A stretch of DNA of 64,000 nt from assembly GCA_945890485.1 (NCBI GenBank), contig CAMDCN010000003.1, positions 434,001-498,000 on the forward strand, given 5' to 3'. Of the stretch, positions 1-64,000 are shown piece after piece. Numbering within the stretch: the stretch's first letter is position 1; each line of letters starts with the position of its first letter. Below the pieces are notes generated by a model. It had not been told where the DNA came from and searched no databases. It saw only the letters and a program-made list of their open reading frames with translations. The position numbers and the translations under genes were made by a program. The stretch comes from Candidatus Sulfopaludibacter sp. SbA3 (GTDB lineage Bacteria > Acidobacteriota > Terriglobia > Bryobacterales > Bryobacteraceae).

Positions 1-396
1 CATCGCCGTGCCGTTCGTGAAAATGGCCCCCGGGCTTTCGATATTCGCGCCGCCATCGAGCAACGCATCGATCGCCGCTACGTCGTTGCTGCTTGCCGCC
101 CAATGCAGCGGTCGCTCCGGCGCGTTCCCACCGGTCATCGGCGCATCGGCGTCCGCGCCGCGCTCCATCAGCAGCCTGATCGTCTCGGCTACGTTGGGGA
201 AGTGGCCGGGCCAGTCCGTCGCGCAGTGGAGCAACGTGCGGCCCTCCAGCTTGGGGCCGACAATCCGCGCCTGGGCGAGGAGAGGCTCGCCATCCAACAA
301 CCCTCTTAGCGTCATCAGCTCACCAGTCTTGATCGCACCGATCAGCGCTTGCGCCACGGACTCGTTCTTTGGAATCTCCATAGTGCCATTCGCCAT
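1..396 (-). CDS. Ankyrin-repeat protein, 3' end outside window
   Basis: The minus strand is open from the ATG at 396 to the window edge (132 codons, no stop). The translation starts MANGTMEIPKNESVAQ and contains ankyrin-like units such as GRTLLHCATDWPGHF and RPLHWAASSNDVAAIDALL, with the TPLHxAA-type turn and a following GGANIES-like beta-hairpin. Ankyrin repeats mediate protein-protein contacts; no enzymatic domain is visible in the part seen. A second in-frame ATG lies at 381. The gene is divergent from the HNH gene, whose open frame touches its start. The family call is secure; a specific role cannot be given. Confidence 0.75.
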   Translation of the reverse strand, partial: MANGTMEIPKNESVAQALIGAIKTGELMTLRGLLDGEPLLAQARIVGPKLEGRTLLHCATDWPGHFPNVAETIRLLMERGADADAPMTGGNAPERPLHWAASSNDVAAIDALLDGGANIESPGAIFTNGTAM

Positions 397-422
397 TGTC
401 CAACAGGAATTATTCTGGAGTG

Positions 423-797
423 ATGACGATCAGCCGCAGCCGCCGTGCCCGGGCTGCCCGCCGGCGGAAGCGCCGCATGGACAGCGTCGAGCACGACCTC
501 AGCGACGAGCAATGGTCCGCCCTCCGGCAGGCGTGGGGCGGCTGCGCCTACTGCGGCGTCGAGGATCAACCGCTACAGCGGGACTGCGTCCTGGCCATCT
601 CCCGGGGCGGCCGCTATACTCTCGAAAACATTGTGCCCGCCTGCGGCTCCTGCAACACCAGCAAGTGCAACGAAGAGGTCACCGCCTGGATGCGTCGCAA
701 ACGCCTCCGCGAGGCCGACTTCCTGCTCCGCTACTCCCAGATCAGCGCGGCCCTCTCTGCCCGCTTCTCGGCCCAGCCCGCCCGCGCTTCTTGCTAG
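423..797 (+). CDS. HNH endonuclease family protein
   Basis: A small basic protein (124 aa from the ATG at 423; the frame is open from a TTG at 396 and a GTG at 420 is also possible). After an Arg-rich N-terminus it carries CAYCG, then a DCVLAISRGGRYTLENIVPACGSCN segment (the H of the usual DHV is C here), a typical HNH zinc-finger layout of two CxxC knuckles around the betabetaalpha-metal core. HNH proteins of this size are nucleases with roles from restriction to mobile DNA. The position normally held by the first catalytic His (DHIxP) reads DCVLA, so activity is uncertain. The 3' end overlaps the convergent DUF3592-like gene by about 56 bp. Confidence 0.7.
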   Translation: MTISRSRRARAARRRKRRMDSVEHDLSDEQWSALRQAWGGCAYCGVEDQPLQRDCVLAISRGGRYTLENIVPACGSCNTSKCNEEVTAWMRRKRLREADFLLRYSQISAALSARFSAQPARASC

Positions 798-1227
798 CTG
801 GCGCCGCAGACGGCTCGAGCGCATTGCGCTGAGTCCCCATCGCCGCCCAGCCAAGTCCAAGTAGGAAGATCCCCGGCGCCAGCCACATCCAACTGCCGGC
901 CCAGTGCGCTTGCACGGAATACAACTCCACCCGCTGCGGATCTCCGACTGCATAGAACAACTCCACCCGCTCCCCCGGCTCGAGGCGGCGAACTTTGGTC
1001 TGATCTTTCAATCCGTACGAAGCGCGGATCTTCTGGCCTGCCCCGGTTTCAAACTCCACCCAAACCCGGTACTCCTTCGGATCCGCCAGTTGCTCCACCG
1101 TCTCGACCCTTGCCCACGCCCGCTCCGACTGCAACAGCACAGGCAACGCCGCGACCACCGGGACAATACCCAGCATCGAGAACAATAGACCCAGCAGGAA
1201 CAACGCGGCCACGCCGCATCCATTCAT
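742..1227 (-). CDS. DUF3592-like membrane protein
   Basis: The ATG at 1227 (MNGCGVAALFLLGLLF) is preferred over the upstream GTG at 1323 because it begins directly with a transmembrane helix. The protein has an N-terminal helix (residues 5-28), a soluble beta-rich domain with ARVETVEQ, YRVWVEFETGAGQKIRA and EPGERVELFYAVGDPQRVEL (the pattern of DUF3592, where x-A-x-V/I-x-Y-F and DP-x-x-A are typical), a second helix near residues 111-128 and a basic C-terminal tail. The function of the family is unknown. The 3' end overlaps the HNH gene convergently. Confidence 0.6.
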   Translation of the reverse strand: MNGCGVAALFLLGLLFSMLGIVPVVAALPVLLQSERAWARVETVEQLADPKEYRVWVEFETGAGQKIRASYGLKDQTKVRRLEPGERVELFYAVGDPQRVELYSVQAHWAGSWMWLAPGIFLLGLGWAAMGTQRNALEPSAAPASKKRGRAGPRSGQRGPR

Positions 1228-1304
1228 CCGGCCGCCGGGGGCCCATTTGCCCCGGAAGCCTGACCGCTCCGTTTCGTCGCCCACTTCTGGAGTATACGCA
1301 GAAT

Positions 1305-1343
1305 GGCGCAACGCCCTCACCAATACGGTAGGGGCGTTGCGCC
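1305..1343. terminator. Hairpin with 12-bp perfect stem
   Basis: GGCGCAACGCCC at 1305-1316 is the exact reverse complement of GGGCGTTGCGCC at 1332-1343, with a 15-nt loop. It lies just past the stop (1369) of the minus-strand coiled-coil gene and upstream of the DUF3592-like start, so it may end transcription of the former. There is no clear U-tract. Confidence 0.55.
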
Positions 1344-1368
1344 TCGAAAGTGATCAGCCGCCTGCCAA

Positions 1369-2253
1369 CTACTTACGGGCGATCTGCACTTTGGGTACCG
1401 CCAGGTAACCCTTCACCGAGTTCTTCGTCACTTCGTTCACCACGAGTTCATACGGCTGCCGTGCCTTCGATAGGACATAGAACTGTACCGGTTCGTTCGC
1501 CGTCTTGTCCTTTTTTTCGATCTTGCGGTCGTCGGCAATTACGTCCACCGTGAACTTGCTGCGCTTCACGTCAGTCTTCTTCACGGCGAGCTGAATGTCG
1601 CCCACGCGCTGCGCCTTGCCATTGCGCGGCAGTTCGAACTCAACATAGTTCCGATCGCCCAGTTCCCGGAGCGCCCCCAGTTCCTTAGCGTTCGTGGCAA
1701 TCAGCCCGCTCATCACGCCCATGTCGCCCGTCGCCCGGTGCAGGTCCGCGATCGTTGCCTGCAGCTCGCTCTGCGTTTTGACGACATCCTGCTTCACAGC
1801 GCCAACGTCCGTCGTCACGTCAGCAATCTTGGAATTGGCCTGCAGCGTCGTCTCTTTCACCTGCGTCAGCTCTTCCGTCAACTGCTTCGCCTTCTCCGCC
1901 TCGCTCTTGGCAAGATTGGAGACGATCTTGTCCGCATGGCGCCGAGCGGCGATCTGGGCGGCCATCGCTGCCTTGTTCACGCTCTCTTGCGTCTCTTTCC
2001 GCGTGGCGTCCAGGTCTGTCCGGACTACCCCGAGGTTGTCTTGCAGGGTCTTGTCAATGCTGTTCAGGTTGGCCTGCAGCGCGGAAACCTGCTGCTGCAC
2101 CGTGTCCACTTCCTGGTTGACGTCGTGCAGGCGCACCGACTGGTAGCCGTTGATGCCCAGGGAGAGGGCGAACGCCCCTGCCAGGACAGGAATGGCCCAG
2201 GTCCCGCGGCCGCTCTTCGGTGAGGTCTGATTGCTGTTTTCCATTGGGTTCAC
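1369..2253 (-). CDS. Single-pass membrane protein with long coiled coil
   Basis: 294 aa. After a short polar N-terminus there is one transmembrane helix (about residues 19-36, TWAIPVLAGAFALSLGI), then a heptad-rich helix from about residue 40 to 190 (VNQEVDTVQQQVSALQANL onwards, rich in Q, K, E, T), followed by a compact beta-rich C-terminal domain (YVEFELPRNGKAQRVGDIQL ... VQFYVLSKARQPYELVVNEV). The start is a GTG with AAGGAG about 10 nt upstream; an ATG three codons later is also possible. The architecture suggests a periplasmic stalk ending in a small sensor or binding domain. I do not recognise a named family. It is divergent from the heptaheme lipoprotein. Confidence 0.6.
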   Translation of the reverse strand: MNPMENSNQTSPKSGRGTWAIPVLAGAFALSLGINGYQSVRLHDVNQEVDTVQQQVSALQANLNSIDKTLQDNLGVVRTDLDATRKETQESVNKAAMAAQIAARRHADKIVSNLAKSEAEKAKQLTEELTQVKETTLQANSKIADVTTDVGAVKQDVVKTQSELQATIADLHRATGDMGVMSGLIATNAKELGALRELGDRNYVEFELPRNGKAQRVGDIQLAVKKTDVKRSKFTVDVIADDRKIEKKDKTANEPVQFYVLSKARQPYELVVNEVTKNSVKGYLAVPKVQIARK

Positions 2254-2430
2254 TTCTTGCGCTCCTTGCCTCTACGAAATGCAAGCCGCGTGCCAAAGCG
2301 AGATTCCTATACGAATCAACTGCTTGCGAAATGCCCGTCCTCCTTGCTGTCGAGGAATCAACCAGATTCCCGCCACCAGCGTTTGAAACTCGGACATGCC
2401 GGGGGATCGCCGCGTTATCCTATTCGTTGT

Positions 2431-4653
2431 TTGAAGAGGCGCTTCCATCCATCCTGCATCGTATTGACGGGATGCCTCGCGATCACGCTATCCTCCTGCT
2501 CCCGGCCCGCTGAGCCCACGGCCGTTGCCGCCAACGAGTACGTCGACGCCCGCACCTGTGCCGAGTGCCACGCCGGCATCGCCCGGACCTACGCCAAAAC
2601 CGGCATGGCCAATGCCTTCTCCGTTCCCAACGCGGAGAACATCCCAAATCCGCAGCCCTATTTCCATCGGGCCTCGGGCACCTGGTATCAGAACGTAGCG
2701 AAGGGCGGCGAATGGGTGCAACGCTGGTGGCAGCTCGGCGCCAAAGGCCAGCCGGTCAGCACGGGCGAATCCAAAATCGACTACGTCATGGGCTCCGGCC
2801 ACCTCGCGCGAACCTATCTGCATCGCACCGCCCAAGGCACCCTGATCGAACTGCCCCTCGCCTGGTACTCGGAGAACGGAGGCGCCTGGGCCCTCAATCC
2901 CGGCTTCGACCGCCCGGATCCCCCCGTCGGCCGAAACATCGGCTACGACTGCATGTTCTGCCACAACTCCTATCCCACCATCCCTTCCGGCCACGAGGAC
3001 GCGGGAGCCCAGCCTGTCTTCACCGGGGCGTTGCCGCAGGGAATCGACTGCCAACGCTGCCATGGCCCGGGCGGCAATCACGTCCGTACCGTAAAAGGAA
3101 CCGGCGCCAAACTCGCCGACATCCGCAGCTCCATCGTCAATCCGTCTCGGCTATCCGAAGACCGCGCCATGGACGTCTGCACCCAATGCCACCTCGAAAC
3201 GACCGTGCGGCTGCTTCCCAACGCCATTCGCCGCTATGACCGCGGCCCGTTCTCCTTCCGTACCGGGGAGCCGCTCAGCGCGTTTCAGCTCGCCTTCGAC
3301 CACGCGCCCGGCTCGGGCCAGGAAGACAAGTTCGAAATCGTCAGCTCCGTCTACCGCCTCCGCCAGTCCAAGTGCTTTCTCGAAAGCCCGGGCAAACTCA
3401 CTTGCACGACATGCCACAATCCGCACGATATCAAGCGCGGTCAAGCCGGTCTCGACGGCTACAACCAATCTTGCATCCGCTGCCACGAACCAGCCAAGAT
3501 CGCCGCGAAGGACCATGCGTCAAAGAGCAATTGCGTCGGCTGCCATATGCCGAAACGCCGCGCCGAGGACGTCGTCCACGCCGTCGTGACCGATCACAAA
3601 ATCCAACGCCGGCCAGCGGCCAACCTCGTGGCGGAGTTCCCCGAACGCCACGGTCCCCAGTGGGAGTACAGCGGCGAAGTTGTACCGTATGGCGACCACG
3701 ACGACCTCTATTCAGCCGTCGCGCAAGTCACGCACCAGCGCAATCTCGAACGCGGAATTCCCCGGCTCCAGGCCGAAATTGCCAAGCAGAAGCAGGAGCG
3801 GCCGGAGTTCTACATGGAGCTGGGCAACGCCTTGCAGCATGCGCGACGTTCTGAGGAGTCGGCCGCCGCGTATCGCATCGCACTCGAAAAGCGGCCGGGC
3901 TCCGCACTGCTCTGGGCCCGATTGGCGATGCCCCTGCGCGCGATGGGCAAGACGCAGGAGCCTCTTGACGCGATGCTGAAGTCCGTTCAGGCGGACCCGA
4001 ACCAGCCCGAGAACTGGCACAATCTCGGCCTGCTGCAGTCCAGCCTCGGCGATAAGAAATCGGCGATCGAATCGTTCCGCAAATCCATCGCTCTCGATCC
4101 CGAATCGGCCGACTGCCACAATAGTCTCGGCGCGGTCCTAGCCGAGACGGGACAGTCGCGAGAGGCTGAAGCAGAGTTCCGCGCCGCGCTCAGCCTCCGG
4201 CCCGCGTTCCCGGCCACGCACGCCCATCTCGCGTATATGATGGCGAATCGCGGGGACTTTGAACAGGCCATCTGGCACTATGAGCGAGCCGGCGACGGCG
4301 CAGTGAACCAGTTCAGCTACGGCATCACGCTGGCGCGCATGAACCGCCTGCCGGACGCGCGAATCCATCTGCAAAAGTCCCTGAACGCCGATCCGCATCA
4401 GCCCATCGCGCATGAAGTCCTCGGCCGCCTGCTCGAAGCCGCCGGCAAGATTCCGGACGCGGCATCTCACTATCGGGAAGCCATCCGCCTGCGCCCCGGC
4501 TTCGGCCAAGCCCACGTCAACCTCGGAGCGCTTTTGGCCCGTCAAGGAAACCGCGCCGCTGCCGCTGCGGAGTTCCGCCTCGCGCAGTCTGATCCGGACC
4601 CCCAGATCCGTCAGGTAGCCGCTGCGGGCCTCGCCGCCCTCGGCGTTAATTAA
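2431..4653 (+). CDS. Heptaheme cytochrome c lipoprotein with C-terminal TPR array
   Basis: The start is taken at the TTG at 2431 because MKRRFHPSC...LAITLSSC is a clean lipoprotein signal with lipobox LSSC (Cys 23); the open frame from 2257 adds an implausible 58-residue leader. The 740-aa product has seven CxxCH heme sites at about residues 43, 174, 207, 250, 325, 348 and 368, resembling the cytochrome c554/doubled-CxxCH group, followed from about residue 460 by seven or more TPR units (for example AIESFRKSIALDPES). The hemes imply periplasmic or surface electron transfer, and the TPRs a docking platform. The gene stands alone. Family recognition is firm; the electron partners are unknown. 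Confidence 0.85.
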   Translation: MKRRFHPSCIVLTGCLAITLSSCSRPAEPTAVAANEYVDARTCAECHAGIARTYAKTGMANAFSVPNAENIPNPQPYFHRASGTWYQNVAKGGEWVQRWWQLGAKGQPVSTGESKIDYVMGSGHLARTYLHRTAQGTLIELPLAWYSENGGAWALNPGFDRPDPPVGRNIGYDCMFCHNSYPTIPSGHEDAGAQPVFTGALPQGIDCQRCHGPGGNHVRTVKGTGAKLADIRSSIVNPSRLSEDRAMDVCTQCHLETTVRLLPNAIRRYDRGPFSFRTGEPLSAFQLAFDHAPGSGQEDKFEIVSSVYRLRQSKCFLESPGKLTCTTCHNPHDIKRGQAGLDGYNQSCIRCHEPAKIAAKDHASKSNCVGCHMPKRRAEDVVHAVVTDHKIQRRPAANLVAEFPERHGPQWEYSGEVVPYGDHDDLYSAVAQVTHQRNLERGIPRLQAEIAKQKQERPEFYMELGNALQHARRSEESAAAYRIALEKRPGSALLWARLAMPLRAMGKTQEPLDAMLKSVQADPNQPENWHNLGLLQSSLGDKKSAIESFRKSIALDPESADCHNSLGAVLAETGQSREAEAEFRAALSLRPAFPATHAHLAYMMANRGDFEQAIWHYERAGDGAVNQFSYGITLARMNRLPDARIHLQKSLNADPHQPIAHEVLGRLLEAAGKIPDAASHYREAIRLRPGFGQAHVNLGALLARQGNRAAAAAEFRLAQSDPDPQIRQVAAAGLAALGVN

Positions 4654-4670
4654 AAATCTTATCAGCAGAG

Positions 4671-4693
4671 TACTTTCTATTGTAAAGTATAGT
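4671..4693 (+). promoter_or_regulatory. AT-rich inverted repeat and probable -10 of the 4712 gene
   Basis: TACTTT (4671-4676) and AAAGTA (4684-4689) form a perfect inverted repeat with a 7-nt spacer in an unusually AT-rich stretch. TATAGT at 4688-4693 reads as a -10 box, and GAGGGGG follows as a ribosome site 10-15 nt before the ATG at 4712. The repeat overlaps the -10, as a repressor operator would. Confidence 0.4.
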
Positions 4694-4711
4694 GCGAGGG
4701 GGAACGGGACT

Positions 4712-5917
4712 ATGGCAGGAAATCACTCTAGGCCGGCGCGGATTCTTGGCCCCATCGGGCTGCTGCTGATTGTTGTCTTGGGGACCTGGCTCTTCGCCAC
4801 CGCCATGGGCCAGGTGCTCCACCCGGACCCGCAAGCGATACCGTCCACGACGCAGTCGCACCCAGGGGCGTCGTGGTCCGAGGCGGTAGACCGCACCCGA
4901 AGCCACATCCGCGCCAGCCTCGCTGAACAGAATCTCCCAGGGCTCTCGGTCGCCGTAGGCACCGGCGGAACCATCCTATGGTCCGAAGGCTTCGGTTGGG
5001 CAGATCTCGAAACGCGCACCCCGGTTACGCCGGCCACCCGGTTCCGTATCGGAACGGCCTCCACCGTCCTCACCGCCGCCGCGGCCGGCCGGCTGCTGGA
5101 GCAGGAGCGCCTGGCGCTCGACCACGAAATTCAATCCTACGTCCCGAAGTATCCGAAAAAGCAGTGGCCCGTCACCTTGCGCCACCTGCTGGCGAATAGT
5201 GCGGGTCTCGATACCGACAGCGGGGAGCAAGACCCATTGCACCGGCAACGCTGCGCGCAGCCCCTGGAAGCCCTGCCCTCCTTCGCGCAGAGCGCCCTGC
5301 TCTTTCAGCCGGGGACGCAGCGCCGGAGTTCAAGCTACGGCTGGATCCTCGTCAGCGCGGCGGTCGAATCCGCTGCGAAGCAGCCGTTTCTCCAATACAT
5401 CGGGGAGCAAGTATTCCAGCCGTTGAAGATGACCAACACCGGCGCCGAGTCCGCCACCGGGGAGAACCCGGAGGGCATCGGAGAGCCCGGCGAGGACGCG
5501 CCGTTTATGACGCTTTTCCGGAATCTGATCCTGCAGCCCCTCGGGATCGCCAGCCCCAGGGTCCAACGCCCCGAGGATCCGGCGACCGTCTACACTCCGG
5601 GTTTCCGCTACTCTCCCGCTGCCCGTCATGGTCTCCACGTCGTGCCTCCCCGCAACCTGTCCTGCTTCGCGGGCGCCATGGCTTTCTACTCCACTCCCTC
5701 GGATCTCGTCCGCCTCGGCATGGCGATCAATGGCGGAGCGCTGCTCCAACCGGCTTCTGGCTACGACGGCGAGTTCATGGGCCGCCGGGTGGTCTCGCTG
5801 CGGGTCCTGCGCGATAAGGGACTGATCGTGGCCGTAACCTCGAATGGCTCCTCCGTCGATACCTCCGCGCTCGCGGCGAAGGTCGCCGAGACATTCGCAC
5901 AGTCCATCAAACCTTGA
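4712..5917 (+). CDS. Serine beta-lactamase/esterase family homologue lacking catalytic residues
   Basis: 401 aa with an N-terminal membrane anchor (residues 11-31) and a beta-lactamase (PF00144-like) fold: SVAVGTGGTILWSEGFGWADLETRTPVTPATRFRIG, then TLRHLLANSAGL. In active members FRIASxxK supplies the nucleophile and general base; here it reads T115-A-S-T118, so both the Ser and Lys positions are Thr. The YxN motif expected after PGT is S206-S-S208. This is therefore probably a non-catalytic periplasmic binding or scaffold protein. A good ribosome site (AGGGGG) precedes the ATG. It overlaps the convergent DUF4256 gene by 11 bp. Confidence 0.75.
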   Translation: MAGNHSRPARILGPIGLLLIVVLGTWLFATAMGQVLHPDPQAIPSTTQSHPGASWSEAVDRTRSHIRASLAEQNLPGLSVAVGTGGTILWSEGFGWADLETRTPVTPATRFRIGTASTVLTAAAAGRLLEQERLALDHEIQSYVPKYPKKQWPVTLRHLLANSAGLDTDSGEQDPLHRQRCAQPLEALPSFAQSALLFQPGTQRRSSSYGWILVSAAVESAAKQPFLQYIGEQVFQPLKMTNTGAESATGENPEGIGEPGEDAPFMTLFRNLILQPLGIASPRVQRPEDPATVYTPGFRYSPAARHGLHVVPPRNLSCFAGAMAFYSTPSDLVRLGMAINGGALLQPASGYDGEFMGRRVVSLRVLRDKGLIVAVTSNGSSVDTSALAAKVAETFAQSIKP

Positions 5918-6458
5918 GCAATCCGCGAAAGCCCCTGGCGGCGTAGTAGGACTCCGCGCCGTTGTGATAGAGAAACACCGTGTCGTAGCGCCGGTCACAG
6001 AACAGGGCTCCGCCGAGTTTCCGGATTCGCTCAGGGGTCTTGATCCAACTCGACGTCTTCCGGTCGAACTCCCCTAGCCGCTGCAACTCCCGGTACTGCT
6101 CCTCCGAAAGGATCTCGATCCCCATCGCGGCCGCCACGTCGAGCGCGCAATTGGCCGGTTTGTTCTCTTTGCGCGCGTCCAGGGCTGCCCGGTCGTAGCA
6201 GAGGCTGCGCCTCCCGCTCGGGCTCTCCGCCGAACAATCGCAGAAAATCACCTCGCCCGTCCCCGCGTCCATCCCAATCACGTCCGGTTCGCCGCCGGAT
6301 TCTTCCATCGCCTGCAGTGACGAGAGTGGGCCTGCGTCTGCCTCAAGCCGCGTTCGGACCTGTTCCCAGGTGATACCGGTGTGCCGCGTTCCGTTCTTCT
6401 CAAATCGGGCTTCCAGGGTTGCGAGTAGCTGCTTGCGCTGCGTCGTTGTGAGCTTCAT
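5907..6458 (-). CDS. DUF4256 family protein
   Basis: 183 aa, a normal length for DUF4256. Recognisable blocks are LLATLEARFEKNGTRH, LQAMEESGGEPDVIG, EVIFCDCSAESPSGRRSLCYDRAAL and the C-terminal DTVFLYHNGAESYYAARGFRGLL. It is a soluble cytoplasmic protein of unknown function. A GGAG ribosome site lies 5' of the ATG. It is the last gene of a short minus-strand pair below the antitoxin gene, separated by about 118 bp with no recognisable gene. Confidence 0.8.
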   Translation of the reverse strand: MKLTTTQRKQLLATLEARFEKNGTRHTGITWEQVRTRLEADAGPLSSLQAMEESGGEPDVIGMDAGTGEVIFCDCSAESPSGRRSLCYDRAALDARKENKPANCALDVAAAMGIEILSEEQYRELQRLGEFDRKTSSWIKTPERIRKLGGALFCDRRYDTVFLYHNGAESYYAARGFRGLLKV

Positions 6459-6576
6459 GACGTGACCTTCTCCTCAAGGCTAAAGCATCGGTCTGCTCGC
6501 TGGGCAACCGGTGTGCCGGAAGTCAGAGCACCTTTCCTTCTGGCGGATCTGGCATGCAAGACAGACTTCTGACTGG

Positions 6577-6819
6577 CTATGGGAAGCCCAAGAATTCACT
6601 CGGAAGTTCGTCAAAATCTTCCGCGATCTCGATTCGACCCTTTAGCGCTCCCGGTTGCCGGGGCGTCTTGACTTCGTCATACCGGATCAAGCGAGCCACT
6701 GGCTTACCCGCTTTGGTGATGACCACCGACTCGCCGGATTGAACGGCATCCAGCAGAGCGGGAAGCTTGGCCTTGGCCTCGGAAATGCTGACCAGAATCA
6801 CTTGTCCAATAATCGCCAA
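6577..6819 (-). CDS. Phd/YefM-type antitoxin, apparently solitary
   Basis: About 80 aa from a TTG at 6819 (a GTG at 6801 is equally plausible). The core VSISEAKAKLPALLDAVQSGESVVITKAGKPVARLI is the classic Phd/YefM/VapB N-terminal DNA-binding domain, and the acidic C-terminus (EIAEDFDELPSEFLGFP) is the usual toxin-binding tail. Partner VapC/PIN toxins normally follow within a few bases, but only 118 bp separate this stop from the DUF4256 start and no PIN start (such as LLLDTH) is present. It is either an orphan or acts on a toxin encoded elsewhere. Confidence 0.8.
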   Translation of the reverse strand: MAIIGQVILVSISEAKAKLPALLDAVQSGESVVITKAGKPVARLIRYDEVKTPRQPGALKGRIEIAEDFDELPSEFLGFP

Positions 6820-6876
6820 TCTCTAACTGTCGATGGGATGCGCCCACCCTAAATTTGCTCGCCGCCCAAGTCACCT

Positions 6877-8190
6877 ATGCCACAATCAACTTCGATGAAA
6901 GCCGTTCACCTGATCACCCTTGATCCTGCCCACTTCCACGCCGCCCTCGTCCAAAAAGAGATGTACGCCGGCGTTTCCCCCGTAGTCAAAGTCTATGCCC
7001 CGCTCGGCCTCGACCTCACCGAGCACCTCACGCGCGTCGCGCGTTTCAACCAGCGGGCCGAAAACCCCACCACTTGGGAACTCGATATCCACGCCGGCCC
7101 CAACGCCCTCGACCGCATGCTCCGCGAGCAAGCCCCCGGCAACGTCGTCGTCCTCTCCGGACGCAATCGTTCCAAAATCGAGCGCATCGAACGCTCCGTC
7201 GCCCAAGGTTTCCACGTCCTCGCCGACAAACCCTGGATCCTCCGCTCCGCCGATCTCCCTCGCCTCGAAGCCTCGCTGAACGCCGCCGACGAGCAAGGCG
7301 TCATCGCCTACGACATCATGACCGAGCGTTACGAAGTTACCTCCATGCTCCACCAGGAACTCGTCAACGCACCCGAAGTATTCGGCGCTCTCCTCCCCGG
7401 CGACCCCACCAAACCCGCCATCTACATGGACAGCATGCACCGCCTGCTCAAGTCCGTCGCGGGCGTCCCCATGCTCCGCCCCCTCGAATTCTTCGACATT
7501 GAAGAGCAGGGCGAAGCCCTCTCCGACGTCGGCACCCACCTCGTTGACCTCGCCCAATGGATCGCCTTCCCGGGCCATGCCATCGACCACCGCACCGACA
7601 TCGAACTCCTCGACGCGCGCCGCTGGCCCACCACTCTTAACCCCGAACAGTGGAGCCGCGTCACTGGTGGCGCCCCCGTCCCCGCCTCGCTCGCTGGCTA
7701 CCTCCGCGGCGGCAACTTCGACTACTACGGCAACAACTTCGTCTCGTACACGCTCCGCGGCGTCCACGTGCAAATGGACGTCCGTTGGGACCTCGAAGGA
7801 GTCAGCGATACCCACATGGCCACCTTCCGGGGTACCAAGTCGAGCATCGACGTCCGCCAGGGCGCTGCCGAAAATTACCGTCCCGAAGTCTACGTCGTGC
7901 CCAACTCGCCTGAACTCCACGACGAAGTCCTCGCCGCGCTCCAGGCAAAGCTCGCCGAAATTCAGCCCAACTTCGATGGAGTTGGCGTCGAGGATCGCGG
8001 CCACGAACTCCTGCTGACCATCCCGGACCACCACCGCGTCGGCCACGAAGCCCACTTCGCCGAAGTCACCCGCCAGTTCTTCGCCTATCTCGAAGACCCG
8101 AAATTACTGCCTGCCTGGGAAAAGCCCAACATGCTGGCCAAGTACTATGTCTGCACCAAAGGTGTCGAGATGGCGGTGGCCAAGCCCTAA
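6877..8190 (+). CDS. Gfo/Idh/MocA family oxidoreductase with C-terminal PF16490-like domain
   Basis: 437 aa. The N-terminus KAVHLITLDPAHFHAALVQKEMY is a Rossmann-like start, followed by VVVLSGRNRSKIERIERSVAQGFHVLADKPWI, where ADKP replaces the EKP cofactor/catalytic motif of the family. GEALSDVGTHLVDLAQWIAF corresponds to the GxxxDxGxHxxD substrate-side helix. The long C-terminal part fits the putative oxidoreductase C-terminal domain found in Acidobacteria and Planctomycetes. It is likely an NAD(P)-dependent sugar or sugar-acid dehydrogenase; the substrate is unknown. The ATG at 6877 or the in-frame ATG at 6895 could start. It is a single gene followed by a strong hairpin. Confidence 0.8.
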   Translation: MPQSTSMKAVHLITLDPAHFHAALVQKEMYAGVSPVVKVYAPLGLDLTEHLTRVARFNQRAENPTTWELDIHAGPNALDRMLREQAPGNVVVLSGRNRSKIERIERSVAQGFHVLADKPWILRSADLPRLEASLNAADEQGVIAYDIMTERYEVTSMLHQELVNAPEVFGALLPGDPTKPAIYMDSMHRLLKSVAGVPMLRPLEFFDIEEQGEALSDVGTHLVDLAQWIAFPGHAIDHRTDIELLDARRWPTTLNPEQWSRVTGGAPVPASLAGYLRGGNFDYYGNNFVSYTLRGVHVQMDVRWDLEGVSDTHMATFRGTKSSIDVRQGAAENYRPEVYVVPNSPELHDEVLAALQAKLAEIQPNFDGVGVEDRGHELLLTIPDHHRVGHEAHFAEVTRQFFAYLEDPKLLPAWEKPNMLAKYYVCTKGVEMAVAKP

Positions 8191-8214
8191 CCGCACCAGC
8201 CGGAAGGACCCATT

Positions 8215-8250
8215 GGCCCATAGGCGCCGCCACCGCGGTGCCTATGGGCC
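8215..8250. terminator. Strong 16-bp hairpin after the oxidoreductase
   Basis: GGCCCATAGGC and GCCTATGGGCC are exact reverse complements, and the inner CCGC/GCGG extends the stem to about 16 pairs (one G-U) around a CACC loop. It starts 24 nt after the stop at 8190. There is no U-tract, so it is a likely transcript end or boundary element rather than a textbook intrinsic terminator. It also marks the left edge of the RiPP cluster. Confidence 0.6.
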
Positions 8251-8404
8251 ATGATCGTTTCAGGGACCACGCAAGCCCCTACCGCCGTCTTGTGAGAATA
8301 TTCCGTGTCCTTACACACTCTGTCCAGAGATTGGATCACTCCGGCCGTAGCTTGGCCCGCGAGGCCACCTTGAGGCAAGACTTCAGTCTCGGGGAAACTC
8401 CAGA

Positions 8405-10312
8405 ATGAACGTTGCGATGGCCCGGCATGGCAGTCCTGTTGCCCATAGGGATGTCCAGGCCGAATCCTTTTCCGGTTGGGTCAATTTACGCGACGGCGGC
8501 GACCCAGCCGTCATCCGCGACCAAACCCATGCAACACGGAAAACCGGTGATCCCCTTCTGCTAAGATGCCCGGAAGGTTGGGTGGCATTTTACGGCCGCC
8601 TCGATGCCCGCGCGTGCTTGGCGCGAGCCCTGGGTGTCCAAAACGAACCCGCCACCCCCGACGTGGAACTTGTCCGCTTAGCCCTCGACAAATGGCAGGA
8701 AAACGCGCCGCGGCACCTGCTCGGCGATTTCGCGATCGCGGCCTGGAGCGAAAGGGAAAAGAGCTTGCTGCTTGCCGCGGATGTCTCCGGCCTGAACACC
8801 GTCTATTCATGGCGCAACGGAGACCGGATCTACTTCGCCACTTCCCTGCGCGACCTCCTGCGGGAATCCCCCGTGCCGCTTGACCTCAACGAACAATACG
8901 TCGCCGATTGCATCGCGATGAACCTCGAGGACAACGACGCCACGCCCTATCAACAGATTCGAAAGGTAGCTGCGGGAACGTGCGTGGTTGCCTCAGCCGG
9001 GCGTGATAGGGTCGTAAAGTATCACCGCTACGATATCGAACACCGCATCCGTTTGGCCAACGACAACGAGTATGTTGAGGCCGCCTGGGAACTTCTACAG
9101 CGGGCCGTTCGCGACCGGACGAGGGGCCTGAACACCGTTCACATTATGGGCAGCAGCGGCTTGGACAGCGCTGCGGTTGCCGCTGCCACGGCGGCCGTCC
9201 ACTCAAAGCCTTTTGAATACATCACGGCAATCCCGGATCTGGCGCTGCCCACCATCCCGTTGCATCCCACCCAGAGGAACGAGCAGCACTTGGTGGAGGT
9301 AATGGCCCATGCGTTTCCGGCGATGCGCGCCACCTTCGTGCCTCCGGCCGCGGACCAGAACTGGGATCCCGGCTGGCCGGAACACGTTCAAGCGAATTAC
9401 GCTCCGCACCGTACCGCAGTACACGTAGCGTGGTTTCACAACGCTTGCGGGACCGCCGCCCAGCTCGGGGCCAACACCTTCTTGGGCGGTGCGGGCGGCA
9501 ATATGACGCTAACGTGGGATGGTTGGCGGCGGCTTCCCGCCCTGTTCTTGAGTGGGCACCGCGGCGAAGTGATCCTGGAACTGCTCAAAGGGTGCGGCGG
9601 CAGCCCGCGTCGCTTCGCGGGGCTTACCTGGCGAGAACTCATTCGTCCGCTCCTCGGCCCTCGCTACGACTATCGCTCGCTCGAGAAATATGCCGGGTTG
9701 CGCCGGCAAGCAGTGGACGAGTTCGACCTGTTGAGCCGAATGCGGGCGACCGGCAACGATCCAAGCTTCGTCCGTTCGCTCGATAACCGCGTTTGGCGCC
9801 TGCAGACGCTACTCCGCGGCCGGGCGCGCCGAACCGAGCTGACGAACATGCACCGCTCACTTTACGGACTGACGCAGTCGACGCCGTTGCTGGATCAACG
9901 CCTCGTCGAGTTTTGCCTGGCGATTCCGGAAGATCAGTACCTGCGCAACGGAAACTATCGTTGGCTGGCGCGACGGCTTCTGCTCGCCGCCGGAGTACCC
10001 GCGGCGGTAGCGGAAAACCGGCGCTTTGGCTACCAGCATCCCGAGTGGTTCGCCCACCTCACCGAATCGCGTCCCGCCATGCGGGACCAGATCGCCCGGC
10101 TGCGCAGCAGTCCGTTGGCAAGCCGCTTGATCGATACGGACAGACTGGATCGCATGCTGGATTCGTGGCCCAAGAACCCCGTCGCGGCGGAGCGGCTCCG
10201 CAGCGAACTGGGGAGCGTACTGGCCGGGAGCGTGGCCGTCGGCGCCTTCGTCCAATGGGCAGAAAATGGATTACGCGCTAGAAGTGCCGTCGCCGGACAG
10301 ATACGGGACTGA
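8405..10312 (+). CDS. Asparagine-synthase-like RiPP macrocyclase (lasso cyclase-like)
   Basis: 635 aa, the length of lasso peptide C proteins. Residues 1-220 form a glutaminase-like domain without the N-terminal catalytic Cys (GWVAFYGRLDAR, HLLGDFAIAAW), so it cannot use glutamine. The synthetase domain begins with the PP-loop VHIMGSSGLDSAAVAAA (residues 245-261; SSGLDS replaces the usual SGGLDS). Such enzymes adenylate an Asp/Glu side chain and close a macrolactam with the peptide N-terminus. It is the only plus-strand gene of the cluster, convergent with the six-gene operon that carries the precursor, PqqD-like, kinase and sulfotransferase genes. Lasso cyclase is the best inference; ordinary asparagine synthesis is unlikely. 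Confidence 0.8.
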   Translation: MNVAMARHGSPVAHRDVQAESFSGWVNLRDGGDPAVIRDQTHATRKTGDPLLLRCPEGWVAFYGRLDARACLARALGVQNEPATPDVELVRLALDKWQENAPRHLLGDFAIAAWSEREKSLLLAADVSGLNTVYSWRNGDRIYFATSLRDLLRESPVPLDLNEQYVADCIAMNLEDNDATPYQQIRKVAAGTCVVASAGRDRVVKYHRYDIEHRIRLANDNEYVEAAWELLQRAVRDRTRGLNTVHIMGSSGLDSAAVAAATAAVHSKPFEYITAIPDLALPTIPLHPTQRNEQHLVEVMAHAFPAMRATFVPPAADQNWDPGWPEHVQANYAPHRTAVHVAWFHNACGTAAQLGANTFLGGAGGNMTLTWDGWRRLPALFLSGHRGEVILELLKGCGGSPRRFAGLTWRELIRPLLGPRYDYRSLEKYAGLRRQAVDEFDLLSRMRATGNDPSFVRSLDNRVWRLQTLLRGRARRTELTNMHRSLYGLTQSTPLLDQRLVEFCLAIPEDQYLRNGNYRWLARRLLLAAGVPAAVAENRRFGYQHPEWFAHLTESRPAMRDQIARLRSSPLASRLIDTDRLDRMLDSWPKNPVAAERLRSELGSVLAGSVAVGAFVQWAENGLRARSAVAGQIRD

Positions 10313-10413
10313 CCTCCACCGGCCGTCGATCCCTTCCCTCATGGGTCTCGCCTGCGCCCCTGTGGCGCCGGCTCCCTTGGGGCCGCAGGGGCGATTTCTC
10401 AATCGGCTCGCTC

Positions 10414-11262
10414 TCAAGCGAGATACTGAAATCGCTCCATCATCTTCTGATGATCCGCTGCGATTCGTTCCTGCTGCGACGGCGATAGGGAACCCCGCCA
10501 ATCTCCAGACACACCGCGCCGGAAAAACGGTGCGGTTGACTCCGGACGCCGCTCCCGGAAACCGGCCGCGGCCTCCTGTGCGCGGAGTACCTCAAACTCG
10601 GTTGCCTTCACGGCTGCTTGAATCTGCTCTTCGTTCGCTGCGATGCCCAATAGCCCCGCAGCGGCCCGCAGCCCGGCCTGCGGATCCGTTTTCAGGTCTT
10701 CGTAGCGTAAAACCAAGATGGGCAATTCGCGCTGCTCCATCCACGACGACACATGGCCAGACCACGTGCCCAATGGTTGGGGCAACTGCCGCTTACAAGA
10801 ATGCTGAGCTCGGGCCAGTTCCATTGCAGGATCCATCATCATTCGAATAATTTCGTCCACTGGCAAACCGCGGTGATGCGCGTAAGAGACAGCGACGTCC
10901 CGGGGATCGCGAACCAGGTATACCGCGCCTCGCGTCACTGTTCCGCTGAAGGCAGGTTGGCCCGAGGCTGTCCGCCAATAACGATCGTGGACCTTCCGCA
11001 ACAGTAGCGGCGAACTGGAGCAGGCCAGGATCTCAGCATGCAAAGCAGGACGGGCATCCGCAATCTCCTGGCAAGTCAGCTCGCTCGACTCCACCCCAAG
11101 AAACTCGTCCATCTCCGGAAACGAGGCTACGGAGCAGTCGTGAGCGATCTGATTAATGTCGATCTCGGCGCCGCCTGCCAGAAGGCTGGCCAGCATCATG
11201 CGCATCCACGTGTTTCCCGACTTCGGATAGGAAACAAGCCAGCCGAAGCGAGCGTCCCCCAT
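10414..11262 (-). CDS. Sulfotransferase (PAPS-dependent), RiPP tailoring
   Basis: 282 aa. The 5'-phosphosulfate loop is WLVSYPKSGNTWMR (residues 8-21), the 3'-phosphate motif is VYLVRDPRDVAVSYAHH near residues 117-131, and the late motif FFRRGVSGDWRG near residue 253 matches the GxxGDWK-type PAPS contact. It is expected to transfer sulfate from PAPS to a hydroxyl. The ATG directly follows the TAG of the HPr-kinase-like gene (no gap), so the two are co-translated. A hydroxyl-rich core peptide in the same operon is the obvious candidate substrate, by inference. Confidence 0.85.
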   Translation of the reverse strand: MGDARFGWLVSYPKSGNTWMRMMLASLLAGGAEIDINQIAHDCSVASFPEMDEFLGVESSELTCQEIADARPALHAEILACSSSPLLLRKVHDRYWRTASGQPAFSGTVTRGAVYLVRDPRDVAVSYAHHRGLPVDEIIRMMMDPAMELARAQHSCKRQLPQPLGTWSGHVSSWMEQRELPILVLRYEDLKTDPQAGLRAAAGLLGIAANEEQIQAAVKATEFEVLRAQEAAAGFRERRPESTAPFFRRGVSGDWRGSLSPSQQERIAADHQKMMERFQYLA

Positions 11263-12174
11263 CTAGCCCTCGTGAACGGCTTGCCGCACCAGCTCGACCA
11301 GGCGGGGGAGATCCGGCGGACCATCCGGACGAGTGAGCCGGTAGACGCGAATCGCCGCGCCCAGCTCCGTCAATTGCTTGAAAATCTCCACTTGGCGTCC
11401 CATTGTGCGCCCCAAACGGGCGCGGTAGACCAGTTCGTCGATCGGCATCACGGATTGCGGTCCCGTCAATCGTTCCAGCTTCGGGGCGCTGGCCTGCACG
11501 TCCAGTGACAACCGAATCAGCGCGCGCAGTGGCAGTGAACCTGTCTCCTTGTTGACGTCCGTCAGTACCCGTTTTGGATGATGACTCCTCGCCGTCATGA
11601 GCGTCTCCGGATCTCTGCCCAGAGCCTTGGCCATATCGGGCCACAGGCGAAGCCTCGATGGGCCGGGGGCCACCGTTGGGCATCCATTGGGGGCGAACTG
11701 GATCCGGCACACATCGTCGGCAATCAGCGGGAACCCTTGCAGGGCAAGTGCTGAGGCAAAAGTCGACTTGCCAACACCGGACGGCCCGGCGAAGGCCACC
11801 GCCGAACCATCAATCGAAACCGCGCTCGCATGCAGCGGCAACGCATGCCGCTGGTGCAAGACCACCCCCGCCACCAGGCTCGTGAAATGGGTCTCCGTCT
11901 CAATCGAACTCTGCGACGAGTCCGTATCCAGCACGATCTCGCTCCCTCCCACGATTCGGAAACGCAGGCGATCGCTGACTTTCGCGATCGCCTCGCCATC
12001 CTCGCCGATTTCCAGAAAGGGACTGGACCACACGGCAGGGTTGAGACGATCGGAAACCGGCCCCAGGCGCAAACGAATATCGGGATCTCCGCATCCGCCG
12101 CCCGGAGGCAGCATGGGGAAGGCGACCTCGCTGGATAGCTTGTAGCCGTAGTACTGATACTGATATTCGTTCAC
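11263..12174 (-). CDS. HPr kinase-like P-loop protein (RiPP/lasso kinase type)
   Basis: 303 aa from the GTG at 12174, 10 nt after the PqqD-like stop; the frame is open farther upstream, but that part overlaps the PqqD-like gene and looks non-coding. The N-terminus NEYQYQYYGYKLSSEVAFP and the Walker A segment LHASAVSIDG...AFAGPSGVGKST (GPSGVGKST at residues 130-138) are typical of the HPrK-like proteins of lasso and other RiPP clusters, some of which phosphorylate the C-terminal Ser of the peptide. The precursor here does end in Ser. Kinase activity is inferred from family and context. Confidence 0.8.
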   Translation of the reverse strand: MNEYQYQYYGYKLSSEVAFPMLPPGGGCGDPDIRLRLGPVSDRLNPAVWSSPFLEIGEDGEAIAKVSDRLRFRIVGGSEIVLDTDSSQSSIETETHFTSLVAGVVLHQRHALPLHASAVSIDGSAVAFAGPSGVGKSTFASALALQGFPLIADDVCRIQFAPNGCPTVAPGPSRLRLWPDMAKALGRDPETLMTARSHHPKRVLTDVNKETGSLPLRALIRLSLDVQASAPKLERLTGPQSVMPIDELVYRARLGRTMGRQVEIFKQLTELGAAIRVYRLTRPDGPPDLPRLVELVRQAVHEG

Positions 12175-12184
12175 GGCGTTCTCG

Positions 12185-12502
12185 TCAGGCAGCGGCAGCA
12201 GCCGACGCCTCTTCTCGCGCGGTAAGCATGCCAAAATCGCGGAGTTCGCCCAATAGCTCAACAACATCACGAGCGATGACCTCGGGATCACCCTGGTACT
12301 GGCGGCTAACTTGGGCACAAACCGCTTCAATCGTCTGGGCCGTTGCCAGGCACTTCCAAATTCTGGAGGCAACAGGGTCCATGCCCAAGTAGATCCCCTG
12401 CCGGATCGACAGGGCAAGCACTTCCCCGGCAACCTCCGTCGTGATCTGCTCAGGATCCCACTGCACGACTGTGCCAGGGGAGAGTGTAGTAGCGTTTTTC
12501 AT
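12185..12502 (-). CDS. PqqD-like RiPP recognition element protein (lasso B1-like)
   Basis: 105 aa with the PqqD pattern: an N-terminal beta part (GTVVQWDPEQITTEVAGEVLALSIRQGIYLGMDPVASRIWKCL) followed by helices (TIEAVCAQVSRQYQGDPEVIARDVVELLGELRDFGML). These winged-helix proteins bind the precursor leader and deliver it to modifying enzymes. The ATG overlaps the oxygenase stop by 4 bp and the product precedes the HPr-kinase-like gene. In lasso clusters this is the stand-alone B1; the usual partner protease B2 is not recognisable nearby. Confidence 0.9.
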   Translation of the reverse strand: MKNATTLSPGTVVQWDPEQITTEVAGEVLALSIRQGIYLGMDPVASRIWKCLATAQTIEAVCAQVSRQYQGDPEVIARDVVELLGELRDFGMLTAREEASAAAAA

Positions 12503-13155
12503 TTTGGTCCTTCCTTGCGATGAATCCAGATGTTTACGGCGAACCGGCTGTCAGCGAAATCGTTGCCCGGACAATGCACCTCGCTCACCGAATGAGGGGC
12601 AATTGATGGGAAAGCCACCAGTTGGTTATGATGCGGTTCGATATCCTGAACCCCCGAATCCGCTTTGTTCCGCCCGCCCAGCCCGTGCATGCGGAGAGCG
12701 CCTCCGGCAAAGGCCTTCGGCTCGCGCAGCAGGTAGTAGACCAGGGTCAGAACCCGGCTGCTCGCTTGGCGATACGAACCCACGAACGTATCGATATGGC
12801 GGTCAAAGTGCGCGCCGTGGCCGTGAGCCGCCAATTCGATCTCAAAACGCCCCGCCACAAAGACGGGAACTCTCAGTGCCTGCTGCAGCTCCGCCTGAGC
12901 GGCGCGTGCCGCCTCGCGAATCACGGGGGCGAACTCACCGAGGTCATGCAGCACAAGGGTTTTCCGCACCGCCGGATCAACCTTCGGCTCACCTTCGTAG
13001 TGCACCCGTCCGTCTGTAAACCGGTCCTGGTTCGCAATCGCGTACTGGAGCAGCCCGTCCGCTGCGTCGCGGGGCAACCAGTTGGGAGCCACATGGCACG
13101 GAAGAAACACGGGCATTCTGGTGGACTGGCTCGGCGCCGTCGCGGCTCCGGTCAT
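12499..13155 (-). CDS. 2OG-Fe(II) oxygenase, RiPP tailoring
   Basis: 218 aa. The iron ligands are visible as H116-x-D118 (AHFDRHID) and H188 (AFPSIAPHSVSEV), with R204 (DSRFAVNIWIH) as the likely 2-oxoglutarate carboxylate contact, in a prolyl-4-hydroxylase-like double-stranded beta-helix (YYLLREPKAFAGGALRMHG). The enzyme should hydroxylate an amino-acid side chain. It overlaps the unknown gene upstream and the PqqD-like gene downstream by 4 bp each, so it belongs to the RiPP operon. The precursor has only two prolines in its leader and one in the predicted core, making Pro or another core residue a testable target. Confidence 0.85.
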   Translation of the reverse strand: MTGAATAPSQSTRMPVFLPCHVAPNWLPRDAADGLLQYAIANQDRFTDGRVHYEGEPKVDPAVRKTLVLHDLGEFAPVIREAARAAQAELQQALRVPVFVAGRFEIELAAHGHGAHFDRHIDTFVGSYRQASSRVLTLVYYLLREPKAFAGGALRMHGLGGRNKADSGVQDIEPHHNQLVAFPSIAPHSVSEVHCPGNDFADSRFAVNIWIHRKEGPK

Positions 13156-13928
13156 TGATTGGCCTCCCTCGCAGTGGTGGGTGCTTCCGGTGAGTATTGG
13201 ACCGTTGGAGGATACAGCGGCCGCCCGCCCGTAAAATCAAGATAAGTCTGATCTCCCAACCGGTACGCCGTCTGAATCCAATACAGCAGCGTCTGCTGCC
13301 GTTGCAGTCTGGATTCCGGCCTTTCCAGGTGGTCGTCGACAAGAGGCAGAAGTTGCGCCTCGATTTGTCTCGTTTCGTCACTGAATATGTACTGGTCGGA
13401 TGGGCCGCAATGAATCTCGAACTCTGTGCAGCCCCGCTTGATGAAGACCGGGACCTCGGGCCCTAGTTTCGGATGAGCGTTCACCGCCTTCCGTACGTGG
13501 GCATAAGCCTCGCGGGCGGCGGGCAATCCATCCAGGAAAAAGTACGCGCCATAGATACCTGAGGTTGCATGCGCCGGGGCGTCGAGACCGCACTTATAGG
13601 TGTAAGGAAGCTGTTCGCCGGTCTCGTGAACGGCCATCAGTTGCCGAAGCGTGCGTGGGACCACCTTCACCTTGAAACACAATTCACAGCCGGCGGGGAC
13701 ACGTTGCCGCTGATAAACATGCTCAAACATCACCATCTGGAACTTACACGGACGGTTCCGGTCGCGAATCACTTTGATCCACGCCGACGGCCGCCGTCCC
13801 GGCGGCACGCTCCAGCGCCTTTCCTGCCCAATTGAAATCAGTTGACCGGCCGCCTCTGCCACCGCCCAGCTAGCACCTACCGTCCGCCCAGCGACGGTTT
13901 GGTCGAAGACTTCGGATTCTGAAACCAT
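13152..13928 (-). CDS. Unrecognised RiPP-operon protein, cysteine-bearing
   Basis: 258 aa from the ATG at 13928 (MVSESEVFDQTV); a GTG at 13997 would overlap the precursor. I do not recognise the family. Visible features are a soluble composition, CKFQMVMFEHVY, CELCFKVKVV, TYKCGLDAPAHATSGIYGAYFFLDG, RGCTEFEIHCGPSDQYIF and a C-terminal TLLYWIQTAYRLGDQTYLDF helix. The Cys and His content could bind a metal. It sits directly after the precursor (31-nt gap) and overlaps the oxygenase start by 4 bp, the place where lasso operons often hold a processing or tailoring enzyme. It is a candidate for the missing leader-processing step, by context only. Confidence 0.75.
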   Translation of the reverse strand: MVSESEVFDQTVAGRTVGASWAVAEAAGQLISIGQERRWSVPPGRRPSAWIKVIRDRNRPCKFQMVMFEHVYQRQRVPAGCELCFKVKVVPRTLRQLMAVHETGEQLPYTYKCGLDAPAHATSGIYGAYFFLDGLPAAREAYAHVRKAVNAHPKLGPEVPVFIKRGCTEFEIHCGPSDQYIFSDETRQIEAQLLPLVDDHLERPESRLQRQQTLLYWIQTAYRLGDQTYLDFTGGRPLYPPTVQYSPEAPTTAREANQ

Positions 13929-13959
13929 AAGTGGATCACAGCCCTGAGCCGTTCTCTGT

Positions 13960-14121
13960 TTAGGAAGTGGACCCATTCCCATCAGAGACCGGGCCACTGG
14001 TCGTCAGAGTTCCACTTTCCACGTCGAGCAGCGTGATGGTCGGCTTACTCCAAGCTGGAAGCTCCTCTGCCGAAGTCAGTTCCTTTCGATCGCAATTGGG
14101 TTGTTGATAAAAGTCGGTCAT
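13960..14121 (-). CDS. RiPP (lasso-like) precursor peptide
   Basis: 53 aa from the ATG at 14121, preceded by a strong AAGGAGAA site. The leader MTDFYQQPNCDRKELTSAEE leads to AWSKPTITLLDVESGTL, in which WSKPTI matches the YxxPxL recognition motif of lasso leaders, and Thr38 sits where the conserved penultimate leader Thr is expected. Cutting after Leu39 leaves a 14-residue core, TTSGPVSDGNGSTS, with Asp at core position 8, so an 8-membered Thr1-Asp8 macrolactam is possible. The core lacks aromatic plugs and is dominated by Ser/Thr/Gly, unusual for a lasso; it ends in Ser, the known target residue of lasso kinases. The gene is first in the operon. Confidence 0.7.
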   Translation of the reverse strand: MTDFYQQPNCDRKELTSAEELPAWSKPTITLLDVESGTLTTSGPVSDGNGSTS

Positions 14122-14579
14122 GCAAATTCTCCTTCTTTGGCCGCTTAACGCCAGGACTGGAACCTCGCAGGTTCTCAAGAAACGGAACCGAGGTTCGTCA
14201 GGGTCACGGACGACGTCTGCTAGGCAGGCAACGCCGGTTTGCTCCACGCGACCTTACCGCCGTGGAGAGTCATTCATCTTAGGCGCGAAGGCCTTCTGGT
14301 TGTACTTCGTCTGTTGGATCTTTCGAGTGCCGCCAAGGCGACCCAACCGGTCTGGTCCATCTGCGGCTTCGAAATCCGGAGCGCCACCGCTCGAACTCGA
14401 ACTTACGCTCGGATGACTGGCTCGATCATAACATGAGAGTTCGTGAGCGGAAATATCTAATTTGTGGCAATACGCCTATTTTTATTTGACTTACAGTTGT
14501 CTCACCGTGCGGCGCCGCTGCATTACAATTGTTATCCTAAGCGCCACGTGCGATGTATCTGCGCGTCCTCTTCTCGTTG
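14122..14579. other. Leader region of the RiPP operon with no intact gene
   Basis: 458 bases without a convincing intact gene. On the minus strand a TATGAT (14425-14430) with TTTCCG 17 nt upstream could be the operon promoter. From 14220 to 14273 lies a 17-codon frame ending AWSKPALPA, related to the precursor leader motif. The stretch 14440-14580 is clearly AT-richer than its surroundings, and nothing else was identified there. Confidence 0.4.
14220..14273 (-). pseudogene. Possible decayed precursor paralogue (WSKP mini-frame)
   Basis: The frame reads MTLHGGKVAWSKPALPA then TAG; past the stop it continues QTSSVTLTNLGSVS before another stop. AWSKP is shared with the intact precursor 100 bp downstream but with different synonymous codons (GCG TGG AGC AAA CCG against GCT TGG AGT AAG CCG), which argues for homology at protein level rather than a recent copy. 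There is no good ribosome site. It may be coincidence. Confidence 0.3.
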
Positions 14580-14935
14580 TTACGTCAAAGCTAACGTCGA
14601 ATTTACATTGAGAGTACACGCAATATGCCGGTTGAACTCCTCCAGTTCCTCTGCAGGAATCCAATACTCCTGATGGATCCGCGCGCCGGCCGTCTGCACC
14701 GGATATCGATCCAGAAAAGCCTTCGCAACCTGGAGGCGCACAACGCAGCCGGCGCCACCGTCTTTCGCATTCCAATCGCGGGCGATTTGGGTCGCGTACC
14801 CCTCGTTCAGAACCGGGTAGAAGATCGGCTGTTCCGGCCGGCGTGGAGGGAATCCCCGCCACGAGCCCTGGCGGATCAGATCGAGCTCAGCTTGGCCCGT
14901 TGGGCGGAAAGGGGAACGGTGGTGATGTCACGCAT
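14580..14935 (-). pseudogene. Frameshifted gene of an uncharacterised conserved family
   Basis: The intended start is the ATG at 14935 (MRDITTVPL), but that frame stops after 19 codons. A one-base shift within the C/T run near 14900-14910 joins it to a long frame beginning FRPTGQAELDLIRQGSWRGFPP, followed by QPIFYPVLNEGYATQIARDW, FLDRYPVQTAGARIHQEYW and IPAEELEEFNRHI, ending at TAA 14580. These blocks are typical of a widespread small hypothetical protein whose members run PIFYPVLNEEYATQIARDWNTKD. The frame has no start codon of its own, so the gene is broken. The ATG lies inside the nucleotidyltransferase remnant upstream, a former translational coupling. Confidence 0.65.
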
Positions 14936-15195
14936 GGAGTCGGATTCTCACAAGCAAGGTCGTTCAGCGCCTCGCGGTAGATCGGGGCGTCGCACAGTAA
15001 TGCGCCTTTTTCCGGACCACTCACCTTGCGGTCCACCAAGTTGAACGTCACCAGATTGGCCACCACCGTCCCCGTCCGCATCAGGTAGATTCCCGTCAAA
15101 AGGACACGATAGGGATCCAGCAGCGGCTTCACTCGCGGCGGGTCTCCCTTTTCAAGCAGTCCCAGATAGTGATGGCTGTGATGCCGCGCCGAAGA
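14887..15195 (-). pseudogene. C-terminal remnant of a COG3541-type nucleotidyltransferase
   Basis: Reading through the minus strand gives HHSHHYLGLLEKGDPPRV, then KPLLDPYRVLLTGIYLMRTGTVVANL, DRKVSGPEKGALL and YREALNDL. This is the C-terminal half of the predicted nucleotidyltransferases of COG3541 (family pattern HHYxGL ... PYRVLLTGIHLMRTG ... RKxAGxEKG). The catalytic N-terminal nucleotidyltransferase motif is absent: similarity stops near 15195, where a plus-strand truncated gene begins. A segment after VTFN also looks deleted. It is therefore a degraded, 5'-truncated gene. Confidence 0.6.
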
Positions 15196-15736
15196 GGACC
15201 TGCCACCGTTCTTCTTTCTGCTCTCGACGGACGACCGGACCGCCCATATTCACTCCTCCCAAAGTCTGTTGCGCCAATTCAAACCCAGATCCGAATTCGA
15301 ACTCAGCCTGATCCGGCGCATGGCCGTCGCCCTGTTCCAGCACGATCGGCTCACCACCTTGGGCGCCGGAGCGATGCTGCGCGAAATCGACACGATAGTG
15401 CGCGAATTTCCAGCGCTAGGCCTGTCTGAGCGTTCGGTTCAGGGCCACAAACGGGCGGTCCATGAAAAGCAGCTTCAACAGTACGTCGCCCGGGGCCAGC
15501 GGCAGCACGAGACCGCATTCAACGGATTCTTCAAGACGTTGCTCCTCGTGCAAGAGAACTTTCCGATGGAACCCGCCGAGCAAATCGACATCAGCGCCGA
15601 TGCGACTCAGATCGACGAAGAGTTGCCAAGTCCGGCCCTCGTCGAAAAGATCCTCACGCTGGCCGAACGAGCGAAGAACGAACCCAGCCCTAAACTCCCG
15701 GAATACTTCCTTACCGTGTTGACAAAAAAGAACTGA
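15182..15736 (+). pseudogene. 5'-truncated conserved hypothetical gene
   Basis: The frame is open from 15182 with no ATG/GTG before a TTG at 15269. It encodes SLLRQFKPRSEFELSLIRRMAVALFQHDRL, then AMLREIDTIVREFPALGL, a basic QYVARGQRQHETAFNGFFKTLL helix, and a C-terminal EKILTLAERAKNEPSPKLPEYF. This resembles acidobacterial hypothetical proteins that normally begin with a KHGL...LLPxED block, missing here. The 5' end abuts the broken nucleotidyltransferase on the other strand, so the two were probably cut by one rearrangement. A shortened product from the TTG cannot be excluded. Confidence 0.5.
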
Positions 15737-15839
15737 ATGGATCTGGTCGCCCGGGATTGCGACCCCGGAGATTTGCTCAATTGCTACGGTCTGAAGCCGT
15801 ATCCCAAGGCAGCCTAGCTCCTCGATACGATAGGAGGTC

Positions 15840-16601
15840 ATGAATCCCAACGGAATCGCAGGAAAAACCGCCGTCATCACTGGCGCCTCGCGCGGAATCG
15901 GCGCCGCTACCGCTCGTTTGCTCGCCGCCGCCGGAGCGTCGCGGCTCGTGCTCCACTACTCGTCCTATCTCGACGGTGCCGCCCAACTCGCCGCCGAGCT
16001 CACCAACTGCCAGATCGACCTCATCGGCGCCGACCTCTCAACCGATGCCGGCCTCACCGCTTTCATCAACCAGCTCAAGGCCACTGCGCCGGATGCCGAC
16101 ATCCTCATCAACAACGCCGGCCACCTGGTCCATCGCGCGAAGCTGCCCGAGTTCACCTACGACATCTATGACCGTGTGATGACTCTCAACACCAAGAGCG
16201 TCTACTTCATCACGCAAGCCCTGGCCCCCGGCATGATCGCCAAGGGCTCCGGGCATGTCATCAATCTGAGTTCCATCGCTGCCCGCAACGGCGGCGGTCC
16301 CGGCGCGACCATTTACGCCGCGTCGAAAGCCGCCGTCGCCTGCATCACCAAAGGCCTCGCCAAGGAACTCGCCCCCTCCGGCATCCGGGTCAACGCCGTC
16401 TCTCCGGGCACCGTCGACAACTACTTCCACGAGAAGTACTCGACCCAACAGATGCTCGACAACGTCAAAGCCCAAACCCCGGCCGGCCGCCTGCAAACCA
16501 ACGAAGAGATTGCCGCCGTCATCGCCTTCCTGCTCTCCGATGCCGCTAGCGGCATCCATGGGCAGACCATCGAAATCAACGGCGGCATGTACATGGTCTA
16601 G
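15840..16601 (+). CDS. SDR family oxidoreductase (FabG-like)
   Basis: 253 aa classical short-chain dehydrogenase. TGASRGIG (residues 15-22) binds NAD(P), NNAG near residue 90 is the structural motif, Ser in NLSSIAA near 143 and YAASK (Y157, K161 region) complete the catalytic set, and HGQTIEINGGMYM is the typical C-terminus. It probably reduces a 3-oxoacyl or similar carbonyl; the substrate is not evident. An ideal AGGAGG site lies 5 nt before the ATG. It is convergent with the ferritin-like gene, with a 4-bp overlap. Confidence 0.9.
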   Translation: MNPNGIAGKTAVITGASRGIGAATARLLAAAGASRLVLHYSSYLDGAAQLAAELTNCQIDLIGADLSTDAGLTAFINQLKATAPDADILINNAGHLVHRAKLPEFTYDIYDRVMTLNTKSVYFITQALAPGMIAKGSGHVINLSSIAARNGGGPGATIYAASKAAVACITKGLAKELAPSGIRVNAVSPGTVDNYFHEKYSTQQMLDNVKAQTPAGRLQTNEEIAAVIAFLLSDAASGIHGQTIEINGGMYMV

Positions 16602-17422
16602 AAGGCCGGCGGGCCAAACTCGCACGGCAACGTCAGATCCGGGCTCTTCTCCAGCGCCTCTTTCAAGGAGAAGCCCGGACCCGTCGACGGCGTCAGGAAC
16701 GGTGTCAACGCTACCACCGCTGACTTCGCGCCCGTGAACACCGAGTCCAGCCCTGCCGTCTGCTGATAGCAAAGGTTGTTCGCCGGATCCATACCGCCAA
16801 TCGACCGGCCCAGCGCCCGGTGTTCGGCCTCGACACCCATGATCGATGCTGACACCTGCGCGAAGTACGCCAACTGGTCCGCGCTCAGGTTCGCGTTGCC
16901 CAGCTTGTAGTAAACACCCCGGTTCGTGCTCGTGTTCGCCGCCATGAAGGAGAACGCCCGCACCGCCGTCAGATACGCCCCAATGAAGGCGTTCTCCAGC
17001 GCGTCGAGCAACGGCAGCACCGCCGGACCGCTTTCCGCCTCCAGCTTGTCGAAGCTGCCCCGCGGGAAGTAGAACATCTGCACCGGGTCCGCCGTCGGCC
17101 CCGAAATTCCCAACAGGCTCCGCAGCAGATTGGCATGCTCGATCTCCTGCCGCAGCGCCGCCCGCAGGTAGTTCCGGTCGAGCGGGTCTTCGGTCAGTTT
17201 AGGGTCTTGCCCCGCTGGGCCCGTCAGGGCGTTGTAGTAGAAGGTGGTTGCCAGGTCCTCGGCAATCAGCGCCGCCGTCAGAATCTGCGTCGGATTGTCG
17301 AACTGGAACGGAGCGCTGGCCGTTTGGGCCGTCGCTGCGGTCACGGTAGCGGTGGCCACGCCGAGTTTCTGGAAGAATCCGCGGCGGCTGCCGATCTGTT
17401 CGAGAAGGGTTTGTGTCTTCAT
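16598..17422 (-). CDS. Tat-exported ferritin-like domain protein
   Basis: 274 aa. The N-terminus GSRRGFFQKLGVATATVTAATAQTASA is a twin-arginine signal. The mature part matches the Ferritin_2 (PF13668) family of bacterial exported ferritin-like proteins: LIAEDLATTFYYNAL and RQEIEHANLL carry E and ExxH metal ligands in the first two helices, and ASIMGVEAEHRALGRSI carries the second ExxH. It may bind a di-iron centre; the reaction is unknown. It is a single gene, convergent with the SDR gene. Confidence 0.85.
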   Translation of the reverse strand: MKTQTLLEQIGSRRGFFQKLGVATATVTAATAQTASAPFQFDNPTQILTAALIAEDLATTFYYNALTGPAGQDPKLTEDPLDRNYLRAALRQEIEHANLLRSLLGISGPTADPVQMFYFPRGSFDKLEAESGPAVLPLLDALENAFIGAYLTAVRAFSFMAANTSTNRGVYYKLGNANLSADQLAYFAQVSASIMGVEAEHRALGRSIGGMDPANNLCYQQTAGLDSVFTGAKSAVVALTPFLTPSTGPGFSLKEALEKSPDLTLPCEFGPPAF

Positions 17423-17472
17423 GCCAGGGTCTACGAGACCAGCCCGAAATCGGATGTAGGAAAGTTTTGGGC

Positions 17473-17478
17473 TACACT
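17473..17478 (+). promoter_or_regulatory. TACACT -10 box directly before the small basic ORF
   Basis: TACACT is followed by 7 nt and the ATG at 17486, with no ribosome site between, the spacing expected for a leaderless transcript. Confidence 0.5.
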
Positions 17479-17485
17479 AGAACTT

Positions 17486-17617
17486 ATGGCTAAAGCAGAC
17501 CTTTATTCCGCCGAATATATCGGCAGCGGCACCTTCATCATCTCCAAGCCCAAGCGCTCCAAGAAAAAGCGCCGCCAGCAGGCAGTTCGCTCTCCCAAGC
17601 CCGGCATGCGCAAGTAG
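17486..17617 (+). CDS. Small basic protein of unknown function
   Basis: 43 aa: MAKADLYSAEYIGSGTFI followed by a Lys/Arg-rich tail (KPKRSKKKRRQQ) and SPKPGMRK. A -10-like TACACT ends 8 nt before the ATG. The composition suggests RNA or DNA binding or a ribosome-associated role, but no family is recognised. It is divergent from the ferritin-like gene and 45 bp upstream of the dehydratase gene. The strong promoter placement and organised sequence support a real gene despite its size. Confidence 0.6.
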   Translation: MAKADLYSAEYIGSGTFIISKPKRSKKKRRQQAVRSPKPGMRK

Positions 17618-17662
17618 TCTGCTTCCGCATGGATGGCATCTGGTAGAATTCCTCAAGCCAAA

Positions 17663-18562
17663 ATGCTAGACCCTAAACAAGCCTTCCGAGGCGTCTTCGG
17701 ATTTCCCGTCACGCCTTTTCAGAAAGACCTCTCGCTGGACCTCCCGGCGCTCGAGAAGAACTGCGACTGGATGGCCGGTTACGGCTTCTGCGCGCAGGTC
17801 ATCGTCGGCGGTACCGGCGAGATTTATTCGCTCACCCCGGAAGAAGCCGTCGAGTGCGTGCGCGTCTCGGTGAAAGCGGTCAACGGCCGTATGCCCATCG
17901 TGGCAGGCGTTGGCTACAACACTGCGCTCGCCTGCAAGATGGCCCGCGAAATGGAAGAGGCCGGCGCCGAAGCTCTGCTCGTGATGCCGCCTTACTACAT
18001 CAACGCGCCGGAGACGGGCCTGCTCGACTACTTCGAAGCTATCGGCAAAAGCTGCGGCATTCCGCTCTCGTTCTATACCCGTGATTGGGCCGGCATGAGC
18101 CCCGCCCAAGTGATGCGCCTGCTCGATCGCGTCCCGTCGCTTAAGATGTGGAAGGACGGCCAGGGAGACATCCGCAAGTATCACCGCATCATGCTCGAAG
18201 TCGGCGACCGCGTCGCCTGGGTCGGCGGTCTCGGCGACGACCTTGCTCCCGGCTATTTCGCCATCGGCTGCCAAGCCTTTACCTCTTCGATTTCGAACAT
18301 CGCCCCCAAGCTGTCGCTCGCCATCGCCGAAGCCGGCATCAAGGGCGATCGCGCCGCGATGGACGCCATGATGAAGAAGTACGTCCATCCGCTCTACGCC
18401 CTCCGCGACCGTATGAAGGGCTACGAAGTCTCCATCATGAAAGACGCTATGGAGATCCTCGGCCACCCGGCCGGGCCTGTCCGCCCACCCCTCTCGAACG
18501 TCACTCCCGCCGACCGCGCCGACCTCGAGAAGCTCATGGCCGTCTACGCCGACGTCGTTTAG
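17663..18562 (+). CDS. DapA/KdgD family dehydratase-aldolase (5-dehydro-4-deoxyglucarate dehydratase-like)
   Basis: About 299 aa TIM-barrel protein of the DHDPS/NAL superfamily. GGTGEIYSLTPEEAVECV is the substrate-carboxylate loop, IPLSFYTRDW holds the conserved Tyr, and SLKMWKDGQGDI holds the Schiff-base Lys; the WKDGxGD form is closer to 5-dehydro-4-deoxyglucarate dehydratase than to DapA. It would convert a keto-deoxy-aldarate to 2-oxoglutarate semialdehyde with loss of CO2 and water. The start is the ATG at 17663 (MLDPKQAFRGV); an upstream in-frame ATG at 17633 is possible. No other aldarate genes lie nearby, so the substrate remains open. Confidence 0.75.
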   Translation: MLDPKQAFRGVFGFPVTPFQKDLSLDLPALEKNCDWMAGYGFCAQVIVGGTGEIYSLTPEEAVECVRVSVKAVNGRMPIVAGVGYNTALACKMAREMEEAGAEALLVMPPYYINAPETGLLDYFEAIGKSCGIPLSFYTRDWAGMSPAQVMRLLDRVPSLKMWKDGQGDIRKYHRIMLEVGDRVAWVGGLGDDLAPGYFAIGCQAFTSSISNIAPKLSLAIAEAGIKGDRAAMDAMMKKYVHPLYALRDRMKGYEVSIMKDAMEILGHPAGPVRPPLSNVTPADRADLEKLMAVYADVV

Positions 18563-18571
18563 ACTGGGGTG

Positions 18572-19087
18572 ATGACCCACATCGTTCGTACCGCCGCGAT
18601 CGCCTTAACGGTCGCGGCGTTCGCTTTTGCGCAAAGCCCCGCCGCCACTGAGTCCAAATCCATCAACGGCAAGACGGTTAGCATCACCTACGCTTCGCCT
18701 GGCGTGAAGGGCCGCGCAGGCAAACTCTTCGGCCCGGATGGACAGATCGGAAAGGACCGCAACTATCCCATCTGGCGCGCCGGCGCCAATGCCGCCACCA
18801 AACTGCACACCGACGGCGACCTCGACCTCGGCGGTCTCGCTGTCCCCGCTGGTGACTATACCCTCTACGTTGACCTGACAAACCCCAACGAATGGACCCT
18901 CGTCGTCAACAAGAAGACCGGCCAGTGGGGATTGAGCTACGACAAAACGGCCGACCTCGGCCGCGTGAAGATGAATATGTCCAAGCCGACGGCCCTCGTC
19001 GAAAACCTGAAGTACACCCTTACGGACTCGTCGTTGACGCTGGCGTGGGAAAACCACGTCGCCACGGTTCCTCTTAAAGTCCGCTAG
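18572..19087 (+). CDS. Secreted DUF2911 family protein
   Basis: 171 aa with a signal peptide (IALTVAAFAFA). Core blocks are VSITYASPGVKGR, FGPDGQIGKDRNYPIWRAGANAATKLHTDGDLDLGGLAVPAGDYTLY and EWTLVVNKKTGQWGLSYDK, all typical of DUF2911, a family of exported beta-sandwich proteins of unknown function common in Acidobacteria and Bacteroidetes. TAGACT (18560-18565), which includes the stop of the upstream gene, ends 6 nt before the ATG and may be a leaderless promoter. It overlaps the convergent S9 peptidase gene by 14 bp. Confidence 0.85.
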   Translation: MTHIVRTAAIALTVAAFAFAQSPAATESKSINGKTVSITYASPGVKGRAGKLFGPDGQIGKDRNYPIWRAGANAATKLHTDGDLDLGGLAVPAGDYTLYVDLTNPNEWTLVVNKKTGQWGLSYDKTADLGRVKMNMSKPTALVENLKYTLTDSSLTLAWENHVATVPLKVR

Positions 19088-21773
19088 TCGGCAGCGGCAA
19101 CAGCCGGATGTTGCGAAACTCCACGGGATGGCTCTCGGCCTGCAGGCCGATGTAGCCCTCCCGCAGGAGTTGTCCGTCCACCTTGATCGCCGGGTTGTAG
19201 CCGTTGGCCACCCCGCCGCCAATCTGCGGCTTCTCATACTCCAGCACCAACTCGCCGTTGACGAAATGGCGCACGCGCCCCGCCCCGAGTACCTCCACCT
19301 CCACCTTTACCCAGCCATCGCCGCGGAAGATGGCGGACGTCGAGTTAGTGCAGTGGGCCTTCACCATCGCGCCTTTCATGAAGATCTCCGTCCCCGGCGT
19401 GCAGACGTTCATCGTCGTCCGCTTCAGGTCGCCGTCGTTGCTAAGGAATTGGGCCTCCACCGAGATTGGCCAGTCCTGATCTTTCAGAATCGTCTCCGGC
19501 GCCTGCGAGTGGAACATTACGCCGCTGTTGAGCCGCGCGTAGGACGGCCCACCCTTCATCTGCTCGCCCGTGAGCCGGTATTCCATCTGCAGCCGGAAGT
19601 GCGAAAACGGCTGCTTGTAGAACAGGTGGGCGAACCGCGCCCCGAACTCGGTGTACTTGTCGTAGGAGACCTGGATCGCCCCGTCCTTCACCCGGAACGT
19701 GTCCGCATAGTTGTCACCAACCTCATGTTTGGCAACCTTCACCACCCACCCGTCGAGATTCTTCCCGTTGAATAGCTCAATCCACTGAGCATTCGGAGCC
19801 GTCGCTAAAGCCTGCCTCTGCACGTATTTGGCGAACCAGTAGAGCTGCCAGTTCATGCTTTCGACGAGGTGCTTCGGTTCTCCCGTCCGGGTCAGATTGT
19901 GGTTCTCCCGCGGGAAGACCACGAACTCCGTAGTGACGCCGTAGTGCTTCAACGCCCGGTACCATTGCTCACCCTGTTCGAGCGGAACGCGCAGGTCGTT
20001 GTCCGAATGCATCACCAGCGTCGGCGTCTTCACGTTCTTGGCGTACTTCAGCGGCGAGGCCTCCCAATACTGATCGAACTCGTCGAACAGGTTGCCCTTG
20101 AAGTCCTCATCGTGGCCATAGGCGCCGTCACGCGTGCCTTCGTCGCTGACAAAGTTCGTCACGCTCCGCAAAGTCACAGCGGCTTGAAAGCGATTGGTAT
20201 GGCCGACAATCCAGTTGGTCAGGTAGCCGCCGTAGCTCCCGCCGGTCACGCCGAGTCGGCTTTCGTCGATCCACGGATGGCGGCGGATGGCCTCGTCGAG
20301 GCCCGTCATCACATCGACGTAGTCCATCTTGCCCCAATTGTTCTTAATCGCCCGAGAAAACTCCTCCCCATAACCCGTCGATCCGCGCGGATTCACAAAG
20401 AAAACGCCATAACCGTTCGCAGCGTAAACCTGAAATTCGTGATACCAATCAACGCCATACATAGCCGCCGGCCCCCCGTGGATATTGAGGAGCAGGGGGT
20501 ACTTCCTGCCTTCGGTAAATCCGACTGGTTTGACCAGGAAGCCCTCGATCGGCTGGCCGTCGGTGGACTTGTACGCCAGACGTTCAATGGAGGCGAAGTC
20601 GAGCTCCTTCCATAGGGCGGCATTGTGAGTCGTCAAACGCCGTTCGCCGGAACCGTCTCGGCGAGCGATGTAAAGGTCGTCGAGCGACTTAAAATCGTTG
20701 GCCAGATAGCCGAGACGGTCGCCGCGCAGCGCAGCCGACCGGATGGCCCGTTCGCCGGCCACGAGCGGCTTCAGCGTGCGGGAGCGGAGGTCGATGCGAA
20801 AGAGGTGATTGGCGCCCCGGGTGCCGGCGTCGAAGACGAGCGCATCGGGGCCGGCGAACTGCAGGTTAGCGGGGATCAGGTCCATCGCGTCGACCGCCAG
20901 GACGGAGGGCTTGCCGCCCGACGCGGGGGCGAGGTAGATCTTTGGGTGCTGACGAGGTTTGACCGCGCCGAGGAAGGCGATGGACTTGCCGTCGGGCGAG
21001 AAGCGAGGGCTGTAGTCGGCCTCGATGTGGTCGGAAATCTTCGTTATCGGGCCGCCTGCGGCGGGGATGGTCCAGACGTCGGAGTCGCGGGAGCGCTCGT
21101 AGAGTTTGCCAGTGCGGTCGGCCGAGAAAGCGATAGTCTGTCCGTCGGGTGACCATTGTGGATCCGAGTCTTCCGTATCCTGGCCAAAGGTCAATTGGCG
21201 ATCGGCCCCGGTGGCGGCGTCCGCAATGAAGATATGGCTGTGTTTATCGTCGTACCAGCCGGAGTCGTTGAACTTGTAGAAGATGGTGGTGTAGTGCCGG
21301 ACGTCGGAGACAGGCTTGGCAAGGTCGGAGGGCCCGGTTCGGGAGAGGAGCACGAAGCGGTCGCCTTGCGGTGACCACGCGAATGAGGAAACTCCATTCA
21401 GCAGGTTTGTGAGGCGACGGGGTTCGCCGCCAGAAAGGGGCAGGATATAGATTTGGGGACGGGAGCCTTCGCCGCGAGCGGAGAGGAAGGCAATGGCCTT
21501 GCCGTCGGGTGACCATTGGGGGCTGGAGGACGTGACGGTCTCGCTCGTGAGGAGACGCGGCGGGGCGCTGCCATCCGCGGGCACCATCCATAGCGCAGTA
21601 AAACGCCGATTCAGCGGCTGACTGACCTTGGTGACGGGAAAGACGACCTGCGTCCCATCGGGAGAGAGCGCCGGAGCGCCGACGAACTCGAAGCGGAAGT
21701 AGTCTTCTGGAGTGACGGGCCGGGCGGACAGCAGCGCACTAAGGGAGAGCAGCAGGACGAAAAGCGGTCGCAT
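19074..21773 (-). CDS. S9 prolyl oligopeptidase fused to a DUF1080 domain
   Basis: 899 aa with a signal peptide (LFVLLLSLSALLSA). Residues about 30-400 are a PD40/WD40-like beta-propeller (SPDGKAIAFLSA and repeats). The alpha/beta hydrolase follows with nucleophile motif GGSYGGY, Asp in MHSDNDLRVP and His in PRENHNL: a dipeptidyl aminopeptidase/acylaminoacyl peptidase. From about residue 678 the sequence becomes a DUF1080 (3-keto-disaccharide hydrolase-like, concanavalin fold) domain: WIELFNGKNLDGW, LNSGVMFHSQ, FVNGELVLEYEKPQ, GYIGLQAESHPVEFRNIRL. DUF1080 is normally a separate protein, so the fusion is unusual. A TAAACT box lies 7 nt before the ATG. Confidence 0.85.
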   Translation of the reverse strand: MRPLFVLLLSLSALLSARPVTPEDYFRFEFVGAPALSPDGTQVVFPVTKVSQPLNRRFTALWMVPADGSAPPRLLTSETVTSSSPQWSPDGKAIAFLSARGEGSRPQIYILPLSGGEPRRLTNLLNGVSSFAWSPQGDRFVLLSRTGPSDLAKPVSDVRHYTTIFYKFNDSGWYDDKHSHIFIADAATGADRQLTFGQDTEDSDPQWSPDGQTIAFSADRTGKLYERSRDSDVWTIPAAGGPITKISDHIEADYSPRFSPDGKSIAFLGAVKPRQHPKIYLAPASGGKPSVLAVDAMDLIPANLQFAGPDALVFDAGTRGANHLFRIDLRSRTLKPLVAGERAIRSAALRGDRLGYLANDFKSLDDLYIARRDGSGERRLTTHNAALWKELDFASIERLAYKSTDGQPIEGFLVKPVGFTEGRKYPLLLNIHGGPAAMYGVDWYHEFQVYAANGYGVFFVNPRGSTGYGEEFSRAIKNNWGKMDYVDVMTGLDEAIRRHPWIDESRLGVTGGSYGGYLTNWIVGHTNRFQAAVTLRSVTNFVSDEGTRDGAYGHDEDFKGNLFDEFDQYWEASPLKYAKNVKTPTLVMHSDNDLRVPLEQGEQWYRALKHYGVTTEFVVFPRENHNLTRTGEPKHLVESMNWQLYWFAKYVQRQALATAPNAQWIELFNGKNLDGWVVKVAKHEVGDNYADTFRVKDGAIQVSYDKYTEFGARFAHLFYKQPFSHFRLQMEYRLTGEQMKGGPSYARLNSGVMFHSQAPETILKDQDWPISVEAQFLSNDGDLKRTTMNVCTPGTEIFMKGAMVKAHCTNSTSAIFRGDGWVKVEVEVLGAGRVRHFVNGELVLEYEKPQIGGGVANGYNPAIKVDGQLLREGYIGLQAESHPVEFRNIRLLPLPTSGL

Positions 21774-21780
21774 GGACCCG

Positions 21781-21786
21781 AGTTTA
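21781..21786 (-). promoter_or_regulatory. TAAACT -10 box of the S9-DUF1080 gene
   Basis: On the minus strand TAAACT is followed by 7 nt and the ATG at 21773. There is no Shine-Dalgarno sequence, so the transcript is probably leaderless. Confidence 0.5.
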
Positions 21787-21820
21787 CCCTACGGCACTGT
21801 GATATCTTTCTTGCGGAACC

Positions 21821-22822
21821 ATGAAGCGCTATCTCCCATTCCTCATTGCTGGCTGCCTGTTTGCGCAGCCTCCGGCCAACCGTCCGCCGCGCCCCGCCAT
21901 GGCGGAAACGCCAAACACGGATCTTTACTACAAGCTCGCGCCCGACGCGATGGTGATGGAGGGCGTTCCGAAAGGCGAAGTTCGCGGGCCATTCACCTTG
22001 CCGAGCGAAGCGTATCCGGGCACGCAGCATACCTATTGGGTCTACGTGCCGGCGCAGTACGATCCCGCTGCGTCGGCGAGCCTGATGATCTATCAGGACG
22101 GCCAGGCGTTCATGGCGCCCGAAGGGGACATCCGGGCGCAGGTGGTGATGGATAATCTCATCTACCGGAAAGAGATCCCGATCATGATCGGCGTGTTTAT
22201 CAACCCAGGGCGCCGCCCCGATCAGCCCGAGCCGACGCCCCGCAACTGGGGCGACCGCGACACGAACCGCGGAACGGAGTACAACACCCTCGACGACAAA
22301 TACGCCCGCGTCATTGTCGATGAACTGCTGCCGGTGCTCTACAAGGAGTACAACATCTCTAAAGATCCGGAACGCCACGGCATTGGCGGGTCGAGCTCCG
22401 GCGCGATTGCTGCGTTCACCGTGGCGTGGGAGCGGCCGAACCATTTCCGGAAGGTGCTGAGCAACGTCGGCAGCTTCACGAATATTCGAGGCGGCCATGC
22501 CTATCCCGACATCATTCGGAAGAGCGAAAAGAAGCCGCTGCGGGTGTTCCTGGTCGATGGCCGGAACGACAACCGCGCGCTGCGGGCCGACGGCTCCTAC
22601 GACGAGACGCGCGACTGGTTCCTGCAAAACGTACGGATGCAGAAGGCGCTCGAAGAAAAAGGCTACGACCTGAACTACTCCTGGGGCGTTCAACGCCACG
22701 GGCAGAAGATGCTGCAGACGGTGTTCCCGGAGATGATGCGCTGGCTGTGGCGGGACCACGGGGCCACTACCGACGTGAAAGACATGGTGGGCCGGGGATT
22801 CGCGCAGCCGGCGAAGAAATAG
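21821..22822 (+). CDS. Secreted esterase (enterochelin esterase-like alpha/beta hydrolase)
   Basis: 333 aa with a short signal peptide ([11 protein letters not shown]). The family pattern of IroE/Fes-like esterases is clear: [14 protein letters not shown]-type start, [11 protein letters not shown], nucleophile elbow [12 protein letters not shown], acid LVDGRNDNR and the late His in [10 protein letters not shown]. It probably hydrolyses an ester of a sugar, siderophore or other natural product in the periplasm. It is divergent from the S9-DUF1080 gene, with 47 bp between starts. Confidence 0.8.
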
Positions 22823-22842
22823 GCATCTGCTATTCCGTGATA

Positions 22843-22852
22843 CGATATATCG
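22843..22852. promoter_or_regulatory. CGATATATCG palindrome upstream of padR
   Basis: A perfect 10-bp palindrome 16 nt before the PadR start, overlapping a possible -10 (TATATC). The position fits autorepression by the PadR protein encoded next to it. Confidence 0.4.
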
Positions 22853-22867
22853 CGGGACGTAATAGCG

Positions 22868-23158
22868 ATGTCAGATCCGACACTCCTTGTATTGGCGAGC
22901 TTGGCCGGGGGCGATCAGCACGGCTACGGCATGATGGAAGATATCGAGCGGTTTGCCGGGGTCCGTTTGGGCCCCGGAACGCTTTATGGGGCGATCAGCC
23001 GGTTGGAGGAGCGGGGGATGATCCGGGCGATGGCGTCGCCGGATGAGCGGCGGCGACCCTACCGTTTACGGGCGGCCGGGCGGCGGCATTTGGAGGAGGA
23101 GTTGGCTAAGCTGGGCCGGATCGTGACGACGGGCCGCGAACGGTTGGAGGCGCTATGA
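22868..23158 (+). CDS. PadR family transcriptional regulator
   Basis: 96 aa winged-helix repressor: TLLVLASLAGGDQHGYGMMEDIERFAGVRLGPGTLYGAISRLEERGMIRA contains the PadR signature (HGYxMxxxI ... GTLYxxLxRLExxGxI), then a beta-wing (DERRRPYRLRAAGRRHLEEE). It probably represses its own operon through the palindrome at 22843-22852. The stop overlaps the ATG of the downstream membrane protein gene by 4 bp, the standard acidobacterial PadR pair. Confidence 0.9.
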   Translation: MSDPTLLVLASLAGGDQHGYGMMEDIERFAGVRLGPGTLYGAISRLEERGMIRAMASPDERRRPYRLRAAGRRHLEEELAKLGRIVTTGRERLEAL

Positions 23159-23739
23159 GGTGGCTGATCCGGCTGTACCCACGGGCGTGGCGGGAGCGGT
23201 ACGGGGCGGAGCTGGAGGCGCTGCTGGAGGATTCTCCTCCCAGAGCTCGAGACGTAGTCGACTTGATCTGGTCGGCGATGTTGCTGCGATTGCGGTGGAT
23301 TCCACTGTGGGCGGGACTCGGCTTGCTCTGCGGCTTGGGGCTGACGTTCGTTATGCCGCCCCAACGAGTGACTCTCTACGCGGTCGTCTTCGAAGTGCCG
23401 GCGGATGCGAGTCAACTCAAACACTCCATCGATTCCAGTCTGCGGAAGTCGTGGCCGACGCTCTATCATCACGTGCTACGCGATATCCAAGTCAAAGAGA
23501 TCGGCCGATCCATCGCAATCTTTACCTATCCGCCAGTGGCGAGCAGGGAACTCGTTGACCGGCTTGCGGATCAAATAAGGGCTGAATTGCCTTCGGAGGT
23601 AGCTCCCCGAAGCAGCGTGATGCGAGCCTTCAATGCGCCAGTTCGCCCATACCCGCTTCTACTTCCTCTGACGGGTATGGGCGCCGGGCTTCTTTCGGGG
23701 TTACTCTACCGGCTCAGGGCGTCGCCGTCCTCGCCATAG
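23155..23739 (+). CDS. PadR-linked membrane protein
   Basis: 194 aa. It opens with RLYPRAWRERYGAELEALLED, the motif that marks the membrane partner of PadR regulators in Acidobacteria, followed by a transmembrane helix (IPLWAGLGLLCGLGLTFVM), a soluble domain of about 100 residues (VVFEVPADASQLKHSIDSSL ...) and a C-terminal helix (LLLPLTGMGAGLLSGLLYRL). It may sense envelope or lipid state; no activity is known. It is translationally coupled to padR, and its 3' end overlaps the convergent SnoaL-like gene by 34 bp. Confidence 0.7.
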   Translation: MRWLIRLYPRAWRERYGAELEALLEDSPPRARDVVDLIWSAMLLRLRWIPLWAGLGLLCGLGLTFVMPPQRVTLYAVVFEVPADASQLKHSIDSSLRKSWPTLYHHVLRDIQVKEIGRSIAIFTYPPVASRELVDRLADQIRAELPSEVAPRSSVMRAFNAPVRPYPLLLPLTGMGAGLLSGLLYRLRASPSSP

Positions 23740-24092
23740 AAGAACTCCTCGCGGACGATGAGTCCCTCGTTCACGGTGTAGACGGCAATCTCCCGTAGCT
23801 GAGTTCGTCTTCCCGTGGCCTTCGGCGTAACGTCAAATTGAAAGATTACGGCGAAACCATCGGTCGACAAGAACGGACCCTCGGTCGACGACCCATGGAT
23901 CTCATGGGCGGCGGCCCAGGACTTGCTCTTGTCAATCACGGCCTGCTTGCCGGAGGTCGCGGTCTTTCCTCCGGTGTCGGGTTGGCCTTCAACGCTCACT
24001 ATGTCTTCGGCGTAGAGTTGCTCCATCGCCGCAAAGTTTTCATGGGCAGTACAGAGAGCGACGAGCTTCATCGCCACTTCTTGATTCGTCAT
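23706..24092 (-). CDS. SnoaL-like/NTF2-fold protein
   Basis: 128 aa. EQLYAEDIVSVEGQPDTGGKTATSGKQAVIDKSKSWAAAHEIHGSSTEGPFLSTDGFAVIFQFDVTP is the usual SnoaL-like layout: an N-terminal helix, then a curved beta-sheet with an alternating conserved polar cavity. Such small cone-shaped proteins bind small molecules or act as isomerases; no specific catalytic residues can be assigned. TACCCT (24098-24103, minus strand) lies 5 nt before the ATG, and the spacer GAGGG can also serve as a ribosome site. Confidence 0.8.
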   Translation of the reverse strand: MTNQEVAMKLVALCTAHENFAAMEQLYAEDIVSVEGQPDTGGKTATSGKQAVIDKSKSWAAAHEIHGSSTEGPFLSTDGFAVIFQFDVTPKATGRRTQLREIAVYTVNEGLIVREEFFYGEDGDALSR

Positions 24093-24109
24093 CCCTCAGG
24101 GTACCCTGT

Positions 24110-25618
24110 TCAGAGTTTCAACTCCATGCCGGGCCGGAACGCCGGCTTCACGTACTTGTTCGCCTCCACGCTATTCGTAAAGCGCATCAGCTTGCTGTCC
24201 CAGTTCAGCTTGCCTGGCACACGGAACGCAATCGCGGTCAGCGCCAGCCATTCGGCATATGGCGCGGAGATGCGGAAGTCCGAGCACGACTGCTCGCCAC
24301 CCTTGCAGGCGCGGATCCAATCGAGCATGTGGCCGGGGGAACGCGTCAACAACTGCGGTGGGAGCTTATACTCGGCCCAACGCGCCGATGGCAACAGCCA
24401 GACCCCTTCGCCACGCTCCATGGTCGCCATGATGCCCTTCGTGCCAATAAATACCGCTCCGTTGCCGGTCAGCACCCCGCGAGCGGGGCCTCCGCGGGGG
24501 CCACCAAACACGGTGACTCCTGGGCCGCCGGCGCCCTGCGGCGGGGCGTTGGCCGGACGCGGCGGGCGGGGCGGGCCCGCCGGGCGGCCACCCGTACCCA
24601 TGGGCCGGCCCTTGTCGGTCAGGTTGTTGGCTGGCGGCAGAATCACTTCGTTCTCCATGCCGGGCACGCGGTAGACGTCGGGGTCCGTCGAGCGGGCCGA
24701 GTCGTGATAGAAAACGCTAACCGGCGGCATACCACCGCGCTTGGGGAAGTCGACGCGAATGGTGGCACGGTCCGGGAAGGTGTACTTGCTTTCGTTGGTG
24801 ACGGCGACACGCTCAATGCTCGTTGGGGCGCCGAGCTGCAGCGCATGGTGAACGGGGCCGGCCGAGTGCGTGGCCCAGTTGCCGATCTGGCCGGTGCCGA
24901 AATCGTAGAAGCCGCGCCAGTTGTAGGGAACATAGTACGAACTGAAGGGCCGCATGGGGGCGTTGCCGAGCCAGGCGCTCCAGTTCAACGTGTCGGGGGC
25001 GGACTCTTCGGGCGGGAGTTCCTTGAGGCCGGTGGGATGGGTGCCGGGCGTCGTCGAGACATGGACCTCGGTAACGTCGCCGATCTCGCCGGACCAGAGA
25101 ATCTCGGCAGCCACGCGATGCGACTCGTGCGAGTACCCCTGGTTGCCCATTTGCGTCGCGACCTTGTACTTCACGGCGGCGTCGAGCAGGAGGCGCGTCT
25201 CCCAAGGGGTGCGGGCGAGCGGTTTTTCGAGATAGACGTGCTTGCCTGCTTGCATGTAAGCGAGGGCGACGGCCGCGTGCATAAAGTCAGGAATGGCGAT
25301 GGTGACCGCGTCGATATTCTTGCCCTCTTTATCGAGCATGGTGCGGTAGTCGCGATAGAGGGGCAGCTTTTCATAGCGCTTAATGGCGCCTTCGCCGCGC
25401 TTCAAGTCGACGTCGCAGAGGGCGACGATGTTCTCCGTGCGGGCGGCATCGTTCAGGATTTCGTTGCCACGGCCACCGCAGCCAATGGCGGCGACGTTGA
25501 GCTTGTCATAGAAGGGCTTGTAGCCAAGGGCGCGGAGCGAAGGGACGCTGCCGTAGCCGCCGGTGGGTACGGCGCCGGCGAGAAGAGACCCGAAGAAGAA
25601 GTAGCGGCGTGTGGTCAT
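24110..25618 (-). CDS. Exported Gfo/Idh/MocA family oxidoreductase
   Basis: 502 aa from the ATG at 25618 (MTTRRYFFFGSLLAGAVPTGG, a Tat-type signal). LNVAAIGCGGRGNEI is the NAD(P) Rossmann motif, VALCDVD the ribose contact and HVYLEKPLART the catalytic EKP motif; NWATHSAGPVHHAL corresponds to the substrate helix. Residues about 340-390 form a Pro/Gly/Arg-rich low-complexity insertion not expected in the fold. It is probably a periplasmic sugar dehydrogenase or glycosyl-hydrolase-like enzyme; the substrate is unknown. TACCCT (25627-25632, minus) lies 8 nt before the start, with no ribosome site. Confidence 0.85.
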   Translation of the reverse strand: MTTRRYFFFGSLLAGAVPTGGYGSVPSLRALGYKPFYDKLNVAAIGCGGRGNEILNDAARTENIVALCDVDLKRGEGAIKRYEKLPLYRDYRTMLDKEGKNIDAVTIAIPDFMHAAVALAYMQAGKHVYLEKPLARTPWETRLLLDAAVKYKVATQMGNQGYSHESHRVAAEILWSGEIGDVTEVHVSTTPGTHPTGLKELPPEESAPDTLNWSAWLGNAPMRPFSSYYVPYNWRGFYDFGTGQIGNWATHSAGPVHHALQLGAPTSIERVAVTNESKYTFPDRATIRVDFPKRGGMPPVSVFYHDSARSTDPDVYRVPGMENEVILPPANNLTDKGRPMGTGGRPAGPPRPPRPANAPPQGAGGPGVTVFGGPRGGPARGVLTGNGAVFIGTKGIMATMERGEGVWLLPSARWAEYKLPPQLLTRSPGHMLDWIRACKGGEQSCSDFRISAPYAEWLALTAIAFRVPGKLNWDSKLMRFTNSVEANKYVKPAFRPGMELKL

Positions 25619-25626
25619 TGCAGGGA

Positions 25627-25632
25627 AGGGTA
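25627..25632 (-). promoter_or_regulatory. TACCCT -10 box of the exported oxidoreductase
   Basis: TACCCT read on the minus strand, then 8 nt, then the ATG at 25618. The same hexamer precedes the genes starting at 24092, 28515 and 32265. Confidence 0.45.
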
Positions 25633-25652
25633 TCGGCAACCCGGCCTGCGTG

Positions 25653-27089
25653 TCAAGGCTTGGCGGCGGCGACGTCGAGGAGCGTCTTGTAGATCATGTC
25701 GACCCCGGTGACGAGGGAGGCGATGGGGACGCGTTCGTCGTTGCCGTGCATGCGCTTCAGGTCCTCATGGTCGATGGGATACGGGTAGATGCCATAGACT
25801 GGGATGCCGCGGGAGCGCCACGCGGCGGAGTCCGTGCCGGCCTGAAAGAGGTAGGGCGTGACCTTGGCGGTGGGGTAGACGGCGAGGGCGTGTTTGACGA
25901 GAGTCTTGTACAACTCATTGTCGAGCGGAGAGGGCTTAAGCCGGGACCGCATCTTCTGATACTCCATCGACTGCTTCTTTTGCTCCGGGGTCATGGGGGT
26001 ACGCGAGGTGGCGAAGACGGCGACATCGACATCGACGCGGGGGTCTTCGACAACGCCTTTGATCTCGTCGATGAGGTCCTCCGCCGTGGTGCCGGGGATG
26101 GTGCGGAAGTTGAGGGTCACCTCGGCCGAGCCGGGGATGACGTTGCCACGGAAGCCGGCGTTCATGAGGACGGGCGCGATGGTGTCGCGCATGATGGCAT
26201 GGAGGAGAGCGTCTTCGGAGATGGCCTTGTCGGCGGCGGCTACCTTCTTGGGATCATTCGAGAGAAGGTCCCGAAACGTCGACTTCATAGGTTCGGGGCT
26301 GACGTCGGCGAGCGTCTCGAAGAACATGCGCGTTTCGGGCGTGAGCTTCACCTTGGTCTCGTAGGCGGAGAGTTTGGCGAGGGCGCGGGCGAGCGTATAG
26401 ATCGCGTTATCCGGGCGGGGCATCGAGGAATGCGTAGAAGTGCCGCGGGCGGTGAGCGTGAGCGAGACGTTGCCTTTGTCGGCCGTGGAGATGGAGACGT
26501 AGGACGTCTGGCCGTCCTTGCCCTTGATGATCCAGCCGCCTTCGTTCAGGGAGAATTCGCAGTCGATCTTGTCCCAGGCTTTGGTCGCGAGCCACGTGGT
26601 GTTGTACAGGCCGCCCTCTTCGTCGGCTTCCGAGAGGAAGATGACGTCGCGGTCGAGCGCGACTTTGTTGCGGGCGAGATTCAGCACTGCCTGCGCGAAG
26701 ACGGCGAGGCCCCCTTTGAAGTCGATGGCCCCGCGACCGTAGACGGCTCCGTCCTTGACGACACCGGCGAAGGGATCGACGGTCCATTTTTCGCGTTCCA
26801 CGCCGACGACGTCGGCATGGGCCGCGAGCAGAACAGGACGCTTCTTCCCGTTGCCTTTCAGGCGGGCGATGAAGTGCGCCTTGCCGGCGATGGGGGTAGG
26901 AATGATGTCGATGGTGAAGCCCAAGCCGGCGAACTTCTTTTCGAGGAACCGGGCGAGCTTCTCTTCGTTGCCGGGAGGATTGGAGGTGTCAATCCGGATG
27001 AGATCGACGAGAAGCTGGGCAACCTCCGGGAGGTCGGCGGCGGGGGCGGGAACAACGAGAAGAGCGAGGGCGAGGAGGAGTCTGCGCAT
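25653..27089 (-). CDS. Secreted M20 family metallopeptidase (copy 2)
   Basis: 478 aa with a signal peptide (LLLALALLVVPAPA). Zinc-site motifs of M20 dipeptidases/ArgE-DapE enzymes are in order: PVLLAAHADVVGVE (His and Asp), VYGRGAIDFKGG (bridging Asp), FLSEADEEGG (Glu-Glu) and a late His in PIDHEDLKRMHGNDERV. The dimerisation domain starts near GNVSLTLTARGTSTHSSMP. It probably cleaves dipeptides or acylated amino acids in the periplasm. It is a tandem paralogue of the gene immediately upstream (4-nt gap) and presumably co-transcribed with it. Confidence 0.88.
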   Translation of the reverse strand: MRRLLLALALLVVPAPAADLPEVAQLLVDLIRIDTSNPPGNEEKLARFLEKKFAGLGFTIDIIPTPIAGKAHFIARLKGNGKKRPVLLAAHADVVGVEREKWTVDPFAGVVKDGAVYGRGAIDFKGGLAVFAQAVLNLARNKVALDRDVIFLSEADEEGGLYNTTWLATKAWDKIDCEFSLNEGGWIIKGKDGQTSYVSISTADKGNVSLTLTARGTSTHSSMPRPDNAIYTLARALAKLSAYETKVKLTPETRMFFETLADVSPEPMKSTFRDLLSNDPKKVAAADKAISEDALLHAIMRDTIAPVLMNAGFRGNVIPGSAEVTLNFRTIPGTTAEDLIDEIKGVVEDPRVDVDVAVFATSRTPMTPEQKKQSMEYQKMRSRLKPSPLDNELYKTLVKHALAVYPTAKVTPYLFQAGTDSAAWRSRGIPVYGIYPYPIDHEDLKRMHGNDERVPIASLVTGVDMIYKTLLDVAAAKP

Positions 27090-27093
27090 GGCT

Positions 27094-28515
27094 TTATTTG
27101 GCGGCCGCCAGTTGGGCGGTCAGGTCGTAGTGGAATTTGACGAACTGATAGAGCGACGATTCGAGGATGCGTTCCTGATCGCTGTGGGCACCGTAGCCGA
27201 GGGGGCCGTCTTCGACGTCAATGGCGGGGCCGATGCCGTAGCACTGCATGCCTTTCGAGCGAAGGAAGGACATGTCGGTGGCGCCGGTGGCCATGGTGGG
27301 GAGCACGGCGGCGCCGTCGTAGTGTTGCTTGGCGACGGCTTCAATGGTGCGGAAGGCTTCGTTGTCGAGCGCCGACGGCGGCGCGCCGGGGCGGGCGGAG
27401 CCGCCGGTGGGAACGATCTTGATGACGGGATCGTTGATGATGCTGCGGAGAGTGTCGTAAAACTTCGTCATGTCCTCGTCGGGGAGGGCGCGGATGTCGA
27501 GTTGGGCTGTGGCTTCCGAGGGGATGACATTCGAGCGGTAACCGCCCTGGAAGATATTGGGCGAGACGGAGGTGCGGAGCATCGAGTTGTGGCGGGGTTC
27601 GTTGACGGCGAAGTACTCCTGGATGGCGTCGGTCTTTTCGGGGTTCAGCAGGTTGTTGTAGCGCTCCTTTTCTTCCGGGGTGGAGACGGTGGCGAGGCGT
27701 TCAAAGTAGGCGCGGGTGGTGTCGTTGAGACGCATGGGTGGCTGCCAGTCGGCGACCTTGGCGACCGCGCGCGAGAGATGGGCGACGGGGTTCGACCGCA
27801 GGGGGACAGAGCCATGGCCGGCGACGCCGGAGGCGACGAGGCGGACGCCGCGGGGAATCTTCTCCGTGGTTTGAACTTGGACGTACTTCAATTTGCCTTT
27901 GGTGCGGACGGCGGAGCCGCCTTCGGCGATGCAGTACTCGGCGTCGAGGTCGGCGTAGTGCTCGTTCACGAGGAAGGCAATGCCGACCGAGGTATTGCCC
28001 TCTTCGCCGGCTTCGGCGAGGAAGATGACGTCGCGATCGAGGGGCGTGTTCTGCCGCTTGAGCAGGATGATGGACATGAGCGCGGCGGTGAGATTGTCCT
28101 TGTCGTCGACGGTGCCGCGGCCGTAGATGTGGCCGCCGGAGCGGTGGGCGGAGAAGGGGCCGAAGGTGGTCCATTTCTTGGCGTCGATGTTGACGGTGTC
28201 GGTGTGGCCGACGATGAGGAGGGGTTTCTTTTTACCGTTGCCTTTGAGGCGGGCGATGATGTTGGGGCGGACGATGGCGGGGTCGGCGAGGTTGGTGCGG
28301 GTGAAGATTTTAGACTCGATGCCTTCTTTATCGAGAACGGACTTCAGGTAGTCGACGACGGGCTTTTCAGAGCCGCCGGGGTCGGTGGAGTTGATTTGAA
28401 CGAGGGCGGAGAAGTGTTTGAGAGTTTCCTGGTCAATTTGAGCCCAGTCGAGGGGCTTGGGTTGCGCGGGGACCAGGGAAGGCAGCAGGCAGAGGAGAAA
28501 GGACGCGCGAAACAT
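27094..28515 (-). CDS. Secreted M20 family metallopeptidase (copy 1)
   Basis: 473 aa, signal peptide SFLLCLLPSLVPA. Metal-site motifs are PLLIVGHTDTVNID, IYGRGTVDDKDN, FLAEAGEEGN and a terminal YGIGPAIDVEDGPLGYGAHSDQERI, so all ligands are kept. It aligns throughout with the downstream paralogue but has diverged strongly, suggesting different substrates. The start ATG at 28515 follows TACCCT by 7 nt (28523-28528, minus strand) without a ribosome site, so the pair may be expressed from a leaderless transcript. Confidence 0.88.
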   Translation of the reverse strand: MFRASFLLCLLPSLVPAQPKPLDWAQIDQETLKHFSALVQINSTDPGGSEKPVVDYLKSVLDKEGIESKIFTRTNLADPAIVRPNIIARLKGNGKKKPLLIVGHTDTVNIDAKKWTTFGPFSAHRSGGHIYGRGTVDDKDNLTAALMSIILLKRQNTPLDRDVIFLAEAGEEGNTSVGIAFLVNEHYADLDAEYCIAEGGSAVRTKGKLKYVQVQTTEKIPRGVRLVASGVAGHGSVPLRSNPVAHLSRAVAKVADWQPPMRLNDTTRAYFERLATVSTPEEKERYNNLLNPEKTDAIQEYFAVNEPRHNSMLRTSVSPNIFQGGYRSNVIPSEATAQLDIRALPDEDMTKFYDTLRSIINDPVIKIVPTGGSARPGAPPSALDNEAFRTIEAVAKQHYDGAAVLPTMATGATDMSFLRSKGMQCYGIGPAIDVEDGPLGYGAHSDQERILESSLYQFVKFHYDLTAQLAAAK

Positions 28516-28522
28516 ATGGTTG

Positions 28523-28528
28523 AGGGTA
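28523..28528 (-). promoter_or_regulatory. TACCCT -10 box of the M20 pair
   Basis: Minus-strand TACCCT with a 7-nt spacer to the ATG at 28515; there is no Shine-Dalgarno sequence. Confidence 0.45.
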
Positions 28529-28547
28529 GCAGACGGGATGGGAGCCG

Positions 28548-29138
28548 CTACGGAGCCAGTTGGATGGGGGTGATGGGGGCGTTGGGGCCAGAATGCTTGG
28601 CGAAGAGGATCTGCTGGTGGATGACTCGGTCGGCGGTGGTGAGGATCAGAATGTAGTTCGCGTAGCGGAGGCCACGAAGTTCGAAGTATCCGGAGCCGTG
28701 TACGCGGGCCTCGACGCCGCCCGGGCCGACGAGGGGCATGGCCTTGGCCCAGATCTCCTGCTTGGCAGGAAGATTTTGGATCTGTCCACGTAGGATGCTG
28801 GGTGGCTCAGCACATCCGATGGAACCGAGTTCCAACTCGGCGCGGACTTCGGTCTGCGGCGCACTGATCTCGACGGTCTGCTCGTGGACCTTGAAGCCGC
28901 CCAGTTCGATCCGCAGCGTGTATTTGCCATAGGGGATCTTCTGCTTCGAGGACTGCAGTGGAGTCACGACTCCTGGAGCCACGGTGCTCGTCAGCGATGC
29001 CTTGTAGTCCTTGTGTTCCAGGCCCGTGAAGTCCGAGACGATCACCTCCAGCCGGCCTTCCTGCTTCACGGGGACGATGACGCATTCCCAGGCGCCGAGC
29101 ACAGCAGACGCGAGGAGGACGAGAGGGAATAGACGCAT
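28548..29138 (-). CDS. Secreted hypothetical protein with carboxypeptidase-regulatory-like sandwich
   Basis: 196 aa, signal peptide LFPLVLLASAVLGA. The mature part begins RLEVIVSDFTG and includes KIPYGKYTLRIELGGFKVHEQTVEI, the pattern of CarboxypepD_reg-like or PEGA beta-sandwich domains, then a second similar unit (GSGYFELRGLRYANYILILTTADRVIHQQILF). It is a likely surface or periplasmic binding protein of unknown ligand. GAGGTAGC provides a ribosome site. It lies 4 nt after the stop of the PD40-amidohydrolase gene and is co-directional, so it is probably in the same transcript. Confidence 0.6.
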   Translation of the reverse strand: MRLFPLVLLASAVLGAWECVIVPVKQEGRLEVIVSDFTGLEHKDYKASLTSTVAPGVVTPLQSSKQKIPYGKYTLRIELGGFKVHEQTVEISAPQTEVRAELELGSIGCAEPPSILRGQIQNLPAKQEIWAKAMPLVGPGGVEARVHGSGYFELRGLRYANYILILTTADRVIHQQILFAKHSGPNAPITPIQLAP

Positions 29139-29142
29139 AAAG

Positions 29143-32100
29143 CTACCTCTTCGGTTGTTGGTTCCACCACCACTGGTCGCCCAGTTTCTTGGCGGTGGGC
29201 CAGAGTTGATCCATGGAATCGGCGTCGAACAGCTCGCCGTTCTTCATGACGTAGCGAATGGTGTTCGTGTTGCGGATGTCGGTGAGCGGGTCCTTGCGGA
29301 GGACGAGCAGGTCGGCCAGCTTGCCGGGTTCGAGAGAACCAATGTCCTGCGCATAGCCGAGCGCTTCGGCGCCGTGAATCGTCGCGGCGCGGAGGACCTC
29401 CCAGTTCGTCATGCCGCCACTCTGCAACGCCCACATCTCCCAATGGCACTGAATGCCCTGCAATTGGCCGTGCCCACCAATGGTGACGCGGCCGCCGCTA
29501 TCGACCACCTTCTTGGCCGACTGAGCGAGGCGCTTGAACACATGCTCCTCTTCGCTGAACCAAGCGTTGCGGCGGCTCGCCTTCAGATACAGAACGTTCT
29601 GCGGGATGAACCGCTTCAGTTTGGCGTCGCCGTAGACGTCCGTCGTCTCGTAGAAATAGTTCTCAGCCCACGGGCCGCCATAGGCAACCAGGAGCGTAGG
29701 CGTATAGGTGATGCCCGTCTTCGAGAAGAGCTCTACGACATCCTTGTACAGCGGCAGAATGGGGAGCGCGTGTTCATTGCCGCTGAAGCCGTCGAGGGCG
29801 TGCGTGGTGTTGAGTTTGAGGTCAAGGCCGCCCTCGGTCGTCGGCATGATGCCGAGCTCCTTGGACGCCTGCACGACCCATTGGCGTTGTTTGCGGTTGC
29901 CCACCATGTAGGACTTCAGCATGTGAGTGCCGTAATACTTCGAATAGCGGGAGAGGGCGTCGCGGGTCTCTTCGTAGGACTTGAAATCGGTGTCAGCGAA
30001 GACGCCGGGGCCGGTCGAAAACGCCCGGGGGCCGAGCATGCCGCCCTGGTCGATCGTGTCCTGGTAGGCGAACATATCGTAGGTCATCGTCTGCGGGTCG
30101 CGGCCGGCGGTGACGCCGTAGGCGAGGTTGGCGAGGAAGCTCCAGCTTTGCTCTTCGATGACATCGCGCTGGACGCGCCAGTGGGCGTGGACGTCGATGA
30201 TGCCAGGCATGATGGTGTGGCCGGTGACGTCCTGGATCTTCGTTCCCGCGGGGACGGGGAACGAGCCGCGTTTGCCGAGTGCGGCGATCTTGTTGTCGGT
30301 GATGAGCAAGTCGGCGTTATCGAGGACCTCGGCGCCTTTCATCGTGATGACCTTGGCGTTGCGGAGAAGGATGCTGCCGGTGGGTTTGGCGCGGGGGACT
30401 TCAATCGAGAACGGGAACTCCTCGGGCTTGCCGGTGGCGTTGAGCGGCTGGCGGAAGTAGCTGGGGCCGGCGGACCAGACGAGGGTTTTGCTATCGGCTG
30501 TGAAGGCGAACGAGTCCGCGCCGATGGTGGTGACCTTCTTCACGGGAACCTGCGGTTTGGTGAGGTCGATGGTGAGCGCGGTCGCGCCGGGTTCGGGGCG
30601 GGGGAAGGTGTAGAGCTGGTGGCTCGAAAGGGCGGCGACGGTGCGGCCGTCGGGGGAGAGGCGGGCGTCGGTGGCGGGGTTGGGTTCGGTGCCGCGCTGG
30701 GTGCCGTTGATCTTCATGATCGAGCGCAGATCGGTGCCGTCGAGGCGGATGGATTGGAGGCCCTTCGAGGAGTAGAGATAGACGCGGTCGGGTTCGGCGG
30801 TGACGAAATGGGGGCGCTTGGCGCCGCGGGCGGGCGTAATGAGTTGGGCGTCGCCACCGGCGGCGGGGACCCAAATGACGTCGTAGAGTGCGGAGGCGAA
30901 CTCGGCCTGGATCTGCGACTGAATGGACGAGCGAAGGGCGACGATCTTCTGGCCGTCGGGTGACCAGACGGGTTGGAGGTAGTAGGACGGGATGGTGGTG
31001 AGTTGTTGCGGCGCGCCTTGGCCGTTGGCGCGGACCTTCCAGATGTGGCCGCCGCGGTTGGTCCAGTTGGTATAGACGATCCATTGGCCGTCGGGGGAGT
31101 AGGCGGGGGCGAAGAGCTTGTCGGCGGCGAGAAGGCGCTTAGGGGCCGCGCCGAGTTCGGCGGTGTAGAGCCCGCCCAGGGTGGAGAAGGCGATGGACTT
31201 GTTGTCCGGTGCGGGTTGCGGATTCTGAATGAGGCGGGCCTTGATGGGGCCCTGGGGGATGCGGGCTTGGACGTCGAGCAGCGGGCCGACTTCCTGGTTC
31301 ACTTGGGCGGTGAAGGGGATGGTCTGATGTTCGCCGGTGAAGACGCTGACGCGTTGGATTTTGCCGCCGAAGGTGAGGACGACGTCTTTGCCATCAGGGG
31401 TGAAGGCGTAGTTGGGATAGAGGTCGCGCGTGGCCATGGCTTCCTGGTCGTCGTGCTGAATGGGGTATTTGAGCCAGCGCTCGGCGCCGGACTTGAGGTC
31501 GCGGAGGCGGAGGGCGGTTTCGGTTTCATAGCGGGTGGCGTAGACGAGGGTGTTGCCGTCGGGGGAGAGCAGGGGGCGGAGGGCCCCGGTGGGGGCTTCG
31601 GTGACGACGTCTTCTTCGCCGGAGACGCGGTCGCGGCGGATGAGTTGCCAGAGGGGGAGGGTGACGTTGTAGGAGAAGAGGCCTTTGCGGCGGGAGTAGT
31701 AGAGATACTTGCCGTCAGGCGAGAAGCGGGCGCCGAGGGAGGAGAGACGGTCGGCGTTGGGGGTGCCTTCGCGTTCGGCGGCTTTGGTGACTTGGACGCC
31801 GGAGCCGCCGTCGCGATGGTACATCCATATTTCAGCGGTGCGGGATTGGGGCGTAATGCGGGAGACGGCGAGGAACTGGCCGTCCGGCGACCACGCGGGG
31901 GAGACGAAGGTGGCGGTCGTGTCTTTGGTGACTTGTTTGAGCGTCGCGCCGGTGGAGTCGGCGATCCAGAGATTTTCGGAGCCGTCGCGGTCGGAGAGGA
32001 AGGCGATGGATTTGCCGTCGGGGGAGAAGACGGGTTGGGTTTCCATGCCGAGGCCGCCGATGAGGAGTTTCGCTTCGCCACCGGAGAAGGGTAGGGAATA

Positions 32101-32265
32101 GAGGTCGCCGAGGAGTTCGAAGACGATGGACTTGTCGACGGGGTTGACGTCGAGGGCAAGCCATGTGGCTTCGTCGGTTTGGAAGGTGAGTTTACGGTCG
32201 GGTTTTAGGGGGAGGGTTTGGGCGAATAGCGGTAGGGTGAAGCAGAGGAGCGCGAGACGGTGCAT
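29143..32265 (-). CDS. Secreted PD40 propeller-amidohydrolase
   Basis: 1040 aa with a signal peptide (LALLCFTLPLFA). Residues about 40-600 hold many PD40/TolB-like repeats (VFSPDGKSIAFLSDRDG, AWSPDGQFLAVSR, PVWSPDGQKIVAL). From about 640 an amidohydrolase begins: ITDNKIAALGKRGSF, then the metal motif GIIDVHAHW, later GGHGQLQG and a C-terminal AEALGYAQDIGSLEPGKLADLLVL, typical of imidazolonepropionase/prolidase-like secreted amidohydrolases. It probably hydrolyses amide bonds in small peptides or cyclic amides. The start follows TACCCT by 6 nt, inside a large inverted repeat at 32270-32307. Confidence 0.88.
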   Translation of the reverse strand: MHRLALLCFTLPLFAQTLPLKPDRKLTFQTDEATWLALDVNPVDKSIVFELLGDLYSLPFSGGEAKLLIGGLGMETQPVFSPDGKSIAFLSDRDGSENLWIADSTGATLKQVTKDTTATFVSPAWSPDGQFLAVSRITPQSRTAEIWMYHRDGGSGVQVTKAAEREGTPNADRLSSLGARFSPDGKYLYYSRRKGLFSYNVTLPLWQLIRRDRVSGEEDVVTEAPTGALRPLLSPDGNTLVYATRYETETALRLRDLKSGAERWLKYPIQHDDQEAMATRDLYPNYAFTPDGKDVVLTFGGKIQRVSVFTGEHQTIPFTAQVNQEVGPLLDVQARIPQGPIKARLIQNPQPAPDNKSIAFSTLGGLYTAELGAAPKRLLAADKLFAPAYSPDGQWIVYTNWTNRGGHIWKVRANGQGAPQQLTTIPSYYLQPVWSPDGQKIVALRSSIQSQIQAEFASALYDVIWVPAAGGDAQLITPARGAKRPHFVTAEPDRVYLYSSKGLQSIRLDGTDLRSIMKINGTQRGTEPNPATDARLSPDGRTVAALSSHQLYTFPRPEPGATALTIDLTKPQVPVKKVTTIGADSFAFTADSKTLVWSAGPSYFRQPLNATGKPEEFPFSIEVPRAKPTGSILLRNAKVITMKGAEVLDNADLLITDNKIAALGKRGSFPVPAGTKIQDVTGHTIMPGIIDVHAHWRVQRDVIEEQSWSFLANLAYGVTAGRDPQTMTYDMFAYQDTIDQGGMLGPRAFSTGPGVFADTDFKSYEETRDALSRYSKYYGTHMLKSYMVGNRKQRQWVVQASKELGIMPTTEGGLDLKLNTTHALDGFSGNEHALPILPLYKDVVELFSKTGITYTPTLLVAYGGPWAENYFYETTDVYGDAKLKRFIPQNVLYLKASRRNAWFSEEEHVFKRLAQSAKKVVDSGGRVTIGGHGQLQGIQCHWEMWALQSGGMTNWEVLRAATIHGAEALGYAQDIGSLEPGKLADLLVLRKDPLTDIRNTNTIRYVMKNGELFDADSMDQLWPTAKKLGDQWWWNQQPKR

Positions 32266-32269
32266 ATGG

Positions 32270-32307
32270 TTAGGGTAGGCGAAACCCTGTAATTTCGCCT
32301 ACCCTAA
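32270..32307. promoter_or_regulatory. 15-bp perfect inverted repeat overlapping the -10 of the amidohydrolase gene
   Basis: TTAGGGTAGGCGAAA (32270-32284) and TTTCGCCTACCCTAA (32293-32307) are exact reverse complements with an 8-nt loop. The left arm contains the minus-strand TACCCT (32272-32277) located 6 nt before the ATG at 32265. It may be an operator, or the terminator of the molybdenum hydroxylase operon ending at 32319; there is no U-tract on the minus strand. Confidence 0.55.
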
Positions 32308-32318
32308 TTTTCAGGTTT

Positions 32319-34511
32319 TTAGGCCCAGCGGAAGCCCTCTTTCACAAGTGGCAACGTCCGGACGCGTTTGCCGCAGGCGGCGAAGATCGCGTTCGAAACC
32401 GCCGGCAACAGCGGAGGCAGCGGCGGTTCACCTAGGCCGGTCGGCGGGTTGTCGCTCTTGATGAAATGGACGTCGATCTCCGGAGGCGCCTGCCTCATCC
32501 GCACCGCCTGGTGCTGATGATAGTTGCTCTGCACCGTGCGGCCCTTGGCGATCGTGATCTCCTGGTTCATCAGTTCGCTGAGCCCATCAATGATGGCCCC
32601 CTCCACCTGATTGGCGGCCGATGACGGATGGATGATCTGGCTGCCCACATCTCCCACCGCCCATACCTTGTGTACCTTCACGCGGTTCTGCGCGTCGACG
32701 CTGACCTCCGCTACTTCCGCGAAGTAACCCGAATGGCTGTAGTGGAATCCAACCCCGAGGCCGCGGCCCTTCGGCAGCGTCCGCTTACCCCAGCCGCTGC
32801 GTTCGGCTACCGATTCGAGCACCGCCCGCATCCGGCCCGCGTTGTAGGTCTCCATGCCCTTGCCGACCACGCGCGGCTCGCCGAGCAGGTCGAGACGGAA
32901 CTGCACCGGGTCCTTGCCGGCGGCGTGGGCGAGCTCATCGATAAACGAATGAATCACCCAAGCCAGCGAGTTGCTGCGGGGCGCGCGGAGCGGGCCGGTG
33001 GGCACGCCGGTGGGGATCAACGTCGCTTCGACGCCGAAGTTCGGCACGAACTGGGCCGGGAATTCGCCAGGCGCAATGTTCGACGAGCTGACGAACTTGT
33101 CGCCTTCGCCGAAGCTGACGAAGTGGTCGTGCCAGGCGACCAGCTTGCCCGCCGCGTCGACGCCGCCGCGCATGTGCTGGTAGCCGCCGGGGCGGTAGAA
33201 GTCATGGCGCATGTCGTCTTCGCGATTCCAGAGCAGCTTCACCGGAGTGCCGGGGAGTTGCTTGGCGATCCAGGCGGCCTCGACCAGGTAGTCGTTCGCT
33301 AGACGGCGCCCGAAGCCGCCACCGGTCCGCAGTTGATGGACCGTGATGTCGGCGGGCGGCAGACCGAGCGCCTGCGAGGCCATCTGCAGGCCACGGCCGG
33401 GAGTCTGGCTCGGCGCCCAGAGTTCAAGCTTGCCGTTTTCAAACTTGGCGGTGCAGTTGCCGGGCTCGAGTTGGGCGTGCGAAATGAACGGGAAGGTGTA
33501 CTTCGCGTCGACCGTCTTGGCAGCAGAGGCGAGTGCGGCCTCGGGGTCGCCGTCCTTGCGAATGGAGAAGCCGGGCTTTTGCGCGAACAGCTCCTGGGCC
33601 TTGGCGTTGTAGCCGGCGGTGGAGTGGGCGGCGTTCGGACCCTCGTTCCATTCGACCTTCAGCTTTTTGCGGGCTTCGTTGGCATACCACCATTTGCTGG
33701 CAACGATGGCCACGCCGCTGGCGAGGCTGGAGATGTCGCCGTTGCCTTCAACGAGAAACGCCGTCTTGATGCCGGGGAGCGCCTTGATCTCGTCCAGATT
33801 TGCCGAGACCGCCTTGCCATTGAACACCGGGCACTTCTCATAGACCGCGTACAGCATGCCGGGCAGCTTGAAGTCGATGCTGTAGATGGGCTTGCCGGAG
33901 ACCATCGCCGGGAGGTCGACGATGGGGAGGGATTTGCCAATCAGCTTGTAATCTTTCGGGTCCTTTAGCTTGACCTGATTCAAATCAGGCGGCGGCAGGG
34001 CGGCGGCAGCAGCGGCGAGCTCGCCGTAGCCGACGCTGCGCCCGGACGCCTTGTGGTGGACGCGGCCGAGTTCAGTCGTGAGTTCCGCGGCCGGAACGTT
34101 CCAGGTCTGTGCGGCGGCCGTGACAAGCATCAAGCGTCCGGAGGCGCCGATGCGGCGGAGTAGATCCCAGTTGTTGGGCGTGGAGCGGGAGCCGCCTGCG
34201 GATTGGGAACCGTACTTGGCTTCGTTCAGATCGGCCTGGACGACCGTGACCATCTTCCAGTCCAGGTCGAGTTCATCGGCGATGATCATCGGCAAGGCGG
34301 TCTTGATACCTTGGCCCATTTCAGGGTTTTTGGCGGTGAGGGTAACCATGCCGGTGGGGGCGATCTGGATGAAGGCGCTGGGGAGGATGGCCGGTCCCGC
34401 GGGGCGGCCGGGGCGGCCCGGGCGCTGGGCCTGGGCGATACCGCCTCCGAGGATGAGAGCACCAGTGGCGCCGGCGGAGACTTGGAGGAAGAAGCGACGA
34501 GTGGATTTCAT
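32319..34511 (-). CDS. Molybdenum hydroxylase large subunit (isoquinoline 1-oxidoreductase beta-like)
   Basis: 730 aa. RRFFLQVSAGATGALILGGGIAQA is a Tat signal, expected for periplasmic IorB-type enzymes. Cofactor-binding stretches include NPEMGQGIKTALPMIIADEL, SQSAGGSRSTP and GGFGRRLANDYLVEAAWIAKQL (Moco pyranopterin/cytidine contacts), and GLGEPPLPPLLPAVSNAIFAACGKRVRTLP contains the catalytic Glu region. It oxidises aldehydes or N-heterocycles with water as oxygen donor. It follows the 2Fe-2S subunit gene by 12 nt with its own GGAG site. A cytochrome partner gene is not adjacent. Confidence 0.88.
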   Translation of the reverse strand: MKSTRRFFLQVSAGATGALILGGGIAQAQRPGRPGRPAGPAILPSAFIQIAPTGMVTLTAKNPEMGQGIKTALPMIIADELDLDWKMVTVVQADLNEAKYGSQSAGGSRSTPNNWDLLRRIGASGRLMLVTAAAQTWNVPAAELTTELGRVHHKASGRSVGYGELAAAAAALPPPDLNQVKLKDPKDYKLIGKSLPIVDLPAMVSGKPIYSIDFKLPGMLYAVYEKCPVFNGKAVSANLDEIKALPGIKTAFLVEGNGDISSLASGVAIVASKWWYANEARKKLKVEWNEGPNAAHSTAGYNAKAQELFAQKPGFSIRKDGDPEAALASAAKTVDAKYTFPFISHAQLEPGNCTAKFENGKLELWAPSQTPGRGLQMASQALGLPPADITVHQLRTGGGFGRRLANDYLVEAAWIAKQLPGTPVKLLWNREDDMRHDFYRPGGYQHMRGGVDAAGKLVAWHDHFVSFGEGDKFVSSSNIAPGEFPAQFVPNFGVEATLIPTGVPTGPLRAPRSNSLAWVIHSFIDELAHAAGKDPVQFRLDLLGEPRVVGKGMETYNAGRMRAVLESVAERSGWGKRTLPKGRGLGVGFHYSHSGYFAEVAEVSVDAQNRVKVHKVWAVGDVGSQIIHPSSAANQVEGAIIDGLSELMNQEITIAKGRTVQSNYHQHQAVRMRQAPPEIDVHFIKSDNPPTGLGEPPLPPLLPAVSNAIFAACGKRVRTLPLVKEGFRWA

Positions 34512-34523
34512 GGTGTTGTGCTC

Positions 34524-35006
34524 CTATTCCTCACGGTTCGTTTTCGCGGCGCGGGTCAGCTCGGCGGCGCGGTGAATGGCTTTGCGAATGCGGATGTAGG
34601 TTCCGCAACGGCAAAGGTTGCCGTCCATCGCGGCGTCGATCTCGGCGTCGGTGGGCTTGGGGTTCTTCTCGAGAAGGGCGGCGGCGGTCATGATTTGACC
34701 GGCTTGGCAATAGCCGCACTGCGGAACGTCGAATTCGAGCCACGCCTGCTGCAGAGGGTGGGTGGCGTTGGGGGAAAGTCCCTCAATGGTCGTGACCGAC
34801 TTGCCGGCGACGGCGGAGACGGGGGTGACGCAAGAGCGGACGGGTACGCCGTCCTGGTGGACGGTGCAAGCGCCGCACAGTCCGGCGCCGCAGCCGAACT
34901 TGGTGCCGCATTGCTCCAGTTCGTCGCGCAGCACCCAAAGCAGGGGCATGTTGGCGGGAACGTCAACACTAACGGGCTTGCCGTTGACGTTTAGTCGGAT
35001 GGCCAT
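34524..35006 (-). CDS. Molybdenum hydroxylase 2Fe-2S subunit (IorA-like)
   Basis: 160 aa, the normal length. The plant-type cluster motif [17 protein letters not shown] starts near residue 33, and CVTP with CGYCQAGQ ... [11 protein letters not shown] gives the second [2Fe-2S] site. It transfers electrons from the molybdenum centre to an acceptor and probably leaves the cell folded with the large subunit, using the latter's Tat signal. It is the first gene of the pair; a GGAG site precedes the ATG. Confidence 0.92.
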
Positions 35007-35125
35007 TCGAGAAATCTCCAGAACTTTAGTCTTCGCGGGGTGTACTGCTGGTAAGTGGACGTCGACAGGGGTCCGGGAGTTGCGGCTTGGCTACTCCTTT
35101 CACGATATCGCAAACGGCTGGCGAG

Positions 35126-35887
35126 CTAAACGCGGGCCTGCTTTACGATCGACTCCACTTGCTCCCTAGCAAACCTTGTGCGGGTCAGGCCATCCCGGAA
35201 GCGGCTCCTCTGTCCGAAGACTTCCGGGGCCACAAAGCCCGTATAGTCCGGCAGCTCTGACAGCAGGCCCACCAGGTTAATTACTCCCTCGCCGGGGAAC
35301 TGGCGTTCGTCGTCGCGCACCTGTTCGGCCGGGATGGCCTCGGCGTCGGCCAGGTGAATATGCAGGACGCGCAAACCGCGCGGGCTCGGATAGCCGCCAT
35401 GATGCCAATGCCATGTGTCGAGCAGAAACCCGGCGTTGGCGCCGACGCCTGCCACGAAATCGCAGTACTCCGCGAACGACTGCACGTACGGATGCGTTTG
35501 CGCCATGCGCAGATGATGCGGCGTCAGACTCTCAATTGCCAAATTCAGCCCTGAATCGGCCAGCAGTGAAGCCCACTCCCGATACTCGGGAACCAAGTCA
35601 CGAGGCTCCGTCAACGCCGGCGGCACGGAACAGGTCAGGGTTCGCAATCCAAGCTCCCGGCAAAAGCGAGGGACCCTTCTGTCCAGCGGCTGCCCTGGGT
35701 ACGCCGGTAATCGGCCGCTGGCTGCGATCAGGTCTCCCAGCACATCGAGCATTTCGCTGGGTTCAAGCGAAGCCGCGCCGCGAAGGTCCACGTCCACCGC
35801 CCGGAATCCCGCCGCCCGGGCCAATGCAATCTGCTGCCGCCAGTCCTCCGAGCCCAGGCCAAGTGTGTAGTGAAACGCGGGGATCAC
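35126..35887 (-). CDS. Sugar phosphate isomerase/epimerase-like TIM barrel
   Basis: 253 aa of the AP endonuclease 2 (PF01261-like) fold. LARAAGFRAVDVDL, LNLAIESLTPHHLR, AGFLLDTWHWHHGG and VLHIHLADAEAIP are the beta strands that carry the metal-binding Glu, Asp and His residues. Family members isomerise sugars or inositols; the substrate is unknown. The ATG overlaps the stop of the TonB receptor gene by 4 bp, so the two are coupled and the receptor probably imports the substrate or its precursor. Confidence 0.8.
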   Translation of the reverse strand: MIPAFHYTLGLGSEDWRQQIALARAAGFRAVDVDLRGAASLEPSEMLDVLGDLIAASGRLPAYPGQPLDRRVPRFCRELGLRTLTCSVPPALTEPRDLVPEYREWASLLADSGLNLAIESLTPHHLRMAQTHPYVQSFAEYCDFVAGVGANAGFLLDTWHWHHGGYPSPRGLRVLHIHLADAEAIPAEQVRDDERQFPGEGVINLVGLLSELPDYTGFVAPEVFGQRSRFRDGLTRTRFAREQVESIVKQARV

Positions 35888-37788
35888 TTGCGAATACGGC
35901 CGTCCCAGCGAAGGCCGCCCCGCCAGAGCCGGGGCGCCCCAAGGTTCGGCAACGGATTGAACGCCACCAGGAACTCGCGATTCAGCATGTTCTCCACGGT
36001 GAAAAAGGCGCTCAAGCTACCGGTCAATGTGCGGCGGGCAGACATCTGGAGCGTAGCGTACCCGGGCAACCGGAACAGGTTCACATCGTCCTCGAACTGC
36101 ATGCCGAAGCTACGCACGCCGCCGCTCAGCAGCGTCTTATTATCAGCACTCAACCACGTCAAAATCGCGTTTCCCTGATGCCGGGGAACCTGCGGGATTC
36201 TCGCTAGCGTCGGTGCGCGGAACCGGCTGTCGGCAAACAGATAAGCCGTCTCGGCACGCACCCCCCGCCAGCGGTAGTTGAAGCTGGTTTCCACCCCTCG
36301 CGTTCTGGCCTCGGCGGCGTTCCGCCTTTGGCGCTCGATGAGCGTCGGGGAAACCGAAACGGTGACGTTGGTGATCAGATCCGTCAAGGCGTTCGAGAAT
36401 CCGCCGACTTGCATCGTCCAGTTCTCGCCGTACCAATCGAATCCCAGTTCAACTCCCCGGCTGAACTCCGGCCGCAGCGCCGCATTCGCTCGCGTCACCG
36501 CATTCCCGGCCCGGAACTCGCGGTAGAGTTCGTTCAATGTCGCCGCCCGGAAGCTGCGATACGCCGTACCCCGGGCCCGCCAATTCTTGCGGCCGTAGGT
36601 GACGCCACCACTCGGGTTCCAGAAAGTATTGCTATCCCCTGCCGTCACCGCCGTATTGTGCAGGCGCAGCCCGCCAAACAACTTCCAGCCCTTCCATGCG
36701 GTGTCCACCTGGACAAATCCGCCACGCTGCCACTGTACCCCCCCGCCGCTCCGGAAGCCGGTGGGGACGACGGTCTCGAGCGAGTAGCCTTCCACCCGGG
36801 TAATGTCGCCGCCAACCAGAACGTGGCTATTGCGTTCGCCGATCCGGTAGAAACCCGCCGTCCCTGTCGCCTCGCTGGGAACCGACTGAATCGACGTGAG
36901 GCGCTCCGTCAGCCGGTTGGCCGCGATGGCGGAGAAGTTCGCGTGGAACTGCTCCCGCGTGTGCCAACCGAGGAGCGTGAAATTGTCCCGCGAATAGTTG
37001 GCGCTGATGTTGCCGAGCGAAGTGGAGTTCGTCTGAACGACGGTTCCGTTCTCTCGCTGTTCGGCCAGGACGTCCAGCTTCACCGCCAAGCGGTCTTTGC
37101 CGCCCAGATAGTTGAGGCGGACATCGCCCGCAACAAAATCCACTCCGGCGCGGGTATCCACCGTGCCCCGCCGGTTCTCCGGGACGATATAGTAGCCGTC
37201 GGTTTTAAATGCGCGAACATTCGTGCTGAAGTCCATCTTCGACCACAAATGGGCGAAGCCGCCGGATACCTGCTGGGTGTTTCGGCTGCCGCCCTCATAC
37301 GCTCCGTGGAGCCGCCATGGCGTCGCGGCCTTAGAGAAGAGCGCCAGGGAACCGCCCATGGCGCGGTCGCCGAACAAGCTCGTCGAGGCGCCGCGGGCGA
37401 TCTCCACCCGCTCCAACTCCTCGGAGTCGACCCGCGTCCAGTAGACCCAGCCGCCGAACGGGTCATTGATCGGGATTCCGTCCCACAAAACTAGCGTCCG
37501 CGAGGCACCGGAGGAGCCAAGTCCTCGCAGCGACAGACCCTGCGTCGTCGGATTGGCTACAAGAGAAGAGGACCGCCGAAATAGCGAGAAGCCAGGCACC
37601 GAGCGTAGCCGATCGTCGAGATTGACGCCCGGATTGGCGGCCAACTGCTCCTTCTCGACTGTGGAGATGGAGGCTGGCGCTTCCGCGGAAAGTTTTTCAG
37701 AAATTGTGATGCGTGTGCGGAGCGGCTCCGGGGCGGGCACGCTTTGCCCGAACACGCACGCGGTGGAGAGAAGGATCAGATAACGCAA
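35884..37788 (-). CDS. TonB-dependent receptor (BtuB/siderophore type)
   Basis: 634 aa. Signal peptide LILLSTACVFG; plug domain from about residue 45 (LDDRLRSVPGFSLFRRSS, TTQGLSLRGLGSSGASRTLVLWDGIPINDPFGGWVYWTRV, ELERVEIARGASTSLFGDRAMGG), then a 22-stranded barrel ending in an aromatic-poor RWDGRIRK. It takes up a small ligand across the outer membrane with TonB energy. The start is a TTG 5 nt after TATTCT (minus strand), a leaderless layout overlapping the promoter of the divergent SdpI-like gene. It is coupled to the epimerase gene. Confidence 0.88.
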   Translation of the reverse strand: MRYLILLSTACVFGQSVPAPEPLRTRITISEKLSAEAPASISTVEKEQLAANPGVNLDDRLRSVPGFSLFRRSSSLVANPTTQGLSLRGLGSSGASRTLVLWDGIPINDPFGGWVYWTRVDSEELERVEIARGASTSLFGDRAMGGSLALFSKAATPWRLHGAYEGGSRNTQQVSGGFAHLWSKMDFSTNVRAFKTDGYYIVPENRRGTVDTRAGVDFVAGDVRLNYLGGKDRLAVKLDVLAEQRENGTVVQTNSTSLGNISANYSRDNFTLLGWHTREQFHANFSAIAANRLTERLTSIQSVPSEATGTAGFYRIGERNSHVLVGGDITRVEGYSLETVVPTGFRSGGGVQWQRGGFVQVDTAWKGWKLFGGLRLHNTAVTAGDSNTFWNPSGGVTYGRKNWRARGTAYRSFRAATLNELYREFRAGNAVTRANAALRPEFSRGVELGFDWYGENWTMQVGGFSNALTDLITNVTVSVSPTLIERQRRNAAEARTRGVETSFNYRWRGVRAETAYLFADSRFRAPTLARIPQVPRHQGNAILTWLSADNKTLLSGGVRSFGMQFEDDVNLFRLPGYATLQMSARRTLTGSLSAFFTVENMLNREFLVAFNPLPNLGAPRLWRGGLRWDGRIRK

Positions 37789-37793
37789 GAATT

Positions 37794-37803
37794 AGAATAT
37801 CCT
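37794..37803. promoter_or_regulatory. Overlapping divergent -10 boxes
   Basis: AGAATATCCT contains TATTCT on the minus strand (37794-37799, 5 nt before the TTG at 37788) and TATCCT on the plus strand (37798-37803, 7 nt before the ATG at 37811). The two boxes share two bases, so one site appears to fire in both directions with each -35 region lying inside the opposite gene. Confidence 0.5.
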
Positions 37804-37810
37804 AACTCAT

Positions 37811-38140
37811 ATGCTGCTCTGGGCCACGGGTGCCGGTATTCCCGCACTATTTTTCGTGGCGGGGGTGCCGTTGGTACTCGCCTGGGTGCCTCCGAATCGC
37901 TGGTATGGCTTCCGGACGGCCCGAACGCTGAGCAGTCCGGCCGTCTGGTACCCGGTAAATCGCACCGCGGGCTTCGGCTTAATGGCTGCCGGTATCCTGG
38001 CAGCGCTCGTGAACTTGATCCTGTTGCTCTGCTTCGGCGACGGGCCGCCCGGACCGGTATCCTCCTGGATCTCCATACAGAGCGCCGGGTGGGGTATCCT
38101 CGGCATGATTCCGCCCTGGTGGCATGTCCGCCGGCTGTAA
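37811..38140 (+). CDS. SdpI/YhfL family membrane protein
   Basis: 109 aa with three hydrophobic helices. VPLVLAWVPPNRWYGFRTARTLSSPAVWYPVNRTAGFGLM is the SdpI_YfhL signature (PPNxxYGFRT...S...W...N...G). In Bacillus SdpI is the immunity protein to the SdpC toxin; in Acidobacteria such short proteins are usually stand-alone and of unknown role. A TATCCT box ends 7 nt before the ATG. Confidence 0.8.
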   Translation: MLLWATGAGIPALFFVAGVPLVLAWVPPNRWYGFRTARTLSSPAVWYPVNRTAGFGLMAAGILAALVNLILLLCFGDGPPGPVSSWISIQSAGWGILGMIPPWWHVRRL

Positions 38141-38167
38141 CTGCGTTACCCTAGTCTCTGTCTTTAC

Positions 38168-38692
38168 ATGTATTTCCGGCTTCTTTTCGTCTCGATCGCC
38201 TGGCTGGCCGGGTGTTGCCGTCCCGATGCCGCGTTCCCACCTCCGCCTCCTATGCAAAAGCTTCCGCTGTTCGGTGGACTGACGGTGACACCGGACGAGG
38301 GCAGCGGCAAAACTCAAATCTTCACCGTGCGGTTGGATCAAGCCGCGAACCGGCCAGAGCCCACGTTTCTCGGTCTGCTCATTAACGATCGGGACACCGG
38401 CGCCGAAGGCTGCTACCTCTTTGCTCACCTGGCCACCGGCCGTCCCCGGCTGGTGAACGATAGTGGCAGCGGGGCCAAGGAGGTGGCGGCTCAGGAAGTG
38501 GTGGCCAATCAGCAGTGCGAACTCCATTCGGATGGACCCACTGTCGCGCGCAAGGGCCAGACGGTGGAAGCTCGCTTCCCCGTTGTGTTTAGGTCCGGCT
38601 TTGGCGGTTCCAAGAAACTATTTGTGGTGGCCGAAGACGGTTCGGGCACCAGTACCGGTATCCAGATGGCGGGAAATTACGTCGTCCAGTAA
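38168..38692 (+). CDS. Putative lipoprotein of unknown function
   Basis: 174 aa. MYFRLLFVSIAWLAGCC is a lipoprotein signal with lipobox LAGC. The mature protein (GGLTVTPDEGSGKTQIFTVRLDQ ... FLGLLINDRD ... GNYVVQ) looks like a single beta-sandwich similar to acidobacterial proteins that begin SVTPSSGSGxxQTFTxxxxD and describe gap-like LLIN modules. The function is unknown. The next gene starts 4 nt after its stop, so it may be co-transcribed with the envelope-sugar genes. Confidence 0.6.
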   Translation: MYFRLLFVSIAWLAGCCRPDAAFPPPPPMQKLPLFGGLTVTPDEGSGKTQIFTVRLDQAANRPEPTFLGLLINDRDTGAEGCYLFAHLATGRPRLVNDSGSGAKEVAAQEVVANQQCELHSDGPTVARKGQTVEARFPVVFRSGFGGSKKLFVVAEDGSGTSTGIQMAGNYVVQ

Positions 38693-38696
38693 AGCC

Positions 38697-39626
38697 ATGT
38701 TTCAACATCCCGCTGCGATTGTAGAGTCTACTGACATCGGCCCCGGCACCCGGATCTGGGCGTTTGTCCACATTCTATCTGGTGCTCGCATCGGCGCCGA
38801 GTGCAATATCTGTGATCACGTATTCATCGAGCATGACGTTGTCGTCGGAAACCGCGTCACCATCAAGTCCGGCGTCCAACTGTGGGATGGCGTCGTCCTC
38901 GGCGACGACGTGTTCGTGGGGCCCAATGCTACGTTCACCAACGATCCGTTTCCGCGCAGCCGGCAGCATCAGGCACAGGTTCCGCGGACAACGGTGAAGT
39001 CAGGCGCCTCCATTGGGGCCAACGCCACAATTCTACCCGGGGTCACCATCGGCGAACGCGCCATGGTGGGAGCCGCTACCGTCGTGACGCGGGACGTTCC
39101 GCCGGATACGATCGTGGTCGGTAACCCGGCTCGCATCGTCGGCTACGTCGGAGCGAAACCGAGCGTTTCGGCCCCGCCCCGTGCGGTGCCCGGCGAACCC
39201 GGCGCTACGCCTACGACCGTGCGCGGAGTCACTCTCCATCGCTTGCCGCACGCTGAAGATCTGCGCGGTCAGATCAGCTTCGGGGAAGCCGAGCGGCATA
39301 TCCCGTTTGCCGTCCGGCGGCATTTTGTCGTCTACGGCGTACCCGGAGAAAACATCCGCGGCGAACATGCGCACCGGCAGTTGCACCAGTTCCTGATCTG
39401 CGTGTCGGGTTCGTTGCGCGCCGTGGCGGATGACGGGCTCACTCGCGAGGAGTTTCTGCTCGACGATCCAACGGCGGGCCTCTATCTGCCGCCGATGACG
39501 TGGGGCGTTCAATACAAGTATTCGCCCGGGGCCGTACTGCTCGTGCTGGCCTCGGACTATTACGACCCGGCGGACTATATCCGTAACTATGCCGAGTTCC
39601 TTCAGTTAGCGGCCGAGGTGAGTTAG
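38697..39626 (+). CDS. Fused sugar N-acyltransferase and FdtA/WxcM-type 3,4-ketoisomerase
   Basis: 309 aa. Residues 1-150 are a left-handed beta-helix acyltransferase with hexapeptide repeats (GARIGAECNICDHVFIEHDVVVGNRVTIKSGVQLWDGVVLGDDVFVGPNATF ... GASIGANATILPGVTIGERAMVGAATVV), like the N-acetyltransferases of dTDP-3-amino-sugar pathways. Residues about 170-309 are a cupin of the WxcM/FdtA family (HFVVYGVPGENIRGEHAHRQLHQFLICVSGSLRAVADDG, with GVQYKYSPGAVLLVLASDYYDPADYIRNY), which isomerises dTDP-4-keto-6-deoxyglucose. Together they suggest two steps to an acylated 3-amino-3,6-dideoxyhexose. The aminotransferase that should act between them is not in this window. Confidence 0.85.
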   Translation: MFQHPAAIVESTDIGPGTRIWAFVHILSGARIGAECNICDHVFIEHDVVVGNRVTIKSGVQLWDGVVLGDDVFVGPNATFTNDPFPRSRQHQAQVPRTTVKSGASIGANATILPGVTIGERAMVGAATVVTRDVPPDTIVVGNPARIVGYVGAKPSVSAPPRAVPGEPGATPTTVRGVTLHRLPHAEDLRGQISFGEAERHIPFAVRRHFVVYGVPGENIRGEHAHRQLHQFLICVSGSLRAVADDGLTREEFLLDDPTAGLYLPPMTWGVQYKYSPGAVLLVLASDYYDPADYIRNYAEFLQLAAEVS

Positions 39627-39628
39627 CT

Positions 39629-40576
39629 GTGCTTTCGCTGGTGATTCCGGTCTATAAGAACGAGGAAAACCTCGACCGCTTATTGGCCGAATTGGTTCGC
39701 CTGCGGACGACGCTGCCGGATCTGGAGGTTGTCTTCGCGATCGATGGCAGTCCGGACCGGTGTGCCGAAATTCTGGCGGCGCGGCTGCCGGAGACCGGGC
39801 TGCGGGCGCAACTGGTGCAGCTCAGCCGGAACTTCGGTTCCTTCTCGGCCATATGCGCAGGCCTGGAGATGGGCCAAGGCGACCACTTTGCCGTGATCGC
39901 CGCCGATCTGCAGGAACCACCCGAACTGATCGCCGAGTTCGCGGCGATCCTACGTTCCGGGCGCGCCGATATCGCCTTTGGCGTACGGACCAAACGGGCC
40001 GACCCTTGGCTGACGGAGGTGATGTCAGGCCTGTTCTGGCGCTTGTACCGGCGATTCGTGCTGCCGGAGATGCCGGCCGGAGGGGTGGATGTTTTTGGCT
40101 GCACGCGCCAGGTGCGGGACCGGCTCCTCAGCCTGCGCGAGGCGCACACGAACATCGTCGGATTGCTATTATGGCTGGGGTATCGGCAGGTGTTTGTACC
40201 ATACGAGCGCTTGGCGCGCCTGGAAGGCAAGAGCAGTTGGACGTTTGCCAAGAAGCTGCGCTATTCCATCGACAGTATCTTCAACTTCACTGATTTACCC
40301 ATCCGGTTCCTGATGGCCGCCGGGATTGTGGGTACCGGACTATCAATCGTCGTCGCAGCCGTCGTTCTGGGCGCCTGGGCGGCGGGTTGGATTACCGTCC
40401 AAGGGTATACCCCGCTGATTCTCGCGGTTTCGTTCTTCGGCGGCTTGACGACCCTAGGCTTGGGAATTGTGGGCCAGTATCTCTGGTTAGCGCTGCGGAA
40501 CACGCGGCAACGTCCGAACTACATCGTGCGGACCGTCGACCAGTTCGAAGGGGCCGCGGGCCGCGGTCAGGATTAG
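39629..40576 (+). CDS. Membrane-bound family 2 glycosyltransferase (GtrB/ArnC/DPM1-like)
   Basis: 315 aa. GTG start 2 nt after the preceding stop. LSLVIPVYKNEENLDRLLAEL and VVFAIDGSPD form the nucleotide site; QLSRNFGSFSAICAGLEMGQGDHFAVIAADLQEPPE is the signature of polyprenyl-phosphate glycosyltransferases. Two C-terminal helices (residues about 230-260 and 270-295) anchor it. It likely loads a sugar onto undecaprenyl phosphate for envelope modification, with the YfhO-like protein downstream as a possible flipped-sugar user. Confidence 0.88.
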   Translation: MLSLVIPVYKNEENLDRLLAELVRLRTTLPDLEVVFAIDGSPDRCAEILAARLPETGLRAQLVQLSRNFGSFSAICAGLEMGQGDHFAVIAADLQEPPELIAEFAAILRSGRADIAFGVRTKRADPWLTEVMSGLFWRLYRRFVLPEMPAGGVDVFGCTRQVRDRLLSLREAHTNIVGLLLWLGYRQVFVPYERLARLEGKSSWTFAKKLRYSIDSIFNFTDLPIRFLMAAGIVGTGLSIVVAAVVLGAWAAGWITVQGYTPLILAVSFFGGLTTLGLGIVGQYLWLALRNTRQRPNYIVRTVDQFEGAAGRGQD

Positions 40577-40580
40577 CGGA

Positions 40581-42779
40581 TTGAAACGGCATGCCCTGGT
40601 CCTGCTTCTATACGCCGTCTGCGCGTGGGCGCTGCACGCCGCGGGTCTTGACCTCACCCGTAATCTCCTTGGCGGCGGCGACGCCTATCTCGCGGGCTTT
40701 CCCGCGAAACTGTTCGCCGCGACGTTTTCGCCCTGGAACCCGTACGTCCAACTCGGCCAGTACACGTTTGCCAATACCCAGTTTCAGCCGTTCTACCCGC
40801 CCGGGCTTATCCTGATCAGTCTCTTTCCGAACACGTTCGGATACAACTGCTTCGTTTTGCTCCATTACATTCTGGCGGGCTACTTCTGCTATCTGCTTTG
40901 CCGGGAGTTGGATCTGGATGACTCTGCCTCGTATCTTGGAGGCCTGTTCTTCCTGGGCAGCGGCTTCCTGATGGCCCACAAAGGGCACCAGGCGATGATG
41001 TCGACCACGGTGTGGCTGCCACTGATCCTTTTCTTCGCCTCCCGCCACGCCCGGACCGGCCGGCGGCGGGAGGCGACCTTCGCTGGGATCGCCGTGGCGT
41101 GCTCGCTGCTGGGCGGGTTCCCCCAGGTCACCGTCTATGGGCTGATGTTGGTAGCGGCTTTCTGGTTCTGGAAGGGGGGGCGCCGAGCCGTCTCTGGGCT
41201 CGCGATTTGTGGACTGTTCGCCTTCCTCTTCAGTTCCCTGCAGTTGCTGGCCGTGGCCGAAACCCTGCCGTTGATCACGCGGCAGGCATTGACCATGGAG
41301 CGGTTCAATGAGAACTACCTGCCGCTGCCGTACTTCTTTGGGCTCTTTCTCCCGAACATCCTGGGCGGTATGCACAGCGTGCCGAGCTATGGACCGGGCG
41401 GGGAAGTGGTGGAGGTGTTCCTCTACTGCGGATTGGCGCCCGTGTTGCTGGCGCTCGCCGCGCCGCGCCGCCGGGAAACCTATTTCTGGGTCGCCACGGC
41501 TGGGCTGGCCGCCATCTTAATGATCGGCTGGGGCCCCCTGCAATCGCTCCTCTTCCGCGTCCCGGTCTACAACCTGTTCCGGGCCCCGGCGCGACACATG
41601 CAGGAGTTGCACCTGGCCTTGGCCGTCTTGGCCGCCTATGGTTTTCATCAGCGCAAGCGGATGGTCTGGCCGATAGCTGCCGTGGGCCTTGCGCTTGCCG
41701 TCTCGATTGGTTTGGCGCACTGGCTACCTGTTTTTCCGAATCCCGGCCTGACCATCCCGCAAGCTGAGTTCTGGCGAGCCAATAGTTTGCGCTGGCCCCA
41801 CCCGTCCGTCCTCTATCCCTTGCTGGCCCTCTTGGCGACGGGGGCTTGTCTCCTCTTGCGGGCTCCGGGATGGCTGTTGGGGCTGGTCTTCCTGCTCGAC
41901 GTCGGAAGCGTCCATCGGACGATCTACGACAATCCGGATACCACCGACCTGTACGGCGCCGAGCGGCGGGCCGAGGTGAAGTACCTGTTCGATCAAGGCC
42001 TCGACCCGCAGACCCATCGGATCCTCCCCCTCGATGTACCCCTGTTCCATACCTATCCGTTGCTCAGCATGATGTACGGCCTGAGCACGGCAAACGACTA
42101 TACGCCCATGTGGATGCGGCGCTACCAGACGCTGACGGGATTTGACCTCAGCGGAAGCGGCGGCGAGGCCCTTGTAGGTCACCGGCAACTGCTTGCGGCC
42201 TTCAATGTGCGGTACCTCCTGGCAAAAACCCCCGCCAGCGCCTTCGCCGTGCGCAGGACGCGCCTCTATGAGGAGTTAGCAAAATCGCAGGATGGCATAA
42301 CCGTGTTCGGAAACCCGAGTGCGGCTCCCCGGTTTCGATTTGCCCGGAACCTGATTCCGGCGGCGGACCTGGCGGCGGCAAAAGCGGTGCTGCTGGATCA
42401 AGCCAACTTCGATCCAACCCGCGACGCTGCCGTCGAGGGATTGGCTGCCGCCGAAACCATGGCGGAGGGACGCATTCTCAAACAGGAAATCAGCAACAAC
42501 GCCCTTGCCTGGACGGTGGAAGCTCAAGGCCGGGCGTTCTTCGTCGTGACCGATACCTGGTTCCCCGGATGGACAGCAACCGTCGACGGCCAGCCCGTCC
42601 CGATTCAGATCGTCAACGGCTGCGTCCGCGGCGTATTCGTCGACTCCTCCGGCCGCCATGAGTTGCGAATGAGCTTCTGGCCTTGGAGCCTTTCGGCGGG
42701 ACTCTGGCTCAGCGGAATCGGGTTGCTTCTTCTGCCACTGGGGATTCGGGAGCCTGCAGCCCGAAAAATTTCGCTATAG
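40581..42779 (+). CDS. YfhO-like polytopic membrane protein
   Basis: 732 aa with about a dozen transmembrane helices between residues 5 and 430, then a soluble domain and a final helix. GDAYLAGFPAKLFAATFSPWNPY, YSNxx-like FANTQFQPFYPPGLI and the C-terminal WTVEAQGRAFFVVTDTWFPGWTATVDGQPVPIQIVNGCVRGV are typical of YfhO/GT-C fold proteins, which glycosylate lipoteichoic acid or other envelope polymers using lipid-linked sugars. The TTG start lies 5 nt after the GT2 stop, an operon arrangement that pairs sugar loading with transfer. Confidence 0.8.
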   Translation: MKRHALVLLLYAVCAWALHAAGLDLTRNLLGGGDAYLAGFPAKLFAATFSPWNPYVQLGQYTFANTQFQPFYPPGLILISLFPNTFGYNCFVLLHYILAGYFCYLLCRELDLDDSASYLGGLFFLGSGFLMAHKGHQAMMSTTVWLPLILFFASRHARTGRRREATFAGIAVACSLLGGFPQVTVYGLMLVAAFWFWKGGRRAVSGLAICGLFAFLFSSLQLLAVAETLPLITRQALTMERFNENYLPLPYFFGLFLPNILGGMHSVPSYGPGGEVVEVFLYCGLAPVLLALAAPRRRETYFWVATAGLAAILMIGWGPLQSLLFRVPVYNLFRAPARHMQELHLALAVLAAYGFHQRKRMVWPIAAVGLALAVSIGLAHWLPVFPNPGLTIPQAEFWRANSLRWPHPSVLYPLLALLATGACLLLRAPGWLLGLVFLLDVGSVHRTIYDNPDTTDLYGAERRAEVKYLFDQGLDPQTHRILPLDVPLFHTYPLLSMMYGLSTANDYTPMWMRRYQTLTGFDLSGSGGEALVGHRQLLAAFNVRYLLAKTPASAFAVRRTRLYEELAKSQDGITVFGNPSAAPRFRFARNLIPAADLAAAKAVLLDQANFDPTRDAAVEGLAAAETMAEGRILKQEISNNALAWTVEAQGRAFFVVTDTWFPGWTATVDGQPVPIQIVNGCVRGVFVDSSGRHELRMSFWPWSLSAGLWLSGIGLLLLPLGIREPAARKISL

Positions 42780-42844
42780 AGTGTAGAAACCGCTGTTACT
42801 TGTCGATACTGTCAGCGTCTATATAGTTGTAGTGAGGATACGCC

Positions 42845-43438
42845 ATGTTGCGCTGTGCCCTGTCGCTCTTATTATTGCCATTTTTCTTATTTGCTGAAAA
42901 GAAAGAAGTTACCGTCGTGATGCAATTCTCCGAAGGGTTTTCACCCCAAGCCCTGCAGGAGATGCAAGCGGAGGCTGACCGAATCGTCAAGAAGGCCGGC
43001 GTTCAGTTGGCATTCCGGCATCGTCACGAGGCGGCTCAGGACTCATTTAGCGAGTTAATTTTCTTTAAAATGTCGGGCCGTTGCGAGATGGATACGTTCC
43101 CCGCATTACTCGACGAACGCGGTCCGCTGGCGTTTACGTTTACTACTGACGGGCGCATCTTGCCTTTCGGCGAAGTGAAGTGTGACCGGCTGCGCGAATC
43201 CATCAAGACCGCGATGAGCGGATCGGACTATTCGCAAGCGAATCAACTACTTGGCCGGGCCATGGGTCGCGTTTTGGCTCATGAGCTATACCATATCATT
43301 GCCCAAACCAAAGGGCATGGAAAGGGTGGCGTGGCGCGGGAATCGCTCTCCGCCCATCAGTTGATAGCGGACACATTAGACTTAGCGGATCACGACTGTG
43401 CCTTCCTCCGTTCAGGATCCGGGAAGAAATTTTTATAG
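42845..43438 (+). CDS. Exported HExxH metalloprotease-like hypothetical
   Basis: 197 aa with a signal peptide (SLLLLPFFLFA). VLAHELYHIIAQTKGHGKGG is a zinc HExxH motif, and ESLSAHQLI following it may supply the third ligand (Glu). The N-terminal part (VTVVMQFSEGFSPQALQEMQAEADRIVKKAGVQLAFRHR) matches acidobacterial proteins in which a catalytic metalloprotease domain follows this segment. The substrate is unknown. AT-rich promoter DNA upstream includes TATAGT, and GAGG serves as a ribosome site. It is a single gene. Confidence 0.65.
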   Translation: MLRCALSLLLLPFFLFAEKKEVTVVMQFSEGFSPQALQEMQAEADRIVKKAGVQLAFRHRHEAAQDSFSELIFFKMSGRCEMDTFPALLDERGPLAFTFTTDGRILPFGEVKCDRLRESIKTAMSGSDYSQANQLLGRAMGRVLAHELYHIIAQTKGHGKGGVARESLSAHQLIADTLDLADHDCAFLRSGSGKKFL

Positions 43439-43489
43439 CGCCGATCAATACTTTTTCAACTTTACCGCTCGACGCCGGTGAAAATTTAC

Positions 43490-43500
43490 GTTACCGTAAC
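43490..43500. promoter_or_regulatory. GTTACCGTAAC palindrome upstream of the Oar-type receptor
   Basis: An 11-bp palindrome with a single central base, about 170 bp before the receptor start. It is a candidate operator; no regulator can be named. Confidence 0.3.
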
Positions 43501-43510
43501 CCTAAGCATA

Positions 43511-43664
43511 TTGGGGTCCATGGTAGTAGACCCCCCAGCTTCCCAGTCCTCCATTCCTAATTGAGCCACCTGATTGGCTCAGCTCGCCCGGTAGCCGCAA
43601 AATCTCCACTCTCCGTTCAGAGTCCAACCAGCACACCTGTGCTGACGCGCTTAACCTTGGGGTC
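43511..43664 (+). promoter_or_regulatory. Structured leader of the Oar-type receptor gene
   Basis: GGGGTC (43513-43518) pairs with GACCCC (43529-43534) as a hairpin. The same TTGGGGTC octamer recurs at 43657-43664, where GGGG is the ribosome-site position 7 nt before the ATG at 43670; GACCCC could pair there instead. Between them are two further perfect small hairpins, TGAGCC/GGCTCA and CAGCAC/GTGCTG. The layout would allow alternative pairing that hides or frees the start region. Confidence 0.35.
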
Positions 43665-43669
43665 TTTGA

Positions 43670-46600
43670 ATGGTTACTCGTTGGACAACTTTTGCATTTT
43701 CAGCACTTTTTGCATGTCTGAGCGCTAATGCTCAGTCGATTCAGGGCGGCATTCGTGGTCTCGTCACCGATAGTGGCGGCGGCGTCATCGCGAACGTCAA
43801 GGTTTCCCTCACCGATCAGGCCACTAACTTAACCCGTACCACTCTGACGAGTGCGTCGGGCGATTTCGTGTTTAACGCCGTTGTTCCGGCCGTCTACTCG
43901 GTTTCGGCGGAAGCGCCTGGCTTCAAAAAGTATGACCGCAAAGGTGTGACCGTCGGTACGCAGGAATTCATCACGGCCGACATCAAAATGGAAGTCGGCA
44001 ATGTCACCGAATCGGTGATGGTGACCGAAGAAGTTCCGGTCATCGAAACGGCCAACGCGTCCGCGGGCCAACTTATCGACCGGCAGAAATTGATCGACCT
44101 GCCCAATCTCGGCCGGAATCCATTCATGATGGCGAAGATCGCCCAGAATGTGGTGGCCGTTGGGAATCCCCGATTTAACCGGATGCAGGATCAGTCAGGA
44201 TCGTCACAGATCTCGCTTGCCGGCGGCCCTGTCCGCGGCAACAACTACTTACTTGACGGTATCCCGATCACCGACTCGGTGAATCGCGCGGTCGTCATCC
44301 CCACGCTCGAAGCGGTGCAGGAAGTGAAGGTGCAGGCCAATACGTATGACGCCGAAATGGGCCGTACGGGTGGTGGCATGTTCAACACCTTCATGAAGAG
44401 CGGGTCCAACTCGCTGCAGGGCTCTCTATTCGGCTACATGCGCGAGACCGAATGGCTGGCGAATAACTTCTTCAACAATCGCGCCGGACGCGCCCGGCCG
44501 GAACAACCGTTTCGCAACTACGGCGCCTCTATCGGTGGTCCCGTGTGGATTCCGAAAGTCTACAACGGCAAGGATAAGACCTTTTTCTGGATCTCCGGCG
44601 AAGCCTATCGGCAGACCTCTTCCACCACCGGTGAATTCGCGGTGCCGACGGCTGCCGAACGTGGCGGTGACTTCTCTCGCTCCTTCCGCACCGGTTCCTC
44701 CGGCGCGGTACAGATGATCTACGATCCGCTGACCACGCAGGCAGACGGCACCCGCCAAGCCTTCCCCGGTAACATCATTCCCACGAATCGTTTGAACCCC
44801 ATTGGATTGGCGATCGCCCGCACCTATCCGGCCCCCGGCCGCGAACGAGCCGGCTACGGCCAGAACAACTTCACGGCCGCCTCGAGCCAGTATGATCGCG
44901 CCGACCAGACCACCTGGAAGTTGGACCATCAAGTCACCTCTTGGTGGCGTGCCACCGGCTCCTACCTGCACTATGGTTCTATCGAGCCCGGTGAAAACTG
45001 GTTCGGCACCATATCTTCTCCCGCCCAGTGGACCCTCGGCCGCAAAGTGGACGCTACGGCTGTAAATAGCATCTTCACCCCCAGCCCCACCACCGTCGTC
45101 ACCGTCCGCTATGGCTTCAACCGCTTCCCGAACCTCAGTTCCCAGCAGTCCGCCGGGTTCGATCTCGGTTCTCTCGGCTTCCCTACGAGCTATCTCTCCC
45201 AAGTCGACTCGCGGACCTTCCCGAACATCGGCATGCAGAACTTCTCGGCCTTGGGAACGAACAGCAACAGCCAGCAGGTGTTCCACTCGAAGAACCTGTT
45301 GGGCTCGGTTTCGAAGTTTATGGGTCGCCACAGCTTCAAGATGGGCGCCGACTACCGCCGCTTGAACATTGACGGTGTCGACCTCGGCAATGCCTCCGGC
45401 GCCTTCAGCTTCAACGACCAGTTCACCCGTGCCAATCCCTTGTCCGCCACCGCCGGCACGGGCGCCGACTTGGCCTCCATGCTCCTCGGTACCCCGGCCA
45501 GTGGCGACTTCCTGAAAGCCACCAAGATGTTCCAGTACGTTGACTACTGGGCCATGTACTTCCACGATGACTTCCGCATCAACTCGAAGTTGACCCTGAA
45601 CTACGGCATCCGCTACGAGTACGAGACCGGCCTGAAGGCGACCAACAACACCCTGATCACCGGCTTCGATCGCTCCGTCACCAACCCGATCCAGGTCACC
45701 ACTCCCGTCTCTGGCTTTACTCCGAAAGGCGGCCTGACCTACGCCGGCCTGAACGGCGGCGATACCCAAACTGGCAACCTGAACCGCAACAAGTTCAGCC
45801 CTCGCGTCGGCATGGCCTACCAGCTGAACTCGAAAACCACTCTTCGCGCTGGCTACGGGATCTTCTGGGCGCCCATCCCTTACGGATTCCAGAACACCCT
45901 CGGCTACTCGCAAACCACCGCGATGTTAGCCACGGCGGACGGCGGCTTCACCCCGGCCGGTTCGCTCTCGAACCCCTTCCCCTCGGGCATTCTGACCCCG
46001 GTCGGCAACAGCAACGGCCTGCAGGCCGGCATCGGCCAAGCCATCAGCTTCATCGACCAGAACCACCGCGCGCCAAACATTCACCAGTTCTCGTTCGACA
46101 TCCAGCGGCAGTTGCCGTGGGGTCTCGGCCTGGCCGCTGGCTATGTCGGCAGCCGGTCGTATGATCTGGTTCTCGGCGCGGGCGGCGTCAACATCAATCA
46201 GATGGATCCGACCAACTTCTCCCTCGGCTCGGCCGCGTTGAACTCGTCAGTCACCAACCCGTACTACCGTGCGGGCGGCCCGGGCTTCATCGGCGCCCGG
46301 ACGATGACTCGCGAACAGTTCCTCCGGCCGTTCAACCAATTCGGCAACGTCACGCTGTCCAATAGCGACTACAACAGCGCCGTCTACGATTCATTCGTCA
46401 GCAAGATCCAAAAGCGGATGTCCAGCGGCTTCAGCTTCCTCGGATCCTGGACTTGGTCCCGGAATATGGACGCCTCCATCGGCGGTGCGGGCACCTTCTT
46501 CAACGGTCTCGGCGCCATCCAGAACGCCTACGACCTGGATGCCGAGTACTCGCTGTCCAGCGTTCATTCCCCCCACCGCTTCAGCAGCGCCGTCACCTAC

Positions 46601-47122
46601 GAGCTGCCGTTCGGCAAGGGCAAAGCGTTCGCTAACGGCCGGCTCGCCGACATGACGATTGGCGGCTGGTCCATCAACGCCGTCACTACCTATCAGACGG
46701 GCTACCCGCTCGCCATCACGCAGGCCGCCAACAACAACGGCGCCTTCGGCGGCGCCGGTCAGCGCCCCAATGCCACGGGCACCAGCCCGGTGACCGCGGG
46801 CGGCCTGATGGATCGCATCGACGGATACATCAACCGCGCTGCCTTCAGCGAAGTTGGCAAGTATCAGTTCGGCAACCTTTCGCGCACCATCACCATGCGC
46901 GGTCCTGGCATCTCGGAATGGAACCTGTCGCTCTTCAAGACTTTCTCGATCGGTGAGAAGTTCAAAGCGCAGTTCCGGGCCGAGGCGCTCAACGCTTTAA
47001 ATACGCCGCAGTTCCGGGCACCGAACCTTTCGTTCGGCGCCAGCAACGCGAACTTCGGCCGCATCACGGAGCAAGCGAACTTCGCCCGCATGTACCAACT
47101 GGGCGTCCGCTTCTTCTTCTAA
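43670..47122 (+). CDS. Oar-like TonB-dependent outer-membrane protein with CarboxypepD_reg domain
   Basis: 1150 aa. Signal peptide FALFACLSANA; residues about 24-115 are a carboxypeptidase-regulatory domain (GGIRGLVTDSGGGVIANVKVSLTDQATNLTRTTLTSASGDFVFNAV); then a plug-like region (LIDLPNLGRNPF, NNYLLDGIPITDS, EVKVQANTYDAEMGRTGGGMFNTFMKSGSN) and a large barrel ending YQLGVRFFF with the terminal aromatic. These giant receptors are a hallmark of Acidobacteria and probably import glycans or peptides or serve adhesion. The gene is followed at 92 bp by the exported aminotransferase and SulP genes. Confidence 0.92.
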   Translation: MVTRWTTFAFSALFACLSANAQSIQGGIRGLVTDSGGGVIANVKVSLTDQATNLTRTTLTSASGDFVFNAVVPAVYSVSAEAPGFKKYDRKGVTVGTQEFITADIKMEVGNVTESVMVTEEVPVIETANASAGQLIDRQKLIDLPNLGRNPFMMAKIAQNVVAVGNPRFNRMQDQSGSSQISLAGGPVRGNNYLLDGIPITDSVNRAVVIPTLEAVQEVKVQANTYDAEMGRTGGGMFNTFMKSGSNSLQGSLFGYMRETEWLANNFFNNRAGRARPEQPFRNYGASIGGPVWIPKVYNGKDKTFFWISGEAYRQTSSTTGEFAVPTAAERGGDFSRSFRTGSSGAVQMIYDPLTTQADGTRQAFPGNIIPTNRLNPIGLAIARTYPAPGRERAGYGQNNFTAASSQYDRADQTTWKLDHQVTSWWRATGSYLHYGSIEPGENWFGTISSPAQWTLGRKVDATAVNSIFTPSPTTVVTVRYGFNRFPNLSSQQSAGFDLGSLGFPTSYLSQVDSRTFPNIGMQNFSALGTNSNSQQVFHSKNLLGSVSKFMGRHSFKMGADYRRLNIDGVDLGNASGAFSFNDQFTRANPLSATAGTGADLASMLLGTPASGDFLKATKMFQYVDYWAMYFHDDFRINSKLTLNYGIRYEYETGLKATNNTLITGFDRSVTNPIQVTTPVSGFTPKGGLTYAGLNGGDTQTGNLNRNKFSPRVGMAYQLNSKTTLRAGYGIFWAPIPYGFQNTLGYSQTTAMLATADGGFTPAGSLSNPFPSGILTPVGNSNGLQAGIGQAISFIDQNHRAPNIHQFSFDIQRQLPWGLGLAAGYVGSRSYDLVLGAGGVNINQMDPTNFSLGSAALNSSVTNPYYRAGGPGFIGARTMTREQFLRPFNQFGNVTLSNSDYNSAVYDSFVSKIQKRMSSGFSFLGSWTWSRNMDASIGGAGTFFNGLGAIQNAYDLDAEYSLSSVHSPHRFSSAVTYELPFGKGKAFANGRLADMTIGGWSINAVTTYQTGYPLAITQAANNNGAFGGAGQRPNATGTSPVTAGGLMDRIDGYINRAAFSEVGKYQFGNLSRTITMRGPGISEWNLSLFKTFSIGEKFKAQFRAEALNALNTPQFRAPNLSFGASNANFGRITEQANFARMYQLGVRFFF

Positions 47123-47213
47123 ACAGCCTCACCCAACTACTTGGCCGGATCCGCTTCCAAAACGGGTCCGGCTCACCTTCGTGTCAGATCCCTAGCTAGG
47201 AGCTCATCGCAAT

Positions 47214-48350
47214 ATGTCAATTCTCACTTCGGAAGGACTCAAGAAAGAGTTTTCCCGCCGCGCACTCGCCAAAGGCAGTGCTTTGCTCGCCGCCGGCGCC
47301 GCGTTGCCTTTCTACAACGAACCGGCCCTCGCGCAGCTTTCGATGATCGGCAATATGGACCCGAACGCGGTTAAGATCAACGCGAACGAGAATCCGCTTG
47401 GCCCGTGCAACGAAGCCGCCGAGGCCATCTACGGCGTCATCAAAAAGGGCGGCCGCTACATGTACGAGGAGACCTTCAGCTTCGCGAAAACCCTCGCCGA
47501 GCAGGAAGGCTTGAAGCCGAACTACGTGATGCCTTTCCCGGGTTCTTCAGACCCGCTGCATCGCTCGGTCCTGGCCTTCACTTCGGCCGACAAACCCTTC
47601 GTCATGGCCGACCCCGGCTATGAAGCCGGCCAGCGTGCCGCGCAGTTCATTGGTTCGAAAGTCATCCGCGTCCCTCTCAAGGCGGACAACTCGCATGACG
47701 TGAAAGCTATGGTCGCGGCCAGCCCCACCGCGGGCTTGATCTACATCTGCAACCCGAACAATCCGACGGGTACGTTGACGAAGCGCGCCGACATTGAATG
47801 GGCCATCGCCAACAAACCGGCCGGTTCCATCATCCTGCTCGACGAAGCCTACATCCATCTCACGAACGAGGCCTTCGGGTCGGACTTCGTCGCCAAGGAT
47901 AAGGACGTCATTATCCTCCGGACGTTCTCGAAGCTCTATGGCATGGCTGGCCTGCGCGCCGGCGCCGCCATCGGCCGCCCGGATCTCATCGCCAAGCTCT
48001 CCAGCTACGGCGCCGGTGCGCTTCCGTTGACCGGCATGGTTGGCGCCCACGCTTCGCTCAAAGTTCCCACGCTGGTCCCCCAGCGCCGGAAACTGATCGG
48101 CGACACCCGCGAGGATGTGTTCTCGTTCCTGAGCAAGCACAACGGCAAGTTCGTTCCCTCGGTGTCGAACAAGTTCATGATGGAACTCAACGGCATGGCC
48201 GGGCGCGAGATCGTGACGGCGTTCGTGAAAGAGAAGATCTACATCGGTCGTGTTTGGCCGGCTTGGCCGAAGCATGCTCGCGTGTCGATCGGTACTCCGG
48301 AAGAAATGGCGAAGTTCAAAGCAGCCTATCTCAAAATCGCGAATGTCTAA
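47214..48350 (+). CDS. Tat-exported class I/II (HisC-like) aminotransferase
   Basis: 378 aa. FSRRALAKGSALLAAGAALPFYNEPALA is a twin-arginine signal. The mature domain keeps PLP-enzyme features: NENPLGPCNEAAEAI (substrate loop), PGSSDPLHR (cofactor ring), YICNPNNPTGT (Asn), LLDEAYIHL (Asp), and the Schiff-base Lys in RTFSKLYGMAGLRAG. It is most like histidinol-phosphate aminotransferase but exported, so a biosynthetic role is unlikely; an amino donor/acceptor exchange in the periplasm is inferred. An AGGAG site lies upstream. It overlaps the SulP gene start by 8 bp. Confidence 0.85.
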   Translation: MSILTSEGLKKEFSRRALAKGSALLAAGAALPFYNEPALAQLSMIGNMDPNAVKINANENPLGPCNEAAEAIYGVIKKGGRYMYEETFSFAKTLAEQEGLKPNYVMPFPGSSDPLHRSVLAFTSADKPFVMADPGYEAGQRAAQFIGSKVIRVPLKADNSHDVKAMVAASPTAGLIYICNPNNPTGTLTKRADIEWAIANKPAGSIILLDEAYIHLTNEAFGSDFVAKDKDVIILRTFSKLYGMAGLRAGAAIGRPDLIAKLSSYGAGALPLTGMVGAHASLKVPTLVPQRRKLIGDTREDVFSFLSKHNGKFVPSVSNKFMMELNGMAGREIVTAFVKEKIYIGRVWPAWPKHARVSIGTPEEMAKFKAAYLKIANV

Positions 48351-49626
48351 AATCGAACCGGCGTCCTGGCAATCCTGGTCGCCGATCAAATACAGTCTGC
48401 GCGAGCTCGCCGGTGATCTCACCGGCGGGCTCGTCGCGGCTCTCATCGCGATGCCCTACGGGCTGGCGATGGCCGCGCTCATGGGTCTGCCGCCGACCAT
48501 GGGTCTCATGACGTCGGTGCTGACCGCTCCGATCTGCGCACTCCTCGGGCGAAACCCCGTTCTGATCGGTGGCACGTCCACGGTTACCGTGCCGTTTATT
48601 GCCGCAGCCGTATTGGCGCAAGGCCCGTCGGGCGCCGCCAAAATTACGATCGTCGCCGGCATCTTCCTGATGATCTTTTGCGTGCTCCGCTGGGGCAGCT
48701 ACATCACGAAGGTCCCGCTCCCCGTCGTGTCCGGCTTTTCCTGCGGCATCGGGGCGATGATGATCATCTCCCAATTGCGGGCCCTCTTCGGCCTGAAAAT
48801 CGCCGGTGGCGGATCGATGCTCGACCAGTTCTGGAACGCGATGGCCAATCTGCCCGCCCTGAACTGGCAGGTCACCGCGCTTGCGTTCACCACCATCTTC
48901 GGCGCCGCTCTATCCGGGCGATTTTTGCCGAATGCCCCCGCCCCGATGATGGGCATCATCGCCGCCGTCAGCTTTGGCAGCCTGTTCGGCTGGCACGACA
49001 AAGAAGTGGGCGCCCTTTCCCTTTCACTCCCGCCTCTGGCGAACTTTACTTGGTCCCCCGCCGATACCCTTCAGATGATTCCGTCGGCGCTCGGCCTGGC
49101 TGTCGTCACCAGCGTCAACCTGCTCATCACCTCCCGCGTCGTGGAACACTTTCGCGGCCGCCATCAGCACTTGAAGCGATCGGACGCGGACCGCGAGCTG
49201 GGAGCATACGGCATTGCGAATCTCACCGCCGGCTTGTTCGGCGCACCGTTCAGCGTGGGCATTCCTGCCCGGTCGCTGGCCAATGTCCGCTGCGGCGGCT
49301 CCACGCGACTTTCGAACTTCGCGCACGCCGGGTTCATCATGCTGTTTCTCACGGCGGGCTCACAACTCGTCGAGCATATTCCCATCTCCGCGCTCGCCGG
49401 CGTAACAGCCTGGATGGGTTTTTGTCTCCTCGAATGGTCCACCTGGTCGCGTTTGCCACGCATGCGCCGTACCGATGCGATCGCCTTCGTCCTCACCGTC
49501 TCCAGTGTCCTCATCGTCAACGCTGCCATCAGCGTCGCCTTGGGATGCAGCGTCTACGGAGCGCGCTGGATCTATGGACGGCTGACGCAAAGCGAAGCGA
49601 CGCCGCACGCCGTTCCGCAAAGCTAG
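48343..49626 (+). CDS. SulP family anion transporter without STAS domain
   Basis: 427 aa from the ATG at 48343, which overlaps the aminotransferase end. It has 10-12 hydrophobic segments with SulP features: LTGGLVAALIAMPYGLAMAALMGLPPTMGLMTSVLTAPICALLGRNPVLIGGTSTVTVPF (TM1-3, substrate region) and ELGAYGIANLTAGLFGAPFSVGIPARSLANV. Known members carry sulfate, bicarbonate or dicarboxylates. It stops after the membrane domain, with no C-terminal STAS regulatory domain. Coupling to the exported aminotransferase suggests uptake of an organic anion produced in the periplasm, by inference. Confidence 0.85.
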   Translation: MSKIEPASWQSWSPIKYSLRELAGDLTGGLVAALIAMPYGLAMAALMGLPPTMGLMTSVLTAPICALLGRNPVLIGGTSTVTVPFIAAAVLAQGPSGAAKITIVAGIFLMIFCVLRWGSYITKVPLPVVSGFSCGIGAMMIISQLRALFGLKIAGGGSMLDQFWNAMANLPALNWQVTALAFTTIFGAALSGRFLPNAPAPMMGIIAAVSFGSLFGWHDKEVGALSLSLPPLANFTWSPADTLQMIPSALGLAVVTSVNLLITSRVVEHFRGRHQHLKRSDADRELGAYGIANLTAGLFGAPFSVGIPARSLANVRCGGSTRLSNFAHAGFIMLFLTAGSQLVEHIPISALAGVTAWMGFCLLEWSTWSRLPRMRRTDAIAFVLTVSSVLIVNAAISVALGCSVYGARWIYGRLTQSEATPHAVPQS

Positions 49627-50438
49627 GTCAGGTTGACGCTCCGCAGAATGCGTCTCCGCAGTTCAGCGCCCTCGGCAAACTGAGCTTCATTGTCGCCGAG
49701 CGCCTGCCGCATCTCCCGCAGCCGTTCGATCATCGCCCCCAGTGCCTCGTCGATGGGCTCGCGATTGGTCACGAGAATGTCCCCCCAGATGTCATAAGGG
49801 CTTTGCGCCAAACGAGTGGTATCCATCAGCCCTGGGCCGCTCACCTGGATCTCGTCACCGGGTAGTGCCTTGGTCACGGTGCCCGCCAGCGCCGTAGCCA
49901 CCAACTGGGTCAGATGGCTCGTGTAGGCGACCGCCCGGTCATGCTCTTCCGGCGACAGAATCACCACCCGTGCACCCATCTTCTCCACCCAGCCGCGCAG
50001 CCAGTGTTCGGCCGTCAGCACGTACGTCCGGCCGCGAAACAGAGAGGCGTCCGAACCCCGCACGCCCCGGCTCTCCTTGCCGGCCATGGGGTGTCCGCCG
50101 ACGTACTGACCTGCCGGGAGGTGCTGCCGCATCGCGGCCACAATCTGCGCCTTAGTACTCCCCGCATCCGTCACGGTGGCCTGCGCCCCCAGCATTCGTC
50201 CCAAGGCCGGCATCACTTCAATGATCTTCAGAATCGGCTGCGAGAGATAAATCAAGTCCGCTGTCTGGGCGGCCTCCTCCAGCGTTACGCCGCAATCCAC
50301 CACGCCGAGTTCGACTGCTTCGGCGATCGTCCGCTCCGAACTTACCCCAACAATCGAACCGCCAAAGCCCGCCCGCCGTAGAGCGAGCGCAAACGAGCCG
50401 CCGATCAACCCCACTCCGCAAATGGCGACCCGCTGCAT
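49623..50438 (-). CDS. tyrA: Prephenate dehydrogenase
   Basis: 271 aa from the ATG at 50438 (MQRVAICGVGLIGGSFALALRRAG). GVGLIGGS is the NAD motif, TDAGSTK and GGHPMAGKESRGVRGSDASLFRG are TyrA signature blocks with the catalytic His. It converts prephenate to 4-hydroxyphenylpyruvate for tyrosine. It is the last gene of the aromatic operon, starting 4 nt after aroF. Confidence 0.93.
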   Translation of the reverse strand: MQRVAICGVGLIGGSFALALRRAGFGGSIVGVSSERTIAEAVELGVVDCGVTLEEAAQTADLIYLSQPILKIIEVMPALGRMLGAQATVTDAGSTKAQIVAAMRQHLPAGQYVGGHPMAGKESRGVRGSDASLFRGRTYVLTAEHWLRGWVEKMGARVVILSPEEHDRAVAYTSHLTQLVATALAGTVTKALPGDEIQVSGPGLMDTTRLAQSPYDIWGDILVTNREPIDEALGAMIERLREMRQALGDNEAQFAEGAELRRRILRSVNLT

Positions 50439-50442
50439 CGTT

Positions 50443-51456
50443 CTAAAGGCTCCGGCCAACCGCCTGCGCGATGGCTCGCAACTGCACCATCAGGTCCGCA
50501 AACTGTTCTGGGAACAGGCTCTGCGCTCCATCGCTCAAAGCGCGGTCCGGGTCGTGATGCACTTCCATCAGCAGCACATCGGCCCCTGCCGCCACGGCTG
50601 CTCGCGCCATCGGCGCCACCAGATTCCGCTTGCCGACGCCGTGCGACGGATCCGCCGCCACCGGCAAATGCGTCAGTCCGTGCAGCACCGGAATCGCTGA
50701 GACGTCGAACGTATTCCGCGTGGCGGTCTCGAACGTCCGGATGCCCCGTTCACACAGGATCACGTCGTAGTTGCCGCCCATCATGATGTATTCGGCCGAA
50801 AGCAGCAGTTCTTCGATCGTGGCCGCAATGCCACGCTTCAATAGGATCGGACGGCGGATAGTGCCGAGCTCGCGGAGCAGATTGAAATTCTGCATGTTGC
50901 GCGCGCCCACTTGCAGAATGTCGGAGTACTCGCTCAGTAGCCCGATTTGGCTGCGGTCCATCACCTCGCTGACGACGAACAGCCCGTGGCGGTCGGCCGC
51001 GGTCCGGATCATCTTCAGTCCCTCTTCGCCCAAACCTTGGAAGCTGTACGGGCTCGAACGAGGCTTAAAAGCCCCGCCTCGAATCCCCTTCGCCCCCGCC
51101 TTGGCGACGATTTCGGCCGAGATTTCAATCTGGTCCCGGTTCTCAATCGAGCACGGCCCAGCCATCATCACCACTTCCGGCCCGCCAATTTTCACGCCCC
51201 GAACGGTGATCTCGGTGCCGTGCGGCTTAAAGCTCTTGTTCGCCAGCTTGTAGGGCGAAACGATGCGATGGCATTCCTTCACGCCATCCAGAACTTCGAA
51301 TTCGAGCGGGTCGAAATCTTCCTGCGGTCCCACGCCGCCCAGCACGGTATGCGTCACCCCAGTGGATTTGTGCACCGTGAAGCCCATCATCACCAGTTTC
51401 TCGATGACGCGCTCCACCTGGGTTTCGGTGGCGCCCTCTTGCATCACTACCAGCAT
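50443..51456 (-). CDS. aroF: 3-deoxy-7-phosphoheptulonate synthase (DAHP synthase, type I beta)
   Basis: 337 aa: an N-terminal ferredoxin-like regulatory domain (LVVMQEGATETQVERVIEKLVMMGFTVHKSTGVTHTVLGGVG) and a TIM barrel with MMAGPCSIENRDQI, GGAFKPRSSPYSFQGLGEEGL, ILLKRGIAATIEELL, DPSHGVGKR and EVHHDPDRALSDG (metal and PEP/E4P ligands). It makes DAHP, the first shikimate-pathway product, and the N-terminal domain usually gives feedback control by Phe/Tyr. It is adjacent to chorismate mutase, which can form a functional pair with this enzyme class. Confidence 0.95.
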   Translation of the reverse strand: MLVVMQEGATETQVERVIEKLVMMGFTVHKSTGVTHTVLGGVGPQEDFDPLEFEVLDGVKECHRIVSPYKLANKSFKPHGTEITVRGVKIGGPEVVMMAGPCSIENRDQIEISAEIVAKAGAKGIRGGAFKPRSSPYSFQGLGEEGLKMIRTAADRHGLFVVSEVMDRSQIGLLSEYSDILQVGARNMQNFNLLRELGTIRRPILLKRGIAATIEELLLSAEYIMMGGNYDVILCERGIRTFETATRNTFDVSAIPVLHGLTHLPVAADPSHGVGKRNLVAPMARAAVAAGADVLLMEVHHDPDRALSDGAQSLFPEQFADLMVQLRAIAQAVGRSL

Positions 51457-51755
51457 TAGTTCTCCTTGCTCAACATCCGGTTCCGCTGAATCGTTCGCAT
51501 CTCGTCCATGATCCGCTCGAAGATCCGAATGGCGGAATCGGGAGGCAGCGGCCCCGGGTTGGCGGAAGCCACGTTGTCCAGAACGGCCCGCTCCCGGTTG
51601 GGTTCGTACACGTTCAAGGCCGCACTCTGTTTAATCTGGCCGATCTGCTCCACCACGCGCACCCGTTCATTGATCAACGCGACCAGCCGCCGGTCCACTT
51701 CGTCAATCTGCTCACGGCAAGCCGCCAGCGCGGCCTGCGCCTCTTCCGGTGTCAT
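51456..51755 (-). CDS. aroQ: Chorismate mutase (AroQ class)
   Basis: 99 aa, all helical. REQIDEVDRRLVALINERVRVVEQIGQIKQ carries the conserved Arg and Lys of AroQ mutases, VYEPNRERAVLDNV the middle Arg, and the C-terminal helix IFERIMDEMRTIQRNR. It converts chorismate to prephenate. The ATG overlaps trpA by 4 bp, and the stop is contiguous with the aroF start. Confidence 0.93.
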   Translation of the reverse strand: MTPEEAQAALAACREQIDEVDRRLVALINERVRVVEQIGQIKQSAALNVYEPNRERAVLDNVASANPGPLPPDSAIRIFERIMDEMRTIQRNRMLSKEN

Positions 51756-52564
51756 GCCCGCCCCGCCTTCGCGCCGACTTTTAACTCGCGCGTAAACGAT
51801 TCCAGCTTGCTTTCGAGCTCCGGCGAACCATCACAGCCTTCGATGATCCGGACAAACGCGCTGCCCACCACCACCCCGTCGGCAATCTTGGCCACCGCTG
51901 CGGCGTCGGCCGCCTTGGCGATCCCGAAGCCAACGGCCAAGGGTAGATCCGTCACGGTCCGCATCTTCTCCACCAGTTCCGCCGCCGACCCAGCCACCTG
52001 ATCTCGCACGCCGGTCACCCCGGTCCTGGAGACGAGATAAACGAACCCGGACGAGAACGCCGCCACCTGCTTCAGGCGCTCAATGGGCGACGTCGGCGCC
52101 GCGAGGAACACCGTATCCAGACCCGCCGCCCGGACGGTGGGGACGAACTTCCCGGCCTCTTCCACGCTCGCGTCCGTCATCAGAATCCCGTCCACCCCAG
52201 CCGCGACCGCATCTTTCGCCAGCCGCTCAAAGCCGTAGCTCAGCAGCGGATTCAGGTACGAAAACAGCAGGATGGGGATCTGGCTCCGCTCCCGGATCCT
52301 CCGCGCGACCTCCAGCACCCCGGCCAGGCTCGCGCCATTCGCCAAGGCCCGCTCGGTCGCCCGCATAATCACGGGTCCATCGGCGATGGGGTCCGAAAAC
52401 GGTACCCCCAACTCGATCAGGTCGGCGCCACCCAGTTCCATGGCCTCCACCAGCGAGACTGTCCGTTCCAAAGACGGATCACCCGCCGTGATATAGGCAA
52501 TCAGCGCCGGTTCATTCTCCGCGCGGCACCGCGCAAACAGTTTGCTAATTCGACTCGGGTTCAT
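51752..52564 (-). CDS. trpA: Tryptophan synthase alpha subunit
   Basis: 270 aa from the ATG at 52564 ([31 protein letters not shown]). Catalytic Glu in [18 protein letters not shown] and Asp in [14 protein letters not shown] are present, with SRTGVTGVR and GFGIAKAAD phosphate-site loops. It releases indole from indole-glycerol phosphate. It overlaps the trpB end by 20 bp, giving coupled translation of the alpha-beta complex. Confidence 0.95.
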
Positions 52565-53756
52565 CCAGTTCTTTGAAGTTTTCGCGGTAGATATCGATGT
52601 CTTTGTCGCCACGGCCGGAGAGGTTCACGATGAACACCTCGCCTTTGGCGTTGGGAGCCCGGCGCAACGCCTCGGCCACCCCGTGGGCGCTTTCGAGCGC
52701 CGGAATCAAGCCCTCGGTGCGCGCCAACGTCTGCGCGGCAGCCAACGCATCGGCGTCGGAACAAGGCACATATTCGGCGCGGCCTTGGTCGGCCAGAAAC
52801 GCATGCTCCGGACCGATCATGGCATAGTCCAGCCCCGCGCTGACGGAGTGGGTCAGTGAGATCTGTCCATCACCGTTCTGCAGCACGTAGCTGAAACAGC
52901 CCTGCAGCACTCCGGGGCTGCCCCCCGCGAATCGGGCGGCGTGCTCACCGGGCTCGAGCGACCGTCCTCCCGCCTCAACGCCAACCAGCCTGACGCTGGT
53001 GTCCGGAACGAAGGCGTGGAAGATGCCGATGGCGTTCGATCCGCCGCCCACGCAAGCGATGATCTGGTCGGGCAACCGGCCCTCTTGCTCAAGAATTTGC
53101 GCCCTGGCTTCAATGCCCATGCAGCTATGGAAGTCGCGGACCATCAGCGGATACGGGTGCGAGCCCAGCGCCGAGCCCAGCAGATAGTGGGTGTCGCCAA
53201 CGTTGGTCACCCAGTCGCGCATCGCCTCGCTGATGGCGTCTTTGAGCGTCCGGCTGCCGCTGGTCACGCCGGTGACTTTGGCCCCGAGCAGGCGCATCCG
53301 GAAGACATTCAGCCGCTGCCGGCGCATGTCCTCTTCGCCCATGTAGATCACGCACTCCATGCCGAAGAGGGCGCAGACCGTGGCCGTGGCCACGCCATGC
53401 TGCCCCGCGCCCGTCTCGGCGATGATGCGCTTCTTCCCCATCCGCCGGGCCAGCAAAATCTGCCCCAAGGCGTTATTGATCTTGTGCGCGCCAGTATGCA
53501 GCAGGTCTTCCCGCTTGATGTAGATCTTTGCGCCGCCCAGCGTCTCGGTCAGGCGCTTGGCGAAGTAGAGCGGCGTCGGCCGCCCTGCGTAGTCTTTGAG
53601 TAGCGAGGCCAGCTCGGCCTGAAACGACGGGTCCTGCCGGGCGGCATAGTAGGCCTGCTCCAGCTCTTCGAGCGGGTTCATCAGAACCTCGGGTACGTAG
53701 CGCCCGCCGTAGGGTCCGAAATGCCCGCCGCTATCGGGTTGAGAGGTTGTAGTCAT
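52545..53756 (-). CDS. trpB: Tryptophan synthase beta subunit
   Basis: 403 aa from the ATG at 53756 ([25 protein letters not shown]). The PLP Lys lies in [18 protein letters not shown], and [29 protein letters not shown] and [19 protein letters not shown] are family blocks. It condenses indole with serine. The start overlaps the trpF stop by 4 bp. Confidence 0.96.
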
Positions 53757-54322
53757 GCTGTTAATGCTAATTCGATGAATCGTGCCACCTTGGCGTGGTC
53801 TTTTATCCCTGGCGAGGACTCCAGGCGCGAGCAGGCGTCCACTCCCCAGGGCCGCGCCGTTGCGATGGCCTGCTGCACGTTGTCCGGTCCCAAGCCGCCG
53901 GCCAGCAGGATCTTCCGTTCGGCGCCCGTAGCCCGGCTCCAATCAAAAGTGTGGCCGCTGCCGCCATAGAGGTCGCCCGGGGCGTCGAGAAGAAAGGCCT
54001 CGGCGGGGAAGTTCAACCGGTCCATCGAGAAATCGCTGGTCACTCGAAACGCCTTCCACACAGGGAATCCCTCCGGCGCGGTGCTCTCATCGCCGTGCAA
54101 TTGAATCACATCCAGCCGTGCCTGCCGGGCAATATCCAGGGCGCGCGGTTCATTCACGAAAACGCCCACGCGAAGCACTCCCGGAGGAGTGACAATGCTC
54201 GCCGCCGCCTCCGGCGCGATGTAGCGCGGACTCTTCGGGTAGAAGTTGAATCCCAAAGCTCCCGCCCCGGCCGCAGCATCGGCATCGGCTTGGTTTGTGA
54301 TGCCGCACACCTTCACCATCAT
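53753..54322 (-). CDS. trpF: Phosphoribosylanthranilate isomerase
   Basis: 189 aa. [34 protein letters not shown] holds the catalytic Cys, [10 protein letters not shown] the mid-barrel block, [20 protein letters not shown] the catalytic Asp and [15 protein letters not shown] the phosphate loop; [17 protein letters not shown] ends the barrel (family: GVDVSSGVExxPGxKD). It overlaps trpC and trpB by 4 bp each. Confidence 0.95.
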
Positions 54323-55101
54323 GCGCGTAACGCTCGTAGTGCGGCCGCCGGATCCGGCGCCAGCATTAAATGCTCGCCCACCAAGAACGCCTGGTAACCA
54401 GCCCCCTGCAAGAGCCGGACATCGTCCGCCGAATGAATTCCGCTCTCGCTCACCCGTAACGCGCCCGCCGGAATGGACTCCGCCAACCGCAGCGACGTAT
54501 CGAGCGACACCCGAAACGTGTGCAGATCCCGGTTGTTCACACCCAGGATTTCCGCGCCCGAATCCACCGCCCGGGCCAATTCCTCGGCATCGTGAACTTC
54601 TACCAGCGCGGCTAATTGCAAGGAAGCCGCCAACTCCCGGAAACGCCGCATCTCGTCGACAGTCAGAATGGCGGCAATCAGCAGAATCGCATCTGCCCCA
54701 TAAGCCGCCGCCTCGACAATATGCCTTTCGTCAATCGTGAAATCTTTCCGCAGCGCCGGCAGACCCACCGCGCCGCGTGCTGCCTGCAAATCGCCAAAGG
54801 ATCCAAAAAAGAACGATTGATCCGTCAATACGGAGAGTGCCGCCGCACCGCCCGCCTCGTACTGCGCGGCAATCGTGGCCGGGTGAAACGACTCTGTGAA
54901 TACGCCCTTGCTCGGCGAACCCTTCTTAATCTCGGCAATCACGGCCGGCGTCGCTTTCTCCAGGGCGGCGCGGAATTCCCGCCGTCGTGCGAGCGAGTCC
55001 GCGGCCCGCTGTTCAAGCAGCGGATCAACGGCGCTTTCCTTTAGTTCACGCCGCTTTTGTTCGACGATTCGGGACAGGATATCGGGGACGGTCTGCAGCA
55101 T
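54319..55101 (-). CDS. trpC: Indole-3-glycerol phosphate synthase
   Basis: 260 aa. AVIAEIKKGSPSKGVF (Glu, Lys), ALSVLTDQSFFFGSFGDL, LPALRKDFTIDERHIVEAAAYGADAILLI, LGVNNRDLHTFRVSLDTSL and VSESGIHSADDV cover all IGPS active-site strands. The start ATG lies 21 nt after the stop of the peptidyl-prolyl isomerase gene, which thus appears to head the operon. Confidence 0.95.
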   Translation of the reverse strand: MLQTVPDILSRIVEQKRRELKESAVDPLLEQRAADSLARRREFRAALEKATPAVIAEIKKGSPSKGVFTESFHPATIAAQYEAGGAAALSVLTDQSFFFGSFGDLQAARGAVGLPALRKDFTIDERHIVEAAAYGADAILLIAAILTVDEMRRFRELAASLQLAALVEVHDAEELARAVDSGAEILGVNNRDLHTFRVSLDTSLRLAESIPAGALRVSESGIHSADDVRLLQGAGYQAFLVGEHLMLAPDPAAALRALRA

Positions 55102-55122
55102 CCGGAGCGAACCTTCATCCTA

Positions 55123-55974
55123 TCACTTGGCGGGCGAAACCACCTTCACTTCGACGCCCGTGCGCATCTTCTGCATCCAGTCCCGGCTTCGCTGCTGCTT
55201 TATGTCGACGTACAACTTGTCCTTCACCTCGTCGTAGCTCTGCTCCTTCAGCGAGATCAACTTGAAGATGTAGTAGCCATTCGGCAACCGCAGCGGTTGA
55301 CTGATCTCGTTCGGCTTCAGCCCGAAAATGGTCTGCTTCACGTTGTCCGGGATGTCGTCCGACCGCTTCACCGGCGGGTAGTCCCCGTCCTTTTCGCGGG
55401 TCGTCTGGTCTTTCGAGTGCTCCTTGACCAGCGCCACGAAATCGGCCCCCGCTTTCAATTTTGCGTGTAACTCCTCGGCCTTCTTCTTCGCCTGTAGCTC
55501 TTCCGTCTCATTTGTGAAGGAGAGGTAGATCAGCTTCAGATTTGCCGACGAGAACTGATCTTTCATCCGCTCGTAGTACCCCTTCAGCGTCTCCGGGGGC
55601 AGGATGTCGTTCTGCTCCTGCCGCTGAATGATGGCCTCGCTCAGCACCGTCAGCCGGCCCATCTCGATGCGCTGCTCGTACGGGCTTTCCTTATGCAAAC
55701 CCTCTTTTTCGGCCAATTGCGCCATCTTCTTCAACCAACCGTACATCCGCAATGCTTCCACCGGGTTGCTCCGCACCGCGTCCTGCTGCGTCTTGCTCAT
55801 CGTCACCAGCAGCAGTTGCAGGTCCATTTGCGTGAACGGCTGCCCATCGACGGTCGCGATCACCTGATCGGGTTTTTCCGGGTCGATGACGATCTTCGGA
55901 TCGGGCGCGGGCAACTGCTGGGCCAAAACCAGGCTGGACAGGATTAAAACTTGTGAAGCTAAGCGTAAGAACAT
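55123..55974 (-). CDS. Periplasmic peptidyl-prolyl isomerase (SurA/PpiC-like)
   Basis: 283 aa from the ATG at 55974 (MFLRLASQVLILSSLVLAQQ, signal peptide). A SurA-N-like segment (IATVDGQPFTQMDLQLLLVTM) is followed by a parvulin domain: YLSFTNETEELQAKKKAEELHAKLKAGADFVALVKEHSKDQTTREKDGD ... IFGLKPNEISQPLRLPNGYYIFKLI. It assists folding of outer-membrane proteins. It is divergent from the C45-like gene with only 37 bp between starts and heads the trp-aro-tyr operon. Confidence 0.85.
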   Translation of the reverse strand: MFLRLASQVLILSSLVLAQQLPAPDPKIVIDPEKPDQVIATVDGQPFTQMDLQLLLVTMSKTQQDAVRSNPVEALRMYGWLKKMAQLAEKEGLHKESPYEQRIEMGRLTVLSEAIIQRQEQNDILPPETLKGYYERMKDQFSSANLKLIYLSFTNETEELQAKKKAEELHAKLKAGADFVALVKEHSKDQTTREKDGDYPPVKRSDDIPDNVKQTIFGLKPNEISQPLRLPNGYYIFKLISLKEQSYDEVKDKLYVDIKQQRSRDWMQKMRTGVEVKVVSPAK

Positions 55975-56011
55975 CGGTATTACCCAATATACTGAAAAGT
56001 GCAGAGCAACC

Positions 56012-57424
56012 ATGCGCCTAAGGCCGGTAATTGTCGCATTCGCGGTGGCTTGTTGTTGTTGGGCGCAGGCTCCTGCAAAGCCCTCTCCTGCCAGTACCGA
56101 CGCACGGATGAACTCCGCGTTTCGGAAACCTGCGAAGAACGGTTGGATTTTTGTTCATCTCGAAGGGGAGCCCGCCACTATCGGGTACCAGCACGGCTTT
56201 CTGCTGGCCCCGGAGATCGCCGACACGCAGCGCACCATCGCGGCGACGCTGGAGCATGACGTCAAGAAAGATTGGGCGTTCTTTCGCACCGCCGCCGAGC
56301 AGGTTCTGTGGCCCAAGGTAGATGTTGAGTACCGGGAAGAGATGCAGGGCATCGTCGATGGTCTTCAGGCCCGCGGCATAAAGCTCGATCTCTGGGATGT
56401 CGTCGCCCTCAACGCCTGGATCGAGCTCAGCGCCTACTACCTGCCCTGGTCCGAAAAGGTCTCCGCTCCGGTTCCTGAGCGCTGCAGCGCCTTTATGGCC
56501 ACCGGCAGCTACACAAAGTCCGGCCAAATCGTATACGGCCACAACGCCTGGACCGGCTACGCCGAAGGCGCCCGCTGGAACGTGATCTTCGATATCCGTC
56601 CGGCCAAAGGGTTCCATCTCTTTATGGACGGCATGCCCGGTCTGATCCACTCCGGCGACGATTTCGTCGTCAGCTCAGGGGGGCTTATGATCACCGAAAC
56701 GACGATCAGCAACTTCGCCGGGTTCGATCCGGCTGGTATCGCCGAGTTCGTTCGCGCTCGCAAGGCCGCCCAGTACGCCGATTCGATCGATAGCTTCGCC
56801 CGCATCATGATTGAAGGTAACAATGGCGGATACGCCAACAACTGGCTCGTCGGCGACCGCAAAACCGGCGAGATCGCCAGCCTCGAACTCGGCTTGAAGA
56901 ACGTTACCCTGCAACGCACGACCGACGGTTACTTCGTCGGCAGCAACTTCCCCGTGAATCCCAAGCTGATCGCCGAAGAAACCACCTTCGATCCTACCGA
57001 CAGGGCCGTCAGCGCCAATGCCCGGCGCATCCGCTGGGATCAATTGATGGCCGAAAACAAGGGAAAGATCGATGTTGCGCTGGCCCGGACCTTCCTTTCG
57101 GACCACATCGACTCCTTCACCGGGAAGAACGATCCCAACGAACGCACGCTGTGCGGGCACGTCGATCTGTCCCCGCGAGGCATCTCGGGCTGGGTCGGCC
57201 CCCACACACCGGCCGGCGCCGTGCAATCCAAAGTCGCCGATTCCAACATGGCGGAGAGCCTCAGCTTCGATGCTGCCATGGGACACTCCTGCGGCCTTCA
57301 CTTTCGCGCCTCGCCACACATGCGGAAACACCCCGGCTCCCGTTGGCTTCGCCCGCACTTGAAGGATCTGCCGAGTCAGCCGTGGACAATGTTCACAACT
57401 GAAACGGGGCCAGATCGCTTATAG
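56012..57424 (+). CDS. Exported C45/phospholipase B-like Ntn hydrolase
   Basis: 470 aa from the ATG at 56012 (MRLRPVIVAFAVACCCWA, signal peptide). GEPATIGYQHGFLLAPEI is the start block of the C45 acyltransferase/phospholipase B-like family; ERCSAFMATGSYTKSGQIVYGHNAWTG contains the likely N-terminal nucleophile Cys of the mature chain, with GGLMITETTISNFAGFDPAG and GYANNWLVGDRKTGEIASLELG further in the Ntn fold. Such proteins hydrolyse amide or ester bonds after self-cleavage. Its stop overlaps the promoter-like TATAGT of the decaheme gene. Confidence 0.75.
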   Translation: MRLRPVIVAFAVACCCWAQAPAKPSPASTDARMNSAFRKPAKNGWIFVHLEGEPATIGYQHGFLLAPEIADTQRTIAATLEHDVKKDWAFFRTAAEQVLWPKVDVEYREEMQGIVDGLQARGIKLDLWDVVALNAWIELSAYYLPWSEKVSAPVPERCSAFMATGSYTKSGQIVYGHNAWTGYAEGARWNVIFDIRPAKGFHLFMDGMPGLIHSGDDFVVSSGGLMITETTISNFAGFDPAGIAEFVRARKAAQYADSIDSFARIMIEGNNGGYANNWLVGDRKTGEIASLELGLKNVTLQRTTDGYFVGSNFPVNPKLIAEETTFDPTDRAVSANARRIRWDQLMAENKGKIDVALARTFLSDHIDSFTGKNDPNERTLCGHVDLSPRGISGWVGPHTPAGAVQSKVADSNMAESLSFDAAMGHSCGLHFRASPHMRKHPGSRWLRPHLKDLPSQPWTMFTTETGPDRL

Positions 57425-57425
57425 T
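57420..57425 (+). promoter_or_regulatory. TATAGT -10 box of the decaheme cytochrome gene
   Basis: TATAGT is followed by 7 nt and GTG at 57433. It overlaps the C45-like stop codon, and no ribosome site precedes either possible GTG, so a leaderless start at 57433 is favoured. Confidence 0.45.
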
Positions 57426-57432
57426 GTCTCCT

Positions 57433-58314
57433 GTGATTCGTGCCTGGGGTCTCCTCCTCTTTTCGAGCCTGATGTGGGCCCAAAGCAAAGATCCGTACAT
57501 CGGATCGCAGGCCTGCCGTGCCTGCCACAGCACGCAAACGCAGGACTTCTTTCGCAACGCGCACACCAAAGCGGACCGCGGCTGCGAAAGCTGCCACGGC
57601 CCCGGCCGCGCCCACGTCAACGCCGGCGGAAAGAAGGATTTGATCATCGCCTTCTCGGCGCTCTCGCCCCAAAAGTCGCTCGATAACTGCCTGCAGTGCC
57701 ACAGCAAAGACTGGTCCAGGAACAATATCCGCAGTAGCTCCCACTCCCAGGCCGAAGTGGTCTGCTCCAACTGCCACTCCGTCCACAAGGCGGCCACGCC
57801 CAAGCACTTGCTGGCCAACCAGCAAAAAGACCTCTGCTACAGTTGCCACACCGACGTAAAAGCACAGTTCTCCATGCCCTTCAAGCACCGGGTCAACGAA
57901 GGTACTGTGCTGTGCGCCGATTGTCACAATCCCCACGGCGCTCCCGCCCCCACCTGGCGGATGGGCCAGCGGCCGCGGATGCAGCAACACGCCCAAGCCA
58001 ACGAACAGTCCTGTGTACAGTGCCACGCCGACAAGCGCGGCCCCTTCCTGTTTGAACATGCGGCTGTCCGCGTCGATGGCTGCGGCAGTTGCCACGCCGC
58101 TCATGGTTCGGCCAACCCTCGACTGCTCAACCGGCCCGTCGTCTTCACGCTCTGCCTGGAATGCCACAACGGTGCCCCCGGCTTCGGCCGCCAGGGGCAG
58201 GGCATTCCGCTCCAGTCCGGCTCCCACAACATGGCCGACCCGCGCTATCAGAACTGCACCACCTGTCACGTCAAGATCCATGGGTCCAACGCCGACGCGA
58301 GGTTCCTGCGATGA
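57433..58314 (+). CDS. Decaheme cytochrome c (DmsE/MtrA-like)
   Basis: 293 aa from the GTG at 57433 (IRAWGLLLFSSLMWAQ signal peptide; a GTG at 57424 is also in frame). Ten CxxCH motifs are visible: CRAC, CESC, CLQC, CSNC, CYSC, CADC, CVQC, CGSC, CLEC and CTTC, each followed by H, evenly spaced along the whole chain as in DmsE/MtrA decaheme cytochromes. These sit in the periplasm or inside an outer-membrane porin and pass electrons across the outer membrane. The stop overlaps the ATG of the barrel gene by 4 bp, matching the mtrAB arrangement. Confidence 0.9.
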   Translation: MIRAWGLLLFSSLMWAQSKDPYIGSQACRACHSTQTQDFFRNAHTKADRGCESCHGPGRAHVNAGGKKDLIIAFSALSPQKSLDNCLQCHSKDWSRNNIRSSSHSQAEVVCSNCHSVHKAATPKHLLANQQKDLCYSCHTDVKAQFSMPFKHRVNEGTVLCADCHNPHGAPAPTWRMGQRPRMQQHAQANEQSCVQCHADKRGPFLFEHAAVRVDGCGSCHAAHGSANPRLLNRPVVFTLCLECHNGAPGFGRQGQGIPLQSGSHNMADPRYQNCTTCHVKIHGSNADARFLR

Positions 58315-60260
58315 GACGTCTCCTCTTCTGCCTGCTCCTCGCCGCTGCCGTGCAAGCGCAACCCGTCGTCGCCCCCACCCCGCAGCGCGCGGGCGACGCG
58401 AAAGGCGAGGACCTCGCGGGCTACAACGTCGTCAACTCCATCGAAACCGGCTATCGCTTCCGAAACGTCGATGGCAACCTGGACAAGTACCGCAGCGATG
58501 TCAATTACGGCAACGGCATCCGTGTGCTTGGCAGCTATCTCACCATCAACTCGAAAAAGCCCGGCACGGGAAAACTCTTCGACGAGATCGTCCTTTCGAC
58601 GCAAGGCCTTGGCAACGATCCTTATCAGTTCTCCTCCCTCCGCGTCCAGAAAGACAAGATTTATCGCTTCGACTCCGTCTGGCGCTGGATGGACTACTTC
58701 AACCCGGCCCTTCCGATCGCTAACGGCCAGCACGCCATCAATTCGACCCGCCAGTTGCAGGATCATGACCTGATCCTCCTGCCGCAAAGCCGCTTCCGCC
58801 TCCTCCTCGGCTATTCGCGCAATCAGCAGGACGGCCCGTCCTTCAACACCATCCAGTTCCCCGATGGCCGCGGCGACGAGTTCACCTACCTCTGGAACAT
58901 CCGCCGCACTCGCAACGAATATCGCCTCGGCACCGAGTTCGAGGTCTTAAAGACGAAATTCCACGTCCTCCACGGCTGGGAATACTTCAAAGACGATACC
59001 CGCGCCCCGCTCTTCTCCCCCGGGGCCGGAGCCAATCCCACGGACACCGCCACTCTCACCCAGTTTCGCCGTGATGAACCCTCCCACGGCCAAGCCCCCT
59101 ACTGGCGCATCGGCATCCACAATGAGGCTCTGAAATCATTCACCTTCGATGGCCGATTCACCCATACCACCGGCCAGCGCAACTTCGTCGTCGATGAACT
59201 CGCCATCGGCACCGGCCGCTTCAGCGCCGCCCAGAATCGGCAGGTCTTCGTCGGAGGCAATGCCCGTCGCCCGGTGACTACTGGCAATGTCACCCTCAGC
59301 TGGTTCCCAATTGAACGCCTGACTATCACCAACCACACCGCCCTTTACAACACCCGCATGGAGGGCGAGGGCTCCTACGGCGAATTCGCGAATGCCGTCG
59401 CCGGCCTGAATTTCCTGAACTTCCAATACCTTGGCATCCGCACCTTCGCCAATCTAACTGACGCCAATCTAAAGCTCACCCCCTGGCTTGGCGTCTACTC
59501 CGGCTATCACTTCTCGGAGCGCCGCATCGGCTCCAGCGAATTCGAAGACCTGGATGCACCCACCCGCCTCGAACGCACGGAGCAAACCAATCGTCTTCAC
59601 TCCGGCCTCCTCGGCCTCCGCCTCCAGCCCACCAAGCAACTCCGTCTCAGCGTCGATGGCGAACTCGGCCGCGCCGACCGCCCCTTCTACACCACCAGCG
59701 AGAAGGACTACCATACCGTCGCCGCTCGCGCCCAGTGGAAAACCAAGCGCTGGAGCCTGCTGGGCCGCTACCAGACCAACTACAATCTCAACTCGAACTC
59801 CCTGTTCGTCCACAGCGCTCGCACCCGCCTCGCTTCCATCGATGGGACCTTCACCCCGAAGCCGTTTCTTACCCTCGAAGCTGGCTACGGCCATACGCAC
59901 ATTGAAACCGTCACCGGCCTCGCCTACTTTTCCCTCGGCGAACTCATCGAGAACGATCGCAGCCTCTATCGCTCCCGCCTCCGCCAAGTCCGCCTCGGCG
60001 CGCAACTCAGCATCGGCCGGCGTGCCGATCTCTACTTCGGGTACCACCGCATTCAGGACGCCGCCCGCCTCGGCCAATCGCTGATGGATCAGGCTTTCCC
60101 CTTAACTTACGAGACTCCATTGGCCCGCTTCTCAGTACAACTTCACAAAAAGCTGCGTTGGAATTTCGGTTGGCAGTACTACAATTACAAGGAACAGTTC
60201 CTGGCGCTACAGGACTACACCGCTCAGACGGGTTACACCAGTTTGAGTTGGTCGTTCTAA
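58311..60260 (+). CDS. Outer-membrane beta-barrel of a porin-cytochrome conduit (MtrB/PioB-like)
   Basis: 649 aa from the ATG at 58311 (MRRLLFCLLLAAAVQA signal peptide). The rest is a continuous series of amphipathic strands (IETGYRFRNVDGNLDKYRSDVNYGNGIRVLGSYLTI ... LRWNFGWQYYNYKEQF ... TSLSWSF with terminal Phe), about the size of MtrB. The CxxC near the MtrB N-terminus is absent. Its translational coupling to a decaheme cytochrome is the strongest evidence that it sheathes that protein. It could instead be a generic barrel, but the pairing argues for trans-outer-membrane electron transfer. Confidence 0.7.
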   Translation: MRRLLFCLLLAAAVQAQPVVAPTPQRAGDAKGEDLAGYNVVNSIETGYRFRNVDGNLDKYRSDVNYGNGIRVLGSYLTINSKKPGTGKLFDEIVLSTQGLGNDPYQFSSLRVQKDKIYRFDSVWRWMDYFNPALPIANGQHAINSTRQLQDHDLILLPQSRFRLLLGYSRNQQDGPSFNTIQFPDGRGDEFTYLWNIRRTRNEYRLGTEFEVLKTKFHVLHGWEYFKDDTRAPLFSPGAGANPTDTATLTQFRRDEPSHGQAPYWRIGIHNEALKSFTFDGRFTHTTGQRNFVVDELAIGTGRFSAAQNRQVFVGGNARRPVTTGNVTLSWFPIERLTITNHTALYNTRMEGEGSYGEFANAVAGLNFLNFQYLGIRTFANLTDANLKLTPWLGVYSGYHFSERRIGSSEFEDLDAPTRLERTEQTNRLHSGLLGLRLQPTKQLRLSVDGELGRADRPFYTTSEKDYHTVAARAQWKTKRWSLLGRYQTNYNLNSNSLFVHSARTRLASIDGTFTPKPFLTLEAGYGHTHIETVTGLAYFSLGELIENDRSLYRSRLRQVRLGAQLSIGRRADLYFGYHRIQDAARLGQSLMDQAFPLTYETPLARFSVQLHKKLRWNFGWQYYNYKEQFLALQDYTAQTGYTSLSWSF

Positions 60261-60279
60261 CGCCGCGATCTCATTCCTT

Positions 60280-60594
60280 ATGCGACTGCGTACGACCGAC
60301 CTTGGGGTCCTTTCCATCATTGTTTTCATCGTGACGTTGTGGCTGCTCATCGCCCGTCCCAGCTTGCGCCATGAAAACAATTGGCCGCTTATCTATTATC
60401 TCGGACTTGTCGCCTACGTCCGCACCTTCGGATCCTTCATAGAGCCCTACGTCGTCTATACCGCCGTCGTCTTCGCCATGCTCATTCGCTTCGAGTTTCT
60501 ATCCACCGGATTCGTCAAGTTCTTCCGGCTCATCGAGTCGTTGTGCCTGCTCTACGTCCTATGGCGTTGCTTTCAGTACTTCGTCATTGTGTAG
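60280..60594 (+). CDS. Small multi-pass membrane protein
   Basis: 104 aa with three predicted helices: LGVLSIIVFIVTLWLLI, YVVYTAVVFAMLIRF and ESLCLLYVLWRCFQYFVIV, plus a weakly hydrophobic stretch LIYYLGLVAYVRTFG. I do not recognise the family. It lies 19 nt after the barrel gene, co-directional, so it may belong to the electron-conduit operon. It overlaps the convergent rhodanese gene at its 3' end by 36 bp. Confidence 0.6.
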   Translation: MRLRTTDLGVLSIIVFIVTLWLLIARPSLRHENNWPLIYYLGLVAYVRTFGSFIEPYVVYTAVVFAMLIRFEFLSTGFVKFFRLIESLCLLYVLWRCFQYFVIV

Positions 60595-60933
60595 CAGGCC
60601 CTTCCATCCCCCATCCAGCGAAATGACGTTCGTGTAGCCCATCTTCTGCAGGTTGTCCGCTACCAAGGCCGACCGGTATCCGCCGCCGCAGTACAGCACC
60701 AGCTTCATGTCCTTCTGCGGGATCTTCGTTTCAACGTCGCGTTCGATGATCCCCTTCGATAAATGCACGGCCCCGGCCACGTGCCCCGCGTGCCATTCGC
60801 TCTCCTCGCGCGTGTCCACCAGAATGTGCTCCTCGCCCGACTTTACGAGCAGCACGTACTCCGCCACGTCGATCTCCGCCACGCGCGTTTTCGCGTCATT
60901 CACAATCGCCAGAAAACCAGGGTTATGGACCAT
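60559..60933 (-). CDS. Rhodanese-like domain protein
   Basis: 124 aa from the ATG at 60933 (MVHNPGFLAIVNDAKTRVAEI). HILVDTREESEWHAGHVAGAVHLSKG is the rhodanese N-terminal signature and LVLYCGGGYRSALVADNLQKMGY the active-site loop with the sulfur-carrying Cys, followed by NVISLDGGWKGL. It likely carries persulfide sulfur. TACAAT (minus strand) lies 6 nt before the ATG. The murA stop is 4 nt upstream, so it may also be transcribed with murA. Confidence 0.9.
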   Translation of the reverse strand: MVHNPGFLAIVNDAKTRVAEIDVAEYVLLVKSGEEHILVDTREESEWHAGHVAGAVHLSKGIIERDVETKIPQKDMKLVLYCGGGYRSALVADNLQKMGYTNVISLDGGWKGLLHNDEVLKATP

Positions 60934-60937
60934 CGCT

Positions 60938-62197
60938 CTATTGTATCCGGCGGATCCGCGCACCCACCGATTCGAGCTTCTCCTCAATCCGTTCATAGCC
61001 GCGGTCCATGTGATACACGCGGTCGATCATTGTCTCGCCCTCGGCCACCAAGGCGGCAATCACCAGTGACGCGCTCGCCCGCAGGTCGCTCGCAATCGTC
61101 TGCGCCCCCGTCAACGGCCGCGGTCCAGCCACAATCGCGCGGTTGCCATCAATGCGAATGTTGGCGTTCATCCGGTTCAACTCCGAGACGTGCATAAACC
61201 GGTTCTCGAAGATCGTCTCCGTCACCATCGCAATGCCATCCGCCTGCGTCATCAGCGCCATGTACTGCGCCTGCAGGTCCGTCGCAAAGCCCGGATGCTC
61301 CTCCGTCGTCATGTCCACGCTGCGCAGCTTTGCCTGTGGCCGCACCCGCAAGCTATCCGGCGTCGGTTCGGTGATCTCGAACCCCGCCTGCCGCAGCTTT
61401 GCGCTCAGCGCCGCCAAATGCTCCGGCACGCACTGCGTCACGGTCAGGTCGCCCCCCGTGATCGCCCCCGCCAGCAGCAGTGTCCCCGCCTCAATCCGGT
61501 CGGCAATAATCTGGTGCTCGGTCGCGTGCAGCCCCTCGACCCCTTCCACCGTAATCGTCGACGTGCCCGCCCCGCCAATCTTCGCGCCCATCTTCGTCAG
61601 CAAGTCGCACAGGTCCACCACCTCCGGTTCCCGCGCCGCGTTCGTGATCACTGTCTCCCCCTTGGCCAGCACCGCCGCCATCAGGATGTCTTCCGTGCCC
61701 GTCACCGTAATCCGGTCGAAGTGGATCTGCCCGCCTCGCAACCCCTCCGGCGCCAACGCTTCAACATATCCATGAGACTGCTCGATCCGCGCGCCCAACT
61801 GCTCCAGCGCCCGCATATGCAGGTCGATCGGCCGCGCCCCAATCGCGCACCCGCCTGGCATTGAAACCCGCGCCCGTCCCGTCCGCGCCACCAGCGGCCC
61901 CAGCACCAGACTCGACGCCCGCATCGTCTTCACGACATCATAAGGCGCCTCCGGCCGGGGCAGGGAATTGGCGTGTACCAGCGTGATGTCCGGGCTGTAC
62001 TCCTCCACGCTCGCGCCCATATGCGCGAGCAGGCTCTGCATCGTCCGGATGTCCTTCACCCGGGGAATCCGCCCCAGCGTCACCGGCTCACTCGTTAACA
62101 AACAAGCCGCCAAAGCGGGCAGCGCGGAGTTCTTCGCTCCGCTCGCGGCGACAGACCCGCGCAACGCGGCCCCGCCTTCAATCAAAAACTTATCCAT
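60938..62197 (-). CDS. murA: UDP-N-acetylglucosamine 1-carboxyvinyltransferase
   Basis: 419 aa, full length. FLIEGGAALRGSVAASGAKNSALPALAACLL is the MurA start, RARVSMPGGCAIGARPIDLHMRALEQLGA holds the catalytic Cys that PEP and fosfomycin modify, and EHPGFATDLQAQYMALM and RADLRAGASLVIAA-type SDLRASASLVIAAL are family blocks. It performs the first committed step of peptidoglycan synthesis. It overlaps the murQ end by 8 bp, an uncommon pairing of wall synthesis with wall recycling. Confidence 0.97.
   Translation of the reverse strand: MDKFLIEGGAALRGSVAASGAKNSALPALAACLLTSEPVTLGRIPRVKDIRTMQSLLAHMGASVEEYSPDITLVHANSLPRPEAPYDVVKTMRASSLVLGPLVARTGRARVSMPGGCAIGARPIDLHMRALEQLGARIEQSHGYVEALAPEGLRGGQIHFDRITVTGTEDILMAAVLAKGETVITNAAREPEVVDLCDLLTKMGAKIGGAGTSTITVEGVEGLHATEHQIIADRIEAGTLLLAGAITGGDLTVTQCVPEHLAALSAKLRQAGFEITEPTPDSLRVRPQAKLRSVDMTTEEHPGFATDLQAQYMALMTQADGIAMVTETIFENRFMHVSELNRMNANIRIDGNRAIVAGPRPLTGAQTIASDLRASASLVIAALVAEGETMIDRVYHMDRGYERIEEKLESVGARIRRIQ
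60940..60945 (-). promoter_or_regulatory. TACAAT -10 box of the rhodanese gene
   Basis: Minus-strand TACAAT, 6-nt spacer, ATG at 60933. It lies inside the last codons of murA, so the rhodanese gene may have its own leaderless transcript. Confidence 0.5.
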
Positions 62198-63017
62198 GGT
62201 AGTTCTGAATCGCCTGTTTCACATTCCGGCCCGCGGCTTCGAATAGCCGCTCGGCCTCCGCCCGGTCAACGCCCGTCGCCTCGGCGACAATGCGGATGGC
62301 CCGGTCGACCAACTTCTCATTCTTCGGTTGCACGTTTACCATCAGGTTCCCGTGCGTATAGCCCAGCCGGATCATCAGCCCCGTCGAAAGCATGTTCAGC
62401 ACCAGCTTCGTCGCCGTGCCCGCCTTCATCCGCGTCGACCCCGTCACCACTTCCGGCCCGGTCGGTACCGCAATCGTGTACTCCGCCGCGGCCGCCATCT
62501 TGCTCTTCGGCACGCACACCAGCGCCACCGTTAGTCCGCCGAGCCCCCTCGCGTATTCGAGCGCGCCAATCACGTACGGCGTCCGCCCACTCGCGGCAAT
62601 GCCCACCAGCGTATCCTGCGCCGTGAAGCCGCGCGCTTCCACATCCGCCCGCCCCAAAGCCGGCGAATCCTCGCTCGCTTCCGTTGCCTGGTAGAGCGCC
62701 GTCATCCCCCCGGCCATGATCCCCTGCACCAACGTATAAGGCACGCTGAATGTCGGTGGACACTCCGAAGCATCCAGCACGCCCAACCTTCCGCTCGTCC
62801 CCGCCCCGATGTAGAAGAGGCGCCCGCCCGCTTGCACCCGTGGAACTAACTGATCCAGCACCGCCGCAATCGCCGGAATCGCTGCGCCCACCGCCTCGGG
62901 AACCGTCCGGTCCTCCGCGTTGATGATGGTTAGCATTTCGGCCGTGGACACTTGGTCAATACGGGCCGATCGGGGGTTGCGCTGCTCGGTCAGTAGCAGG
63001 CCAAGAGGCTCAGACAT
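62190..63017 (-). CDS. murQ: N-acetylmuramic acid 6-phosphate etherase
   Basis: 275 aa. TEQRNPRSARIDQVSTAEMLTIINAEDRTVPEAV is the MurQ N-terminus, FYIGAGTSGRLGVLDASECPPTF the SIS phosphosugar loop with catalytic Glu, and GSTRMKAGTATKLVLNMLSTGLMIRLG the C-terminal signature. It splits the lactyl ether of MurNAc-6-phosphate during peptidoglycan recycling. It lies between dinB (14 nt) and murA (8-bp overlap). No anmK or PTS gene is adjacent. Confidence 0.95.
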   Translation of the reverse strand: MSEPLGLLLTEQRNPRSARIDQVSTAEMLTIINAEDRTVPEAVGAAIPAIAAVLDQLVPRVQAGGRLFYIGAGTSGRLGVLDASECPPTFSVPYTLVQGIMAGGMTALYQATEASEDSPALGRADVEARGFTAQDTLVGIAASGRTPYVIGALEYARGLGGLTVALVCVPKSKMAAAAEYTIAVPTGPEVVTGSTRMKAGTATKLVLNMLSTGLMIRLGYTHGNLMVNVQPKNEKLVDRAIRIVAEATGVDRAEAERLFEAAGRNVKQAIQNYHG

Positions 63018-63031
63018 GAACTATCAGAATC

Positions 63032-64000
63032 TCACTTTTTCGGCTTCCCGTCGTTCGGCAGCGCGTCGTGCGTGCGCTCTTTGAACCGTCCTTTCATCCC
63101 CAGCGCGAGCGAAACCGACATCTCGCCATATTTGTCCCGCAGTTTGTCCATCGCGTTTAAGGCCTTGCCCATCCTCTCGTGCTGTGCCCCGTCGAGCAGA
63201 TCCAACTGCCCCGCCTCGTGCGAAAAGCCCGAAGTCTGCACCCCGAGCAATCGAATCGGCGACCCGGCCCGCCGGTTCTTCCGCAGCAGGTCCCGCGCCG
63301 TCTGGAAGATCTCGGTATCGATCTGCGTCGCATGGCCTAGCGTCAGCGCCCGCGTGAACGTCGAAAAATCCGTGTACCGCAGTTTCAGTTGAATCGTCCG
63401 CGCCCAAAGGCCATGCTCCCGTAACCGCCGCCCGACTTTTTCACTCAGATGCGCCAAGGCGGCCTCCAACGCATCCGCGTCCGCCGTATCTACGGAGAAC
63501 GTATGCTCATGGCTGATTGACTTCGGATCCTGCTCCTCGCCGATCTCGCCCTGGAACCAACCGCCGGAATCGAGGCCCTTACTCTTACCGCCCAGAGCCA
63601 AGCCCCACTGCCCAAAGTGCTCCGCCAAGAACTTCGGTTCCAAGGCCGCCATATCCCCCACCTGCCGGATCCCCAGCCGGTGCAGCTTCTGTTCGGTGAC
63701 CTTCCCGACGCCCGGAATCTTGCGAACATCCAGCGGAGCAAGGAACGCGGCCTCCGCCCCCGGCGGAATCCAGACAATCCCGTGCGGCTTAGCTTGATCG
63801 GAACAGACTTTCGCCAGTAGCCGAGACGTCCCCGCCCCGATCGAGTTGTTCAACGCCGTAGCTGCTTTAATCGCGTTATGTAGCTTATGCGCTGCCAGCA
63901 GAGGAGGCCCGTGCAACCGCTCGGTCCCGGTCATATCCAGGTACGCCTCGTCGATCGAAGCCATTTCCACCAACGGAGTGAACTGCTGCAACACTTCCTT
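63032..64000 (-). CDS. dinB: DNA polymerase IV (Y family), N-terminus outside window
   Basis: The frame runs off the window edge without its start. The visible part contains the catalytic ASIDEAYLDMTGTERL, SIGAGTSRLLAKVCSDQAKPHG of the palm, PGVGKVTEQKLHRLGIRQVGDM of the thumb HhH, and the little-finger domain with EHTFSVDTADADALEAAL and IRLLGVQTSGF. It performs translesion synthesis. The first about 90 residues, including the FxxVE metal Asp block, would lie beyond 64000. Confidence 0.93.
   Translation of the reverse strand, partial: KEVLQQFTPLVEMASIDEAYLDMTGTERLHGPPLLAAHKLHNAIKAATALNNSIGAGTSRLLAKVCSDQAKPHGIVWIPPGAEAAFLAPLDVRKIPGVGKVTEQKLHRLGIRQVGDMAALEPKFLAEHFGQWGLALGGKSKGLDSGGWFQGEIGEEQDPKSISHEHTFSVDTADADALEAALAHLSEKVGRRLREHGLWARTIQLKLRYTDFSTFTRALTLGHATQIDTEIFQTARDLLRKNRRAGSPIRLLGVQTSGFSHEAGQLDLLDGAQHERMGKALNAMDKLRDKYGEMSVSLALGMKGRFKERTHDALPNDGKPKK

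Follow-up and report, generated by a model that had tools for sequence, protein, structure and literature searches.

The question raised by positions 8405-14121 of the window (the whole 64,000-nucleotide stretch of Candidatus Sulfopaludibacter sp. SbA3 DNA analysed here) is what kind of peptide this locus would produce, and how such a peptide would be released from its leader. A first-pass annotation had proposed a lasso-like RiPP cluster of seven genes with an unusual tailoring set. All seven genes are present and intact, the families assigned to them are backed by Pfam, NCBIfam and motifs (Table 1), and the locus is best read as a lasso-type peptide cluster, a reading supported by the placement of its cyclase in a phylogenetic tree and by the conservation of the gene set.

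Table 1. Genes and precursor segments of the locus, in window coordinates.
Feature	Position	Strand	Remarks
Lasso-type macrolactam cyclase (C protein)	8405..10312	+	635 aa; Pfam Asn_synthase, tree
PAPS-dependent sulfotransferase (ST)	10414..11262	-	282 aa; Sulfotransfer_1
HprK-like kinase	11263..12174	-	GTG start; Hpr_kinase_C sub-threshold
PqqD-family B1 protein, precursor recognition element	12185..12502	-	105 aa; PqqD
Fe(II)/2-oxoglutarate oxygenase (2OG)	12499..13155	-	218 aa; 2OG-FeII_Oxy_3
UNK, protein of no known family	13152..13928	-	258 aa
Precursor	13960..14121	-	53 aa
Precursor leader	14005..14121	-	39 aa; ends W(-16)SKPTITLLDVESG-T(-2)-L(-1)
Predicted core TTSGPVSDGNGSTS	13963..14004	-	14 aa; T(-2) anchoring by eye

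Six of the genes form a tight run on the minus strand, with 4-base overlaps at 13152-13155 and 12499-12502 and with the kinase and sulfotransferase genes abutting at 11262/11263. The cyclase gene is on the opposite strand and convergent to this run, so the earlier description of one tight operon is true for six of the seven genes. An Rfam scan of 8000-15500 gave no match, and promoter and terminator scans were uninformative (3 and 6 sites versus 1.6 and 5.4 expected by shuffles). Neither a transporter nor LppS was found among the ten flanking proteins scanned, three of which are without any Pfam match.

The cyclase matches Pfam Asn_synthase with 73.1 bits (cut-off 21). Among NCBIfam models the lasso cyclase NF033535 scores highest, with 173.7 bits, which is below the cut-off of 525, and asparagine synthase reaches 92.6; the NCBIfam lasso and HprK-related cut-offs are reached by neither the cyclase, B1 nor the kinase. 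The protein starts MNVAM, without the Cys2 nucleophile, and carries the SSGLDS ATP-binding loop. In the phylogenetic tree, a 100/100 branch has a Mesorhizobium AsnB and four AsnB-type proteins encoded in this genome on one side and the remaining 24 rows on the other; among the latter, the window cyclase forms a clade with Tistrella (99/97). Judged by sequence, the window cyclase sits among lasso-type cyclases and apart from asparagine synthetases, the grouping that the first-pass annotation had wanted checked, and a free asparagine synthetase (AsnB) is ruled out by the tree together with the missing Cys2. A search for the cyclase in phage records found none.

The tailoring enzymes retain their motifs. 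The sulfotransferase (Sulfotransfer_1, 105.5 bits, cut-off 22, 4e-30) has intact SYPKSGNTW, YLVRDPRD and RRGVSGDW, which we take to be PAPS-dependent sulfotransferase motifs, and the oxygenase (2OG-FeII_Oxy_3, 67.6 bits, cut-off 27, 2e-18) has HFD...PHSVSE...RFAVN. Hpr_kinase_C matches the P-loop part of the kinase at 28.2 bits, under the cut-off of 33.3, and the intact LHAS, GPSGVGKS and ADD motifs supply the His, Lys, Asp and Asp residues that lasso kinases are reported to have; identity to a Priestia kinase adjoining a paeninodin-family gene is 26% (E 3e-22). B1 matches PqqD at 56.6 bits (cut-off 23.4), and its best NCBIfam model is lasso_PqqD_Bac (39.9 bits, 3.5e-10, under the cut-off of 80). 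In 8/8 loci with a window-type sulfotransferase, the gene immediately preceding that of the sulfotransferase encodes an HprK-like kinase, a gene order that is new here; because the profile was made from 7 of the 8 sulfotransferases later found and only stretches around cyclases and B2 genes were searched, this count says nothing on sulfotransferases elsewhere. The combination of kinase, sulfotransferase and oxygenase had been put forward as one without a described match, but it recurs on a Thalassobaculum plasmid, partly as sub-threshold matches, and is therefore unusual, not unique.

The precursor has a WxxP leader with W(-16) and Thr(-2), followed by the 14-residue core TTSGPVSDGNGSTS, and the same layout is found in the L008, L009, L032 and L050 precursors. 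It has no match in Pfam and NCBIfam (E 1) or PHROGs (E 0.1). The core is predicted to form a ring from Thr1 to Asp8 with a six-residue tail, GNGSTS, ending in Ser. An acid occupies position 8 in all four distinct clade precursors (Asp in the window, L009 and Tistrella pTM1, Glu in L032), for which shuffling gives a chance of ~1.5e-4. Thr is an unusual first residue for a lasso core, which usually starts with Gly, Ala, Ser or Cys; the window, L008 and L009 have Thr1, L032 has Ser1 and Tistrella has Gly1. Ten of 11 T(-2)-anchored cores carry an acid at positions 7-9, a number reached in 0/50,000 shuffles, although this test is not blind since core starts were placed by eye with the Thr(-2) rule, and the L038 start in particular is open to another reading. 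The count left out L008 (a near-copy of the window), L052 (a reference, printed and uncounted) and the candidates L033, L058, L059 and L061, in which the Thr(-2) reading is not clear and some of which are weak pattern matches. A C-terminal Ser is likewise found in 10/11 of these cores, and the core ends in Ser in the window, L008, L009, L032 and L050; this is the site given for most known lasso kinases in the excerpted text of PMC9266682. The locus thus has a C protein, a B1/RRE and a precursor with [Y/W]xxP, Thr(-2) and an acid at 7-9, as well as the kinase with His, Lys and Asp-Asp and the precursor C-terminal Ser of paeninodin-type genes, and it has no B2 within the cluster.

It is mainly this absence of the leader-cutting enzyme from the cluster that makes it unusual. 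A local profile for B2 (PF13471) found no match in window positions 1-30000, and B2 was found at 0/6 loci of the window-type cyclase clade versus 19/23 other cyclase loci, a contrast that is new here. The layout on Tistrella pTM1 is the same and also lacks B2 (plasmid only). A tblastn search with an Azospirillum B2 gave no match on Tistrella plasmids, but this carries no evidential weight: the search matched 3 records only and failed to recover the B2 genes annotated in Priestia and Halopiger. The first-pass annotation had overlooked the absence of B2.

A narrower form of our preferred explanation is that a lasso system, otherwise ordinary, lost its B2 and uses one encoded elsewhere. The genome has exactly one PF13471 match, on contig C6, beside a B1 in a second lasso-type cluster with a cyclase, three precursors, HprK and a sulfotransferase 15-19 kb away. 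Three same-genus genomes have a window-type cyclase, and each of them keeps the B1-B2-nucleotidyltransferase set of C6. However, the C6 leaders (W.[PS]PEL.KLPV.ET) are unlike the window leader, lasso and linear polyphosphorylated peptide (LPP) pathways of one host discriminate leaders according to excerpts of PMC13381572, and the Tistrella layout is equally B2-less, so we consider provision of B2 in trans quite possible but a little less than even. If the missing B2 instead means another route of leader removal, the accepted minimum lasso gene set would change.

The missing leader peptidase also fits a peptide that stays linear, with the cyclase acting as an amidotransferase-like ligase and phosphate and sulfate as the main marks, as in LPPs, which are ringless kinase-RRE systems (excerpts of PMC13381572); the precursor at the similar Thalassobaculum locus, whose core contains no Asp/Glu, points the same way. 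This seems unlikely to us, since the LPP core genes include no cyclase while the window cyclase is intact and under purifying selection, and since the position-8 acid is conserved with D/E exchange.

Slightly less likely again is a replacement of B2 by UNK, acting either as a leader peptidase that has escaped recognition or as a metal/Cys protein needed for leader removal. UNK has no match in Pfam and NCBIfam (E 1) or PHROGs (E 0.1), and searches for homologues gave matches in 2/200 family genomes, 1/396 phylum genomes and 1/72,556 plasmid records; a three-row profile finds 3/399 class genomes, the third at E 9.3e-4 with an internal stop and uncounted. It is present in both intact B2-less clusters (window and L008), keeps five Cys (C61, C81, C84, C113 and C167) in three homologues, and has a homologue beside B1 in the Thalassobaculum lasso-type locus (33.5% identity, 76% of query, 2e-30). 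That locus carries a B2 too, however, and in the G209 and Tistrella stretches, which lack B2, phmmer (E 1e-4) finds no UNK. AlphaFold2, run with two sequences, reached a pLDDT of 34 and no usable fold. Against PDB sequences the UNK profile gave two weak matches, both taken as chance: one at E 0.86 and one to a designed protein at E 0.0038. P0001 has no match among PDB sequences at E 0.01.

G149 (LNFE01000202.1, L008) carries the seven genes with unchanged order and genomic site; the additional DNA that L008 has upstream of its precursor gene (15.7-20.0 kb) matched none of the seven local profiles (E 1). Between the window and this relative dN/dS is 0.10-0.22 for all seven genes (cyclase 0.15, sulfotransferase 0.10, kinase 0.14, B1 0.11, oxygenase 0.19, UNK 0.15), and all seven are under purifying selection; conserved order, site and dN/dS indicate that the cluster is more than chance. 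The co-occurrence sought by the first-pass annotation is thus seen whole in one same-genus genome, as a decayed copy in G004 (L009/L044; truncated PqqD and 2OG remnants, with kinase, sulfotransferase and UNK not found) and in part at further loci. That the window cluster is itself decaying and non-functional is very improbable given seven intact genes in both the window and L008 at these dN/dS values, even with the G004 copy decayed and no cyclase match at E 1e-25 in 16/19 listed same-genus genomes, several of them incomplete.

We therefore favor, with fair assurance, a RiPP pathway of lasso type that belongs with the phosphorylated (paeninodin/Bsf-like) systems, as a new variant with a predicted product. 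The chemistry, modification sites, step order and threading that we infer are as follows. B1 would bind the WSKP motif of the leader, and the HprK-like kinase would phosphorylate a Ser of the linear precursor, either Ser14, the position used in paeninodin, or Ser3, the one used in BsfA. The sulfotransferase would sulfate a nearby Ser/Thr hydroxyl, and the oxygenase may add a hydroxyl group to a core residue. Cleavage following Leu(-1) would then remove the leader, through a protease encoded elsewhere (the genome's single B2 in trans or another enzyme), and the cyclase would close an 8-residue ring between Thr1 and Asp8, leaving a six-residue tail. The excerpts of PMC8498205, PMC4289311 and PMC8776678 contain no characterised sulfated lasso peptide; the kinase-then-sulfotransferase pair in 8/8 loci, the predicted ring acceptor and the leader make lasso-peptide sulfation directly testable. 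A broader proposal, speculative and fairly improbable as a whole, is a cross-phylum lasso-type clade (Acidobacteriota, Alphaproteobacteria) without B2, several members of which would use a fixed kinase-sulfotransferase module and a 2OG oxygenase to make ~14-residue phosphate/sulfate lasso peptides, with sulfation possibly dependent on prior phosphorylation and leader removal by a different enzyme (UNK in some).

Paeninodin-type phosphorylated lasso peptides were reportedly described by Zhu in 2016. As presented in excerpts of PMC9266682 and PMC8498205, they have in common with the window C, B1, an H-K-D-D HprK-like kinase, a WxxP leader and a C-terminal Ser; B2 occurs in them, together with a nucleotidyltransferase and transporter in some, and is missing from the window cluster, which has UNK, a 2OG oxygenase and a sulfotransferase in addition. 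In the Bsf lasso system of Bradymonas (excerpts of PMC10368454), kinase and B1 act on the linear precursor to modify Ser3, a residue the window core also has; unlike the window, it has Ile(-2), B2 and a C-terminal Asp, with no sulfotransferase or oxygenase mentioned there. Canucin A, also 14 residues long, is modified by the Fe/2OG hydroxylase CanE with the aid of B1, but it is a Streptomyces product hydroxylated on its terminal Asp, and the excerpts of PMC9266682 and PMC8498205 mention no kinase or sulfotransferase. HPr kinase and sulfotransferase genes in lasso clusters were noted in 2014, their role being called unclear (PMC4289311, in part), and the same two families again in 2016 (Zhu 2016, cited in PMC8498205); the excerpts of PMC4289311 and PMC8498205 on these clusters mention neither a 2OG oxygenase nor an absent B2. 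LPP systems (excerpts of PMC13381572) share the [Y/W]xxP leader, a discrete RRE, an HprK-like kinase and no need for B2, but they use the signal-peptidase-like LppS and their core genes include no cyclase; the presence and conservation of the cyclase speak against an LPP-type cluster here. On plasmid NZ_CP139716.1 of Thalassobaculum sp. OXR-137, the locus as annotated in the record shares B1, UNK, the cyclase, HprK-like kinase, sulfotransferase and, sub-threshold, a 2OG-like protein; it differs in its acid-free core and in carrying a B2, a second HprK-like protein, a second B1 and a second sulfotransferase-like protein.

All seven genes that the first-pass annotation assigned to a lasso-like cluster at 8405-14121 are present, six of them on the minus strand and convergent with the cyclase gene. 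Between the gene for a 258-aa protein without known family (UNK) and the sulfotransferase (ST) gene, both included, successive minus-strand genes overlap, abut or are separated by ~10 bases at most. Inspection of the HprK-like kinase found the lasso-kinase residues LHAS, GPSGVGKS and ADD, and the protein is 26% identical (E 3e-22) to a Priestia kinase adjoining a paeninodin-family gene.

Genes of the cluster, with minus-strand genes in transcription order
Feature	Position	Strand	Order	Evidence
Cyclase, asparagine-synthase-like	8405-10312	+		Pfam above cut-off
Precursor	13960-14121	-	first	
UNK	13152-13928	-	second	no family match in libraries tried
2OG oxygenase	12499-13155	-	third	Pfam above cut-off; motifs complete
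PqqD-family recognition protein (B1)	12185-12502	-	fourth	Pfam above cut-off
HprK-like kinase	11263-12174	-	fifth	Hpr_kinase_C match below cut-off
ST	10414-11262	-	last	Pfam above cut-off; motifs complete

Elsewhere in the window, 2257-4653 (+) encodes a protein matching multihaem cytochrome c and TPR. Upstream of the precursor, 14490-15132 (-) holds short broken frames that by eye resemble remains of another gene, and a Pfam scan of 14887-15132 (-) gave no match. The corresponding interval in a same-genus genome (G149, contig LNFE01000202.1) is ~2.4 kb longer, with pieces that look glycosyltransferase-like by eye.

The window cyclase lacks Cys2, and among NCBIfam models the lasso cyclase ranked first (173.7 bits, below the model cut-off of 525), ahead of asparagine synthase (92.6). 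An unrooted 29-protein tree has a single 100/100 branch that separates four same-genome asparagine-synthase-type proteins and Mesorhizobium AsnB from the other 24 rows, so the cyclase does not group with free asparagine synthetases. Its sequence thus identifies it as lasso-type. It forms a clade (99/96) with the cyclases of G149, a second same-genus genome (G004) and two from genome G209, which Tistrella mobilis pTM1 joins (99/97). This clade lies within a 17-row group (92/91, not starred) that holds the cyclase adjoining an annotated paeninodin-family gene, while five lasso-type cyclases with a leader peptidase (B2) attach closer to the AsnB branch. The Tistrella and Thalassobaculum rows are on long branches, and their placement is less sure.

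At the G149 locus the complete set of seven recurs with gene order and genomic site unchanged, flanked by the TPR, DUF4256, oxidoreductase, SDR and ferritin-like genes that also border the window cluster. Values of dN/dS between the two were 0.15 for the cyclase, 0.10 for ST, 0.14 for the kinase, 0.11 for PqqD, 0.19 for the oxygenase, 0.15 for UNK and 0.22 for the precursor. The cluster is real and under selection. G004 has kept a precursor and the cyclase, for which dN/dS relative to the window is 0.13, but its PqqD is shortened, its oxygenase is reduced in alignment to apparent remnants, and neither kinase, ST nor UNK was found; the cluster is therefore being lost there. Co-occurrence of cyclase and operon in related genomes, a check named by the first-pass annotation, is complete in G149, with a decayed copy in G004 and parts of the set at other loci. 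A cyclase match at E 1e-25 occurred in three of the 19 same-genus genomes listed, and the window and G149 were the only loci where the full set of seven turned up without B2.

In all eight loci with this ST type as set by local profile (window, L008 of G149, L029 of G209, L033, L038, L049, L062, and L077 of the source genome), ST lies directly 3' of the HprK-like gene, overlapping it or at most 24 bases away; Pfam Sulfotransfer_1 itself was checked for the window, L029 and L077. On a 26-row kinase tree the ST-paired label required four changes, a number as low in 4 of 500 shuffles, and starred branches force at least two, so the pairing is clustered without a single origin. An oxygenase (PF13640, above cut-off) adjoins kinase and B1 on G209 contig C196, and Tistrella pTM1 has a PF13759 oxygenase in one gene run with a sulfotransferase-like gene (the latter below the Pfam cut-off). 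Thalassobaculum NZ_CP139716.1 combines cyclase, HprK-like, ST, 2OG-like (PF13640 match below threshold), UNK and B1 genes, together with B2. The trio of kinase, ST and oxygenase, singled out by the first-pass annotation, is therefore unusual but not unique.

Local profiles applied to 32 stretches, with the window covered up to 30 kb, found B2 (PF13471) in 0 of 6 window-clade loci (window, L008, L044 of G004, L029 with L032 of G209, L050 of Tistrella pTM1, and L078) versus 19 of 23 other cyclase loci (L031, L033-L037, L039-L043, L049, L051, L052, L058, L060-L062, L075). It was not found in stretches L038, L059 and L076, and for L077 it lies 15-19 kb off, outside the stretch. Because three of the clade loci are closely related and the G209 contigs break off within the cyclase gene, this contrast is only suggestive. 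G209 contigs C203 and C55 have 151 identical end bases in common, consistent with one locus of precursor, cyclase, ST, kinase and B1. In the accessible text, B2 is listed for each of three soil clusters assigned to Acidobacteria (PMC9064862), and a pseudomycoidin reference cited in PMC9266682 reports in its title in vivo synthesis in the absence of the leader. In the window system the leader would have to be cut by a B2 acting in trans or by another protease. The pseudomycoidin title is said to add the absence of the leader peptidase.

The only PF13471 match in the source genome is on contig C6, where a second lasso-type cluster holds B1, B2 and a nucleotidyltransferase-like gene at ~50.5-52.2 kb (L006 6480-8207) and, 15-19 kb away at ~67-71 kb (L077 5848-10168), a lasso-type cyclase, an HprK-like kinase, a sulfotransferase and three precursors whose 14-residue cores have a C-terminal Ser. 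Its neighbours appear polysaccharide export-like by eye. G149 has a further HprK-B1-B2 set (C191; L063 8396-11648; L048), followed by a frame that by eye looks ABC transporter-like.

Taking Thr(-2) as the anchor gives W(-16)SKP...GTL / TTSGPVSDGNGSTS for the window precursor, and the cores are TTSGPVADGNGSTS in L008, TTTGFSADFVGSSS in L009 (G004), STDGGSSEASETHS in L032 (G209) and GISNVSDDGFISTHS in Tistrella pTM1. Position 8 is D, D, D, E and D, respectively, and Ser is the last residue in all five. With L008 omitted as a near-copy, an acid at position 8 in 4/4 clade cores has a probability of ~1.5e-4 by shuffling each core. Across 11 anchored cores (these four, the three from the contig C6 cluster, Tistrella pTM3, G097, Azospirillum and Thalassobaculum), ten have an acid at positions 7-9, a count reached in 0 of 50,000 shuffles; the exception, Thalassobaculum, has no acid in its core. 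Ten of the 11 end in Ser, and Azospirillum in Gly. The lasso-type loci of Tistrella mobilis pTM3 (L076 8653-11882) and pTM1 (L050 6509-10923), both with an acid at core position 8, have sulfotransferase-like genes and precursors unannotated in their records. In Azospirillum sp. TSH100, the product of L051 4762-5799, annotated as aspartyl/asparaginyl beta-hydroxylase, had no Pfam match at E 0.01 and is 36% identical to the Tistrella sulfotransferase-like protein over 71% of the latter; it is probably misnamed.

If paeninodin, Bsf and canucin are taken as models (PMC9266682, PMC8498205, PMC10368454), tailoring would act on the linear precursor, before leader removal and cyclisation; in Bsf and canucin, B1 has been shown to assist it. 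The kinase may phosphorylate Ser14, as in paeninodin, or Ser3, as in Bsf; Ser14 is favoured, since all five clade precursors end in Ser, whereas they carry S, S, T, D and S at position 3. ST would target Ser or Thr, since the core lacks Tyr, and candidate sites for the oxygenase are Asp8, Pro5, Val6 or Asn10.

In the open-licence PMC text available, we found no description of the window gene set, of a lasso peptide carrying sulfate or of a clade lacking B2, and in the accessible part of a 2026 review of interlocked peptides "sulfat-" occurs once only, in a reference on a sulfatase (PMC13352647). HPr kinase with sulfotransferase in lasso clusters had been noted in 2014 (PMC4289311) and by Zhu 2016 (via PMC8498205). 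In the accessible text on PbaA, which is paeninodin-like, Trp is at -15 (PMC13381572), one residue from the Trp(-16) of the window precursor.
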